Source: Dehalococcoidia bacterium
Lineage (GTDB): Bacteria; Chloroflexota; Dehalococcoidia; Tepidiformales; Tepidiformaceae
Assembly (NCBI GenBank): GCA_009839725.1
Contig: VXPF01000110.1
Location: forward strand, 1-42,069
DNA: 42,069 nt
Direction of reading: 5' to 3'
The translations under genes were made by a program, and so were the position numbers. The notes below the pieces were generated by a model that was not told the DNA's origin, ran no database searches, and saw only the letters and a program-made list of their open reading frames with translations. Shown in pieces: positions 1 through 42,069 of this stretch; position 1 is the first letter of the stretch; each line of letters opens with the position of its first letter.

Positions 1-492
1 CTCTTCCTCTACGTCGCGGGGGCTCGTCTATGTTTATATGATACCGCGGGGCTGACGGGGCGGAAGATCATCGTCGACACGTACGGGGGCGTCGCGCGTC
101 ACGGGGGCGGGGCGTTCAGCGGCAAGGACCCGACGAAGGTCGACCGATCGGGGGCGTACGCGGCGCGATGGGTGGCGAAGACGATCGTGGCGGCGGAGCT
201 CGCGCGGCGGTGCGAGCTGACGCTGTCGTACGCCATCGGCGTGGCGCAGCCGACGTCGATCAACGTGGAGACGTTCGGGACGGGCGCGGTTCCCGACGAG
301 GCGATCATGGCGGCGGTGCGGAAGCACTTCGACCTGCGGCCGGGGGCGATCATCCGGGACCTCGACCTGCGCCGCCCGCTATTCAAGGCGACCGCAGCCT
401 ACGGGCACTTCGGCCGCAGCGGTCTGGACGTGCCCTGGGAGGACACGGGGCGCGCGGCGGACGTGGCGGCGACGGCTAGACGCGGGGGGTAA
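1..492 (+). CDS. metK: S-adenosylmethionine synthetase, C-terminal part (5' truncated at window edge)
   Basis: MetK makes S-adenosylmethionine from methionine and ATP in the cytosol. The open frame runs in from base 1. From about base 46 it reads as a clean MetK C-terminus: [15 protein letters not shown], then the active-site loop [24 protein letters not shown], and the closing FGHFGR-like [14 protein letters not shown]. The first 15 codons do not match the family: [13 protein letters not shown] stands where a GGPxGDAGLTGRK-like stretch is expected, and those bases are markedly less GC-rich. That suggests a contig-edge artefact or rearrangement rather than true coding sequence. The gene ends 12 bases before the nucleotidyltransferase start, so the two are probably co-transcribed. 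The identity is secure; the first 45 bases are doubtful. Confidence 0.93.
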
Positions 493-504
493 CGTTCGCC
501 GGGC

Positions 505-1509
505 ATGGACGCGATCATCCTCGTCGGAGGCCAGGGCTCGCGGCTTCGGCCGCTGACCCTGACGCGCCACAAGAGCCTGATCCCGGTCGCGAACCGCCCC
601 GCGCTCGACCACCTGCTGGACTGGCTCGGGGGCCACGGCGTGGAGCGGGCGGTGCTCGCGATGGGGCAGCGGCAGGACGACCTCGTGGAGGCGTACCCGG
701 AGGGGGAGCGGGGATCGCTGGCGATCGCCCACGTCGTGGAGCGGGAGCGGCTGGAGTCGGGGGGCGCGATCCGGAACGCCGTGCAATCGGCGGAGGTGGA
801 GGGGCGCTTCCTCGTGCTGAACGGGGACGTGTACGTGGATTTCGACCTGGGGCCGGCGCTGGCGGCGCACGACGAGGCGGGCGCGCGCCTGACGCTGGCG
901 CTCTGCCGGGTGGCGAATCCGTCGGCGTTTGGGGTGGCGGTGGTGGACGGGGATCGCCGGATCACGGGGTTCGTCGAAAAGCCTCCACCGGGAACGGCTC
1001 CAAGCGACCTCGTGAACGCGGGGGTGTGGGTGTTCGAGCCGGACCTCGTGGGGGAGATTCCGGCGGGGGCGGTGCGGGTGGAGGAGACGCTGTTCCCGTC
1101 GCTGGTGGGCCGGGGGGAGAACGTGCTGGGGTACCGGTTCGAGGGGCTGTGGGCGGACCTGGGAACGCCCGGTCGCTACCTCGAGCTGTCACAGGAGCTG
1201 GCCAGCCGGGCAGGGGCGTCCCTGGTGGCGGAGGACGCGGAGGTGGCGGCGGAGGCGCGCGTCGCATCGTCCTCGCTGGGCCCGGGGTGTGGGGTGGAGG
1301 GGGGCGCATCCGTGACAGGGTCGGTGCTATGGGAGGATGTGCGGGTGGAAGCAGGAGCCGACGTGCACGACTCCATTCTGGCGGACGGCGTGACGATCGG
1401 GACGCGTGCGGTCGTGCGCGGAGCGGTGCTGGGACGGGGGGCGAGCGTCGCGGGGGGCGTCAGGCTGCGGCCCGGTGAGATCGTCGAGCCGGGCGAACGG
1501 CGGGAGTGA
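505..1509 (+). CDS. Sugar-phosphate nucleotidyltransferase with hexapeptide C-terminus
   Basis: A 334-residue enzyme of the family that makes NDP-sugars (GDP-mannose, UDP-glucose or dTDP-glucose type). The N-terminal Rossmann-like domain opens with the nucleotide-binding signature VGGQGSRLRPLT, followed by the lysine-bearing HKSLIPVANRP. A catalytic-site LNGDVYVDFD and the sugar-binding VEKPP segment are also visible. From about residue 235 the sequence turns into short imperfect hexapeptide repeats (xxSVLWEDVRVEAGA type), typical of a left-handed beta-helix. The ATG lies 12 bases after metK with no clear Shine-Dalgarno. The next gene, a phosphohexomutase, starts 4 bases after the stop, so the pair probably supplies activated sugars for envelope or glycan synthesis. 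The exact sugar and nucleotide cannot be read from sequence. Confidence 0.88.
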   Translation: MDAIILVGGQGSRLRPLTLTRHKSLIPVANRPALDHLLDWLGGHGVERAVLAMGQRQDDLVEAYPEGERGSLAIAHVVERERLESGGAIRNAVQSAEVEGRFLVLNGDVYVDFDLGPALAAHDEAGARLTLALCRVANPSAFGVAVVDGDRRITGFVEKPPPGTAPSDLVNAGVWVFEPDLVGEIPAGAVRVEETLFPSLVGRGENVLGYRFEGLWADLGTPGRYLELSQELASRAGASLVAEDAEVAAEARVASSSLGPGCGVEGGASVTGSVLWEDVRVEAGADVHDSILADGVTIGTRAVVRGAVLGRGASVAGGVRLRPGEIVEPGERRE

Positions 1510-1513
1510 GCGG

Positions 1514-2941
1514 ATGACCGAGAATCCGGTGCGCTTCGGAACGGACGGCTGGCGCGCGATCATGGGGGAGGCGTTCACCTTCGAGAACGTTCGCGGCTGC
1601 GCGCAGGCGGTGGCGGAGCACTTCACGGAGACACGAGGGCGGGGCGAACCCCTGGTCGTGGGGTACGACACACGGTTCCAGTCGGACGAGTTCGCGCTGG
1701 CAGCGGCGCGCGTGCTGGCGGGGAACGGCTTCCAGGTGCAGCTGGCGGACCGTCCGGCGCCGACGCCCGCGTTGAGCTACCGCATCATCGAAGCGGGAGC
1801 GGGCGGTGGCGTGATCGTGACGAGTAGCCACAACCCGTTCCGCTGGAACGGGATCAAGGTGAAGCCGCACTACGGCGGGAGCGCCAGCCCGGAGATCGTT
1901 GCGGACATCGAGCGGCGCGTGCCGGCCATCCTCGCGGACCCGGCGGGGCCGAAGCTTGCGCCCGCCGACTCGGATGCGATCACGCGCTTCGACCCAATCC
2001 CCGGGTACCTCGAGGGGCTGGGGCGGCAGGTCGACCTCGCGCGCATCCGGGGAGCGGGGCTGCGGGTGGCGGTCGACCCCATGTACGGCGCGGGGGCGGG
2101 ACTGCTGTCGGAGCTGCTCGACGGGGGGAGCACGACCGTCGAGGAGATTCACACGGAGCGAAACCCGCTCTTTCCGGGGCTGCGGGCGCCGGAGCCGATC
2201 GCGTCGAACCTCGATGCGCTGCTCTCGCTGGTGGCGGGCGGGGGGTTCGACGCGGGCATCGCGAACGACGGCGACGCCGATCGGGTGGGGCTGGTGGACG
2301 GGTCGGGGGCGTACGTGGACCAGCTTCGGACGTTCGCGCTGCTGGTCCAATACCTGCTGGGGGCGCGGGGGCTGCGGGGGGCGGTGGTGAAGTCGGTGAC
2401 GACGACGGCGATGGCGCGGTTGCTGGCCGAGCACTACGGGGTGGACTGCATCGAAACGCCGGTCGGGTTCAAGCACATCGGGCCGGTGATGATGCGCGAG
2501 GACGCGCTCATCGGGGGCGAGGAGAGCGGGGGGTACGGCTTCCGCGGGCACCTGCCCGAGCGGGACGGCATTCTCTCGGCGCTCTACCTGCTGGACGCGA
2601 TGGCGCTGAGTGGGAAGGGTCCGGCGGAGCTGCTGGAGGACGTGTTCGCGATCACGGGCCCGCACTCGTACGAGCGCGTCGACCTGGAGCTGGAGCCGGG
2701 CGCGAACGACGCGGTGCAAGCGGCGCTCGAGGCGGCCTCGCCGGCGGAGTTCGCTGGGCTGCCGGTCACCGGGGTCGACACGACGGACGGGTGGCGCTTC
2801 CTGCTGTCGGAGGGGTGGGTGCTGTTCCGGCTCTCGGGCACGGAGCCCCTGCTGCGCATCTACACGGAGTTGCGGGACGAGTCGAAGGTGGGGCCGGTGA
2901 TTGAGGCGGGGCAGGCGCTGGTGGGGGACGCGCTCGCCTAA
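1514..2941 (+). CDS. Phosphoglucomutase/phosphomannomutase family protein
   Basis: An alpha-D-phosphohexomutase of 475 residues that interconverts hexose 1- and 6-phosphates through a phosphoserine. All four family signatures are present in order: the phosphoserine loop TSSHNP (about residues 103-108), the Mg-binding NDGDADR, the sugar-specificity loop GGEESGGYGF, and the phosphate-binding RLSGTEPLLRIY near the C-terminus. The start at 1514 gives the usual MTENPVRFGTDGWR opening. A longer open frame upstream only runs through the preceding gene. The spacing of 4 bases to the nucleotidyltransferase indicates one operon making a sugar-1-phosphate and then the NDP-sugar. Glucose versus mannose specificity is not decided by the sequence. 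Confidence 0.93.
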   Translation: MTENPVRFGTDGWRAIMGEAFTFENVRGCAQAVAEHFTETRGRGEPLVVGYDTRFQSDEFALAAARVLAGNGFQVQLADRPAPTPALSYRIIEAGAGGGVIVTSSHNPFRWNGIKVKPHYGGSASPEIVADIERRVPAILADPAGPKLAPADSDAITRFDPIPGYLEGLGRQVDLARIRGAGLRVAVDPMYGAGAGLLSELLDGGSTTVEEIHTERNPLFPGLRAPEPIASNLDALLSLVAGGGFDAGIANDGDADRVGLVDGSGAYVDQLRTFALLVQYLLGARGLRGAVVKSVTTTAMARLLAEHYGVDCIETPVGFKHIGPVMMREDALIGGEESGGYGFRGHLPERDGILSALYLLDAMALSGKGPAELLEDVFAITGPHSYERVDLELEPGANDAVQAALEAASPAEFAGLPVTGVDTTDGWRFLLSEGWVLFRLSGTEPLLRIYTELRDESKVGPVIEAGQALVGDALA

Positions 2942-2963
2942 CAGCCGTGTGAGCGGGGCGTGC

Positions 2964-2992
2964 TTCACGTAAGAAGGGATCGGGCCTACACT
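2964..2992 (+). promoter_or_regulatory. Candidate sigma-70 promoter of ilvBN
   Basis: TTCACG at 2964-2969 and TACACT at 2987-2992 are separated by exactly 17 bases. They sit about 180 bases before the ilvB start, which predicts a leader of about 170 bases. Confidence 0.6.
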
Positions 2993-2999
2993 CGGGGTG

Positions 3000-3169
3000 G
3001 CTCACTGGAGGGACAGCGGCTTACCGGTCGCGCCTCCGCTCGCTGAAACGCCTGGGGCGAGACGCCACCGTCGGACCCCCGGCCGCCACGACCGAATGGC
3101 GTGGCAGGCACCGGTCAGCCCCTACCAGGGCACAGGCCGGCAAATCAGAGCCGTTGGAAGGACTCGACC
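3000..3169 (+). other. Long 5' leader of ilvB
   Basis: A GC-rich untranslated stretch between the promoter and ilvB. It holds a hairpin with 6-base arms GCCACG (3085-3090) and CGTGGC (3100-3105). I see no T-box core and no leader peptide rich in Leu, Ile or Val, so a specific attenuation mechanism is not supported. The length alone makes post-initiation control possible. Confidence 0.35.
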
Positions 3170-4861
3170 ATGGTTCGGATGACGGGATCCCAGATCCTGC
3201 TGGAGTGTCTCCAGCGGGAGGGCGTATCGACGATATTCGGCTACCCCGGCGGGGTGGTGCTGCCGCTCTACGACACGCTGCCGCAGTTCCCCGCAATCCA
3301 GCACGTGCTCGTCCGGCACGAGCAAGGCGCGGCGCACATGGCGGACGGCTATGCGCGCGCCTCGGGCGAGGTGGGGGTCTGCCTGGCGACGAGCGGTCCC
3401 GGGGCGACGAACCTGGTGACGGGCATCGCCACCTCGTTCCTGGACTCGACGCCGATGGTGGCGATCACGGGCAACGTGGCGCGCACGCTGCTGGGCAAGG
3501 ACGGCTTCCAGGAAGCCGACATCACGGGGATCACGCAGCCGATCACGAAGCACAACTACCTCGTGATGCGGGCGGAGAACATCGCGATGACGATCCGGGA
3601 GGCGTTCCACATCGCGCGAACGGGCCGTCCCGGACCGGTACACGTCGATATTCCGAAGGACGTGTTCCAGGAGGAGGCGGAGTTCGAGTGGCCGGAGGAG
3701 ATCAACCTGCGGGGCTACCGCCCGACGACGAAGGGGCACGCGGGGATGATCCGGCGGGCGGCGGACGCGATTAACGGGGCGGAGCGCCCGATCATCATCT
3801 CCGGACACGGGATCGTCTGGGGGGACGCCTCGGACGAGTTGGTCGCGCTGGCGGAGAAAGCGCAGATCCCGGTGATCACGACATTCCTCGGGATCGGGGG
3901 GTTCCCCGAGACGAATCCGCTCAGCTACGGCTTCCTGGGCATGCACGGCATGTACCACGCCAATATGGCGGCGGACGAGGCGGACGTGGTGATCGGCATC
4001 GGGATGCGGTTCGACGACCGCGCGATGGGGCGGTTCAACGACTTCAACCCGGACGCGACGATCGTGCACATCGACATCGACCCGGCGGAGATCGGCAAGA
4101 ACCTGCCGACGGCGATCCCGGTGGTCGGGCACGTGAAGCTCGTGCTGCCGGAGCTGATCGAGCGCCTCGAACGCCGCGACCGGTCGAAGTGGCTGGCGTG
4201 GATCGACAAGGTGGAGGAGGAGCATCCAAGCCTGGAGATCCGCGAGACGCGGCGGCTCATCCCGCAGGAGATCGTGCGGACGCTCTACGACGAGACGCAG
4301 GGCACGGCAACGCTCGTGACGGGCGTGGGCCAGCACCAGATGTGGGCGGGCCAGCACTACTTCTACGACAGTCCGCGGAAGCTGGTCTCGTCGGGCGGGC
4401 TGGGCACGATGGGGTTCGAGCTGCCCGCGGCGATCGGGGCGCAGATGGGCATGCCCGAGTCGGAAATCTGGGCGATCTGCGGAGACGCGGGCTTCCAGAT
4501 GACGATGCAGGAGCTGGCCGTCTGCGTTGACGAACGGCTGCCGGTGAAGATCGCGATCATGAACAACGGCTACCTGGGCATGGTTCGCCAGTGGCAGGAG
4601 CTGTTCTACGACGAGAACTTCGTCTCGGTGGCGGTGACGCAGCCGGACTTCTGCAAGCTGGCGGAGGCGTACGGCGTCCGCTCGCTGCGGGTGGAGACGA
4701 AGGCGGAGGTGCTTCCCGCGATCCAGGAAGCGCGCAACTACGACGGGCCGATCCTGATCGACTTCCACGTCGACCAGGACGAGAACGTGTGGCCGATGGT
4801 TCCGGCGGGGGCCGCCCTATCGGAGACGATCGAGATCCCGGAGAAGGAGCTCGCGCGATGA
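3170..4861 (+). CDS. ilvB: Acetolactate synthase, catalytic (large) subunit
   Basis: IlvB condenses pyruvate with pyruvate or 2-oxobutyrate, the committed step of branched-chain amino acid synthesis; it uses ThDP and FAD. The 563-residue length is normal. The N-terminal ThDP domain carries the catalytic glutamate in VRHEQGAAHMADGYARASG. The central domain holds the FAD/transhydrogenase-like region (GIGMRFDDRAMGRF). The C-terminal ThDP/Mg motif runs from GDAGFQMTMQEL to NNGYLGMVRQW. The ATG at 3170 is chosen because GGAAGGA ends 7 bases before it; upstream in-frame sequence lies in the leader. Its stop overlaps the ilvN start as ATGA, so the two subunits are translationally coupled. Confidence 0.96.
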   Translation: MVRMTGSQILLECLQREGVSTIFGYPGGVVLPLYDTLPQFPAIQHVLVRHEQGAAHMADGYARASGEVGVCLATSGPGATNLVTGIATSFLDSTPMVAITGNVARTLLGKDGFQEADITGITQPITKHNYLVMRAENIAMTIREAFHIARTGRPGPVHVDIPKDVFQEEAEFEWPEEINLRGYRPTTKGHAGMIRRAADAINGAERPIIISGHGIVWGDASDELVALAEKAQIPVITTFLGIGGFPETNPLSYGFLGMHGMYHANMAADEADVVIGIGMRFDDRAMGRFNDFNPDATIVHIDIDPAEIGKNLPTAIPVVGHVKLVLPELIERLERRDRSKWLAWIDKVEEEHPSLEIRETRRLIPQEIVRTLYDETQGTATLVTGVGQHQMWAGQHYFYDSPRKLVSSGGLGTMGFELPAAIGAQMGMPESEIWAICGDAGFQMTMQELAVCVDERLPVKIAIMNNGYLGMVRQWQELFYDENFVSVAVTQPDFCKLAEAYGVRSLRVETKAEVLPAIQEARNYDGPILIDFHVDQDENVWPMVPAGAALSETIEIPEKELAR

Positions 4862-5460
4862 CGACCAGCAACGGAACGAAGCCAGGCCACCACACCGTCG
4901 TCGCGATCGTGGAGGACAAGCCGGGCGTGCTGCAGCGCGTCGCAGGCCTCTTCCGCCGGCGCGGGTTCAATATCGAGTCGCTGGCGGTAGGGCCCACCGA
5001 GTTCGAGGGCCTGAGCCGGATGACGATCATCGTCGACGGGGCAAGCGCGCCGGTGGAGCAGGTGGAGAAGCAGCTCTACAAGCTCATCGACGTGGTGAAG
5101 GTGAGCGACCTGACGCACGACGACGCGATCAAACGGGAGCTGGCGTTGCTGAAGGTCCGCTGCAACAACGTGAACCGGCACGAGCTGCTCGACATCGCGA
5201 ACGTGTTCCGGGCGGACGTGATCGACATGGCGACGAACTCGTTGATGCTCCAGGTCGTCGGCGACGACGACAAGATCGACGGGCTCATCAAGATGTGCGA
5301 GCCGTACGGCATCCGCGAGCTCTCGCGGACGGGCACGATCGCGATGACCCGGGGGCAGAAGACGACGACGGTGCACGAGTCGGAGCCGGAGGCGATCGCG
5401 CGGGTGCACCAGAGCCAGGGTCGCCGCGTGGAGGCGGACCTGCCCTTCAGCAGCGACTAG
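4858..5460 (+). CDS. ilvN: Acetolactate synthase, regulatory (small) subunit
   Basis: This subunit activates IlvB and confers valine feedback. The 200 residues start with an ACT domain (HTVVAIVEDKPGVLQRVAGL, then GFNIESLAVGPTE), typical of IlvN/IlvH. The IlvH C-terminal domain follows, with HELLDIANVFRADVIDM and YGIRELSRTGTIAMTRG. About 30 residues past that point form a polar tail (from QKTTTVHESEP) longer than in most homologues. The ATG overlaps the ilvB stop (ATGA), so the ratio of the subunits is probably set by coupling. The downstream gene is convergent and begins after only 4 bases. Confidence 0.95.
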   Translation: MTTSNGTKPGHHTVVAIVEDKPGVLQRVAGLFRRRGFNIESLAVGPTEFEGLSRMTIIVDGASAPVEQVEKQLYKLIDVVKVSDLTHDDAIKRELALLKVRCNNVNRHELLDIANVFRADVIDMATNSLMLQVVGDDDKIDGLIKMCEPYGIRELSRTGTIAMTRGQKTTTVHESEPEAIARVHQSQGRRVEADLPFSSD

Positions 5461-5464
5461 GGCG

Positions 5465-7351
5465 CTACTCCAGCTCGACGAGGAGTGCGCCGGCCTCGAC
5501 GACCTCGTCGGGGGCGACGTGCACGGCCTTGACGGCGCCCGCCCCGGGCGCGGGAATGGCGTGCTCCATCTTCATGGCGTCGAGGACGGCGACGATGTCG
5601 CCGTCCCCCACTGAATCGCCCTCGCGCACGTTCACGGCAGCGACGCGTCCCGCGAGGGGTGCGCGGATTTCCCCCGCGGGGCCTTCACCGGCGCGGCCGG
5701 CGGCGGCTGTGGCAGGCGGGCGGACAGCACGGAGGCGGTACTCGCCCGTCGCGACGCGGACGGTCACGCTGCCATCGGGCTCGGCCTTCGCAGGGACGGA
5801 CGCGACGTCCCCTGCGGCGACGGGCACGCCGTCGACACTGGCCTCCCGGGCGCCGACGGAGACGGCGCGCGGTCCGGCGCCGTCGTCCAGCCAGAGGGTG
5901 CGGGCGCCGGGGGCAAGCCAAGCGGCTCCGGCGAAGCCGGGTTCCTCGCGACAGGCCAGCAGGGTCGCGGCTGCAACAAGGGCGGCAGGGTGGGGACGGG
6001 CGGCATCGAGGAGGGCGGGGAGGTCGCGCTCGAGCCACTGGACGGTCGCCTCGCCGACGGCGAAGGCGGGGTGGGCGACGACCGCGCGGTGGAGCGGCAG
6101 GTTCGTGCGGAGGCCGTCGAGAGAGGCGGCCTCCAGCAGGCCGGCGGCACGGGGCAGGGTCTCGCGACGGCGGGGGCCGTGGACGACGAGCTTGGCGACG
6201 AGGGAGTCGTACTCGCTTGGGACGGCGTCGCCGGCCTCGTAGCCGGTGTCGAGACGCGCGCCGGGAGCGGCGAGGGCGGTGAGGCGGCCGGCGGCGGGGA
6301 GGAAATCCCGCCAGGGATCCTCGGCGTTGAGGCGGAACTCGATGGCGTGGCCATCGAAGCGGACATCGTCCTGGGCGAAGGGGAGGGGCTGTCCCGCGGC
6401 GATGGCGAGCTGAAGGGCGACCAAGTCGAGCCTGGTCACGGCCTCGGTCACGGGGTGCTCGACCTGGAGGCGGGGATTCACCTCGAGGAAGTAGAAGGGG
6501 CGGCGGCCTTCTTCCGGTTCGCCGACGAGGAACTCGACGGTGCCGGCGTTCTCGTAGCCGGCCGCGCCCATGAGCCGCAGGGCGGCGGATGTCAGCTGGT
6601 CGCGCAGGGACGGGTCGACGACGGGGCTGGGCGTCTCCTCGACGAGCTTCTGGTGGCGGCGCTGGACGGAGCAGTCGCGCTCACCAAGGTGGACGGCGTT
6701 CCCGTGAGCGTCGGCGAGGACCTGGACCTCGACGTGGTGGGCGTTCTCGACGTAGCGCTCGACGAAGAGGCGGTCGTCGCCGAAGGCAGCCGCCGTCTGG
6801 CGGCGGGCGGCCTCGATCGCGGGGACAAGGTCCCCCGGGTTCGAGACGACGCGCATGCCGAGGCCGCCGCCTCCGCCACGGGCCTTGAGCATGAGCGGGA
6901 AGCCGATATCGCGCGCGGCCTCGGCGAGCTCGGCGTCGGTTGTGCCCTCGGCTCCAGGGGCGACGGGCACGTCGTTGGCGATGGCGAGGTCGCGGGCGGC
7001 GACCTTGTCGCCGAGGAGGGTGAGGGTCTCGGGGGAGGGGCCGACGAAGGTGAGGCCGGCATCGGCGCAGGCGGCGGCGAATTCGGGACGCTCGCTGAGG
7101 AGGCCGTAGCCGGGGTGGACGGCCTCGCAGCCGGTGGCCTTCGCGGCGGCGACGACGGCCTCGACGTCGAGATAGGTATCGGCGGCGGTGTGCCCTTCGA
7201 GGAGCACCACCTCGTCGGCGAGGCGAGCGGCGAGGCTTCGGCGGTCGGGGACGGAAGCTGCGAGCACCGATCGCACGCCGAGCGCCCGCAGCGTGCGGAT
7301 GATGCGCACGGCGATCTCGCCGCGGTTGGCCACGAGGACGGCTTCAAACAC
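5465..7351 (-). CDS. Biotin-dependent acyl-CoA carboxylase alpha subunit (biotin carboxylase + carrier), probably methylcrotonyl-CoA type
   Basis: A 628-residue fusion of biotin carboxylase and biotin carrier. The N-terminus FEAVLVANRGEIAVRIIRTL is the classic biotin carboxylase start. The glycine-rich ATP loop reads GGGGGLGMR, with Leu where Lys or Arg is usual. The bicarbonate/biotin region ERDCSVQRRHQKLVEE and the catalytic EVNPRLQVEHPVTE follow. The C-terminal biotinyl domain has the acceptor lysine in VLDAMKMEH. The carboxyltransferase subunit, of methylcrotonyl-CoA carboxylase type, lies two genes upstream on the same strand (9019-10629). The two should form one enzyme of leucine or isoprenoid-acid breakdown; a propionyl- or acetyl-CoA substrate cannot be excluded. 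The GTG start has no Shine-Dalgarno but has TACAAT 6 bases upstream, which suggests a leaderless transcript. Confidence 0.9.
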   Translation of the reverse strand: MFEAVLVANRGEIAVRIIRTLRALGVRSVLAASVPDRRSLAARLADEVVLLEGHTAADTYLDVEAVVAAAKATGCEAVHPGYGLLSERPEFAAACADAGLTFVGPSPETLTLLGDKVAARDLAIANDVPVAPGAEGTTDAELAEAARDIGFPLMLKARGGGGGLGMRVVSNPGDLVPAIEAARRQTAAAFGDDRLFVERYVENAHHVEVQVLADAHGNAVHLGERDCSVQRRHQKLVEETPSPVVDPSLRDQLTSAALRLMGAAGYENAGTVEFLVGEPEEGRRPFYFLEVNPRLQVEHPVTEAVTRLDLVALQLAIAAGQPLPFAQDDVRFDGHAIEFRLNAEDPWRDFLPAAGRLTALAAPGARLDTGYEAGDAVPSEYDSLVAKLVVHGPRRRETLPRAAGLLEAASLDGLRTNLPLHRAVVAHPAFAVGEATVQWLERDLPALLDAARPHPAALVAAATLLACREEPGFAGAAWLAPGARTLWLDDGAGPRAVSVGAREASVDGVPVAAGDVASVPAKAEPDGSVTVRVATGEYRLRAVRPPATAAAGRAGEGPAGEIRAPLAGRVAAVNVREGDSVGDGDIVAVLDAMKMEHAIPAPGAGAVKAVHVAPDEVVEAGALLVELE

Positions 7352-7357
7352 GGGGGC

Positions 7358-7363
7358 ATTGTA
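7358..7363 (-). promoter_or_regulatory. -10 box placed for a leaderless carboxylase alpha transcript
   Basis: TACAAT on the minus strand lies exactly 6 bases before the GTG at 7351. With normal -10 geometry, transcription would begin at or next to the start codon. No good -35 is visible 17 bases upstream. Confidence 0.5.
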
Positions 7364-7436
7364 GGGGGAGCCAGAGGGCTGCCCGTCCGGGCCGTGAGAG
7401 CGTCACACCATGCGGGGCATGCCGATCAGGGGAAAG

Positions 7437-8909
7437 CTATCCCGAAGGGGCGCCCCGCTCCGAGAGTGCCTTGCGCCCAAAGCCCTCAACCGCCTCGAGA
7501 GTCTCGCGCACGTCGTCCCAGGTGGTGGTGTGGTTGATGATGCACATCCTGAGCGCGAACGTTCCGTGCAGCATCGTGGAGGACATGAAGGCGGGGTCGT
7601 CCCAGAACATCTGCGCGAGCACGGTCCGGTTGACACCCTCCAGGGCTGCCTCATCGAGGAGGTCGCCGCCGGGATTGACGCGGAAGCACGCGATCCCGAG
7701 GGTCGGGGTGCTGAGGGGTTCGAGGACCGGGCTGGCGTCGACGTAGTCGTGGGCGCGAGCGGCGAGCTCCATGCCGCTCTCGACGGCGCGGCGGAAGGCG
7801 TCCATGCCGAAGGTCTGGACCGACATCCAGACCTTCAGAGCGCGAGCGGAGCGGCTCAACTGGAGGCCGATGTCCGCGAAGTTGGGGTGATCGGCCCCCC
7901 AGACGGTGTCCTGGAGGATGTCGTGCGGCATGTGAAAGGCGGCGCTGAGGGTCTCCCGGTCCTTCACCAGCAGACAGCCGGCCTCGTAGGGCTGGAAGAA
8001 CCACTTGTGGGCATCAAGCCCGATCGAGTCGGCGCGTTCGAGGCCGCGCAGGAGTTCCCTGCCCCGCTCGGTGACCACCGCGAAACCGCCGTAGGCGGCA
8101 TCCACGTGAAGCCAGAGGTCTTCGGCTTCGCAGAAGTCCGCCAGTTCCTCCAGCGGGTCGATGGAGCCGGTGCTAGAGGTGCCGGCGTTGGCGCAAACGG
8201 CGATGGGGTGCAGGCCGGCGGCGCGGTCGGCGGCGACGGCCCGGGAGAGGGCCTCCATGTCGAGGCGGAAGCTGCTGTCGCTCGGAATCTTGCGGATGTG
8301 GTCGCGGTGAACGCCGACGATCACGGCGGCGCGGGGGAGGGCGCTGTGGCTCTGATCGCTCATGTAGACGGTGGCTCGTTCGGGGTGACCAGCGGCCTCA
8401 CGGGCGGCGACGAAGGCATCGACACTGGCGGCGGAACCGCCGCTGGTGAAGAGGCCGCCAGCCTCCTCGGGGTATCCGATCCAGCGCCTGAACCAGTCGA
8501 TGACGACGAGTTCGACCTGGCTGGGGCCGCTGGCGACGAGCCACGTGCACTGGTTGAAGAGGTAGCCCGCTGCCAGGAGGTCGGCGACGATTCCGGGCCA
8601 GGTTGGCGAGGTGGGAATGAAGCCGAAGAAACGAGGGTGGTCGAGGCGCGCGCTGAAGGGGAGCACGTCCCGCGCGAGCCTGTCCAGCACCTCGGAGGCG
8701 GGGTTGGGGCCCTCGGGGGGATCCTCAGCGAGGTGGGCTTCGAGAACCTGCCGGAACTCGCCGTCCCAGGCCTGCTCGGCGGGCAGATTCTCGATGCGGT
8801 CCACGAGGAGATCGAGGGCCTGGCGCCCGAGTTCGAGCATCTGCTCGTGCGACATCTGGAGTCCGCTGGTCAGGGCGTCCGCCTCGTCACCCACATGTTC
8901 CTCGGTCAC
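7437..8909 (-). CDS. PLP-dependent amino acid decarboxylase (group II, aromatic-L-amino-acid decarboxylase-like)
   Basis: A 490-residue cytosolic PLP enzyme that removes the alpha-carboxyl of an amino acid. The family marks are HPRFFGFIPTSPTWPGI near the N-terminus, the PLP-phosphate TSGGSAASVDAF, the cofactor Asp/Ala in LWLHVDAAYGGFA, and the Schiff-base lysine in SIGLDAHKWFFQPYEAG. The substrate (tyrosine, tryptophan, DOPA or another amino acid) is not evident. The start is set by GGAGG on the minus strand, 8 bases before a GTG at 8907-8909. A TTG at 8922-8924 overlaps that GGAGG and is therefore unlikely to be the start. The gene sits between the two carboxylase subunit genes, with its own promoter and an inverted repeat in its leader, so it is probably an independently controlled unit. 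Confidence 0.88.
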   Translation of the reverse strand: MTEEHVGDEADALTSGLQMSHEQMLELGRQALDLLVDRIENLPAEQAWDGEFRQVLEAHLAEDPPEGPNPASEVLDRLARDVLPFSARLDHPRFFGFIPTSPTWPGIVADLLAAGYLFNQCTWLVASGPSQVELVVIDWFRRWIGYPEEAGGLFTSGGSAASVDAFVAAREAAGHPERATVYMSDQSHSALPRAAVIVGVHRDHIRKIPSDSSFRLDMEALSRAVAADRAAGLHPIAVCANAGTSSTGSIDPLEELADFCEAEDLWLHVDAAYGGFAVVTERGRELLRGLERADSIGLDAHKWFFQPYEAGCLLVKDRETLSAAFHMPHDILQDTVWGADHPNFADIGLQLSRSARALKVWMSVQTFGMDAFRRAVESGMELAARAHDYVDASPVLEPLSTPTLGIACFRVNPGGDLLDEAALEGVNRTVLAQMFWDDPAFMSSTMLHGTFALRMCIINHTTTWDDVRETLEAVEGFGRKALSERGAPSG

Positions 8910-8952
8910 CTTCAGTTCCTCCAATCACCATCTACATTACGAAGCTGGGACG

Positions 8953-8969
8953 GCTCACGTCGGGTGAGC
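8953..8969 (-). promoter_or_regulatory. Inverted repeat in decarboxylase leader (possible operator)
   Basis: GCTCAC and GTGAGC are perfect arms separated by 5 bases. They lie just downstream of the putative -10 and upstream of the GGAGG. This could be an operator or an mRNA hairpin. Confidence 0.4.
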
Positions 8970-8976
8970 GCCAGCG

Positions 8977-9004
8977 AGTCTAGCAGGGAGACGCAATGCA
9001 CCAA
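8977..9004 (-). promoter_or_regulatory. Candidate promoter of the PLP decarboxylase
   Basis: On the minus strand, TTGGTG (8999-9004) and TAGACT (8977-8982) are separated by 16 bases. The pair is about 70 bases before the GTG start. Confidence 0.45.
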
Positions 9005-9018
9005 GCCTTGCCGAGTCG

Positions 9019-10629
9019 CTACATACGGAAGACGCCCCAGTCGGTCTCGGGGACGGGGGCGTTGAGGGCGGCGGAGATGCCCATGGAGAGGACGCGGCGG
9101 GTATCGAGGGGGTCGATAACGCCGTCGTCCCAGAGGCGAGCGCTGCTGAAGTAGGGGGAGCCCTCGCGCTCGTAGGTTTCGAGGGTGGGGGCCATGAAGG
9201 CGCGCTGCTCCTCCTCGCTCAGCTCCTCGCCCCGGTCGAGGCGGACCTGGAGGAGGACGTTGGCGGCCTGCTCGCCGCCCATGACGCTGATGCGGGCGTT
9301 GGGCCACATCCAGAGCTGGCGGGGGGAGTAGGCGCGCCCCGCCATGGCGTAGTTACCGGCGCCGAAGCTGCCGCCGATGACGACGGTGAACTTGGGGACG
9401 GCGACGCTGGCGACGGCGGTGACCATCTTGGCGCCGTCGCGGGCGATGCCGGCGTTCTCGTACTGGCGGCCGACCATGAAGCCGGTGATGTTCTGGAGGA
9501 AGACGAGGGGGACGCGGCGTTGGCCGCAGAGCTCGACGAAGTGGGCTCCCTTGAGGGCGCTTTCGCCGAAGAGGATGCCGTTGTTGGCGATGATGCCGAC
9601 GGGGAAGCCGGTGATTCGGGCGAACCCGCAGACGAGGGTCGTGCCGTAGCGGGCCTTGAACTCGTGGAAGCGGGAGCCATCGACGAGGCGGGCGATGACC
9701 TCGCGCACGTCGTAGGTACGGCCGTAGTCGGGCGGGACGAGGCCGTACAGCTCCTCGGGGTCGTGGAGGGGGGGCTCGAGGTCGGATACCTCCCAGGGCG
9801 GGGCTTTGGTGGCGGGGATGCTGGCGATGATGCTGCGGACGATGCGGAGGGCGTCCTCGTCGTCCTCGGCGAAGTGGTCGGCGACCCCACTGATGCGGGT
9901 GTGGACGTCGGCGCCGCCGAGCTCCTCGGCGGTGGTCTCCTCGCCGGTGGCGGCCTTCACGAGGGGCGGGCCGCCGAGGAAGATCGTGCCGGTTCCGCGG
10001 ACGATGACGGTCTCGTCGCTCATGGCGGGGACGTAGGCGCCCCCGGCGGTGCAGGAGCCCATGACGGCGGCGACCTGGTAGATCCCCTTCGCGCTGAGGT
10101 TGGCCTGGTTGTAGAAGATGCGGCCGAAGTGGTCGCGGTCGGGGAAGACGTCGCGCTGGAGGGGGAGGAAGGCTCCGCCGGAGTCGACGAGGTAGATGCA
10201 GGCGAGGTGGTTCTGCTCGGCGATCTCCTGGGCGCGGAGGTGCTTGCGCACGGTGAGGGGGTAGTAGGAGCCGCCCTTGACGGTGGCGTCGTTGGCGACG
10301 ATGACGCACTCGCGCCCGCTCACGCGGCCGATGCCGGTGACGATGCCGGCAGCGGGCACGTCGTCGTCGTAGACGCCGTCGGCCGCGAGGGGGCTCAGCT
10401 CGAGGAAGGCGCCGTCGGGATCGATGAGACGCTGGATGCGTTCGCGGGCGAGGAGCTTGCCGCGGGAGTGGTGGCGCTCGACGTAGCGTTCGCCGCCTGC
10501 CTGCTCGACACGCTCAAGGCGGGCCCGCAGGTCGGCGACGAGGGCAAGGTTGGCCTCGCGGTACTCCCGGTAGCGCTCGTCGAGCACGTCGACTCGGGTG
10601 GGGAGGAGGGGGAGGTCGTCGAGGGCCAT
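9019..10629 (-). CDS. Acyl-CoA carboxylase carboxyltransferase (beta) subunit, methylcrotonyl-CoA carboxylase type
   Basis: A 536-residue carboxyltransferase that moves CO2 from carboxybiotin to an acyl-CoA. The crotonase-fold N half has [18 protein letters not shown], then the MCC-like signatures [14 protein letters not shown] and [12 protein letters not shown], and the acyl-CoA/biotin site [13 protein letters not shown]. The C half has [12 protein letters not shown] and [15 protein letters not shown]. The GGSYYP and HLRAQEIA features fit 3-methylcrotonyl-CoA carboxylase better than propionyl-CoA carboxylase; this is a family-level judgement. It pairs with the alpha subunit at 5465-7351, but an unrelated decarboxylase gene lies between them. 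The ATG has no Shine-Dalgarno and has TACCCT 6 bases upstream, as in the alpha gene. Confidence 0.92.
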
Positions 10630-10635
10630 GGCGGA

Positions 10636-10641
10636 AGGGTA
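10636..10641 (-). promoter_or_regulatory. TANNNT box 6 bases before the carboxylase beta start
   Basis: TACCCT on the minus strand, with a 6-base spacer to the ATG at 10629. The geometry matches the alpha subunit gene and suggests a leaderless mRNA. It is weaker than a consensus -10. Confidence 0.4.
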
Positions 10642-10674
10642 CGCGGGGGAGGGGGAGCGGTGCGAGAGCGACTA

Positions 10675-11403
10675 TCAGACGAAGGCGGTGACGAGGGCGA
10701 CGAGGGCGCTCGCGACGAGGACGGTCATCACGCCGTGACGGAACCAGCGCTCGCTGACGTGACCGGCGAGGGCAGCGCCGGCGATGTTGCCGGCGATGAT
10801 GCCGGGGATGCCGGCGAGCACGGCCCAGCCAACGTCCACGTTGAATTCGCCGGCGGCGGCGAGCAGGGCGGCGGCGATGGCGCCAGTGGCGGCCAGGTAG
10901 AACGTGCTGGTCGCGCGGAAGGCGGCGGCGGGGAGGTCGCGACCGCGCAGGTAGATGACGACGGGCGGGCTGGCCGCGCCGGTGCTGGTGCGCAACATGC
11001 CGCCGAGGGCGCCCGCCGCAATGGCCATGCGCACGCCGCCGCCTATGGTGAAGCCCCCGAAGATGATCGCGAGGGCGCCGCCGAGGATGGCGATCGCGAT
11101 CAGGGCCTGGAGGACGTTCTCGTCGACGAGGACGTGGATGCCAAGACCCACGGGCAAGCCCACGAGGGCGGCGCCGAGGAGGGTGAGCGCCGTTCGCCGC
11201 TGCAGGGAGGCGCGCCAGCGCCAGGCGATCATGGTGGCGGAGAGGGCGGTGAGCACGTTGACCACGACGACGGTGTCGCTGGCGCCGAGGACGTGCACGA
11301 GCAGGGGCGCGAGCACGAGGGGCAGGCCGAAGCCGACGATGCTCTGGGGCAGGGCGGCAAGCGCGGCGAAGACCGCCGTGAGCACGAAGGGCAGGACGCT
11401 CAT
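10675..11403 (-). CDS. TauE/SafE-family permease (copy 1)
   Basis: A 242-residue integral membrane protein, almost entirely hydrophobic with about eight membrane segments. It carries the family hallmark GGMLRTSTGAASPPVVIYL in the second half. Relatives export or import sulfite, sulfoacetate or other organic anions; the substrate here is unknown. A second permease of identical length lies 66 bases upstream (11470-12198) and shares the RTSTxAAxPPV core, so the pair is a tandem duplication that has diverged. A GGAAGG precedes the ATG by 4 bases, and TAGAAT (11443-11448, minus) may be its own -10. Confidence 0.85.
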   Translation of the reverse strand: MSVLPFVLTAVFAALAALPQSIVGFGLPLVLAPLLVHVLGASDTVVVVNVLTALSATMIAWRWRASLQRRTALTLLGAALVGLPVGLGIHVLVDENVLQALIAIAILGGALAIIFGGFTIGGGVRMAIAAGALGGMLRTSTGAASPPVVIYLRGRDLPAAAFRATSTFYLAATGAIAAALLAAAGEFNVDVGWAVLAGIPGIIAGNIAGAALAGHVSERWFRHGVMTVLVASALVALVTAFV

Positions 11404-11442
11404 GGGGCCTTCCGGAGGGGGAGGCGCGCGTGCATGTTCGGC

Positions 11443-11448
11443 ATTCTA
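11443..11448 (-). promoter_or_regulatory. Possible -10 box for TauE-like copy 1
   Basis: TAGAAT on the minus strand, five of six consensus positions, about 40 bases before the ATG. No matching -35 is evident. Confidence 0.35.
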
Positions 11449-11469
11449 GCGAACGGCTGACGGGCGCCC

Positions 11470-12198
11470 TCAGGGAATGATGGCGGTCACGAGCGCCGTG
11501 AGGGCGGTGGCGACCAGGAGGACGGTGACCAGACGGCGGAACCAGCGCTCGCTCACGCGCCCGGCGAAGGCGGCGCCAATGGCCGTGCCGATGGCGACGC
11601 CGGGGATAGCGGCGCCGACGGCGAGCCCGATATCGCCATCAAGGCTGCCGGTGGCGGCGTAGAGGACGATGGCGACGGCGCCCGTCGCCATGAGGAAGAA
11701 GGAACCGGTGGCGCGGAAGGGGTCGGGGGGGAGTTGTCGCGCCTGGAGATAGAGGATGACGGGCGGGCCGGCGGCGCTGGTGCTGGTGCGAAGGAAGCCG
11801 CCGGCGACGCCGGCGGCGGCCGCGATGGCACCGCTGCCGCCGATGGTCAGGCCGCGGGCGAGGGCAAGCGTGCCGCTGAGGACGGCGAGGGCGATCAGGA
11901 CCTGGATGACCGTCGGGTTGACGGCGAGGAGGACGAGCAGCCCGAGGGGCATCCCGAAGAGGGACGCGACGAACAGCACGCCCACCGTTCGCCAGACAAC
12001 CGCGTGCCGCAGCCGCCAGACGACGGCGGTGGCGGAGAGCATGGCGAGGATATTGACGATGATGACAGTCTCCTCCGGGTCCAGAAAGAGGACGAGGAGG
12101 GGAGCGAGGACGAGGGCGAAGCCGAAGCCGGCGACGTTCTGGGGCAGGGCGGCGACGGCGCCGAGGACGGAGATGAGGACGAGGTCGGAGGGGCTCAC
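11470..12198 (-). CDS. TauE/SafE-family permease (copy 2)
   Basis: The second 242-residue permease of the tandem pair. It is a polytopic membrane protein with the motif RTSTSAAGPPVILYL and a C-terminal VSERWFRR segment that copy 1 also has as VSERWFRH. The start appears to be GTG at 12196-12198, with no clear ribosome site. It is divergent from the MBL hydrolase, with 53 bases between the starts. The shared fold and lengths point to gene duplication. Divergence between the copies suggests either different substrates or a heteromeric transporter; neither can be told from sequence. Confidence 0.83.
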   Translation of the reverse strand: MSPSDLVLISVLGAVAALPQNVAGFGFALVLAPLLVLFLDPEETVIIVNILAMLSATAVVWRLRHAVVWRTVGVLFVASLFGMPLGLLVLLAVNPTVIQVLIALAVLSGTLALARGLTIGGSGAIAAAAGVAGGFLRTSTSAAGPPVILYLQARQLPPDPFRATGSFFLMATGAVAIVLYAATGSLDGDIGLAVGAAIPGVAIGTAIGAAFAGRVSERWFRRLVTVLLVATALTALVTAIIP

Positions 12199-12216
12199 AG
12201 GGGGCGTTCCGGGCGG

Positions 12217-12245
12217 TTGACGGGGCGGCGGCGTGCAGGGAAGCT
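12217..12245 (+). promoter_or_regulatory. Candidate promoter of the MBL hydrolase
   Basis: TTGACG (12217-12222) is followed after 17 bases by a poor -10, GAAGCT (12240-12245), which ends 6 bases before the ATG. AGGGAAG could alternatively act as a ribosome-binding site, so a leaderless mRNA is not certain. Confidence 0.35.
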
Positions 12246-12251
12246 CCGCGC

Positions 12252-12932
12252 ATGGACGTCGCGAACGAGATCATGGTGCGCGGGATCGTGGTGGGGGTCT
12301 TCGCCGAGAACTGCTGGGTGGTGGGCAACCGGCGCACGGGCGAGGCGATCTGCATCGACCCGGGGGACCAGCCGGACGAGGTCCTCGCGCTGGCGAAGGA
12401 CATGGGGGTGACGATCAAGGCGATCGCGAACTCGCACGCGCATGTCGACCACATTCTGGGGGTTCGCGGGGTACAGGCGGCGACTGGCGCGAGCTTCCTG
12501 CTGCACCAGGGCGACCTGGATCTGCTGCGGAACGGGTGGCAGGGCGCCGCTTCGAGCTTCGGCATCGACGAGTCGCAGGCGCCGCCGGACCCGAATGCCT
12601 TCGTCTCGAACGGGGACGAGGTGGAGGTGGCGGGGCTGAAGCTGCAGGCGATCGCGACTCCCGGGCACACGCCGGGGAGCATGAGCTACTACGCGGAGGG
12701 GCTGCTGTTCAGCGGAGACACGCTCTTCCGCGGGTCGATCGGACGGACGGACCTGCCCGGGGGCGACTTCGACGAGGAGATGCGGAGCATCACGAACGAG
12801 CTGCTGACGCTCCCGGAGGACACAATCGTGTTGCCGGGCCACATGCAGGAGACGACGGTGGCGTTCGAGCGGGACCACAACCCGTTTGTGCAGGACTGGC
12901 TGCGGCGGCAGCGGGAGGCGGCGGGGGAGTAG
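12252..12932 (+). CDS. MBL-fold metallohydrolase, glyoxalase II-like
   Basis: A 226-residue cytosolic dinuclear-zinc hydrolase. The metal ligands are easy to see: SHAHVDHILGV (the HxHxDH motif), PGHTPGSMSYY, FSGDTLFRGSIGRTDLPGG, and the final histidine in LPGHMQ. The GRTDLPGG stretch is typical of the glyoxalase II/thioesterase-like and persulfide-dioxygenase-like group. The function could be hydrolysis of a thioester or detoxification; the exact substrate is not shown. The ATG at 12252 is divergent from the TauE-like pair. glnA follows 69 bases later on the same strand, with no obvious functional link. Confidence 0.87.
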   Translation: MDVANEIMVRGIVVGVFAENCWVVGNRRTGEAICIDPGDQPDEVLALAKDMGVTIKAIANSHAHVDHILGVRGVQAATGASFLLHQGDLDLLRNGWQGAASSFGIDESQAPPDPNAFVSNGDEVEVAGLKLQAIATPGHTPGSMSYYAEGLLFSGDTLFRGSIGRTDLPGGDFDEEMRSITNELLTLPEDTIVLPGHMQETTVAFERDHNPFVQDWLRRQREAAGE

Positions 12933-13001
12933 CGTGACGCAACCTGTCTGTAACATCGGGCGGGTACGGTGGGGTGGCGGGTGCGTCCGCGGGACAAAGC
13001 C

Positions 13002-14324
13002 ATGAACGAATCTGCGAGCTATGTGATCTCGGCATGCCGCGAGAACGACGTGAAGTTCGTGCGCCTCTGGTTCACGGACATCGTGGGGACGCTGAAGAGT
13101 TTCCAGATCACGGTGGGGGAGCTTGAGAACGCGCTCGACGAAGGGATGGGGTTCGACGGCTCGAGCATCGAGGGGTTTGCGCGCATCGACGAGTCGGACA
13201 TGGTGGCGCGGCCCGATCCGGCGACGTTCCAGCTGGTGCCCTGGCGGCCCCGGGAGCAGGGCGTGGCGCGGATGTTCTGCGACATCTACCGGCCCGACGG
13301 AGAGCCGTTCGAGGGGGATCCGCGCTGGGTGCTGCGCCGCCAGCTCGAGCGGGCGAAGGCGCTGGGCTACACGTTCTATGTGAGCCCGGAGCTGGAGTAC
13401 TTCTACTTCCAGGACGAAGCGAGCACCGTTCCGCTGGACAAGGGCGGCTATTTCGACCAGATCGCGGACAAGGGCTCGGACCTGCGGCGAGACACGGTGC
13501 TGACGCTGAGCGCGATGGGGATCGAGGTCGAGTCGAGCCACCACGAGGTCGCGCCCAGCCAGCACGAGATCGCGCTTCGCTACACCGACGCGCTGACGAT
13601 GGCCGACAACGCGATGACGTATCGGGCGGTGGTGAAGGAGATCGCGGGGGCGAACGGGGCCTACGCGACCTTCATGCCGAAGCCGCTGGAGGACGAGAAC
13701 GGCAGCGGCATGCACGTGCACCAGTCGCTGTTCAAAGGGGAGCGGAACGCGTTCTTCGACGAGGGAGACGTGTACCACCTGAGCGCGCTGGCGAAGGGCT
13801 ACGTGGCGGGGCTGCTGGCGCACGCGCGGGCGATGACGCTGGTGACGAACCAGTGGGTGAACAGCTACAAGCGGCTGCAGCCGGGGTTCGAGGCGCCGGT
13901 GTACCTGAGCTGGGCGCGGCGGAACCGGAGCGACCTGGTGCGCATCCCCGAGTACTCCCCCGGGGACGAGGTACACACGCGCATCGAGTACCGCTCGCCG
14001 GACCCGGCCTGCAACCCCTACCTGGCGTTCGCGGTGATGCTGGCGGCGGGGCTCGACGGCATCGAGCAGGAGCGGGCGCTCCCGCCGCCGGTGGAGGAGA
14101 ACGTCTTCGAGATGTCGGACAGGGAGCGCGCCGACCTCGGCATCGAGACGCTGCCGGGGAACCTGCGCGAGGCGATCGACGTGGCGGCGGAGTCGCCGCT
14201 GCTGCGTGAGGCGCTCGGAGACCACGTGTTCGACACGCTGCTGAAGAACAAGCGCATCGAGTGGGAGCGCTACCAGCGCCACGTCTCGGACTTCGAGCTG
14301 TCAGAGTACCTGCCGCGGCTCTAG
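13002..14324 (+). CDS. glnA: Glutamine synthetase, type I-alpha
   Basis: GlnA makes glutamine from glutamate, ammonia and ATP. The 440-residue form starting at 13002 has the standard length. The N-terminal beta-grasp ends in MGFDGSSIEGF. The active-site region includes SPELEYFYF, the metal-binding SSHHEVAPSQHEI, NGSGMHVHQSL and the RSPDPACNPYLAFAVMLAAG block. Where adenylylated enzymes have a tyrosine in NLYDLP, this protein reads ENVFEMSDRER, with Phe. Together with the lack of the extra insert, this places it in the GSI-alpha group that is not controlled by adenylylation. A GTG 11 codons upstream is also open but adds a non-homologous tail. The stop overlaps the stop of the opposite gene in a shared CTAG. 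Confidence 0.96.
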   Translation: MNESASYVISACRENDVKFVRLWFTDIVGTLKSFQITVGELENALDEGMGFDGSSIEGFARIDESDMVARPDPATFQLVPWRPREQGVARMFCDIYRPDGEPFEGDPRWVLRRQLERAKALGYTFYVSPELEYFYFQDEASTVPLDKGGYFDQIADKGSDLRRDTVLTLSAMGIEVESSHHEVAPSQHEIALRYTDALTMADNAMTYRAVVKEIAGANGAYATFMPKPLEDENGSGMHVHQSLFKGERNAFFDEGDVYHLSALAKGYVAGLLAHARAMTLVTNQWVNSYKRLQPGFEAPVYLSWARRNRSDLVRIPEYSPGDEVHTRIEYRSPDPACNPYLAFAVMLAAGLDGIEQERALPPPVEENVFEMSDRERADLGIETLPGNLREAIDVAAESPLLREALGDHVFDTLLKNKRIEWERYQRHVSDFELSEYLPRL

Positions 14325-15505
14325 GCGGAGGCGGCGACGGCGCGCGCGGCCGCCTCGTCGATACTGACGGAACGGTCGCAGGCGGCGACGCCGTAGTGGC
14401 GTAGCAGGTCGACGCACTCCTCTTCCCAGGCGCCGGGCACGCGAAACACGGCGATGGCCCGCGCCGGTTCGAGGCCCGCATCGAGGCAGCCCCGGATGAC
14501 GCCGCGGGCGATGAGGTCGGCGCGGGTGTTGTTGACCACGTTCATGATGACGGCGATGCGCTCGATGCCGGGCTGGCCAAGGAGCAGGCGCGTGAGCGCG
14601 GCGACCTTGCGGACGCTGGGGTTTCCGCCAATCTCGCAGTAGTTGGCGGGGCTGCCGCGGTGCGCGCGGACAGCATCGAAGGCGGTGAGGCTGGCCCCGC
14701 CGCCGCCGATGAGAAGCGCGAGCGTGCCATCGAACTGGACGACGCGCCCGGCGACGCCGCGGTGGTCGGAGCGGTCGATGCGGGCGGCTTCGAGCTCGAG
14801 TTCGCTGGCTTCGCGGTCGCTGCGGGTGGAGGGGTCGATGCCGAGGTCGCGGACGGTTTCGGCCTGGCGGAAGAGGGCGTCGTCGTCGATCTCCACACGG
14901 GCGTCGAGGGCGACCCAGCGTCCATCGCGCGTGCGGGCGAGGGGGTTGATCTCGGCGAGGAGCAGGTCGCGTTCGGTGAAGAGGTTCCAGAGCCCGCCGA
15001 GGATGCCGGTTAGCTCGACGAGCTCCCGCCCGGAGAGCCCGAGGGACGCGACGGCCTCCTTGAGGCGGAAGTCCTGGGCGGGGTCGAGGGAGGAGAGGGG
15101 GACGCGGCTGGCCACGGAGGCTTCGTCCTCGACGTCGACGCCACCGGCGAGGGAGGCGACGGCGGCGGGGCCGCGCGAGCGGTCGTCGTACACGATGCCG
15201 AGGTAGCGCTCGGCTTCGACATCCAGGGCCTCCTCGACGAGGAGGGCGGTGACTGGCTGATCAGCGACGCGCGTGTCGAGGACGGCGCGGGCTGCCTCCT
15301 CGACCTCGGCGGGACCTTCGGCGAGGCGGACGGCGCCCGCCTTCGCGCGGCCGCCGGAGCGCACCTGTCCCTTGACCGCGACACGAGGGCCGAGCTCCTC
15401 CGCCGCGAGCACCGCCTCGGCGGGGGTTCCGGCGAGGAGCCCGCGAGGCGTCTCGAGACCGGCCAGGCGGAAGAGCGCCTTGGCCTCGTGCTCAAAGAGG
15501 CGCAC
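14321..15505 (-). CDS. Divergent succinyl-CoA ligase beta-subunit-like protein (ATP-grasp)
   Basis: A 394-residue protein with the layout of the SucC-type subunit: an N-terminal ATP-grasp (RLFEHEAKALFRLAGLETPRG, VKGQVRSGGRAKAGAVRLA), the LLAEINPLARTRDG metal/nucleotide motif, and a C-terminal CoA-ligase-like domain (NYCEIGGNPSVRKVAALTRLLL). The C-terminal half departs from true SucC: the usual GGITRCD loop is replaced by NVVNNTRADLIARG. No alpha (SucD) gene is in the window. The gene follows pnp by 17 bases and uses a GTG preceded by GGAGG, so it is read from the rpsO-pnp operon. It may be a malate-, citrate- or acyl-CoA ligase subunit, or an unpaired paralogue. The family is fairly certain; the reaction is not. 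Confidence 0.75.
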   Translation of the reverse strand: MRLFEHEAKALFRLAGLETPRGLLAGTPAEAVLAAEELGPRVAVKGQVRSGGRAKAGAVRLAEGPAEVEEAARAVLDTRVADQPVTALLVEEALDVEAERYLGIVYDDRSRGPAAVASLAGGVDVEDEASVASRVPLSSLDPAQDFRLKEAVASLGLSGRELVELTGILGGLWNLFTERDLLLAEINPLARTRDGRWVALDARVEIDDDALFRQAETVRDLGIDPSTRSDREASELELEAARIDRSDHRGVAGRVVQFDGTLALLIGGGGASLTAFDAVRAHRGSPANYCEIGGNPSVRKVAALTRLLLGQPGIERIAVIMNVVNNTRADLIARGVIRGCLDAGLEPARAIAVFRVPGAWEEECVDLLRHYGVAACDRSVSIDEAAARAVAASA

Positions 15506-15522
15506 GGGGGGCGAGCCTCCGG

Positions 15523-18252
15523 CTAGTCCTCGTAGTCGCCACCACCGCCGAGTCCGCGACGAGGCGGGGGCGGCGGAGCGGGGGGCACACCGCTGTCGGG
15601 TGTGCTGCGGCGGGTCCAACCACGGCTGGCGCCGCCACGGCTGCCGCCGCCACCACGGTTGATCTCGCGCTGCTCGGGCTGGCGCTGGCCTCCGCCATCG
15701 CGACCGCCACTGCGGGAGCGGCGCCGCCTGCGGCGTCGGGGCGCGCCATCGGAGCGGTCATCGCCACGGTCATCGCCACGGTCCTCGGAGCGGTCCTCGG
15801 GCCGATCCTCGGTGGCGACGGACTCCACGCCGTCGTACTCGAGGTTGTCGTCGAAGTCTTCCTCGACGGCGCCGTTCACTTCGGCGGCGACGACGGGGGC
15901 CTCTTCCTCAACCTCAATCTCGGGCTCAGGCTCGCGCTCGGGGCGCCGGGGGCGCGGGGGACGGCCCTCGGGGCCGCGGTCGCGCGGTCGGTCGCGATCC
16001 CGATCCCGATCCCGGTCACGGTCACGGTCGCGGCCACGGGGGCGGTCCCGGTCGCGGTCACGGTCACGTCCGCGGCCACGGTCGCGATCCCGGCCGCGGC
16101 CACGGTCTCCCCGGTCGCCGCGGTCGCCCCGGTCACGCGGACGGGACTCGCCTTCGGGGGCGGCGCCGACGCGGCCGCTGCGGGCGGTGAGGTTGACGCG
16201 GCCGAGGGAGTCGATCTCGGTGACGGTGACGGTGAGCTCGTCGCCAACGGAGACAACGTCCTCGACGCGCTCGACACGCTCCTCGCTGAGCTCGGAGATG
16301 TGCACGAGGCCATCCTTGCCGGGAAGGATCTCGACGAAGGCGCCGAAGTTGAGGATGCGGGTGACGGGGCCGGTGTAGGTCTCGCCGACGCTGATCTCCT
16401 TGGTGAGGCCCTCGATCATGCGGATGGCGGTGTCGGCCGCATCGCCCTCGACAGCGGAGACGAAGATGGTGCCGTCTTCCTGGATGTCGACGTTGGCGCC
16501 GCCGGAGTCCTCCTGGATCTTGCGGATGACGCGGCCACCGGGGCCGATGACGGTGCCGATCTGCTCCTGGTCGATCTTGATGATGTAGACCTTGGGCGCG
16601 TGTTCGGAGACGGAGTCACGCGGCTTCTCGATGACCTCGCCCATGCGCTCGAGCAGGAACATGCGAGCATCGCGCGCCTGGGACAGGGCGGTCTCGAGGA
16701 GCTCGCGGGAGACGCCGCCGATCTTGATGTCCATCTGGAGGGCGGTGATGCCCTCTTCCGTACCGGCGACCTTGAAGTCCATGTCGCCCATGAAGTCTTC
16801 CTGGCCGGCGATATCGGTGAGGACGGCGTACTCGCCGTCGTCGCCCATGATCAGGCCCATGGCGATCCCGGCGACGGGAGCGGAGAGGGGCACGCCCGCA
16901 TCCATGAGGGCGAGGGTGCTGCCACAAACGCTGGCCATGGAGGTTGAGCCGTTGGAGGAGAGGACCTCGCTGACGAGGCGGAGGGCGTAGGGGAACTCCG
17001 TCTCGGGGGGGATGACGGGGAGGAGGGCGCGCTCGGCGAGGGCGCCATGCCCGATCTCGCGGCGGCCGGCGCCGCGCATGGGGCGGGCCTCGCCGACGGA
17101 GTAGGGCGGGAAGTTGTAGTGGTGCATGTAGCGCTTTGACTCGTCCGGGGAGAGGGTGTCGAGCTTCTGCGCCATGTTCATGCCGCCGAGGGTGGCGATG
17201 GTGAGCACCTGCGTCTCGCCGCGCTTGAAGAGCCCGGAGCCGTGGGTCCGGGGGAGGGTGCCGACGTGAATGTCGAGGGGCCGGATCTCGGTGGTCTCGC
17301 GGTCGTCCGCCCGGCGCCCATCGCTGAGGATGCGGTCGCGCATGGCCTTCTTGATGACGGCGTAGAGGGCGTCGCCGATGTCGCGGGACTCGAAACGGTC
17401 CTCGAACTGCTCGGTGAGCTCGGCGCGAATGCGCTTGTTCTCTTCGCTGCGCTCGCTGGCGGCGTTGGCGACGATCTCGTCGAGGCGGTCGGCGAGGGCG
17501 TCATGAACGGCCTCGATGGCCTCTTCGTTGTCGACTGCGGGGGTGTAGTCCTTCTTGACGGGGGCGGCATCGGCGGCGATCTCCTCGACGAGATCGTTGA
17601 TGGCCGAGTTCGCCTCCATGGCGATCTCCATCGCCTCAATGACAGCGTCTTCGGGGACTTCGGACGCGCCCGCCTCGACCATCATGACGGCGTCCTTCGT
17701 GCCGGCGACGATGAGGTCGAGGTCGCCCTCGGCGGCCTCGGCGAAGGTGGGGTTGACGACGTACTCGCCATCGATGCGGCCGACACGGACGCTGCTGACG
17801 GGCCCGTTGAAGGGGATGTCGCTGATGCTGAGGGCGGCGCTGGCGCCGACGGTGATAAGGGTGTCGGGCTGGTGCTCGCGGTCGGATGAGAGGGTGGTGG
17901 CGACGATCTGGATCTCGTTGCGGAAGCCCTTGGGGAAGAGGGGGCGGATGGAGCGGTCGGTGAGGCGCATGGCGAGGATGCCATCGGAGGAGGGGCGGCC
18001 CTCCCGGCGGGGGAAGCCGCCGGGGATCTTGCCGACGGCGTAGAGGCGCTCTTCGTAGTCGACGGTGAGGGGGAAGAAATCGATGCCCTCACGGGGGTCG
18101 GCCATGCAGGCGGTGACGAGGACGACGGTATCGCCCTGGCGGACGGTAACGGCGCCGTTGGCGAGGCCGGCGAGGGCGCCGTGCTGGATGAGCAGGGGCT
18201 TGCCGCCGATCTCGACTTCGTAGGTACGGATGCTGGATTCGGTTGTGGTCAT
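15523..18252 (-). CDS. pnp: Polyribonucleotide nucleotidyltransferase (PNPase) with long Arg/Asp-rich tail
   Basis: PNPase degrades RNA 3' to 5' with phosphate and takes part in the degradosome. In 909 residues there are two RNase PH domains (the first with [27 protein letters not shown], the second with the catalytic [20 protein letters not shown]). A KH domain follows ([20 protein letters not shown], about residue 554 on), then an S1 domain ([21 protein letters not shown]). The normal protein would end near residue 700. The remaining roughly 205 residues are disordered: an RD/RG/DR repeat block, an acidic stretch, then [17 protein letters not shown] and a GG-rich end. Such tails usually bind RNA or protein partners. 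It lies 123 bases after rpsO, the classic rpsO-pnp order. Confidence 0.96.
15976..16140 (-). repeat. Low-complexity Arg-Asp coding repeat in pnp
   Basis: About 165 bases of short, imperfect CGNGAC/GATCGN units on the coding (minus) strand encode runs of RD, RG and DR at roughly residues 704-760 of PNPase. The repeat is purely intragenic. Confidence 0.8.
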
Positions 18253-18375
18253 ATCTCTCTTGACACTTTCTCTTGCGGCGCGGGGCCGCGGACTCGATCG
18301 GTTCGGGAGGGTTCGGTTGCAGGCTTCCGCCCTGCGCGGGGCGCGTAGGCGAGGCCGGAGAGGAAAGAGGTAGGG

Positions 18376-18642
18376 CTAGCGACGCAGCCCGAGGCGCCCG
18401 ATGAGCGTGCGGTACCTGTTGACATCCCGCTTGTTGAGGTAGCGCAACAGCCGACGACGCTGGCCGACGAGCTTCAGCAGCCCGCGGCGCGTGTGGTAGT
18501 CGTGGTTGTGCTCCTGCAGGTGCGCGGTCAGGTACTTGATGCGCTCGGTGAGGAGCGCCACCTGTACTTCAGGGGAGCCTGTGTCGCCTTCGTTGCGGGC
18601 GTACTCCCGGATCAGGGCCTCTTTCGTTTCCTGGGCCAGCAA
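18376..18642 (-). CDS. rpsO: 30S ribosomal protein S15
   Basis: An 88-residue primary 16S rRNA-binding protein of the small subunit. The family features are [17 protein letters not shown], the [12 protein letters not shown] rRNA-binding loop and the closing [22 protein letters not shown]. The length is standard. The start is a TTG at 18640-18642, with a purine stretch (AGGTAAAGGAAG) some 14-20 bases upstream, so initiation is not strongly signalled. This is the first gene of the rpsO-pnp-(sucC-like) operon. Its promoter overlaps the region just before the divergent P-loop kinase gene. In other bacteria the rpsO-pnp junction is an RNA-processing site; here a small hairpin (GCAGG/CCTGC) occurs in the 123-base gap. 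Confidence 0.97.
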
Positions 18643-18681
18643 ACTTGCTCGTTCGACTTCCTTTACCTGTCTTCAGGGGTG

Positions 18682-18710
18682 AAAGTAGCACGAGGGGGAG
18701 GTAGCAGCAA
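18682..18710 (-). promoter_or_regulatory. Candidate promoter of rpsO-pnp operon
   Basis: On the minus strand, TTGCTG (18705-18710) and TACTTT (18682-18687) have exactly 17 bases between them. The predicted leader before the rpsO TTG is about 33 bases. Confidence 0.55.
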
Positions 18711-18711
18711 T

Positions 18712-19215
18712 TTGCCGGCACTGGTGTTGCTCAGCGGTCTGCCGGGAACGGGCAAGACAACGTTCGCGGCAAAGCTCGCGCCGAGGCTCGCGGCCCTGGT
18801 GCTGGAGAGCGACCGCGTGCGACGGGAGCTGTTCCCGAGACGACGATACACGCGCAAGGAGAGCGGGCAGGTGTTCGCGGTCGTGCGCGAGCGGGCGGAG
18901 GCGGCGCTGGGGGAGGGGCGGAGCGTGATCATCGATGCGACGAACCTGCGGGAAGGGGAGCGCCGGGGGTTCCGGGAGCTGGCGGCGGGGCAGGGTGCGC
19001 CGGTGGTGGCGGTACGGCTGACGGCGCCCGACGCCGTCGTGCGGGAGCGGCTCTCGGGGGTGCGGGAGGGCGCCTCGGAAGCGAACGTCGGGGTGTACAA
19101 CCGCATGCGGGGCCAGGAGGAGCCGTTCGGGATTCCCTGTGTGCAGGTGGATTCGCGATACTGTCTGGAAGCGAGCGTGGCCCTGGCGGCGGCGCTCTGC
19201 CGAGGAGAGGCATGA
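18712..19215 (+). CDS. P-loop kinase of the zeta-toxin/polynucleotide-kinase-like AAA group
   Basis: A 167-residue ATP-binding protein. It starts almost directly with the Walker A motif VLLSGLPGTGKTTFAAKLA. A Walker-B-like VIIDATNLREGERRGF follows, then a lid region rich in arginine (RERLSGVREG). This layout is seen in small nucleotide, RNA or metabolite kinases, such as gluconate-kinase-like, T4 Pnk-like and zeta-toxin relatives; the substrate is unknown. The TTG at 18712 is preferred because GGGGGAGG ends 10 bases before it. A GTG at 18679 is also in frame and would add 11 residues, but it has no suitable ribosome site. It is divergent from rpsO. Its stop overlaps the next start (ATGA). Confidence 0.75.
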   Translation: MPALVLLSGLPGTGKTTFAAKLAPRLAALVLESDRVRRELFPRRRYTRKESGQVFAVVRERAEAALGEGRSVIIDATNLREGERRGFRELAAGQGAPVVAVRLTAPDAVVRERLSGVREGASEANVGVYNRMRGQEEPFGIPCVQVDSRYCLEASVALAAALCRGEA

Positions 19216-19538
19216 GGGGCCAGCAGCCGTTCATCCTGTTGCGGGCGCGGGTGAAGGACGATCGCCCGACGTTTTCGGCGTGGTTCCGCTCCCAGCACCT
19301 GCGCGAGGTCGCCAAGATTCCGGGCATGGCGAGCGTGCACTGGGGCGAGACGCGCGAGGGGACGATGCTGGGCGTCTACTGCTTCGAGGACGCACGCTCG
19401 ATGCAGGGAGCGTTCGGGAGCGCGGAGGCGGCATATGCGCGGGGGATGTGGGCGAGCTGGTCGGACAAGCTCGACGAGTTTTCGGTCGAAATGCACTTCA
19501 CGCTGACGCCCCCGACGATGACCCTCTCGGTGAACTAA
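19212..19538 (+). CDS. Hypothetical 108-residue protein, possible dimeric alpha/beta-barrel (ferredoxin-like) fold
   Basis: I do not recognise a specific family. The pattern of a beta strand (FILLRARVKDD), a helix (FSAWFRSQHLREVAKIPG), strands (SVHWGETREGTMLGVYCFED), a helix rich in Ala and Met (SMQGAFGSAEAAYARGMWASW) and a final strand is what small dimeric alpha/beta-barrel proteins look like. EthD, antibiotic monooxygenase and Dabb-like domains are examples. No catalytic residues can be pointed out. The ATG overlaps the stop of the P-loop kinase gene as ATGA, so the two proteins are made together, which hints at a shared but unknown role. Confidence 0.6.
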   Translation: MRGQQPFILLRARVKDDRPTFSAWFRSQHLREVAKIPGMASVHWGETREGTMLGVYCFEDARSMQGAFGSAEAAYARGMWASWSDKLDEFSVEMHFTLTPPTMTLSVN

Positions 19539-19555
19539 CGAGCGGGGCATTCGAC

Positions 19556-19581
19556 CAGGCGCAACAGTCAGGCGCAACAGT
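19556..19581 (+). repeat. Perfect 13-base tandem direct repeat upstream of the surface-protein gene
   Basis: CAGGCGCAACAGT occurs twice back to back, 54 bases before the surface-protein ATG and 18 bases after the preceding stop. It could be a binding site for a regulator that recognises direct repeats. Confidence 0.7.
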
Positions 19582-19622
19582 TAGGAACGGCTACGACAGT
19601 AGGGCATAGACCCAGCGTCCTG

Positions 19623-19628
19623 TAGGCT
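19623..19628 (+). promoter_or_regulatory. TANNNT box 6 bases before the surface-protein start
   Basis: TAGGCT followed by 6 bases and the ATG at 19635, with no Shine-Dalgarno. Candidate leaderless start; the box itself is weak. Confidence 0.35.
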
Positions 19629-19634
19629 CGCGGC

Positions 19635-20747
19635 ATGGGGCAGCAACGAGGGTGGCGGGTGAACGCGTCCCTCGCGGCGCTGACGGTCGGGCTCGGTTGT
19701 GCAGTAGCGGTTCTGGCGGTTGTGGCAGGGAGAGGCCCGGCGGTTGAGGCGCAGCCGACGCCTCCCTCGACATTCCAGGGAGAGGTGACCGCCCCGGAGG
19801 GTGACGTGGCGGGGGGACTCGAGGTCGTCGCCTACATCGGCGACACGGTGTGCAGCGAGGACCCCCCCGAGGTGACGGCGCAGGACGACACGAACGGCGC
19901 GACGGTCACGATCTACCGGGTGCAGGTGCTCTCGGCGGAAGAGAAGGGAGGGTGCGGGGTAGACGGCTCGGAGGTTCGGTTCGAGGTCGACGGGCGACGG
20001 GCGGTGGAAACCGGGACATGGGGCGAGCAGGCTCAAACGCTCAATTTGACGCTGGAGGCGGCTACCCAGGGACCCGCAACGGCGACCCCGGGACCGGAGG
20101 AGCCCGAAATCAACGGAACGCCGGAGGGGACTGCGACGGCAGGGCCGGAGGAGCCCGAGATCAACGGGACGCCGGAGGGGACCGCGACGGCAGGGCCGGA
20201 AGAGCCCGACATCAACGGAACGCCGGAGGGAACGGCGACGGCCACACCCGACGCGACGGAGGACCCGGAAGCCACGGACACTCCGGAAGCCACCGCCACT
20301 GCCGCGCCCACGGAACCGCCAGCGGCGACGGAGGCGCCCACTCCCACTGAAGCCCCGACGGAGGCGCCCACGGCGACGCCCGCCGCAACAGAGCCTCCAA
20401 CCCCCGCGGCAACGCGCGCGCCTACTCCCACGGAAGCCCCTGCGCCAACGGAAGCGGGGCCGCCCGAGCCTGAAGCAACCGAGGCGCCCAAGGCGACACC
20501 AGCGACCGGGGACGGCACAGCGGACGACGGCGGCGACGGGACGACGGTGGTCATCATCGTACTGGCGGTGGTGGCGGGGCTGGCGGCCATCGGGGTGGTG
20601 GTGTTCTCGTGGCTGGGCAAGCCGCCTCAGCCAGGTGGCGGCGGCGAGCCCGTCATCGGGGGCGGGCCCTCCCGTTCGCGGCCCTCGCTCCGCGAGGGGC
20701 TGGAGTCCATCGTGCAGCGACTTCAGTCCACCCTGCGGCGAAGGTAA
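19635..20747 (+). CDS. Membrane-anchored surface protein with Pro/Thr/Glu-rich repeat stalk
   Basis: A 370-residue protein of unknown function. An N-terminal hydrophobic segment (SLAALTVGLGCAVAVLAVVA) ending in VEAQP looks like a signal peptide. A folded part of about 115 residues follows, with two cysteines (VCSEDPPEV and KGGCGVDGSEV) that may form a disulfide. Then come three exact-length 17-residue repeats of GPEEPEINGTPEGTATA type and about 90 residues of low-complexity APT/EAPT stalk. A second membrane segment (VVIIVLAVVAGLAAIGVVVF) near residue 300 leads to a short basic cytoplasmic tail. There is no LPXTG-like sorting signal. It sits directly upstream of two sortase-like genes and near an M23 peptidase, so a role on the cell surface is likely. 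Confidence 0.72.
   Translation: MGQQRGWRVNASLAALTVGLGCAVAVLAVVAGRGPAVEAQPTPPSTFQGEVTAPEGDVAGGLEVVAYIGDTVCSEDPPEVTAQDDTNGATVTIYRVQVLSAEEKGGCGVDGSEVRFEVDGRRAVETGTWGEQAQTLNLTLEAATQGPATATPGPEEPEINGTPEGTATAGPEEPEINGTPEGTATAGPEEPDINGTPEGTATATPDATEDPEATDTPEATATAAPTEPPAATEAPTPTEAPTEAPTATPAATEPPTPAATRAPTPTEAPAPTEAGPPEPEATEAPKATPATGDGTADDGGDGTTVVIIVLAVVAGLAAIGVVVFSWLGKPPQPGGGGEPVIGGGPSRSRPSLREGLESIVQRLQSTLRRR
20091..20243 (+). repeat. Three tandem 51-base coding repeats
   Basis: Three in-frame units of 51 bases encode the 17-residue stalk repeat. They differ at a few third positions and one Glu/Asp change, so the duplication is not brand new. Confidence 0.85.
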
Positions 20748-20754
20748 AGAGCAG

Positions 20755-20783
20755 GCGACAATAAAAACGCTCAGACGTATACT
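20755..20783 (+). promoter_or_regulatory. Candidate promoter of the sortase pair
   Basis: GCGACA (20755-20760) and TATACT (20778-20783), separated by 17 bases, lie in the 75-base gap before the first sortase. The A-rich spacer stands out in this GC-rich DNA. Confidence 0.6.
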
Positions 20784-20822
20784 CAGAATCGGCGGGCCAC
20801 TGCGGAGTATCCGGAGAGCGTC

Positions 20823-21617
20823 GTGCGCGGCTGGCAACTGACAAGGCGATTCCTGATCCTGGGTGCGGCGCTGCTGCTTGTCGGAACGGCGTGCGTGAGC
20901 GCCAGACCCGACCCGCCGCCGGCACCCGAGCCGACTCCCGAAGCAACACCTCGGGCAACACCAGCGCCGACGCCACCACCCCCAACGCCGGCGCCGGCCA
21001 CGGCAACCCCCACCGTCCCGCCACCGACTACCGAGCCCGAGCCGGTGGTCGATCTCGAACCGTACGAAGGCAAGGTGGTGTCGATGCGGCTCCCGTCGCT
21101 GGAGGTGGAAGCGCCGATTGAGCCGATCGGGATCATCGAGGAGCTGAACGAGCTCGACGTGCCGGAGTGGCACAACATCGGCTGGTACGAGATCGAAGAC
21201 ATGCATGGCTTCGGCAAGCCCGGGTACGGCGAGACCTCGCTCTTCTCCGCCCACAAGGACTACTGGCCGAACAAGCGGGGGCCCTTCTACGCGCTGACCG
21301 AGCTGAAGAACGGGGACAAGGTGATCGTGGTGATGGGGGACGGGCGGGAGTACGTGTACGAGGTGTTCTTCCAGGAGCGCTACGGGGAGGGCGAGTTCCC
21401 GATGGGCGCGCTGAGGCGGCCGCACGAGGCAGAGGATCCGGTCTTCCAGCGCCCGGACGGTGAGGAGTGGATCGCGCTCTACACGTGTGGGGGCGACTTC
21501 GTGGCGAGCCGACCGGGCGGGCCGGGTGAGTACCTCCACCGGGATCTGGTGCTGGCCAGGCTGGTCCAGACCATCCCGCCGGACGCGGCGCGGGCGGCGG
21601 GGGCGGGCCAGCAGTAA
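20823..21617 (+). CDS. Sortase-family protein with lipoprotein-like N-terminus (copy 1)
   Basis: A 264-residue sortase-fold protein. The N-terminus is a signal peptide with a lipobox-like LLLVGTAC (Cys24) followed by a roughly 45-residue Pro/Thr linker, so the enzyme probably sits on the outer face of the membrane on a flexible tether. The catalytic domain has a His in LFSAHKDYW (His144), the Cys in ALYTCGGDF (Cys222; sortases usually read TLxTC) and an Arg in YLHRDLVLARL (Arg240). Sortases join surface proteins to the cell wall or to each other. The GTG is preceded by GGAGAG with 6 bases between. A paralogue follows 9 bases downstream. The target sorting signal is unknown. Confidence 0.85.
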   Translation: MRGWQLTRRFLILGAALLLVGTACVSARPDPPPAPEPTPEATPRATPAPTPPPPTPAPATATPTVPPPTTEPEPVVDLEPYEGKVVSMRLPSLEVEAPIEPIGIIEELNELDVPEWHNIGWYEIEDMHGFGKPGYGETSLFSAHKDYWPNKRGPFYALTELKNGDKVIVVMGDGREYVYEVFFQERYGEGEFPMGALRRPHEAEDPVFQRPDGEEWIALYTCGGDFVASRPGGPGEYLHRDLVLARLVQTIPPDAARAAGAGQQ

Positions 21618-21626
21618 GCTGGAGTC

Positions 21627-22358
21627 ATGGTGTGGGGCTCCCGGCGGGCCACGAGCGGGCGCAGGGCGCGCGCGGGGTGGGTTCTCGCGGCGGCGCTGGC
21701 GCTGACGGGCGCGGCCTGCGCGAGTATTGAGCCAGGCGTGGAGTCCGGGCGAGTTGAGCGGACTCCGACCGCTACCCCCACCGCGAGTGCGGCGGCGACC
21801 GCCACGCCGGAACCCACGCCCTACGACGGCGACCTGGCAATGATGCGGATTCCCGCGCTGGGCGTAGAGGCGCCCATCGAAGCGATCGGACTGCTCGAGG
21901 AGATCAACGAGCTCGACGTGCCATCGCCACGGAACGTGGGGTGGTACTACATCTACGACAAGCCGGGATTCGGTACGAACTCGCTCTACTCGGCGCACAA
22001 GGACTGGTACCCGGACATCCTGGGGCCGTTCAACCGGCTGACGGACCTGGAGGACGGGGACCTCGTGATCGTGGTGATGGACGACGGACGGGAGTACGTG
22101 TACGAGGTGTTCTTCCAGGAGCGCTACGAGGCGGGCGCCGTCCCGATGGGGGACCTGATCAGGCCGCACGAGGCAGAGGATCCGGAGCTGCGTCGCCCAG
22201 CGCACGAGGAGTGGGCGATCCTCATTACCTGCGGGGGTGACTTTATCTCCGCGGAAGAGGGCGGGCCGGGCGACTACCTCCACCGGGACGTGGTGATCGC
22301 GAGGCTCATCGAGACGCGGACGGGTGAGTCGGTCCGCACAGCCGGGAGCGGGAACTAG
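21627..22358 (+). CDS. Sortase-family protein with lipoprotein-like N-terminus (copy 2)
   Basis: A 243-residue paralogue of the preceding gene. Long stretches are identical or nearly so: DGREYVYEVFFQERY occurs in both, as does RPHEAEDP. The catalytic triad is kept (His124 in LYSAHKDWY, Cys202 in LITCGGDF, Arg220 in YLHRDVVIARL). The N-terminus is again a signal peptide with an LTGAAC lipobox-like end (Cys31), followed by a shorter Thr/Ala/Pro linker. GGAG precedes the ATG by 2 bases, and the gap to copy 1 is only 9 bases, so both are one transcript. Different linker lengths suggest the two enzymes reach to different distances from the membrane. Confidence 0.85.
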   Translation: MVWGSRRATSGRRARAGWVLAAALALTGAACASIEPGVESGRVERTPTATPTASAAATATPEPTPYDGDLAMMRIPALGVEAPIEAIGLLEEINELDVPSPRNVGWYYIYDKPGFGTNSLYSAHKDWYPDILGPFNRLTDLEDGDLVIVVMDDGREYVYEVFFQERYEAGAVPMGDLIRPHEAEDPELRRPAHEEWAILITCGGDFISAEEGGPGDYLHRDVVIARLIETRTGESVRTAGSGN

Positions 22359-22406
22359 GCGAGGGGCCGAGCGCGGGCCGCCATCGATCGGGAGCGGGTG
22401 GCTTCC

Positions 22407-23693
22407 CTACGGCGCGCGGGAGTACGGGAAGTAGATGTAATCCGCCGGATTGAGGTACTGGCCGTTGTGGCGAATCTCGAAGTGGAGGTGCTCGCCGGTG
22501 CTAAAGCCGGTGGAGCCGGAGATGCCGAGCACGGTCTCGCCCTTGGTGACGCTCTGCCCCCACCGCACGACGATCTCGCGGAAGTGCGCGTAGAGGGTCT
22601 CCCAGCCCTCGCCGCAATCGACGATGACGTAGTACCCGTAGCTGTAGGTCAACCACTCGACGCGTGAGACCCAACCATCGCAGGAGGCATAGATGGAGGA
22701 GGCGGCGGTGACGCCGCCGAAGGCAAGGTCGATCCCGGTGTGGATGCGCCCGCCGCCCCGATCGGTGCCGTAGGGATCGCTGATGAAGCTCCAACCCGCC
22801 ACGGGGAGGCCGAAGCGGCCGGCGGAGACGGGAGGCGGGGGGCCGATGGTGTATCCGCCGGGGGTCTGAATGGGAGGCTCGGCCCCGGGGAGGAGGATGT
22901 ATTCCCCAACCAGGAGATTGCGGCCGTCGTCGAGGTTGTTGGGACGGTGATCGAGAACGTCCTGGACCGTGACGTAGAGGTACTTGGAGACGATGCGGGC
23001 GATGGTCTCGCCGTGGCCGACCTTGTAGAGAATGCCCACGACCTCACCAAGGGGGACGAGGATCCGCTCGCCGGGAGCGATCCAGCCACCGTCGGAGACC
23101 TCGGCGTTGTTGAGGAGGATATTGTCGACGGTGGTGTCATAGGTCTCGGCGATTTCGCTGAGGGTGTCCCCGCTGCGAACGGTGTAGAGGACGTAGGGCT
23201 CCCTGGGGTCGATCTGGTCGGCGAGGGTGCGGCTCTCGTAGCCGTCGTCCCGACTTGCGGCGTAGACATCGGCGACCTCGCCGGAGAGAGTGTCGTCGGT
23301 CTCGACGTCATCGGTGGGGCGGAGGGACACGGCGGGAGCGGCGAGCGACGCCCGGAGGGGCGAGGCCAGGGTCTCGTGGCTCACGCCGGGGCGGAGGTAG
23401 GTCTCGCCGGTGGGGGCGATGGCGCGCACGCCGGAGAGGGGCACGGGAGGGATGTGGGAGACGGGGGAGGGCTCGGCGTCGGTGACGAGATGAGCGGTGA
23501 GCAGGGCGGCGAGGGCAGCGATGCCGATGAGGAGGAGGTGGAGGACGGCACGGACGGGGAGGCGACCGTGGGCGTGCGATCGCGCCCGCGGGGATGAGCG
23601 CTCGTGGAGCAGGCTCAGCAGCCTATCCCTCAACACGGCCTTCGGGTCCCTCCCGCTCGTGGGCGCACCGGAGCCCCAACCCGGCGCTTGCAC
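22407..23693 (-). CDS. LysM-domain M23 family metallopeptidase
   Basis: A 428-residue envelope protein, likely a peptidoglycan endopeptidase or a wall-remodelling scaffold. After an unusual 45-residue basic cytoplasmic lead there is a single membrane segment (VLHLLLIGIAALAALLTAHLV). A linker follows, then a LysM domain (YTVRSGDTLSEIAETYDTT, about residue 170) and a second, degenerate LysM (YKVGHGETIARIVSKYLYVT). The C-terminal peptidase M23 domain has the zinc ligands in GRIHTGIDLAFGG and in EHLHFEIRHNG, plus LYAHFREI. GTG at 23691-23693 starts it with no good ribosome site. It is convergent with the sortase pair and downstream of rho. Confidence 0.9.
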   Translation of the reverse strand: MQAPGWGSGAPTSGRDPKAVLRDRLLSLLHERSSPRARSHAHGRLPVRAVLHLLLIGIAALAALLTAHLVTDAEPSPVSHIPPVPLSGVRAIAPTGETYLRPGVSHETLASPLRASLAAPAVSLRPTDDVETDDTLSGEVADVYAASRDDGYESRTLADQIDPREPYVLYTVRSGDTLSEIAETYDTTVDNILLNNAEVSDGGWIAPGERILVPLGEVVGILYKVGHGETIARIVSKYLYVTVQDVLDHRPNNLDDGRNLLVGEYILLPGAEPPIQTPGGYTIGPPPPVSAGRFGLPVAGWSFISDPYGTDRGGGRIHTGIDLAFGGVTAASSIYASCDGWVSRVEWLTYSYGYYVIVDCGEGWETLYAHFREIVVRWGQSVTKGETVLGISGSTGFSTGEHLHFEIRHNGQYLNPADYIYFPYSRAP

Positions 23694-23757
23694 CGATTGT
23701 CACAACCTAAACTGCCGCAGTCAGGTGCGAAACGCAAGGATCGGCGGGGGTTATGCC

Positions 23758-25122
23758 CTAGACCTCGGTACGGAGGCTGGAGAGGAACTCTTCGTTGGTT
23801 TCGGACCTGCCGAGACGCTCGAGGAGCCGTTCGGTGGCCTCGAGGGAGTTGGGAGAGTTCTGCGAGATCATGGCGGTCATTCGCCGGACCAGCCAGACGC
23901 CCTTGAGGGTTGATTCGTCGAGCAGGAGCTCTTCGCGGCGGGTGGAGCTGGCCTGGATATCGATGGCGGGATAGAAGCGGCGCTCGGCGAGCTTCCGATC
24001 GAGGCGGAGCTCCATGTTCCCGGTGCCCTTGAACTCCTCGAAGATGACCTCGTCCATGCGGCTGCCGGTATCGATCAGGCAGGTGGCGATAACGGTCAGG
24101 GAGCCGCCCTCCTCGCACTTACGGGCAGCGCCGAAGAGCCGCTTGGGCGGGTAGAGGGCGACGGGGTCGACGCCACCGGTGAGGGTGCGTCCGCTGGGGG
24201 GCAGGGCGAGGTTGTAGGCGCGGGTGGCTCGGGTGATGGAGTCCATGAGGATGACGACGTCCTGGCCACCCTCCACGAGCCGCTTGGCCCGCTCGAAGGC
24301 CATCTCGGCGACGCGGGTATGGTCCTCGACGGGCTCGTCGAAGGTGCTGCTGGCGACCTCGCCGCGCACGCTGCGACGCATGTCGGTGACCTCTTCAGGG
24401 CGTTCCCCGATGAGGACGACCATCAGATGGACGTCGGGATGATTGGTCGTGATGCCGTTGGCGATGTTCTGGAGGAGCATCGTCTTGCCGGCCTTGGGCG
24501 GGGAGACGATGAGGGCGCGCTGGCCGCGGCCGACGGGGGCGATGAGGTCGATGAGGCGGTGGGTGAGGTTATCGGGAGTGGTCTCCAGGCGGAGCTGCTC
24601 CTTGGGGAAGACCGCCGTGAGGTTCTCGAAGAACGGACGCCGCTTGGCGGCTTCGGGGTCGAGGCCGTTGACGGCTTCGACCTTGAGCAGGCCGTAGTAC
24701 TTCTCGTTGTCGCGCGGCGCCCGGATCTGTCCGGTGACGTAGTCGCCGGGGCGGAGGGCGAAGCGGCGGAGGTTCGACTGGGAGACGTAGATGTCGTGGG
24801 GACCGGGGAGGAGGGACTCGCCCCGGAGGAACCCGTAGTTGCCGTCGTCGGAGACCTCGAGGAAGCCGCCGGAGAAGAGGTTCCCGCGGCGTTCGGCCTG
24901 GGTCTGGAGCAAGCGGAAGATGAGGTCCCGCTTGCGCAGGGTGGAGGCATTGCTGACGCCGAGGTCGCGCGCGAGGCGAATGAGCTCGCCGCGAGTGGTG
25001 CCCTCGAGCTCGGCGATATTGAGCGTGGGGACGGCGTCCTCACGTTCGGTGGGAACGGGGGCCTCTTCGGCCGGCGGAGATTCAGGTGCGCGTGTGATAG
25101 CAGGGATCCTGTTGCCCGCCAC
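23758..25122 (-). CDS. rho: Transcription termination factor Rho
   Basis: Rho is a hexameric RNA/DNA helicase that ends transcription. The N-terminal helical part ([30 protein letters not shown]) is followed by the cold-shock-like RNA-binding domain ([15 protein letters not shown]). The ATPase core has Walker [18 protein letters not shown], Walker [18 protein letters not shown], and the Q/R-loop region [13 protein letters not shown]. The start is uncertain. GTG at 25120-25122 gives 454 residues and a short acidic/proline lead. An ATG at 25246-25248 is in frame but lies inside the predicted promoter and is rejected. The gene is divergent from rpsT. Confidence 0.95.
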
Positions 25123-25233
25123 GAGCGGCGCTCGACAGAAACGGGCGGGATAGGCTTGCAGGGACCTCGAACTCTTGAGGTGTGCCTGGTGAGCGCATCG
25201 GCAGGATGCCGGGCTTCTGACCAGTGCCCCGTC

Positions 25234-25262
25234 AGAATACGAGAGCATTGTGAACGGGGCAA
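25234..25262 (-). promoter_or_regulatory. Candidate promoter of rho
   Basis: On the minus strand, TTGCCC (25257-25262) and TATTCT (25234-25239) are 17 bases apart. The leader before the chosen GTG would be about 105 bases, long enough for the autoregulation known for rho genes. Confidence 0.6.
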
Positions 25263-25275
25263 GGGGGCGCGGGCT

Positions 25276-25304
25276 TTGCGCGGAGCGGGGAGCGCGCCTA
25301 CCAT
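25276..25304 (+). promoter_or_regulatory. Candidate promoter of rpsT
   Basis: TTGCGC (25276-25281) and TACCAT (25299-25304) are 17 bases apart. The -10 ends 8 bases before the rpsT ATG and there is no Shine-Dalgarno, so the mRNA would be leaderless or nearly so. It lies back to back with the rho promoter. Confidence 0.5.
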
Positions 25305-25312
25305 CGGCGTCC

Positions 25313-25570
25313 ATGGCAACCACGCAATCGGCGATGAAACGCTGGCGCCAGTCGCTCAAGCGGCGCACCCGGCACCGGGCGACCCGCTCGGAATCCCGCA
25401 CGGCGGTACGGGCGGCGCGCGAGGCCGCAGCGGCCGGTGACGGCGAGGCGTTCAACGAGGCGCTGAGCGAGGCGTACTCGGTGCTCGACCGGGCGGCAAG
25501 GAAGGGCGCCATTCCGACAGGGCGGGCTGATCGCACGAAGCGCCGGCTGGCGGCGCTGCGCCCCGAGTAG
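25313..25570 (+). CDS. rpsT: 30S ribosomal protein S20
   Basis: An 85-residue, strongly basic, helical protein that binds 16S rRNA. The start MATTQSAMKRWRQSLKRRTRHRA is a slightly divergent form of the usual KSAxKRxRQxxKRRxRN opening. The later helix is typical (FNEALSEAYSVLDRAARKGAI), as is the closing ADRTKRRLAAL. ATG 25313 is chosen because upstream in-frame sequence is non-homologous and covers the promoter. It is divergent from rho with about 190 bases between starts. Confidence 0.94.
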   Translation: MATTQSAMKRWRQSLKRRTRHRATRSESRTAVRAAREAAAAGDGEAFNEALSEAYSVLDRAARKGAIPTGRADRTKRRLAALRPE

Positions 25571-25601
25571 CCCCTTCCCGGGCTTTGCTCGCGAGGACAC
25601 C

Positions 25602-25655
25602 GTGACCAGGTTGAGAGAGCGCTCGATGCGTGCGCTCGATCGGGTGTACGCGTGA
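25602..25655 (+). CDS. Possible 17-codon leader peptide coupled to the glycosyltransferase
   Basis: A GTG preceded by GAGGA starts a short basic frame, MTRLRERSMRALDRVYA. Its TGA overlaps the glycosyltransferase GTG (GTGA). The overlap suggests translational coupling. It also contains a 9-base direct repeat (GCGCTCGAT at 25619-25627 and 25632-25640). Chance occurrence is possible. Confidence 0.3.
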   Translation: MTRLRERSMRALDRVYA

Positions 25656-26380
25656 CTACCGAACGCCCCCGACCGACCGTGGACGTGGTCATCCCCTGCT
25701 ACAACGAGGTGTCCGTCCTGCGCCCGAGCGTGGAGCGCACGCTGCGCCTGTTCGAGGAGCATCCCCGTTACGACTGGCGCCTGGTGATCGCGGACAACGG
25801 CTCGAACGACGGAACGAGCGAGCTGGCGCGAGAGCTGGAGGCCGAGCACGAGCGCGTGCGGGCGCTGATCCTGACCGTGAAGGGGCGAGGCATCGCGCTG
25901 CGGGAAGCGTGGCTGGGCAGCGATGCGGACGTGGTCTCTTACATGGACGTCGACCTGAGCACGGACCTGGGCCACCTGCCCGAGCTGGTGGGAATGGTGG
26001 CGGAGGGGGGGTACGACGTGGCGAGCGGATCGCGGCTGGCGCGGGGATCGGAGACGACCCGATCCCTTAAGCGGGAGGTGATCTCCCGTTGCTACGTGCT
26101 GATCATCCGGGCCTTCTTCCCACGGCTGCGGATCAGCGACGCGCAGTGCGGCTTCAAGGCGGCCACACGGCGGGCGGTTGAGGCGGTGGTACCGGGCATC
26201 GAGGACCGTGGCTGGTTCTTTGACACGGAGCTGCTCGTTCGCGCCCACCAGGCCGGGTTCCGGGTGGGGGAGCTGCCCGTTCACTGGGTGGAAGACCCGG
26301 ACACGAAGGTGCAAATCGTGAGCACGGCGACGGAGGACATCCGGGGGCTGGTACGGCTGCGATTCGGGCTCCGGATCTAG
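25652..26380 (+). CDS. Family 2 glycosyltransferase, dolichyl/polyprenyl-phosphate hexosyltransferase-like
   Basis: A 242-residue GT-A enzyme. It opens with VDVVIPCYNEVSVLRPSVERT and has the nucleotide-binding IADNGSNDGTSELA and the metal-binding DxD in YMDVDLSTDLGHLPEL. The acceptor-side block SDAQCGFKAATRRAVEAV and WFFDTELLVRAHQAG are also typical of the DPM1/GtrB-like branch, which transfers glucose or mannose from an NDP-sugar to a lipid phosphate at the cytoplasmic membrane face. It lacks the C-terminal membrane helices of GtrB. The NDP-sugar could come from the nucleotidyltransferase at 505, but that is inference. The start is GTG, overlapping a possible leader peptide. Confidence 0.87.
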   Translation: MTTERPRPTVDVVIPCYNEVSVLRPSVERTLRLFEEHPRYDWRLVIADNGSNDGTSELARELEAEHERVRALILTVKGRGIALREAWLGSDADVVSYMDVDLSTDLGHLPELVGMVAEGGYDVASGSRLARGSETTRSLKREVISRCYVLIIRAFFPRLRISDAQCGFKAATRRAVEAVVPGIEDRGWFFDTELLVRAHQAGFRVGELPVHWVEDPDTKVQIVSTATEDIRGLVRLRFGLRI

Positions 26381-26426
26381 GGGAAGAGGGGGCAGTTCAG
26401 GATCGGGCGGCGGGGGACTTTCCAGT

Positions 26427-26455
26427 TTGACCCCCTCGGAGGTGCGGGGTATAAC
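26427..26455 (+). promoter_or_regulatory. Strong candidate promoter of the cytochrome bc operon
   Basis: TTGACC (26427-26432) and TATAAC (26450-26455) are 17 bases apart. Each matches five of six consensus positions, which makes this the best sigma-70-like promoter in the window. Confidence 0.75.
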
Positions 26456-26486
26456 TCGCTTGCTACAGGATTCACAAACTCGCCGG

Positions 26487-26509
26487 GGCCCAGAAGGGCC
26501 GCTGGCGGC
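26487..26509 (+). other. Two overlapping, mutually exclusive hairpins in the bc operon leader
   Basis: GGCCC-AGAA-GGGCC (26487-26500) and GCCGC-TG-GCGGC (26498-26509) share bases 26498-26500, so only one can form at a time. They end about 5 bases before the ribosome site of the first small gene. Confidence 0.4.
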
Positions 26510-26530
26510 AGACGGAGAGGGCGCCGGGCC

Positions 26531-26629
26531 GTGGAAGTTGGCGAATTCCTAGAGCTGGTTTTCGTGTTCATCACGATGTTCCTGGGCCTTGCCATCATGG
26601 TCGCATTCGGCAAGTGGTGGGAGCGATAG
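26531..26629 (+). CDS. 32-residue single-span membrane microprotein at head of bc operon
   Basis: A GTG-initiated frame of 32 codons, preceded by GGAGAGG with about 10 bases of spacing, ends 5 bases before the cytochrome b ATG. The peptide is acidic at the N-terminus (MEVGEFLEL). It then has one hydrophobic helix ([17 protein letters not shown]) and a GKWWER tail, the usual look of a tiny membrane subunit with its positive end inside. It is the first gene after a strong promoter. By position and topology it may be a small structural subunit of the quinol:cytochrome complex, analogous to PetG/PetL/PetN of b6f; there is no sequence proof. It is too short for ordinary gene callers. Confidence 0.65.
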
Positions 26630-26634
26630 CGCCG

Positions 26635-27387
26635 ATGGCCGTTGAACAGCCCACCCAACCGACCCTCGGCGACCTGATCTACGACAAGCTCTTCCACAAC
26701 TACGTGTGGAAGTCGATCTTCCGCACGGGGTATCCGAACACACCGCGCAACCAGATGCTGGTGGTCGCGACGAACGTGTTCCTGCACCTGCACCCGACGC
26801 GCATCCACCGCACGCACGTGAAGATCACGCACACCTACTGCCTCGGCGGGCTCACGTTCTTCATGTTCCTGGGCCTCACGGTGACGGGCATCCTGCTGAT
26901 GTTCTATTACGTGCCGAGCGTGGACCGGGCGTACCTCGACATCCAGAACATCCAGACGAACGTGCAGTTCGGCCAGTTGATGCGAAACATGCACCGCTGG
27001 ATGGCGCACGCGATGGTGATCCTCGTGTTCCTGCACATGCTGCGGGTGTTCTATACGGGAGCGTACAAGCCACCGCGCGAGTTCAACTGGGTCGTGGGCG
27101 TGGTGCTGCTGGTGCTGACGTTCCTGCTGAGCTTCACCGGCTACCTGCTGCCCTGGGACCAGCTGGCCTTCTGGGCCATCACGGTGGGCACGAACATCGC
27201 CGGTTCGGCGCCGGTGCTGGGCCCCAAGACGCGCTTCTGGCTGCTGGGCGGCTTCGAGGTTGGTCCGGACGCGCTGATTCGCTTCTACACGCTGCACGTG
27301 ATCGGCCTGCCCCTGCTGGCGGCAATCTTCATGGCCGTGCACTTCTGGCGGATTCGCCGGGACGGCGGCCTGGCGCGGCCGCTGTAA
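26635..27387 (+). CDS. Cytochrome b6-type subunit of menaquinol:cytochrome c reductase
   Basis: A 250-residue, four-helix heme b protein, the N-terminal half of a split cytochrome b. The bis-heme ligands are in [17 protein letters not shown] (His pair 14 apart) and [19 protein letters not shown] (pair 15 apart), with the same spacings as cytochrome b6. Cys69 in THTYCLGG matches the cysteine that binds the extra heme c in b6f and Bacillus QcrB. The ATG at 26635 follows the microprotein by 5 bases. The complex oxidises menaquinol at the outer face and passes electrons to the Rieske protein and a c-type or copper carrier. The downstream genes supply subunit IV, Rieske and the carrier in that order. 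Confidence 0.93.
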
Positions 27388-27406
27388 AGGCGGGGTGAGC
27401 TAACAC

Positions 27407-28297
27407 ATGGCTACCGTCGTCGTCGCCCGGCCGGCCGCCCGACCCACTCCTCGCGCTCGCGACGAGGAGGTGCTGGTCTGGCCGGACCTGGTCTTCGTCG
27501 AGTTCATCTCGGCGCTGCTGTTCACGGTGCTCCTCTTCCTGCTCTCGTACGTGATGAACGCGCCGCTCCTGGACGAGGCCAACGCGAACGTGACGAACGA
27601 CCCGGCGAAGGCGCCGTGGTACCTGCTGAACCTGCAGGAGCTGCTGCTGCACATGAACGCGGCGCTGGCGGGCATCGTCGTGCCGACGGTGTGGCTGATC
27701 ATCCTGGCGGCGTTCCCCTACTTCGACCGCTCGACGGAGGGGCAGGGGCGCTGGTTCGCGGACGTGAACTCGGTGAAGAACACCGTGCTTTCGCTCATGG
27801 TGGGCTTCTGGGGGACGCTGGCGCTCATCATCTGGAACTCGGGCAAGGCGGCGCTCTGGCTGAAGGACTGGTTCGGCTTCTCGGGCGGCGACACGCTGGC
27901 CTTCCTGGAGCGCTCGGCGGCGCTGAAGGACCCCTCGGTGGTGCCCTGGCCGGGCTGGTCCGACTCGATTCCCTACCTGTGGTTCAACCTGAAGATCCTG
28001 GACGAGGGTCCGGGCGCGGGCGTGACCACGTTCCAGCACATCGACCTGCCGACATTGCTGGTCGACATCGGCATTCCGACCGGGTTCATGGTCGGGCTGG
28101 CATGCCTGCTCATCTACGCCCTCTGGAAAGCTGGCTGGGTGCTGACGCGCCGCGACGCGCTGATCACGTTGATGAGCGGGTTCGTGGGCGCGTTCCTGAT
28201 GTTGACGATTATCGGTACCGCCTTCCGCGGTCCCGGCCAGGATCTGATCTGGCCGTGGGACCTGCGCACCCTCGAAGGCATTCCGGGGCAGGAGTAG
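27407..28297 (+). CDS. Cytochrome b C-terminal domain protein (subunit IV-like) of the bc complex
   Basis: A 296-residue membrane protein, longer than PetD (about 160). It begins with a Pro/Arg/Ala cytoplasmic lead, then helix 1 (FISALLFTVLLFLLSYV). The Qo-site segment NDPAKAPWYLLNLQELL follows, where classical complexes have PEWY; APWY-type versions occur in menaquinone-using relatives. More membrane helices follow (AGIVVPTVWLIILAAF; LSLMVGFWGTLALIIW), then a roughly 60-residue extramembrane insert, two final helices and the FRGPGQDLIWPWDL end. It starts 19 bases after cytochrome b and ends 7 bases before the Rieske gene. Unlike Bacillus QcrC it carries no heme c domain, which leaves that job to the last gene. 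Confidence 0.88.
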   Translation: MATVVVARPAARPTPRARDEEVLVWPDLVFVEFISALLFTVLLFLLSYVMNAPLLDEANANVTNDPAKAPWYLLNLQELLLHMNAALAGIVVPTVWLIILAAFPYFDRSTEGQGRWFADVNSVKNTVLSLMVGFWGTLALIIWNSGKAALWLKDWFGFSGGDTLAFLERSAALKDPSVVPWPGWSDSIPYLWFNLKILDEGPGAGVTTFQHIDLPTLLVDIGIPTGFMVGLACLLIYALWKAGWVLTRRDALITLMSGFVGAFLMLTIIGTAFRGPGQDLIWPWDLRTLEGIPGQE

Positions 28298-28304
28298 CGA
28301 GCGG

Positions 28305-28901
28305 ATGGCGCAGGCACAGCGGATCGAGCAGGCACGGCAGGCGGAGGCGCGCAAAGTCTCGCGGCGCTCGTTCATGCGCGTGAGCGCGTTCGCGGGGCTG
28401 ACGCTCTCGCTGGGGGCGTTCAGCGCGTTCTTCCTGGGTTTCTTCAACCTGCGCAGCCCGAAGGGCTTCGGGCAGCCGGTGACGGTGCCGAAGATCCAGA
28501 TTCCGGAGCCGGGCGGCGAGCCGGTGCGCATCACCGAAGGCAAGTTCTGGCTGGTGAACCTGGACGGCGCCGAAGGCGACGTACTGGATCAGGGCGGGAC
28601 GGGCGGCCTGCTGGCGCTGTACTGGAAGTGCCCGCACCTGGGCTGCACGGTTCCCTGGCGAGGGGACTTCGACGGGGCGGAGGTGGCGTTCCCGGGCATC
28701 CAGGGGTGGTTCCGCTGCCCCTGCCACGGCTCGACCTACTCGCGCGCGGGCGTGCGGGTCTTCGGACCGGCGCCTCGCCCGCTGGACACGTTCCTGCTGA
28801 CGACGAACAGCGACGGCTCGGTGACGGTGAACACGCGCGGGCTGACGCTCGGCGGCGGCAGCGTCCCCAACCCACAGCGGGCGGTTCCCTACAGTGGCTA
28901 G
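28305..28901 (+). CDS. Rieske [2Fe-2S] protein of the bc complex
   Basis: A 198-residue membrane-anchored iron-sulfur protein that takes one electron from quinol at the Qo site. It has a twin-arginine export signal (SRRSFMRVSAFAG) and one hydrophobic anchor (TLSLGAFSAFFLGFF). The cluster-binding motifs are CPHLGC (Cys109, His111, Cys114) and CPCHGS (Cys138, Cys140, His141). The outer cysteines of these boxes form the usual disulfide. The remaining sequence ends with a Gly/Pro-rich tail. It sits third in the operon, whereas Bacillus-type operons place Rieske first. Confidence 0.95.
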   Translation: MAQAQRIEQARQAEARKVSRRSFMRVSAFAGLTLSLGAFSAFFLGFFNLRSPKGFGQPVTVPKIQIPEPGGEPVRITEGKFWLVNLDGAEGDVLDQGGTGGLLALYWKCPHLGCTVPWRGDFDGAEVAFPGIQGWFRCPCHGSTYSRAGVRVFGPAPRPLDTFLLTTNSDGSVTVNTRGLTLGGGSVPNPQRAVPYSG

Positions 28902-28919
28902 GCGACGGCGGGGGACCCG

Positions 28920-30659
28920 TTGAACACACAGCGCCAAATCTTCCTGATCGTGGTGCTGATGTTCATCAGCGTGGCCGGCTGCGCCGCCTACACGGCGATC
29001 GACCTGCCTATCCGCGCCGAGCGGCAGGCGGACTTCTTCGAGGCGGAGTCGATCGAGCGCGGGGCGCTGCTCTACGCGAACAACTGCCGCACGTGCCACG
29101 GCATCCGGGGCGAGGGCGGCGTGGGGCTGACGCTGAACAAGGCGTCGTTCCGGAACCAGGAGCCGCTGGCGCTCTCCCAGAACCAGGACCTCATCCGGCG
29201 CACGCTGCTGTGCGGGCGGGCGGGCACGCTGATGCCGGCCTGGCTCGATGCGAACGGCGGCAGCCTGACGGCGAACCAGATCGAGCACCTCGTGCGGCTG
29301 CTGACAGCGCCGCTCGAGGAAGGGACGTTCGACGCGAACGGGAACCCCACGAACCACGGGTGGCTGGCGGCGGTGGAATTCGCGCACAACCTGAACCATG
29401 AGTCGACGGCGGCGGTAACGGGAGACACGCTCCCGCAGATCGCGACAGCGCACGGAATCGGGGATGACCCCGTTTCCGGGGCGATCCTGATCGCGAGGCT
29501 GAACGGCATCGCCTACGCTGTCGATGAGTCCGGCAACTTCTACCTGCCCTACTCCGGCAGCGACGAAGCCGCGATGCTGGACCCGAAGGCGGGCACCATC
29601 GCGACGGGGCTGCTGCCGGGACAGACGCTGCGGCTGCCCGAGGGCGCGACTTACAAGGTGCAGGCGGGCAACACGCTGGCGAGCATCGCCGAGCAGCACG
29701 GCATCACGCCGGCGGACCTGCGCTCGCTCAACTCGCTCTTCCTGACCACCGTGGGCGACATCGCCGACGACACGCCACTGACAGGGAAGCGCAAGCTGCT
29801 GCTGCCCGCGGGGACGAGCTACACCGCCCAGGCCGGCGACACGCTGCTCTCGATCGCGGATGCGCACGACCTCCCGGTGCTGGCGCTGGCGGAGGACAAC
29901 GGGCTCGCCGAGGACGCGGCCATCGCGGAAGGGCATGAGCTCTCGCTGCGCGACGGCACGAGGTACATCATCCAGTTCGGCGACACGGTTCTCTCCATCG
30001 CAAGCGCCCACGGCCTGATGGAAGGCGCACTGCGCTCGCTCAACGAACTGGGCGCGGGCGAGGAGATCTCGGAGGAGGTCTGGCTGGCGCTCCCGCCGAT
30101 CAACTCCTACCTCGTGAATGGCGCCGACCTGACTGAGGTGGCGAGCGGCTTCGGCAATGTGACGGCCGCGTCGCTGGGCGACGCGAACGGCGTCGCCGCG
30201 GACGCGGTCCTGCCCATCGGCAAGGTGCTGCACTTCCCGGCGGACTCCTGGGGCGCGGCGCCGTCGGACGAGATCAACCCCGGTACGGCCTGCGTCGAGC
30301 ACACGGTCTCGTCGAGCGCCTTCAACACCATCAGCGGGGCCGACCCGATCGTGATCGACGAGCCGAACGCGGTTTCGACGGACGTGGTCATCCTCGCCAA
30401 CGACAATGACTGGACGATCGTGGCCGACGGCGAGTCCCTGGCGCCGAACCGCTCGGGCGTGAAGGTGACGGCGGGAACAACGGTGACGTTCGAGAACGTG
30501 GTGGGACTCCACAACATCGAGATCGACGGGGAACAGCAGGGCGCCGACTTCGAGGTCGTGGGCGAAACGCGAACCTTCACCTTCGACTTGCCTGGCGAGT
30601 ACCGCATTACGTGCAGCTACCACCCGGACATGCTGGCCGTGGTATTCGTGGCCGAATAG
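28920..30659 (+). CDS. Lipoprotein fusing cytochrome c, LysM repeats and cupredoxin; last gene of bc operon
   Basis: A 579-residue exported protein with three kinds of domain. A signal peptide ends in a perfect lipobox VAGC (Cys21). A c-type heme domain follows (about residues 40-135), with CRTCH (Cys56, Cys59, His60) and a likely axial Met105 in TLMPAW. Then come four to five LysM or LysM-like repeats: about 165-242 (VTGDTLPQIATAHGI, degenerate), 245-297 (YKVQAGNTLASIAEQHGI), 301-345 (YTAQAGDTLLSIADAH), 349-392 (YIIQFGDTVLSIASAHGL) and 397-440 (weak). The C-terminal cupredoxin (about 487-579) has the type-1 copper ligands His531, Cys565, His568 and Met571 (CSYHPDM). It starts with TTG 19 bases after Rieske. 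Inference: it is the electron acceptor of the complex, held at the wall by LysM, with heme and copper in one chain. I know of no standard bc subunit with this architecture. Confidence 0.9.
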   Translation: MNTQRQIFLIVVLMFISVAGCAAYTAIDLPIRAERQADFFEAESIERGALLYANNCRTCHGIRGEGGVGLTLNKASFRNQEPLALSQNQDLIRRTLLCGRAGTLMPAWLDANGGSLTANQIEHLVRLLTAPLEEGTFDANGNPTNHGWLAAVEFAHNLNHESTAAVTGDTLPQIATAHGIGDDPVSGAILIARLNGIAYAVDESGNFYLPYSGSDEAAMLDPKAGTIATGLLPGQTLRLPEGATYKVQAGNTLASIAEQHGITPADLRSLNSLFLTTVGDIADDTPLTGKRKLLLPAGTSYTAQAGDTLLSIADAHDLPVLALAEDNGLAEDAAIAEGHELSLRDGTRYIIQFGDTVLSIASAHGLMEGALRSLNELGAGEEISEEVWLALPPINSYLVNGADLTEVASGFGNVTAASLGDANGVAADAVLPIGKVLHFPADSWGAAPSDEINPGTACVEHTVSSSAFNTISGADPIVIDEPNAVSTDVVILANDNDWTIVADGESLAPNRSGVKVTAGTTVTFENVVGLHNIEIDGEQQGADFEVVGETRTFTFDLPGEYRITCSYHPDMLAVVFVAE

Positions 30660-30669
30660 GCCGGATTTA

Positions 30670-30698
30670 TTGACGCTCCGCAGGGGCGTGCCTACGAT
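30670..30698 (+). promoter_or_regulatory. Candidate promoter of the desulforedoxin-like pair
   Basis: TTGACG (30670-30675) and TACGAT (30693-30698), exactly 17 bases apart, begin 11 bases after the cupredoxin stop. Confidence 0.65.
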
Positions 30699-30713
30699 CC
30701 GGTCCCGACCGGA
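30698..30713 (+). promoter_or_regulatory. Perfect palindrome at the predicted start site (operator candidate)
   Basis: TCCGGTC and GACCGGA, 7-base perfect arms with 2 bases between, begin at the last base of the -10 and cover the predicted transcription start. The placement is ideal for a repressor. Confidence 0.55.
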
Positions 30714-30737
30714 ATTACGTCAGCAAGGAGGGCCTGG

Positions 30738-30857
30738 ATGGCGGCACAGACGGGAAAACGGTATTTCTGTCCGAGTTGCGGCGCTGAGTTCATCGTGACG
30801 AAGGGCGGCGAAGGCGAGCTGAAGTGCGGCGACACGCCGCTTGAGCTGAAGAAGTAA
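30738..30857 (+). CDS. Desulforedoxin-like 39-residue protein, three of four metal cysteines
   Basis: A tiny protein with an excellent ribosome site (AAGGAGGG) before ATG 30738. Its sequence aligns along its length with the desulforedoxin/rubredoxin-knuckle fold: KRYFCPSCGAEF matches the YKCELCG start of desulforedoxin, and ELKCGDTPLEL matches the CC-containing end. Cys11 and Cys14 form a CxxC. Only one of the usual two adjacent cysteines near the C-terminus remains. It could bind iron or zinc with three sulfurs, alone or with its neighbour. The second paralogue starts 13 bases downstream. Confidence 0.75.
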   Translation: MAAQTGKRYFCPSCGAEFIVTKGGEGELKCGDTPLELKK

Positions 30858-30870
30858 CGGGAGACGTTCG

Positions 30871-31014
30871 ATGGCCGTACAACTGGGGAAGCGCTACAAG
30901 GACGAGGAGACCGGCATTGAGGTGCTGGTGATCAAGCCGGGCGACTGCGACCTGAAGTGCGACGAGCGCGACATGGAGCTGATGCAGCCGAAGGTCCTGC
31001 CCTCGGCCGACTAG
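30871..31014 (+). CDS. Desulforedoxin-like 47-residue paralogue lacking the CxxC
   Basis: It has the same MAxQxGKRY start and spacing as the preceding gene, so it is clearly a paralogue. The metal knuckle is gone: DEET occupies the CxxC position. Two cysteines remain in GDCDLKCDERDMEL; the second aligns with a ligand cysteine of desulforedoxin and the first is new. It may pair with the preceding protein to complete a site, or serve as a scaffold. GGGAG lies 6 bases before the ATG (30859-30863). Confidence 0.7.
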   Translation: MAVQLGKRYKDEETGIEVLVIKPGDCDLKCDERDMELMQPKVLPSAD

Positions 31015-31092
31015 CAGCCCGCATCCGATGACGACGACTGTGACGGGGCCCGCGCGGCCCCGTTCTGGTACCGGGCACATGGCGAGGGACGG

Positions 31093-31563
31093 GTGAGATT
31101 CGAGCAGCTGGTCGAGAACCGCATCCTGGAGGCGATCGAGGAGGGCGTGTTCGAGGGGCTTCCGGGGGAGGGGGCGCCACTGGCGTTGCGCGACGCCGAC
31201 CGTCTGGCCGGCGACCTCTGGCTGGCGCACCACGTTTTGGGGAACGCCGGCGCGCTACCCGAGTGGCTTGAGCTGGCGCGCACAATCGAGGGGGACCGGG
31301 GACGTCTGGCTGCGATCGAAGGGGAGCATGAGGCGCTGGTTGAGCGGGCACGCTCGACGGGGGAGTGGCGGAGGCTGGGGCCGCTGATTGCGGAACGCCG
31401 GCGGGAGTTCGCGACCGCCGCCCTGGCGCTGCGTGCGAAGCAGGAGCGCTACAACATCGAGGCTCCCAGCATGCGGAACGAGCGCCCGGCTATCTGGGTT
31501 GAGGAGCGGCTGCGCATCCTGGATGCGCACGTCCGGGAGGCGAGAGGGGCGGCGGCGGGCTAG
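31093..31563 (+). CDS. DUF1992 (DnaJ-homologue subfamily C member 28-like) protein
   Basis: A 156-residue cytosolic protein of the DUF1992 family. The typical N-terminus ENRILEAIEEGVFEGLPGEGAPL is complete, followed by a helical part (LPEWLELARTIEGD, LVERARSTG) and the YNIEAPSMRNERPAIWVEERL end. The bacterial function is not established; eukaryotic relatives carry the domain beside a J domain. It uses GTG at 31093 with a GAGGGAC a few bases upstream. rpsU follows after about 100 bases with its own probable promoter. Confidence 0.85.
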   Translation: MRFEQLVENRILEAIEEGVFEGLPGEGAPLALRDADRLAGDLWLAHHVLGNAGALPEWLELARTIEGDRGRLAAIEGEHEALVERARSTGEWRRLGPLIAERRREFATAALALRAKQERYNIEAPSMRNERPAIWVEERLRILDAHVREARGAAAG

Positions 31564-31573
31564 GTCTGCCTGC

Positions 31574-31602
31574 TTTCGCGAGCGGAGCGCGGGTGGTACG
31601 GT
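31574..31602 (+). promoter_or_regulatory. Candidate promoter of rpsU-yqeY
   Basis: TTTCGC (31574-31579) and TACGGT (31597-31602) with 17 bases between. Moderate match; the leader would be about 50 bases. Confidence 0.4.
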
Positions 31603-31659
31603 GAGCGCTCGCCGTCGGGACGGGCGGCAATCGCACCCGAAGGGTGGTGAGCCAGCAAC

Positions 31660-31875
31660 GTGGCTGAAATCATCATCGGCGAGGATGAGCCATTCGAGTC
31701 TGCACTGAAGCGCTTCAACAAGCGCGTGCAGCAGGACGGCATCCTCTCGGAGACGCGTAAGCGCCAGCACTACGAAAAGCCGAGCGTGAAGCGCAAGAAG
31801 AAGGAAGCAGCGCGCCTGCGGAAGCTGCGGAAGAAGCAGCTTCGGGCCGAAGCGCGAGCCCGCTCGGGCCGGTAA
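31660..31875 (+). CDS. rpsU: 30S ribosomal protein S21
   Basis: A 71-residue, very basic small-subunit protein. It has the S21 opening [30 protein letters not shown], split here for the family marks [12 protein letters not shown] and the [20 protein letters not shown] tail. It starts with GTG at 31660, with GGTGAG about 9 bases upstream. yqeY begins 10 bases after its stop; the rpsU-yqeY order is conserved in many bacteria and supports both calls. Confidence 0.95.
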
Positions 31876-31885
31876 CCCTCTTCCC

Positions 31886-32332
31886 GTGCCAGACCTGAAA
31901 GAGCGCATCCAGAGCGACCTGCGCGCGGCGATGCTCGCGAGGGACGAGCCGCGCAAGTCGGCCCTGCGCATGCTGACGGCCGCCATCAAGAACGCCGAGA
32001 TTGAATCGGGCGACGAGCTGGCGGAGGGCGACCTGCTGGTGGTCGTCCAGCGGCAGGTAAAGCAGCGGCGGGAGAGCATCGAGGAGTTCCGCAAGGGCGG
32101 ACGCGAGGACCTGGTGGAGCGGGAGGAAGCGGAGCTCGAGGCGTTCGCGGGCTACCTGCCCGAGGAGGCGAGCCGCGAGGAGATCGAGGAGGCGGCGCGC
32201 GCCACGATCGAGGAGACGGGCGCCTCGGGACCGCGCGACATGGGCAAGGTGATGCCGGTGCTCGTGAAGCGGTTCCAGGGTCGGGCGGACGGACGCGTGA
32301 TCAGCGAGATCGTGCGGGGGCTGCTGGGCTAG
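31886..32332 (+). CDS. yqeY: GatB/YqeY domain protein
   Basis: A 148-residue protein of the YqeY family, related to the C-terminal tRNA-contacting domain of the amidotransferase GatB. The conserved features are the start LKERIQSDLRAAMLARDEPRKSAL (here in part), KQRRESIEEFRKGGREDLVEREEAE, the helix FAGYLPEEASREEIEE, the GPRDMGKVMPVLVKRFQGR motif and the DGRVISEIV end. The GTG start is 10 bases after rpsU. Its stop TAG overlaps the stop of the convergent hydrolase gene in the palindrome CTAG. Confidence 0.93.
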   Translation: MPDLKERIQSDLRAAMLARDEPRKSALRMLTAAIKNAEIESGDELAEGDLLVVVQRQVKQRRESIEEFRKGGREDLVEREEAELEAFAGYLPEEASREEIEEAARATIEETGASGPRDMGKVMPVLVKRFQGRADGRVISEIVRGLLG

Positions 32333-33468
32333 CCGATCTCCTCGTCGGGGAAGCCCAGCTCGCGGCGTACCAGCGAGCCGATGACCTCGGCCGCGCTCTG
32401 GCCCGGCTCGGCGCCCGCCACGAGCGAACTCTTGGTGAGGGCGAAGGCGAACTCGTGCTCGGGATCGGCGAAGCCGATGGCGCCCCCGGCTCCGGGGTGG
32501 CCGAAGGTGGACGTGCGGGGGCCCATGGCGGTGATGGGACCGGTCTGGAAGTAGCCGAGGGCCTTGCGTACGGGCTGCTGGATGACCATGTCGTTCTCGT
32601 CGGTCTGGAAGCGGGTGGCGGTGCGGACGCGTTCCTCGGGGAGGATGCGGACGCCGTCGAGCTCGCCGCCGTTGCCGAGGGCGGCGTACATGCGCGCGAG
32701 CGCGCGAGCGCTCATGAGGCCGCCATGGGCGGGAAGGGCGGCGCGGCGCACGACGGGGTTGTTGTAGGGCTCGGCGAGGATGCCGACGGCGGGCGGGATG
32801 GCGCGAATGATGAGCGCGTCGGGCGGGGCGGGCGGGGCATCGGGGCGGGGGCCGTCGACGAGGGTCGCGACGCGGGACTCGTTGGCGTCGTCGATGCCCA
32901 TGTGGATGCCGTCAAGGCCCAAAGGCGCGCAGATCTCCTCCTGTACGAACTGGTTGATGGGGCGGCCGTCGGCGCGGCGGATGATCTCGCCGAGGATCCA
33001 ACCGAAGGTGTAGGCGTGATAACCGGTGCGGGCTCCGGGTTCCCACAGCGGCTCGAGGGCGGCGATGGCATCGCACATGAAGTCCCAATCGGACATGGAT
33101 TCGGGCGTAACGCCGTCGGGCATCTGGGGGACGCCGGCGCGGTGGGTGAGGGCGTGGCGGATGGTGGCGTACTGCTTGCCCCGCTCGGCGAACTCGGGCC
33201 AGTGGGCGCTGATGGGCTCGTCGTAGGCGAGGACGCCGCGCTCGACGAGCATGTGGATGGCGGTGGCGGTGACGCCCTTGGTGCAGGAGAAGGACGTGAA
33301 GAGGGTGCCTGCATCGACGGGGCGGCCGGAGTCGACATCGGCGAGTCCGGCCCAGGTGTCGACGACGAGCTCGCCGTGGTGGTAGGCGGCCACCTGCAGT
33401 CCCGATTCCACGCCACTCGCGATGAGCTGTTCGAGGGCCGCGGTGACCCGCTCGTTGATGTCCGCCAT
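32329..33468 (-). CDS. Serine hydrolase of the beta-lactamase (class C/EstB-like) fold
   Basis: A 379-residue enzyme of the beta-lactamase-related serine hydrolase family, usually an esterase or D-amino-acid peptidase rather than a resistance enzyme. The active-site S-x-x-K is in FTSFSCTKG (Ser61, Lys64). The tyrosine motif region is GYHAYTFGW. The third motif is HPG in STFGHPGAGGAIGF. No export signal is visible, so it should be cytosolic. ATG 33468 is chosen because AAGGCGGA lies 3-10 bases upstream and the further open frame covers a GC-rich gap. It is convergent with yqeY, sharing CTAG, and divergent from pgpH. Confidence 0.88.
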   Translation of the reverse strand: MADINERVTAALEQLIASGVESGLQVAAYHHGELVVDTWAGLADVDSGRPVDAGTLFTSFSCTKGVTATAIHMLVERGVLAYDEPISAHWPEFAERGKQYATIRHALTHRAGVPQMPDGVTPESMSDWDFMCDAIAALEPLWEPGARTGYHAYTFGWILGEIIRRADGRPINQFVQEEICAPLGLDGIHMGIDDANESRVATLVDGPRPDAPPAPPDALIIRAIPPAVGILAEPYNNPVVRRAALPAHGGLMSARALARMYAALGNGGELDGVRILPEERVRTATRFQTDENDMVIQQPVRKALGYFQTGPITAMGPRTSTFGHPGAGGAIGFADPEHEFAFALTKSSLVAGAEPGQSAAEVIGSLVRRELGFPDEEIG

Positions 33469-33493
33469 GGGTCCGCCTTTCGCGGGGGATTGC

Positions 33494-33511
33494 GCCGGCA
33501 GGGGAGCCGGC
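33494..33511. repeat. GCCGGC inverted repeat in the hydrolase/pgpH gap
   Basis: Two GCCGGC hexamers, each palindromic, are separated by AGGGGA and can form a 6-pair hairpin on either strand. It lies about 25 bases upstream of the hydrolase start; the role is unknown. Confidence 0.4.
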
Positions 33512-33570
33512 CGCGGCGTAACGATACGCGCTCGAAGGGGGCGGGGCGGAGCGGGGCTCGCCGGTGCCTC

Positions 33571-33579
33571 TGCTATCAT
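33571..33579 (+). promoter_or_regulatory. Extended -10 promoter of pgpH
   Basis: TGCTATCAT, that is a TGn extension plus TATCAT, lies 13 bases before the pgpH ATG. The 5' leader would be only about 6 bases and there is no Shine-Dalgarno. Confidence 0.5.
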
Positions 33580-33592
33580 CGGGACCCTTCTC

Positions 33593-35806
33593 ATGCTGCG
33601 CCGCCGTCCTGATCCGGTCGTTACCCGCGGGGGCGCGGCTGCCTTTGGCATCGTCATCGCCATCGGCGCGATCGCACTGGCGATCCCACTCCTGCCCGGA
33701 GAGAGCGCGCCACGCGAGGGCGACATCGCGCCGCGGGCGTTTGCGGCCGTGCGCGAGAGCGATTACGTCTCCGTCGAGCTGACGGCGGCGGCCCAGGACG
33801 AGGCCGCAGCGGCCGTCGAGCCGGTGATGGCCTCACTCACCGAGGTTCCCGCCGAGCAGCTGCGATTGCTGGCGTCGCTGTTCGAAGAGGTGGCGCGGCT
33901 GCGCCTGCGGTCGGAGCTGTCCTCGGAGGAGCGGCTGGAGGCGCTGGGCGAGTCGCCATCGGGCATGGGGCTGGGGCAGGCGATTCGATCGACGCTGCTG
34001 ACCCTGAGCGTCCAGAACCTAGAGGACCTGCGGGCCGCCTCAGTGGAGGGGGTAAGCGCCATCCTGAGCTCGCCGCTGCGGGAGGAAGACAAGGCCAACC
34101 GCATCGAGGCGTACCTGCTGGTCGGGACCGTGCCCTCGTTTCAGCGGGGCGAGGGGGCGCTGCGGGAGCTGCTCGACGCGTTCGTGACGCCGACGGTGGC
34201 GCTGGACGAGCAGACGACGCGGGGGCTTCGCGAGGATGCGCGGGAGGCCGTGGGGCAGGTGGTGGTGACGTACGCGCCGGGCGAGGTGATCGTGGAGGAG
34301 GGGCAGGCGCTGGACGCCGTCGCCATTGAGGCGTTGCGGGAAACGGGCGTCATCGACGAGGGGTTCGACTACTACGACCTGGGGGCGGGGCTGCTGATGG
34401 GGGCCGCCCTGGGCACGGTGCTGGGCGTGTACCTCTACCGGTTGCAGCCGTTCGAGCGCCCGGCGGAACGCCGGGGATTGATGACGCTGCTGGCGGTGCT
34501 CGGAACCCTCGTCGCGGTACGGGTGGCGCTGCCCGAGCTGCTGCCCGACACCGAAGGGCGGTTCTTCGCGTACGCCATGCCGGTGGGGGCGGCGGCGCTC
34601 GTGGTGTCGTCGGTTTCGGCGCCGCGTTTCGGAGCGATGGTGGCGGTGGTGGTGGCGCTCTACGCGGGGTTCATCGCGGCCACGGCGCCATCGCTGGCAG
34701 GGGCGGCGTTCACGAGCGCGCTGGAGCCGCTGGAGCTGGTGATCGCGTACGCGGCGGCGGGGCTGGCGGGGGCGGCGGCGATGCAGCGGACGGAACGCCT
34801 GGGCCGGTTCGCGGCGGCGGGCGTGGCGGTGGGGGCGGCCACGGGCGCGGTGCTGCTCGCCTTCTGGATGCTGACGGAGCAGCGGGAGACGGAGGGGCTA
34901 GGGTGGCTGGCGCTGGCGGCCGCAATCGCGGGCGGCGGCTCCTCGGTGATCGGGCTGGGGCTGCACGTACTGCTCTCGATGGCGCTGCGCGTGACAACGC
35001 GGATGCAGCTGATGGAGCTGGCGCAGGCGGGCCATCCGATCCTGCAGGAGCTGCAGGAGAAGGCGCCGGGCACGTTCCACCACAGCATGCTGGTGGGGAC
35101 GCTGGCCGAGCAGGCGGCGAGCCGCATCGGGGCGGACTCGCTGCTGGTGCGGGCGGGGGCGTACTACCACGACATCGGGAAGATGGAGCGTCCGGAGTAC
35201 TTCGTCGAGAACAACATCGAGCGCGGAGTGAGCCCGCACGACAGCCTCGCCCCGGAGGCGAGCGCGCGCATCATCCACGGGCACGTGTTCGACGGGATGG
35301 ACCTCGCGCGGAGGCGCCGGCTGCCGGCGATCGTGGGGGATTTCATCCCGCAGCACCACGGCACGCGGCTCGTCGACTTCTTCTATCACAAGGCGCTCGA
35401 GCGAGGCGAAACGGATGCGGAGGAATTCCGCTACCCGGGACCGCGCCCGCAGGCGAAAGAGCAGGCGATCGTGATGCTGGCGGACTCGTGCGAGGCGCTC
35501 GTGCGGGCCACCCAGCCGGAAACGCACGAGGAGATCGACGAGCTGGTGAACGGGGTGTTCGCGGAGCGGCTGTCGGAAGGGCAGATGGACGAGTGCGACA
35601 TCACCATGCACGAGCTGCAGGTGGTGGCGGAGAGCTTCCGGAGCACGCTGCGAGCGGTGTACCACCCGCGCATCGAGTACCCGGATGCGCCGGGCTTCCA
35701 GGACGGGCTGGAGGGTTCGTCCGCGGGGGCTCCTCCCGCAGTCGGGCCCACACCCACGGGCCCTTCCGACCCCGCGGAGGCGGGAGAGCGGGCGGCGGAC
35801 GAGTAG
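33593..35806 (+). CDS. pgpH: PgpH-type HD phosphohydrolase (cyclic-di-AMP phosphodiesterase)
   Basis: A 737-residue membrane enzyme expected to hydrolyse c-di-AMP. A first membrane helix (AFGIVIAIGAIALAIPLL) leads to a large outer domain of about 250 residues (7TMR-HDED type, YVSVELTAAAQDEAAAAVEP to VVVTYAPGEVIVEEGQAL). Several membrane helices span about residues 265-450. The cytoplasmic HD domain has TFHHSMLVGTLAEQAA, the HD pair in GAYYHDIGKMERPEYFVENN, IIHGHVFDGMDLA and QHHGTRLVDFFYHKA. ATG 33593 follows a promoter-like extended -10. A disordered Pro/Gly/Ala tail closes the protein. In Firmicutes pgpH lies near ybeY; here its downstream neighbour is purQ. Confidence 0.92.
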   Translation: MLRRRPDPVVTRGGAAAFGIVIAIGAIALAIPLLPGESAPREGDIAPRAFAAVRESDYVSVELTAAAQDEAAAAVEPVMASLTEVPAEQLRLLASLFEEVARLRLRSELSSEERLEALGESPSGMGLGQAIRSTLLTLSVQNLEDLRAASVEGVSAILSSPLREEDKANRIEAYLLVGTVPSFQRGEGALRELLDAFVTPTVALDEQTTRGLREDAREAVGQVVVTYAPGEVIVEEGQALDAVAIEALRETGVIDEGFDYYDLGAGLLMGAALGTVLGVYLYRLQPFERPAERRGLMTLLAVLGTLVAVRVALPELLPDTEGRFFAYAMPVGAAALVVSSVSAPRFGAMVAVVVALYAGFIAATAPSLAGAAFTSALEPLELVIAYAAAGLAGAAAMQRTERLGRFAAAGVAVGAATGAVLLAFWMLTEQRETEGLGWLALAAAIAGGGSSVIGLGLHVLLSMALRVTTRMQLMELAQAGHPILQELQEKAPGTFHHSMLVGTLAEQAASRIGADSLLVRAGAYYHDIGKMERPEYFVENNIERGVSPHDSLAPEASARIIHGHVFDGMDLARRRRLPAIVGDFIPQHHGTRLVDFFYHKALERGETDAEEFRYPGPRPQAKEQAIVMLADSCEALVRATQPETHEEIDELVNGVFAERLSEGQMDECDITMHELQVVAESFRSTLRAVYHPRIEYPDAPGFQDGLEGSSAGAPPAVGPTPTGPSDPAEAGERAADE

Positions 35807-35829
35807 CGAGCGGGGGATGCACGGGGCGC

Positions 35830-35838
35830 TGCTATACT
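35830..35838 (+). promoter_or_regulatory. Extended -10 promoter of purQ
   Basis: TGCTATACT, with a TGn extension and a five-of-six -10, lies 36 bases before the purQ ATG. No -35 is needed for this class and none is seen. Confidence 0.55.
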
Positions 35839-35861
35839 GCCGAGAGTTCTCAGATCGGCAG
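35837..35861 (+). promoter_or_regulatory. Hairpin/operator at the purQ transcription start
   Basis: Perfect 7-base arms CTGCCGA (35837-35843) and TCGGCAG (35855-35861) enclose an inner GAG-TT-CTC stem. The structure overlaps the -10 end and the predicted start site, so it could be an operator or a 5'-end RNA hairpin. Confidence 0.5.
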
Positions 35862-35874
35862 CAAGCGAGGGGTG

Positions 35875-36576
35875 ATGCGCTTCGCCATCGTGCGGTTCCC
35901 GGGGACCTGGAGCGACCGCGACACCGAGCACGTGCTCGTGAACGTGCTGGGGCAGGAAGCGGAGATCGTGTGGCACCAGGAGACCTCGCTGACGGGGTTC
36001 GACGCGGTGGTGCTGCCTGGGGGCTTCTCCTACGGGGACTACCTGCGCTGCGGGGCGATCGCGCGCTTCTCGCCGATCATGGAAGAGGTGGTGCGGGCGG
36101 CGGAGGGGGGGATGCCGGTGATCGGCATCTGCAACGGGTTCCAGGTGCTGTGCGAGAGCGGCCTGCTCCCGGGGGCGCTGATCCGCAACCGCAGCCTGCG
36201 CTTCCGTTGCGAGTGGACGCACCTGCTCTGCGAGAGCGGTGAGTCGCCCTGGACGGCCGGCATCGGCGAGGGCGAGGTGCTGCGCGTCCCCATCAGCCAC
36301 GGCGAAGGGAACTACCAGGCCGACCGGGCGACGCTCGACGAGCTCGAGGCGGCGGGGCGGGTGGTGTTCCGCTACTGCGACGAGCAGGGGGACGTCACGC
36401 CGGACTCGAATCCGAACGGGAGCGCGCGCAACATCGCGGGCATCCGAAACGAGGCAGGGAACGTGGTGGGGATGATGCCGCACCCCGAACGGGCTGGCGA
36501 AGAACTGACGGGAGGGGCGGACGGGAACCGCATCTGGCGATCAGTGGTCGAAGCCGCGGTTGGCGCCGCGGTCTGA
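35875..36576 (+). CDS. purQ: Phosphoribosylformylglycinamidine synthase, glutamine amidotransferase subunit
   Basis: PurQ releases ammonia from glutamine for the fourth step of purine synthesis. It is a 233-residue class I amidotransferase. The start MRFAIVRFPGTWSDRDTEHV is typical. The oxyanion-loop region is LPGGFSYGDYLRCGAIA. The nucleophile Cys is in GICNGFQVLCESGLLPG, and the His-Glu partners are in MMPHPERA. AGCGAGG precedes the ATG at 35875. The PurL partner is three genes downstream; no purS is seen, although the small PurL needs one, so purS is probably elsewhere. Confidence 0.95.
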   Translation: MRFAIVRFPGTWSDRDTEHVLVNVLGQEAEIVWHQETSLTGFDAVVLPGGFSYGDYLRCGAIARFSPIMEEVVRAAEGGMPVIGICNGFQVLCESGLLPGALIRNRSLRFRCEWTHLLCESGESPWTAGIGEGEVLRVPISHGEGNYQADRATLDELEAAGRVVFRYCDEQGDVTPDSNPNGSARNIAGIRNEAGNVVGMMPHPERAGEELTGGADGNRIWRSVVEAAVGAAV

Positions 36577-36589
36577 AAGGAGCACGACC

Positions 36590-37234
36590 ATGACGACGAT
36601 GGACTCGGAGTATCCGGTTCGACTGGAGATCGAGCCGCCAGAACCGCAGAACCGGTTGCTGGTCTTCCTGCGGCCGATCCTGGCGATCCCTCACTGGATC
36701 ATCATCGCGCTTCTGGGAATCGTGGCGTTCCTGGTCTGGCTGGCGGCATCCGCCTCGATCGTAGTCCTTGCACGCTACCCCGAGCTGCTGCTGCGGTTCA
36801 CCATCGGCTACGCGCGATGGTCGGCGCGCGTGACCGCCTACGCGGGATCGCCCAGCCAGCAAGCATGGGGCAGCACCACGTTCTACATCGTGACCGGGGG
36901 CTTCCTGACGGGCAGGTACCCGCCGTTCACGCTGGGAGAGGTTCCCGACTACCCCATTCGCCTTCACGTGCAGGAGCAGGTCGAGGGGCGTGACAGGCTC
37001 ACGGGTTTCTTCCCTGTGCGCATCATCATGGCCATTCCGCACATCATCGTGGTGGTCATCCTCTCGATCCTGATCACGGTGGCGACAGTCGTGGCCTGGC
37101 TGGCGGGGATCCTACTGGGACAACTGCCCGACTGGCTGCACAACTTCATCGCGGGCTACTCGCGCTATACCGCCCGGGTCGGGGCCTACGTGGGCCTGCT
37201 CGCGGACGAGTACCCTCCGTTCAGCTTCAACTAG
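36590..37234 (+). CDS. DUF4389 membrane protein with internal duplication
   Basis: A 214-residue membrane protein of the DUF4389 family, function unknown. It consists of two similar halves. The first has YPVRLEIEPPEPQNRLLVFLR, then RPILAIPHWIIIALLGIVAFLVW and LRFTIGYARWSARVTAYAG. The second has YPIRLHVQEQ, VRIIMAIPHIIVVVILSILI and NFIAGYSRYTARVGAYVGLL, ending DEYPPFSFN. Each half has one strong membrane helix after a conserved IPH. It is preceded by AAAGGAG with good spacing and starts 13 bases after purQ. Confidence 0.83.
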   Translation: MTTMDSEYPVRLEIEPPEPQNRLLVFLRPILAIPHWIIIALLGIVAFLVWLAASASIVVLARYPELLLRFTIGYARWSARVTAYAGSPSQQAWGSTTFYIVTGGFLTGRYPPFTLGEVPDYPIRLHVQEQVEGRDRLTGFFPVRIIMAIPHIIVVVILSILITVATVVAWLAGILLGQLPDWLHNFIAGYSRYTARVGAYVGLLADEYPPFSFN

Positions 37235-37274
37235 CGTCAGGGGGCGCGAGCGTCATCGCCCATGAGGAGCCTGT

Positions 37275-37316
37275 ATGACCGCCGAGGCGCCGGGACATCC
37301 GGTTCAGTTCGAGTAG
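37275..37316 (+). pseudogene. Remnant 5' end of a second DUF4389 gene, or 13-residue peptide
   Basis: GAGGAG lies 5 bases before an ATG that encodes MTAEAPGHPVQFE and then a stop. The peptide resembles the start of the neighbouring DUF4389 protein (MT, then xYPVRLE), and CATCCGGTTCAGTTCGAG is close to TATCCGGTTCGACTGGAG in that gene. This looks like the leftover start of a tandem copy whose body was deleted. An overlapping 22-codon frame (37262-37330) ends in ATGA with the next start and could instead serve coupling. Confidence 0.5.
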
Positions 37317-37326
37317 GAGACGAGGA

Positions 37327-37896
37327 ATGACCGAAGCGGTGTACGAAGGGGACCATGGGGGTCAGGAACTGGAGTTGGCGGGCCAGGGGCGCCGGCTGGC
37401 GGCATTCGTCCTGGACTTCGTCCTCTTCATAAGCACGCTCGGGATAGGCTGGCTGATCTGGCTCCTCGTCGTGGGAGGGCGCGGCCAGAACCCGGCGAAG
37501 CAGATCCTGGGCATGCACGTGGTTCGCCCGGACGGCAACCGGGCGGGCCTGGGGTGGATGCTCCTGCGGGAGATCGTGCTCAAGTGGGGAGCGTTCGTGG
37601 TGCTCGACCTTGTCCTGAGCATCATCAATCCGGCCGTGGGCGGCGGCATCACGCTGGCCGTGTTCGCCGTGGCCGCCCTCTGGTGCGCCTGGGATGCGAA
37701 CCGCCAGTGCCTCTGGGACAAGGTGATTGGGACGTACGTCGTTCGCCCGGCGGAAACAACGTGGGGTACTCCCGCGGCCTCTCCCGGCGACCGGGCGGCG
37801 GAGAACCTCGAGACGCTGGAGGATCTGCACTCGCGCGGACTGCTGACGGACGAGGAGTACGAGGAGCGCCGGGCGAGGGAGCTCGAGCGGCTGTAG
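37327..37896 (+). CDS. RDD-family membrane protein with C-terminal SHOCT domain
   Basis: A 189-residue membrane protein. The RDD domain is visible as RRLAAFVLDFVLFISTLGIGWLIW, GQNPAKQILGMHVVRPDG and WDANRQCLWDKVIGTYVV. A short helical SHOCT-like segment, LETLEDLHSRGLLTDEEYEERRARELERL in part, closes the protein. RDD proteins are of uncertain function, some linked to ion exchange or protein partnering; SHOCT segments often mediate oligomerisation. It follows the DUF4389 gene and the remnant, and GACGAGGA precedes the ATG. Confidence 0.85.
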   Translation: MTEAVYEGDHGGQELELAGQGRRLAAFVLDFVLFISTLGIGWLIWLLVVGGRGQNPAKQILGMHVVRPDGNRAGLGWMLLREIVLKWGAFVVLDLVLSIINPAVGGGITLAVFAVAALWCAWDANRQCLWDKVIGTYVVRPAETTWGTPAASPGDRAAENLETLEDLHSRGLLTDEEYEERRARELERL

Positions 37897-37929
37897 TACC
37901 GGCAGCGGGCGCGTGAGATAGAGGGGCGG

Positions 37930-37935
37930 TAGCAT
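37930..37935 (+). promoter_or_regulatory. TANNNT box 6 bases before purL
   Basis: TAGCAT, a 6-base spacer, then the GTG start; no Shine-Dalgarno. Candidate leaderless promoter with the same geometry as the carboxylase alpha gene. Confidence 0.45.
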
Positions 37936-37941
37936 CGGGGC

Positions 37942-40152
37942 GTGGCGGTCGAGCAGGAGGCGCTGGACGCAGTCGCGCTGAGCCGCGAGGAGTACGACCT
38001 GCTGGTCGCGCGGCTGGGGCGGGAACCGAACGAGGTCGAGCTGGGGATGTTCGGCTCGCTTTGGAGCGAGCACTGCGGCTACAAGAACAGCCGCCCCCTG
38101 CTGCGACGCTTCCCGAGCGGCGGGGACCGGGTGCTGACGCGGGTGGGGAAGGAGAACGCGGGCGCGATCGATATCGGGGACGGCTGGGCCGTGGTGATGA
38201 AGGTCGAGTCGCACAACCACCCCTCGGCGATCGAGCCGTACGAGGGGGCGGCGACTGGCGTGGGGGGGATCGTGCGGGACATCTTCGCGATGGGGGCGTA
38301 CCCGATCGCGCTGCTCGATTCGCTGCGCTTCGGGCCGCTGGACGAGGGCAACAACCGCTACCTGTTCGAGGGGGTCGTGGGCGGCATCGGGGGATACGGG
38401 AACTGCCTCGGGATTCCGACGGTGGGGGGCGAGGTGGTGGTCGGGGGGCCGTACAACGGCAACCCGCTCGTGAACGCGATGTGCGTGGGGCTGGTGCGGG
38501 CGGACGGGATCGTGAGCGCGCGGGCAAGCGGCGAGGGGAACGCGCTCCTGCTGGTGGGGGCGGACACGGGCCGGGACGGCATCCATGGGGCGAGCGGGCT
38601 GGCGAGCCGCACCGACCCGGAGGCGCGCTTCGAGGAGATGCGCCCGGCGGTGCAGGTGGGCAACCCGTTCCTGGAGAAGATGCTGATGGAGGCGTGCCAT
38701 GAGCTCGCCTCGGAGTACCGCGACTGGATCGTGGGGCTGCAGGACCTGGGGGCGGCGGGGCTGACGAGCTCGGTGCTGGAGTGCTGCGCGCGGGGCGAGG
38801 CGGGGGCGGTGCTGGACCTGGAGCGCGTGCCTCGACGCGAGGGGGGGATGACGCCGTACGAGGTCATGCTCTCGGAGAGCCAGGAGCGGATGCTCGTGAT
38901 CGCGAAACGGGAGCACGTGGCGGACGTGGAAGGGCTGTTCGAGCGCTGGGAGGTGGACTGCATCGAGATCGGGCACGTGACGGATGGGGACGAGGTGGTG
39001 CTGCGGGAGGAGGGGCTCGAGGTGGGTCGCGTTCCCGTGGAGGTGGCGACGGAGGCCCCGGCGTACACGCGCGACGGCAAGCGGAGCCTGGAGGCGCTGG
39101 CGCGCAGCCAGGCGAACCCGGGGGCGTTCCCGGACCTGCGCCCCGAGGCGGCGAGCGAGGCCCTGACCGCGCTGATCGCGCGGCCGAACCTGGCGAGCAA
39201 GCGGGAGGTGTTCCGGCAGTACGACCACCAGGTGCTGACGAACACGGTAGTGCCGCCGGGGGGCGACGCAGCCGTGCTGCGCGTGCCCGGCACAAGCCGG
39301 GGCATCGCGGTGGCGACGGACGGGAACGGCCGCTACTGCCAGCTCGACGCGCACAACGGCGGCGCGATCGCGGTGGCGGAGGCGGCGCGGAACGTGGTCT
39401 GCACGGGGGCGCGGCCGGTGGCGGTGACGGACTGCCTCAACTTCGGCGCGCCCGAGAACCTGGAGGTCTACGCCACGCTGGCGGGGGCGGTGGACGGGAT
39501 CTCGGCGGCCTGCGAGGCGTTCGGGACGCCGGTCGTGAGCGGCAACGTGAGCCTCTACAACGAGAGCGGCGGGGCGCCGATCTGGCCGACGCCGGTGATC
39601 GGGATGCTGGGCGTGCTGGAAGACGTGCACGCGCACCTGGGGGCGGCGTTCGAGCGGGCAGGGGCGGAGGTGTGGCTGCTGGGCGGAACGGTCGAGCAGC
39701 CGGCGCGAACGCTCGCCGGGAGCGAGTACCTGGAGGCGGTGCACGGGGCAGTCATCGGGACACCAACGGTCGACCTGGAGGCGGAGGCGCGGCTGCACGA
39801 CCTCGTGCTGGGCGCCAACGATGCGGGCCTGCTGCTGAGCGCCCACGACTGCAGCGACGGCGGCCTCGCGATCGCGCTGGCGGAGTGCTGCCTGCTCGGC
39901 GGGTACGGCTTCGCGGGGGAGGTCGAGGTGGAGGGAAGAATCGACGCGGCGCTGTTCGGCGAGGGGCAGGGGAGGATCATCGTGAGCGCGCGTCCGGAGG
40001 CGGGGGAGGGGCTGGGGGCGCTTGCCGAGGGAGTTGGAGTACCGACTACCAAGCTCGGCGTGACGACAGACGAGGGGATGCTGCGCTTCGGGCCGATTGA
40101 CGCGGACCTCGAGGAGGTTCGCGAAGCGTGGGAGTCGGGGCTGGGGCTCTAG
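37942..40152 (+). CDS. purL: Phosphoribosylformylglycinamidine synthase subunit PurL
   Basis: The 736-residue small-type PurL uses ATP and the ammonia from PurQ to convert FGAR to FGAM. It has the characteristic opening EVELGMFGSLWSEHCGYKNSRPLL, the KVESHNHPSAIEPYEGAATGVGG nucleotide/metal block (here in part) and RDIFAMGAYPIALLDSLRFG. The structural-nucleotide region is GVQDLGAAGLTSS-like (VGLQDLGAAGLTSSVLE), and the second half has the corresponding AKAxxATDGNGRYCQLDAHNGG motif. The start is GTG at 37942 with a TAGCAT 6 bases before it. Its stop overlaps that of the convergent M16 peptidase gene in a CTAG. Confidence 0.96.
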   Translation: MAVEQEALDAVALSREEYDLLVARLGREPNEVELGMFGSLWSEHCGYKNSRPLLRRFPSGGDRVLTRVGKENAGAIDIGDGWAVVMKVESHNHPSAIEPYEGAATGVGGIVRDIFAMGAYPIALLDSLRFGPLDEGNNRYLFEGVVGGIGGYGNCLGIPTVGGEVVVGGPYNGNPLVNAMCVGLVRADGIVSARASGEGNALLLVGADTGRDGIHGASGLASRTDPEARFEEMRPAVQVGNPFLEKMLMEACHELASEYRDWIVGLQDLGAAGLTSSVLECCARGEAGAVLDLERVPRREGGMTPYEVMLSESQERMLVIAKREHVADVEGLFERWEVDCIEIGHVTDGDEVVLREEGLEVGRVPVEVATEAPAYTRDGKRSLEALARSQANPGAFPDLRPEAASEALTALIARPNLASKREVFRQYDHQVLTNTVVPPGGDAAVLRVPGTSRGIAVATDGNGRYCQLDAHNGGAIAVAEAARNVVCTGARPVAVTDCLNFGAPENLEVYATLAGAVDGISAACEAFGTPVVSGNVSLYNESGGAPIWPTPVIGMLGVLEDVHAHLGAAFERAGAEVWLLGGTVEQPARTLAGSEYLEAVHGAVIGTPTVDLEAEARLHDLVLGANDAGLLLSAHDCSDGGLAIALAECCLLGGYGFAGEVEVEGRIDAALFGEGQGRIIVSARPEAGEGLGALAEGVGVPTTKLGVTTDEGMLRFGPIDADLEEVREAWESGLGL

Positions 40153-41423
40153 CGAGCCAGGGCGGTGGCGATCTCGTCCTCGGAGAGGTCGGGGCCGACG
40201 GCGGCGCAGTGCATGAGGTCGTTCACGAAGATGTCGGTGGCGAGGGAGCGGATCTGGGAGGCATCGACAGCCTCGAGGCGGGCGACGAAGTCGTCGATGG
40301 TCTCGACTTCGCCCTTCGTGAGGATCTGCTCGCCGTGGCGCTGGCCGAGGGAGAAGGCGGTCTCGAGGGAGAGGCGGAAGCGGCCGATGGCGTGGTCCTT
40401 GGCGCGGCGTAGCTCGTCCTCGGGGACGGGCTCGTCGACGAGCCTCTGGAGCTCGTCGAGACAGACGCCGATGGTCTCGGAGAGCTTCTCGCGGTTGACC
40501 CCGGCAGAGACGGTAAACACGCCCGCATCGGCCAGGTATCCGTAGCTGGAGTGGACCGAGTAGGCGAGGCCGCGGCGCTCGCGCACCTCGGTGAAGAGAC
40601 GGGAGGACATGCCCGAGCCGAGGACATCGTTGAGGATGCGGATGGCGAAGCGGCGGGGGTCGTCGCGGCCGAAGAGGGGCATGCCGAGCATGACGCTGCA
40701 CTGGTCGATATCGCGGGAGTCGATGCTGACGCGGGCGCCGGTGGTGGCGGGGTCGTAGGGGGTGACGGCGGGGAGGGTGCCGCCCGCGACCTCGCGGAAA
40801 CGGGGCTCAGCCAGCTCGAGCACCTGCTCGTGGGTGCAGTTGCCGGCGACAGAGAGGACCATGTTCGGGCCGAGGTACCAGCCCTCCATGTGCTCGAGGA
40901 AGTCGGGGCGGTTCATGTCGCCGACGAGCTCGACGCTGCCGCCGACGTCCCAGCCGCAGGGCTGCTCACCGTAGACGGAGACGCCGAGGAGGCGACCGAC
41001 CCAGCTGCCGGGGTTGTCGTGGTTTCGCTTGAGCTCCTGCTGGACGACGGTGCGCTCGCGGTCGATCTCCTCCTGGGCGAGAGTGGAGTGGAGGAGCATG
41101 TCCGCCGTTATGTCGATTGACGTCTCCAGGCGGTCGTACGGGACGACGTTCCAGTAGCAGGTGTACTCCTTGTTGGTGTAGGCGTTGAGGGTGCCGCCGG
41201 CGCCCTCGATCTCCTCGGCGATCATGTTGGCGCGGGGGCGGCGTTCGGTTCCCTTGAAGATCATGTGCTCGAGGAAGTGGGTGATGCCGTTCAGGCGCTG
41301 GGGCTCGGAGCGGGAGCCGACGCCCACGAAGAGGCTGACGGTTGCGGCCTGGGTGGTGGGAACGGGGGTGGTGACGACGCGGAGGCCGTGGGGGAGCGTG
41401 GTCGTCTGCCAGGTAACGGCCAT
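40149..41423 (-). CDS. M16 family zinc metallopeptidase (processing-peptidase-like)
   Basis: A 424-residue peptidase of the pitrilysin/mitochondrial-processing-peptidase-beta type. It has the inverted zinc motif in HFLEHMIFKGTERR (His49, Glu52, His53) and the further glutamate region ELKRNHDNPGSW. The C-terminal half has the substrate-side RGLAYSVHSSYGY, a conserved R-Y pair region of active subunits. No signal peptide is seen, so it is probably cytosolic. The ATG is preceded by GAGAGG with 8 bases between. In many bacteria such genes lie near pnp-rpsO; here they are in the same window but about 22 kb apart. Confidence 0.92.
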   Translation of the reverse strand: MAVTWQTTTLPHGLRVVTTPVPTTQAATVSLFVGVGSRSEPQRLNGITHFLEHMIFKGTERRPRANMIAEEIEGAGGTLNAYTNKEYTCYWNVVPYDRLETSIDITADMLLHSTLAQEEIDRERTVVQQELKRNHDNPGSWVGRLLGVSVYGEQPCGWDVGGSVELVGDMNRPDFLEHMEGWYLGPNMVLSVAGNCTHEQVLELAEPRFREVAGGTLPAVTPYDPATTGARVSIDSRDIDQCSVMLGMPLFGRDDPRRFAIRILNDVLGSGMSSRLFTEVRERRGLAYSVHSSYGYLADAGVFTVSAGVNREKLSETIGVCLDELQRLVDEPVPEDELRRAKDHAIGRFRLSLETAFSLGQRHGEQILTKGEVETIDDFVARLEAVDASQIRSLATDIFVNDLMHCAAVGPDLSEDEIATALAR

Positions 41424-41455
41424 GGGGCGAGCCTCTCGGTTGGCGGGTTGGGCGT

Positions 41456-41461
41456 ATTCTA
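41456..41461 (-). promoter_or_regulatory. Possible -10 box of the M16 peptidase gene
   Basis: TAGAAT on the minus strand, about 33 bases before the ATG. The same bases read TATTCT on the plus strand one base earlier and could serve the divergent gene; neither has a clear -35. Confidence 0.35.
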
Positions 41462-41503
41462 CGGTCGCCCGCAGGACGGGCCGCGACTGGCTGGGATTGA
41501 TCC

Positions 41504-42069
41504 GTGGGCGAACTCACACTGCGACCGAACTGGACGACCGCCGCGGGCGCGCTGGAAGGCGTGCTGGCGGCGGAGGGGCTGGACTTGCCCCGCCACGCGG
41601 TGATGGGGCTGACGGGGCACGCGTGGCACCTGTGCGTGGCCTCCGAGGGGGGCATCACGGCGCTGCCGAGCGGACCGCACGACCTCGACTGGGGGGCGAT
41701 GGTGGAGCGGTACGCGCGCACGGGGCTGGCCTGGGAGCGGTTCGGGCGGCGAGCGCGCGGGCCCCAGCTGGAGCTGGCGAAGGATGCCGCGATCGCGTGG
41801 GCGCGGGAGCGGCTGGACGCGGGCGTTCCGCTCATCGGGTTCGACCTGCAGGTTCACGAGTTCGCCATCGTGACGGGCTACGACGCGGGGCGGGAGGGGT
41901 TCCTCGTGGAGTCGGCGGTTTCGGGAGAGCTGGGCGGATTCGCGCCGTGGAGCGACTGGCCCTCGCTGGGGATCATCGAGCTGTTCGCGCCGCTCGGTCC
42001 GAGCGACCCGGACCCGGAGGAGGCAGTGGTGGGGGCGCTGCAGACCGCAGTGGAGCTGTGGTCGGGGGG
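41504..42069 (+). CDS. Unknown protein, 3' truncated at window edge
   Basis: An open frame from GTG 41504 runs off the end of the window (188 codons seen). I do not recognise it firmly. It reads MGELTLRPNWTTAAGALEG, then LPRHAVMGLTGHAWHLCVA, a helix-rich part (QLELAKDAAIAWARERLDAG), VPLIGFDLQVHEFAIVTGYD and GFLVESAVSGELGGFAPW. The combination of a GHAWHLCV segment and an HEFAIVTGYD segment recalls BtrH-N or C39-like papain-fold proteins, where a Cys and a His-Asp type pair act. That is only a resemblance. It is divergent from the M16 peptidase gene, with 80 bases between the starts. Confidence 0.6.
   Translation, partial: MGELTLRPNWTTAAGALEGVLAAEGLDLPRHAVMGLTGHAWHLCVASEGGITALPSGPHDLDWGAMVERYARTGLAWERFGRRARGPQLELAKDAAIAWARERLDAGVPLIGFDLQVHEFAIVTGYDAGREGFLVESAVSGELGGFAPWSDWPSLGIIELFAPLGPSDPDPEEAVVGALQTAVELWSG

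Follow-up and report, generated by a model that had tools for sequence, protein, structure and literature searches.

A conserved cytochrome c-LysM-cupredoxin fusion, probably the subunit through which electrons leave a cytochrome bc complex in Tepidiformales

In a Dehalococcoidia genome of the order Tepidiformales, the fourth gene of a cytochrome bc operon encodes a chain of 579 amino acids in which a cytochrome c domain, an array of LysM units and a cupredoxin domain follow one another. The DNA that was analyzed, called the window below, is a stretch of 42,069 nucleotides (contig VXPF01000110.1 of assembly GCA_009839725.1). The fusion is real, conserved in the order, and unusual. It is proposed that the protein serves as a tethered, wall-attached arm through which electrons leave the bc complex from heme to copper, with the LysM array as a side loop and without the need for a diffusible cytochrome c. 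A probability of roughly 60% is assigned to this reading.

Results

The gene and its place in the operon

The open frame has a TTG start, which coincides with residue 1 of the aligned relatives. At the equivalent position ATG was found in 28 of the 33 Dehalococcoidia relatives outside the order, and the others had CAG (three), AGC and TTG. Two claims that had been made from the sequence alone were confirmed, namely that the gene belongs to a bc operon, in which it is the fourth gene, and that subunit IV has no heme c. The gene follows cytochrome b, subunit IV and the Rieske protein, from which it is separated by 18 nt, and this place was retained in the loci that extend far enough. The features by which an exit subunit of a bc complex is recognized were present: the gene lies beside those for cytochrome b and the Rieske protein, and it encodes a heme c domain with a Met ligand and a predicted membrane anchor. 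The coordinates and the supporting evidence are summarized in Table 1.

Table 1. Genes of the bc operon and features of the fourth subunit, in positions of the window.
Feature	Position	Strand	Evidence
Cytochrome b (b6-type), operon gene 1	26614..27387	+	Pfam Cytochrome_B 1.3e-48; His pairs (x13, x14) at residues 127/141 and 228/243
Subunit IV-like protein	27407..28297	+	Cytochrom_B_C E 0.001, 19.7 bits, slightly under the 20.7-bit cut-off; no CxxCH; APWY replaces PEWY
Rieske iron-sulfur protein	28305..28901	+	Rieske 2.1e-7; CPHLGC and CPCH
Cytochrome c-LysM-cupredoxin subunit, 579 aa	28920..30659	+	Open frame, Pfam, conservation, AlphaFold2 model
Membrane anchor and stalk, residues 1-40	28920..29039	+	Model helix 3-55; Cys21 possible lipid site
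Cytochrome c domain, residues 41-130	29040..29309	+	Cytochrome_CBB3 3.8e-7 (45-125), matched by 49/49 members of alignment A1; Cytochrom_C 5.2e-5
Heme c site C56-R-T-C59-H60	29085..29099	+	C56, C59 and H60 without variation in A1
C98, predicted to form a disulfide with C458	29211..29213	+	32/32 in the order; 46/62 in the wider set
Met105, likely sixth heme ligand	29232..29234	+	31/32 in the order
Five LysM-like units, residues 160-442	29397..30245	+	Pfam LysM 3.4e-27; model; Foldseek 4uz2, 4b8v
C458, equivalent to the CGQ cysteine in relatives	30291..30293	+	32/32 in the order
Cupredoxin domain, residues 485-579	30372..30656	+	Copper-bind 1e-4 (502-576); cupredoxin folds in Foldseek
Type-1 copper ligands H531, C565, H568, M571	30510..30632	+	32/32, 32/32, 32/32, 31/32 in the order

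Two small frames were noted downstream on the same strand. The first (30738-30857, 39 aa) contains CPSCG and a later Cys, and the second (30871-31014, 47 aa) contains two Cys and resembles the first at its start. By eye, both are similar to tiny paired metal-ribbon or desulforedoxin-like proteins.

Domains and structure model

All four Pfam matches of the chain exceeded their gathering scores, for example LysM with 94.6 bits (cut-off 20.9) and Copper-bind with 23.1 bits (cut-off 21.2), and, thus, the presence of cytochrome c, LysM and cupredoxin domains in one chain, as originally read, was verified by the domain search. An AlphaFold2 model, which contains neither heme nor copper, was built from the 49 sequences of alignment A1 (29 from the order and 20 from outside) and reached a mean pLDDT of 88.8 and a pTM of 0.69. 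It shows an unbroken helix (residues 3-55), helices in the cytochrome c region, five LysM-like units, and a beta domain at the C-terminus. The units were delimited by eye from the DSSP assignment at about 160-240, 241-297, 298-345, 346-393 and 394-442; each has the order strand-helix-helix-strand, the first is irregular, and residues 214-228 are poorly modelled. The five units agree with the four to five LysM repeats that had been counted in the sequence. Pfam LysM stretches numbered three at E <=1 and two at 0.01.

In a Foldseek search with the model, copper nitrite reductases and a multicopper oxidase (6hbe, 9cck) took the top ranks, followed by plastocyanins and other cupredoxins, and amicyanin, auracyanin (6kol) and the two LysM structures were among the best 50. 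When solved structures were searched by sequence, the three parts were covered by cytochrome c subunits of the cbb3 type, LysM proteins and cupredoxins. Score and fold together identify the middle region as LysM, and score, His-Cys-His-Met ligands and fold identify the C-terminal region as a type-1 copper domain of the plastocyanin/azurin kind. The structure prediction, which had been suggested as a check on the middle region and the copper domain, was, therefore, in favor of both. How the domains lie with respect to each other is poorly defined, because the pTM is only 0.69 and the blocks around C98 and C458 have a lower pLDDT (mean of 78 for the C98 block, which adjoins a block of 58, and 58 for the C458 block).

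Conservation in the order

The gene was found in 36 of the 38 genomes of the order; completeness is 81% for G014 and 72% for G024, the two genomes without it. The search itself gave matches at 1e-5 in 37 of the 38 genomes, but in G024 nothing matched except the cytochrome c portion of a different and longer frame. One uninterrupted frame was present in 32 copies, three copies (G016, G017, G021) were cut by contig ends, and the copy of G006 was spread over two contigs, with one piece in two overlapping frames. An assembly fusion of separate genes, which had been named as a result that would overturn the reading, was ruled out by these numbers.

The heme site with Met105 and the type-1 copper site, both of which had been proposed from the sequence, are near-invariant. 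Among the 32 distinct sequences of the order, the only exceptions were one Q in place of M571 and one L in place of M105. All six cysteines of the protein were invariant wherever the sequence was present. LysM was detected in all 29 members of the order in A1 (29 of 49 in A1 overall).

The N-terminus had been described as a perfect lipobox. C21 is indeed invariant in the order (31/31; the N-terminus is missing in one of the 32 sequences), but the wording is uncertain, as Cys was found at this position in only three of the 33 Dehalococcoidia relatives read outside the order. Because of this low number and the unbroken helix of the model, an uncleaved N-terminal membrane anchor is possible.

Distribution of the second redox head in Chloroflexota

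The search was extended to the class, with the three best candidates per genome scored, and gave matches at 1e-12 in 138 of 393 genomes. The order accounts for only part of them, as 102 of the 138 lie outside it, and the loci of 33 of these were read. In the phylum, 83 of 400 genomes matched, 70 of them outside the class, and 20 were read with their operon. Nine proteins of the order, the 33 of the class and the 20 of the phylum formed a set of 62 proteins. Four further short loci of the phylum (L122, L124, L126, L127) had heme heads and no extra Cys, and were left out of this set. A second alignment, A2, comprised 29 class relatives, including the 20 outsiders of A1. Among the matches listed, those of the class outside the order began in the first residues and ended by residue 265.

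The loci had been chosen for spread over families and not at random, and within this choice 28 of the 33 class loci encode a monoheme cytochrome c with one or two cupredoxins, two encode a second heme, and three (L047, L055, L066) have no second redox head, so that a second head is not always needed. In two loci (L041, L044) the fourth subunit has two consecutive cupredoxin motifs, and in another (L043) the operon has two Rieske matches. Outside the class, two or three hemes were found in 14 of the 20 loci and one heme with a cupredoxin in six. The head states were called by motif and are confirmed by Pfam only in part: of the 29 proteins in A2, 27 are copper-headed by motif, and Cupredoxin_1 matched 20, Copper-bind 19 and SoxE six. 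LysM was not detected by Pfam in any of the 29. Heme and copper heads without LysM are, therefore, present in 27 scanned class relatives; L061, which is also copper-headed, was outside the scan.

A search for the same architecture beside bc operons of other Chloroflexota, which had been suggested as a further check, was, thus, positive for the heme-copper part and, in the 29 class relatives scanned, negative for LysM. On these counts the heme-copper part is distributed more widely than the LysM part, and the wall-binding type of loop was found in one order only. Because most class loci combine one heme with a cupredoxin and most of the others have two or three hemes, the cupredoxin sits at the spot of the further hemes of the di- and triheme relatives. 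In a tree of cytochrome b and Rieske protein with 59 rows (L046, L048 and L062 were not included), the states copper, heme and none need five changes, which are undirected; the count is approximate, because the tree was a quick one and carries a warning of long branches meeting (two copper-headed groups outside the class). Judging by the five changes, the second head was apparently exchanged several times.

Electron carriers and oxidase in the genome

The genome of the window is 92% complete and contains a cytochrome c assembly gene. A search with PF13442 and PF00034, which would miss unusual cytochromes, revealed no cytochrome c in it other than the product of the fourth bc gene. PF00034 was also applied to the order, in 13 genomes altogether. 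In all nine genomes of the genus and in G010 the only match above the cut-off was the fourth bc gene. In G030 an additional match lay below the cut-off. G022, G027 and G037 had one more match each, in frames of 784-918 aa. These frames (791-918 aa in the loci L096 and L097 of G022 and G027, 784 aa in G037) contain a cytochrome c domain.

The genome encodes one COX1 and one COX2. After COX3, a protein of 406 aa with a cupredoxin tip is encoded (G000:C56:11680-12900, L091:8681-9901; Cupredoxin_1 5.9e-8), in which membrane segments were assigned by eye. Homologues were present in 11 of 12 cox loci of the order, and the exception, L160, is a more distant cox operon. The 12 loci were taken from 37 genomes with a COX2 match, and four of them (G001, G003, G017, G023) had been picked for a nearby Copper-bind match, which favors the cupredoxin reading. 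In L158 the contig ends ahead of the copper motif. Some relatives of the protein have two copper motifs.

Because no other cytochrome c was found, COX1 and COX2 are single, and the cox operon encodes a cupredoxin, the simplest path would lead from heme to copper, to a second copper and to CuA. Quinol electrons would pass from the Rieske protein to heme c and then to the type-1 copper of the same chain, which would deliver them to the oxidase, where CuA would receive them, either directly or via the protein with the cupredoxin tip that the cox operon encodes. Since the cupredoxin would take over the role that further hemes have in the di- and triheme relatives and in actinobacterial QcrC, no diffusible cytochrome c would be needed.

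With PF00127 and PF13473 a third cupredoxin locus was detected in the genome, besides the fourth bc gene and the cox protein. It encodes a small protein of 131 aa with a lipobox-like N-terminus (G000:C83), and a mobile carrier is, therefore, possible. The earlier idea of a tethered substitute for a diffusible carrier remains plausible, as heme and copper share one chain and no other cytochrome c was found, but it is qualified by this small protein. In the alternative explanation, only the heme head would work in the bc complex, the cupredoxin head would serve for docking or storage only, and the real carrier that shuttles between the complexes would be the small cupredoxin. Outside the genus, 29 genomes of the order were counted, and 24 of them had at least three Copper-bind matches, compared with one or two within the genus; the class profile also matches auracyanins. 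Auracyanin is regarded as a shuttle of this type in Chloroflexus. However, the near-invariant copper ligands of the bc head across the order suggest a redox role of that head, and relatives repeatedly carry copper heads at the same place, so that a shuttle of this kind is unlikely, though it deserves to be kept in mind beside the tethered exit arm.

The cysteine pair and the LysM loop

Besides the cysteines of the heme site, the copper site and the N-terminus, the protein contains only C98, which lies seven residues ahead of Met105, and C458. In the set of 62 proteins C98 was present in 46, and a second extra Cys was present in every one of these; L046, L050 and L064 have four extra cysteines in all. 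Of the 16 proteins without C98, 15 have no extra Cys, including L143 with both heme and copper heads, while L142, also with both heads, has C202/C206. The distance from the first to the second extra Cys was highly variable (65-511 residues, sd 124, n=46), whereas that from the second extra Cys to the first copper Cys was nearly constant (96-139 residues, sd 11, n=41).

On the basis of this co-occurrence and of the length distributions, a C98-C458 disulfide is predicted, which would turn the LysM array into a side loop off the redox path and bring the cupredoxin near the Met-ligand loop of the heme. The number of independent co-occurrences is small, as the tree shows just two changes of the pair. 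In six relatives from other orders (L049, L050, L051, L054, L056, L058), repeats of the VERGxxGTxAxxH type, recognized by eye, replace LysM between the two cysteines.

The sequence-only reading had placed the LysM repeats as a wall-anchored spacer that separates heme and copper, and this part of it was not supported. A linear tether is suggested by the order of the domains along the chain, and it would be tolerated by the loose placing of the domains in the model, but it is disfavored by the cysteine pair, which would close the array into a loop, by the variable loop next to a near-constant distance to the copper site, and by the 27 scanned class relatives that have both heads without any LysM. 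It is, thus, regarded as quite improbable, and the side loop of the exit arm is preferred.

It is very improbable that the operon encodes an Ext-like selenite/tellurite or extracellular electron-transfer complex that does not respire to oxygen, because, although cytochrome b exceeds the cut-off of NCBIfam ExtP by 10 bits (300 versus 290), subunit IV stays about 100 bits below that of ExtQ (48.9 versus 150) and both subunits would have to match, the operon includes a Rieske gene, a scan of all frames of the window found none with more than one CxxCH, and the genome has a cox operon.

Discussion

Attachment to the cell wall and implications

Taken together, the chain of 579 amino acids would be the electron-exit subunit of a bc complex, with a membrane-anchored monoheme cytochrome c head and a plastocyanin-like cupredoxin head. 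As is typical for the family, the LysM loop would bind peptidoglycan and hold the arm at the wall. For cultivated Tepidiforma a peptidoglycan layer was confirmed, with 20-30 nm, and the Tepidiformales were called monoderm (PMC10284905). The same study reports peptidoglycan genes in Dehalococcoidia orders 1-9 (PMC10284905); since LysM was found only in the order of the window, wall and LysM are not strictly coupled. The window also encodes, at 22407-23693 on the reverse strand, an M23 peptidase that carries a LysM domain, which fits a peptidoglycan wall.

A more general scheme is offered tentatively, and the odds are somewhat against it. Bc complexes of Chloroflexota would have a fixed cytochrome c base with an exchangeable second head, which may be a heme c, a cupredoxin, two cupredoxins or none. 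The order of the window would have turned this into a wall-anchored wire, in which the sole c-type heme detected by the searches lies inside complex III, electrons exit via copper, a second copper head sits on the oxidase, and no diffusible carrier operates between complexes III and IV. If this is true, the carrier between these complexes can be exchanged piece by piece, a blue-copper domain taking the spot of a heme domain, and attachment to the cell wall is possible for a respiratory complex. As the order has cultivated members, namely Tepidiforma (PMC10284905), both claims are open to experiment.

Comparison with known systems

Among the matches listed from the open-licence literature, no title or beginning of an abstract described a cupredoxin or a LysM domain as part of a bc subunit. 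The auracyanins of Chloroflexus and Roseiflexus are likewise blue copper proteins of Chloroflexota, and they were matched by the class profile (7.6e-13 for 6kol, 2.8e-12 for 2aan). They are partners of alternative complex III, and, in contrast to the cupredoxin described here, they are separate proteins that are not fused to a bc subunit. In the SoxM supercomplex of Sulfolobus a blue copper protein, sulfocyanin, links the Rieske-cytochrome b unit and the oxidase, and Pfam SoxE matched the six class relatives mentioned above. In that supercomplex, however, the copper protein forms a subunit of its own and has no heme c head.

Nitrite reductases also include chains that combine a heme c with a cupredoxin fold. 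Copper nitrite reductases of three domains, to which a cytochrome c is tethered, are described in one report (PMC13324648), and another describes NirK/NirS fusions of Chloroflexi with both folds (PMC8756737) and lists, in an appendix table, a cytochrome b6 domain (PRK03735) for the frame RME88945.1 (PMC8756737). In contrast to the bc subunit, these proteins are nitrite reductases, and the available parts of their descriptions mention no LysM. The fourth subunits of other Chloroflexota with two or three hemes (for example L109, L110, L111, L128-L130, L133-L136) have the same gene position and a similar anchor and first cytochrome c domain, but their further heads are heme c, and a cysteine pair of the C98 type is absent from all that were read outside the class.

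Another similar system is QcrC of the actinobacterial bcc-aa3 complexes. QcrC is reported to have two hemes C (PMC8361435), and mycobacteria are reported to lack a soluble cytochrome c (PMC4505504). Like the protein described here, QcrC is an exit subunit that carries two redox heads in a single chain, and the class profile matched the structures 7q21_C, 6adq_C and 6hwh_M. The protein of the window is not a QcrC-type diheme cytochrome cc, since it has one CxxCH instead of two, and it scored 24.2 bits against the cut-off of 200 of NCBIfam bc1_QcrC_actin. The two systems also differ in the type-1 copper of the second head, in the LysM loop and in the split b6-type cytochrome b with a subunit IV. 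Carrier-free chains are known mainly from the actinobacterial bcc-aa3 supercomplexes, and, if the proposed exit arm is correct, the order of the window would represent a second case of the origin of such a chain, with a different metal.
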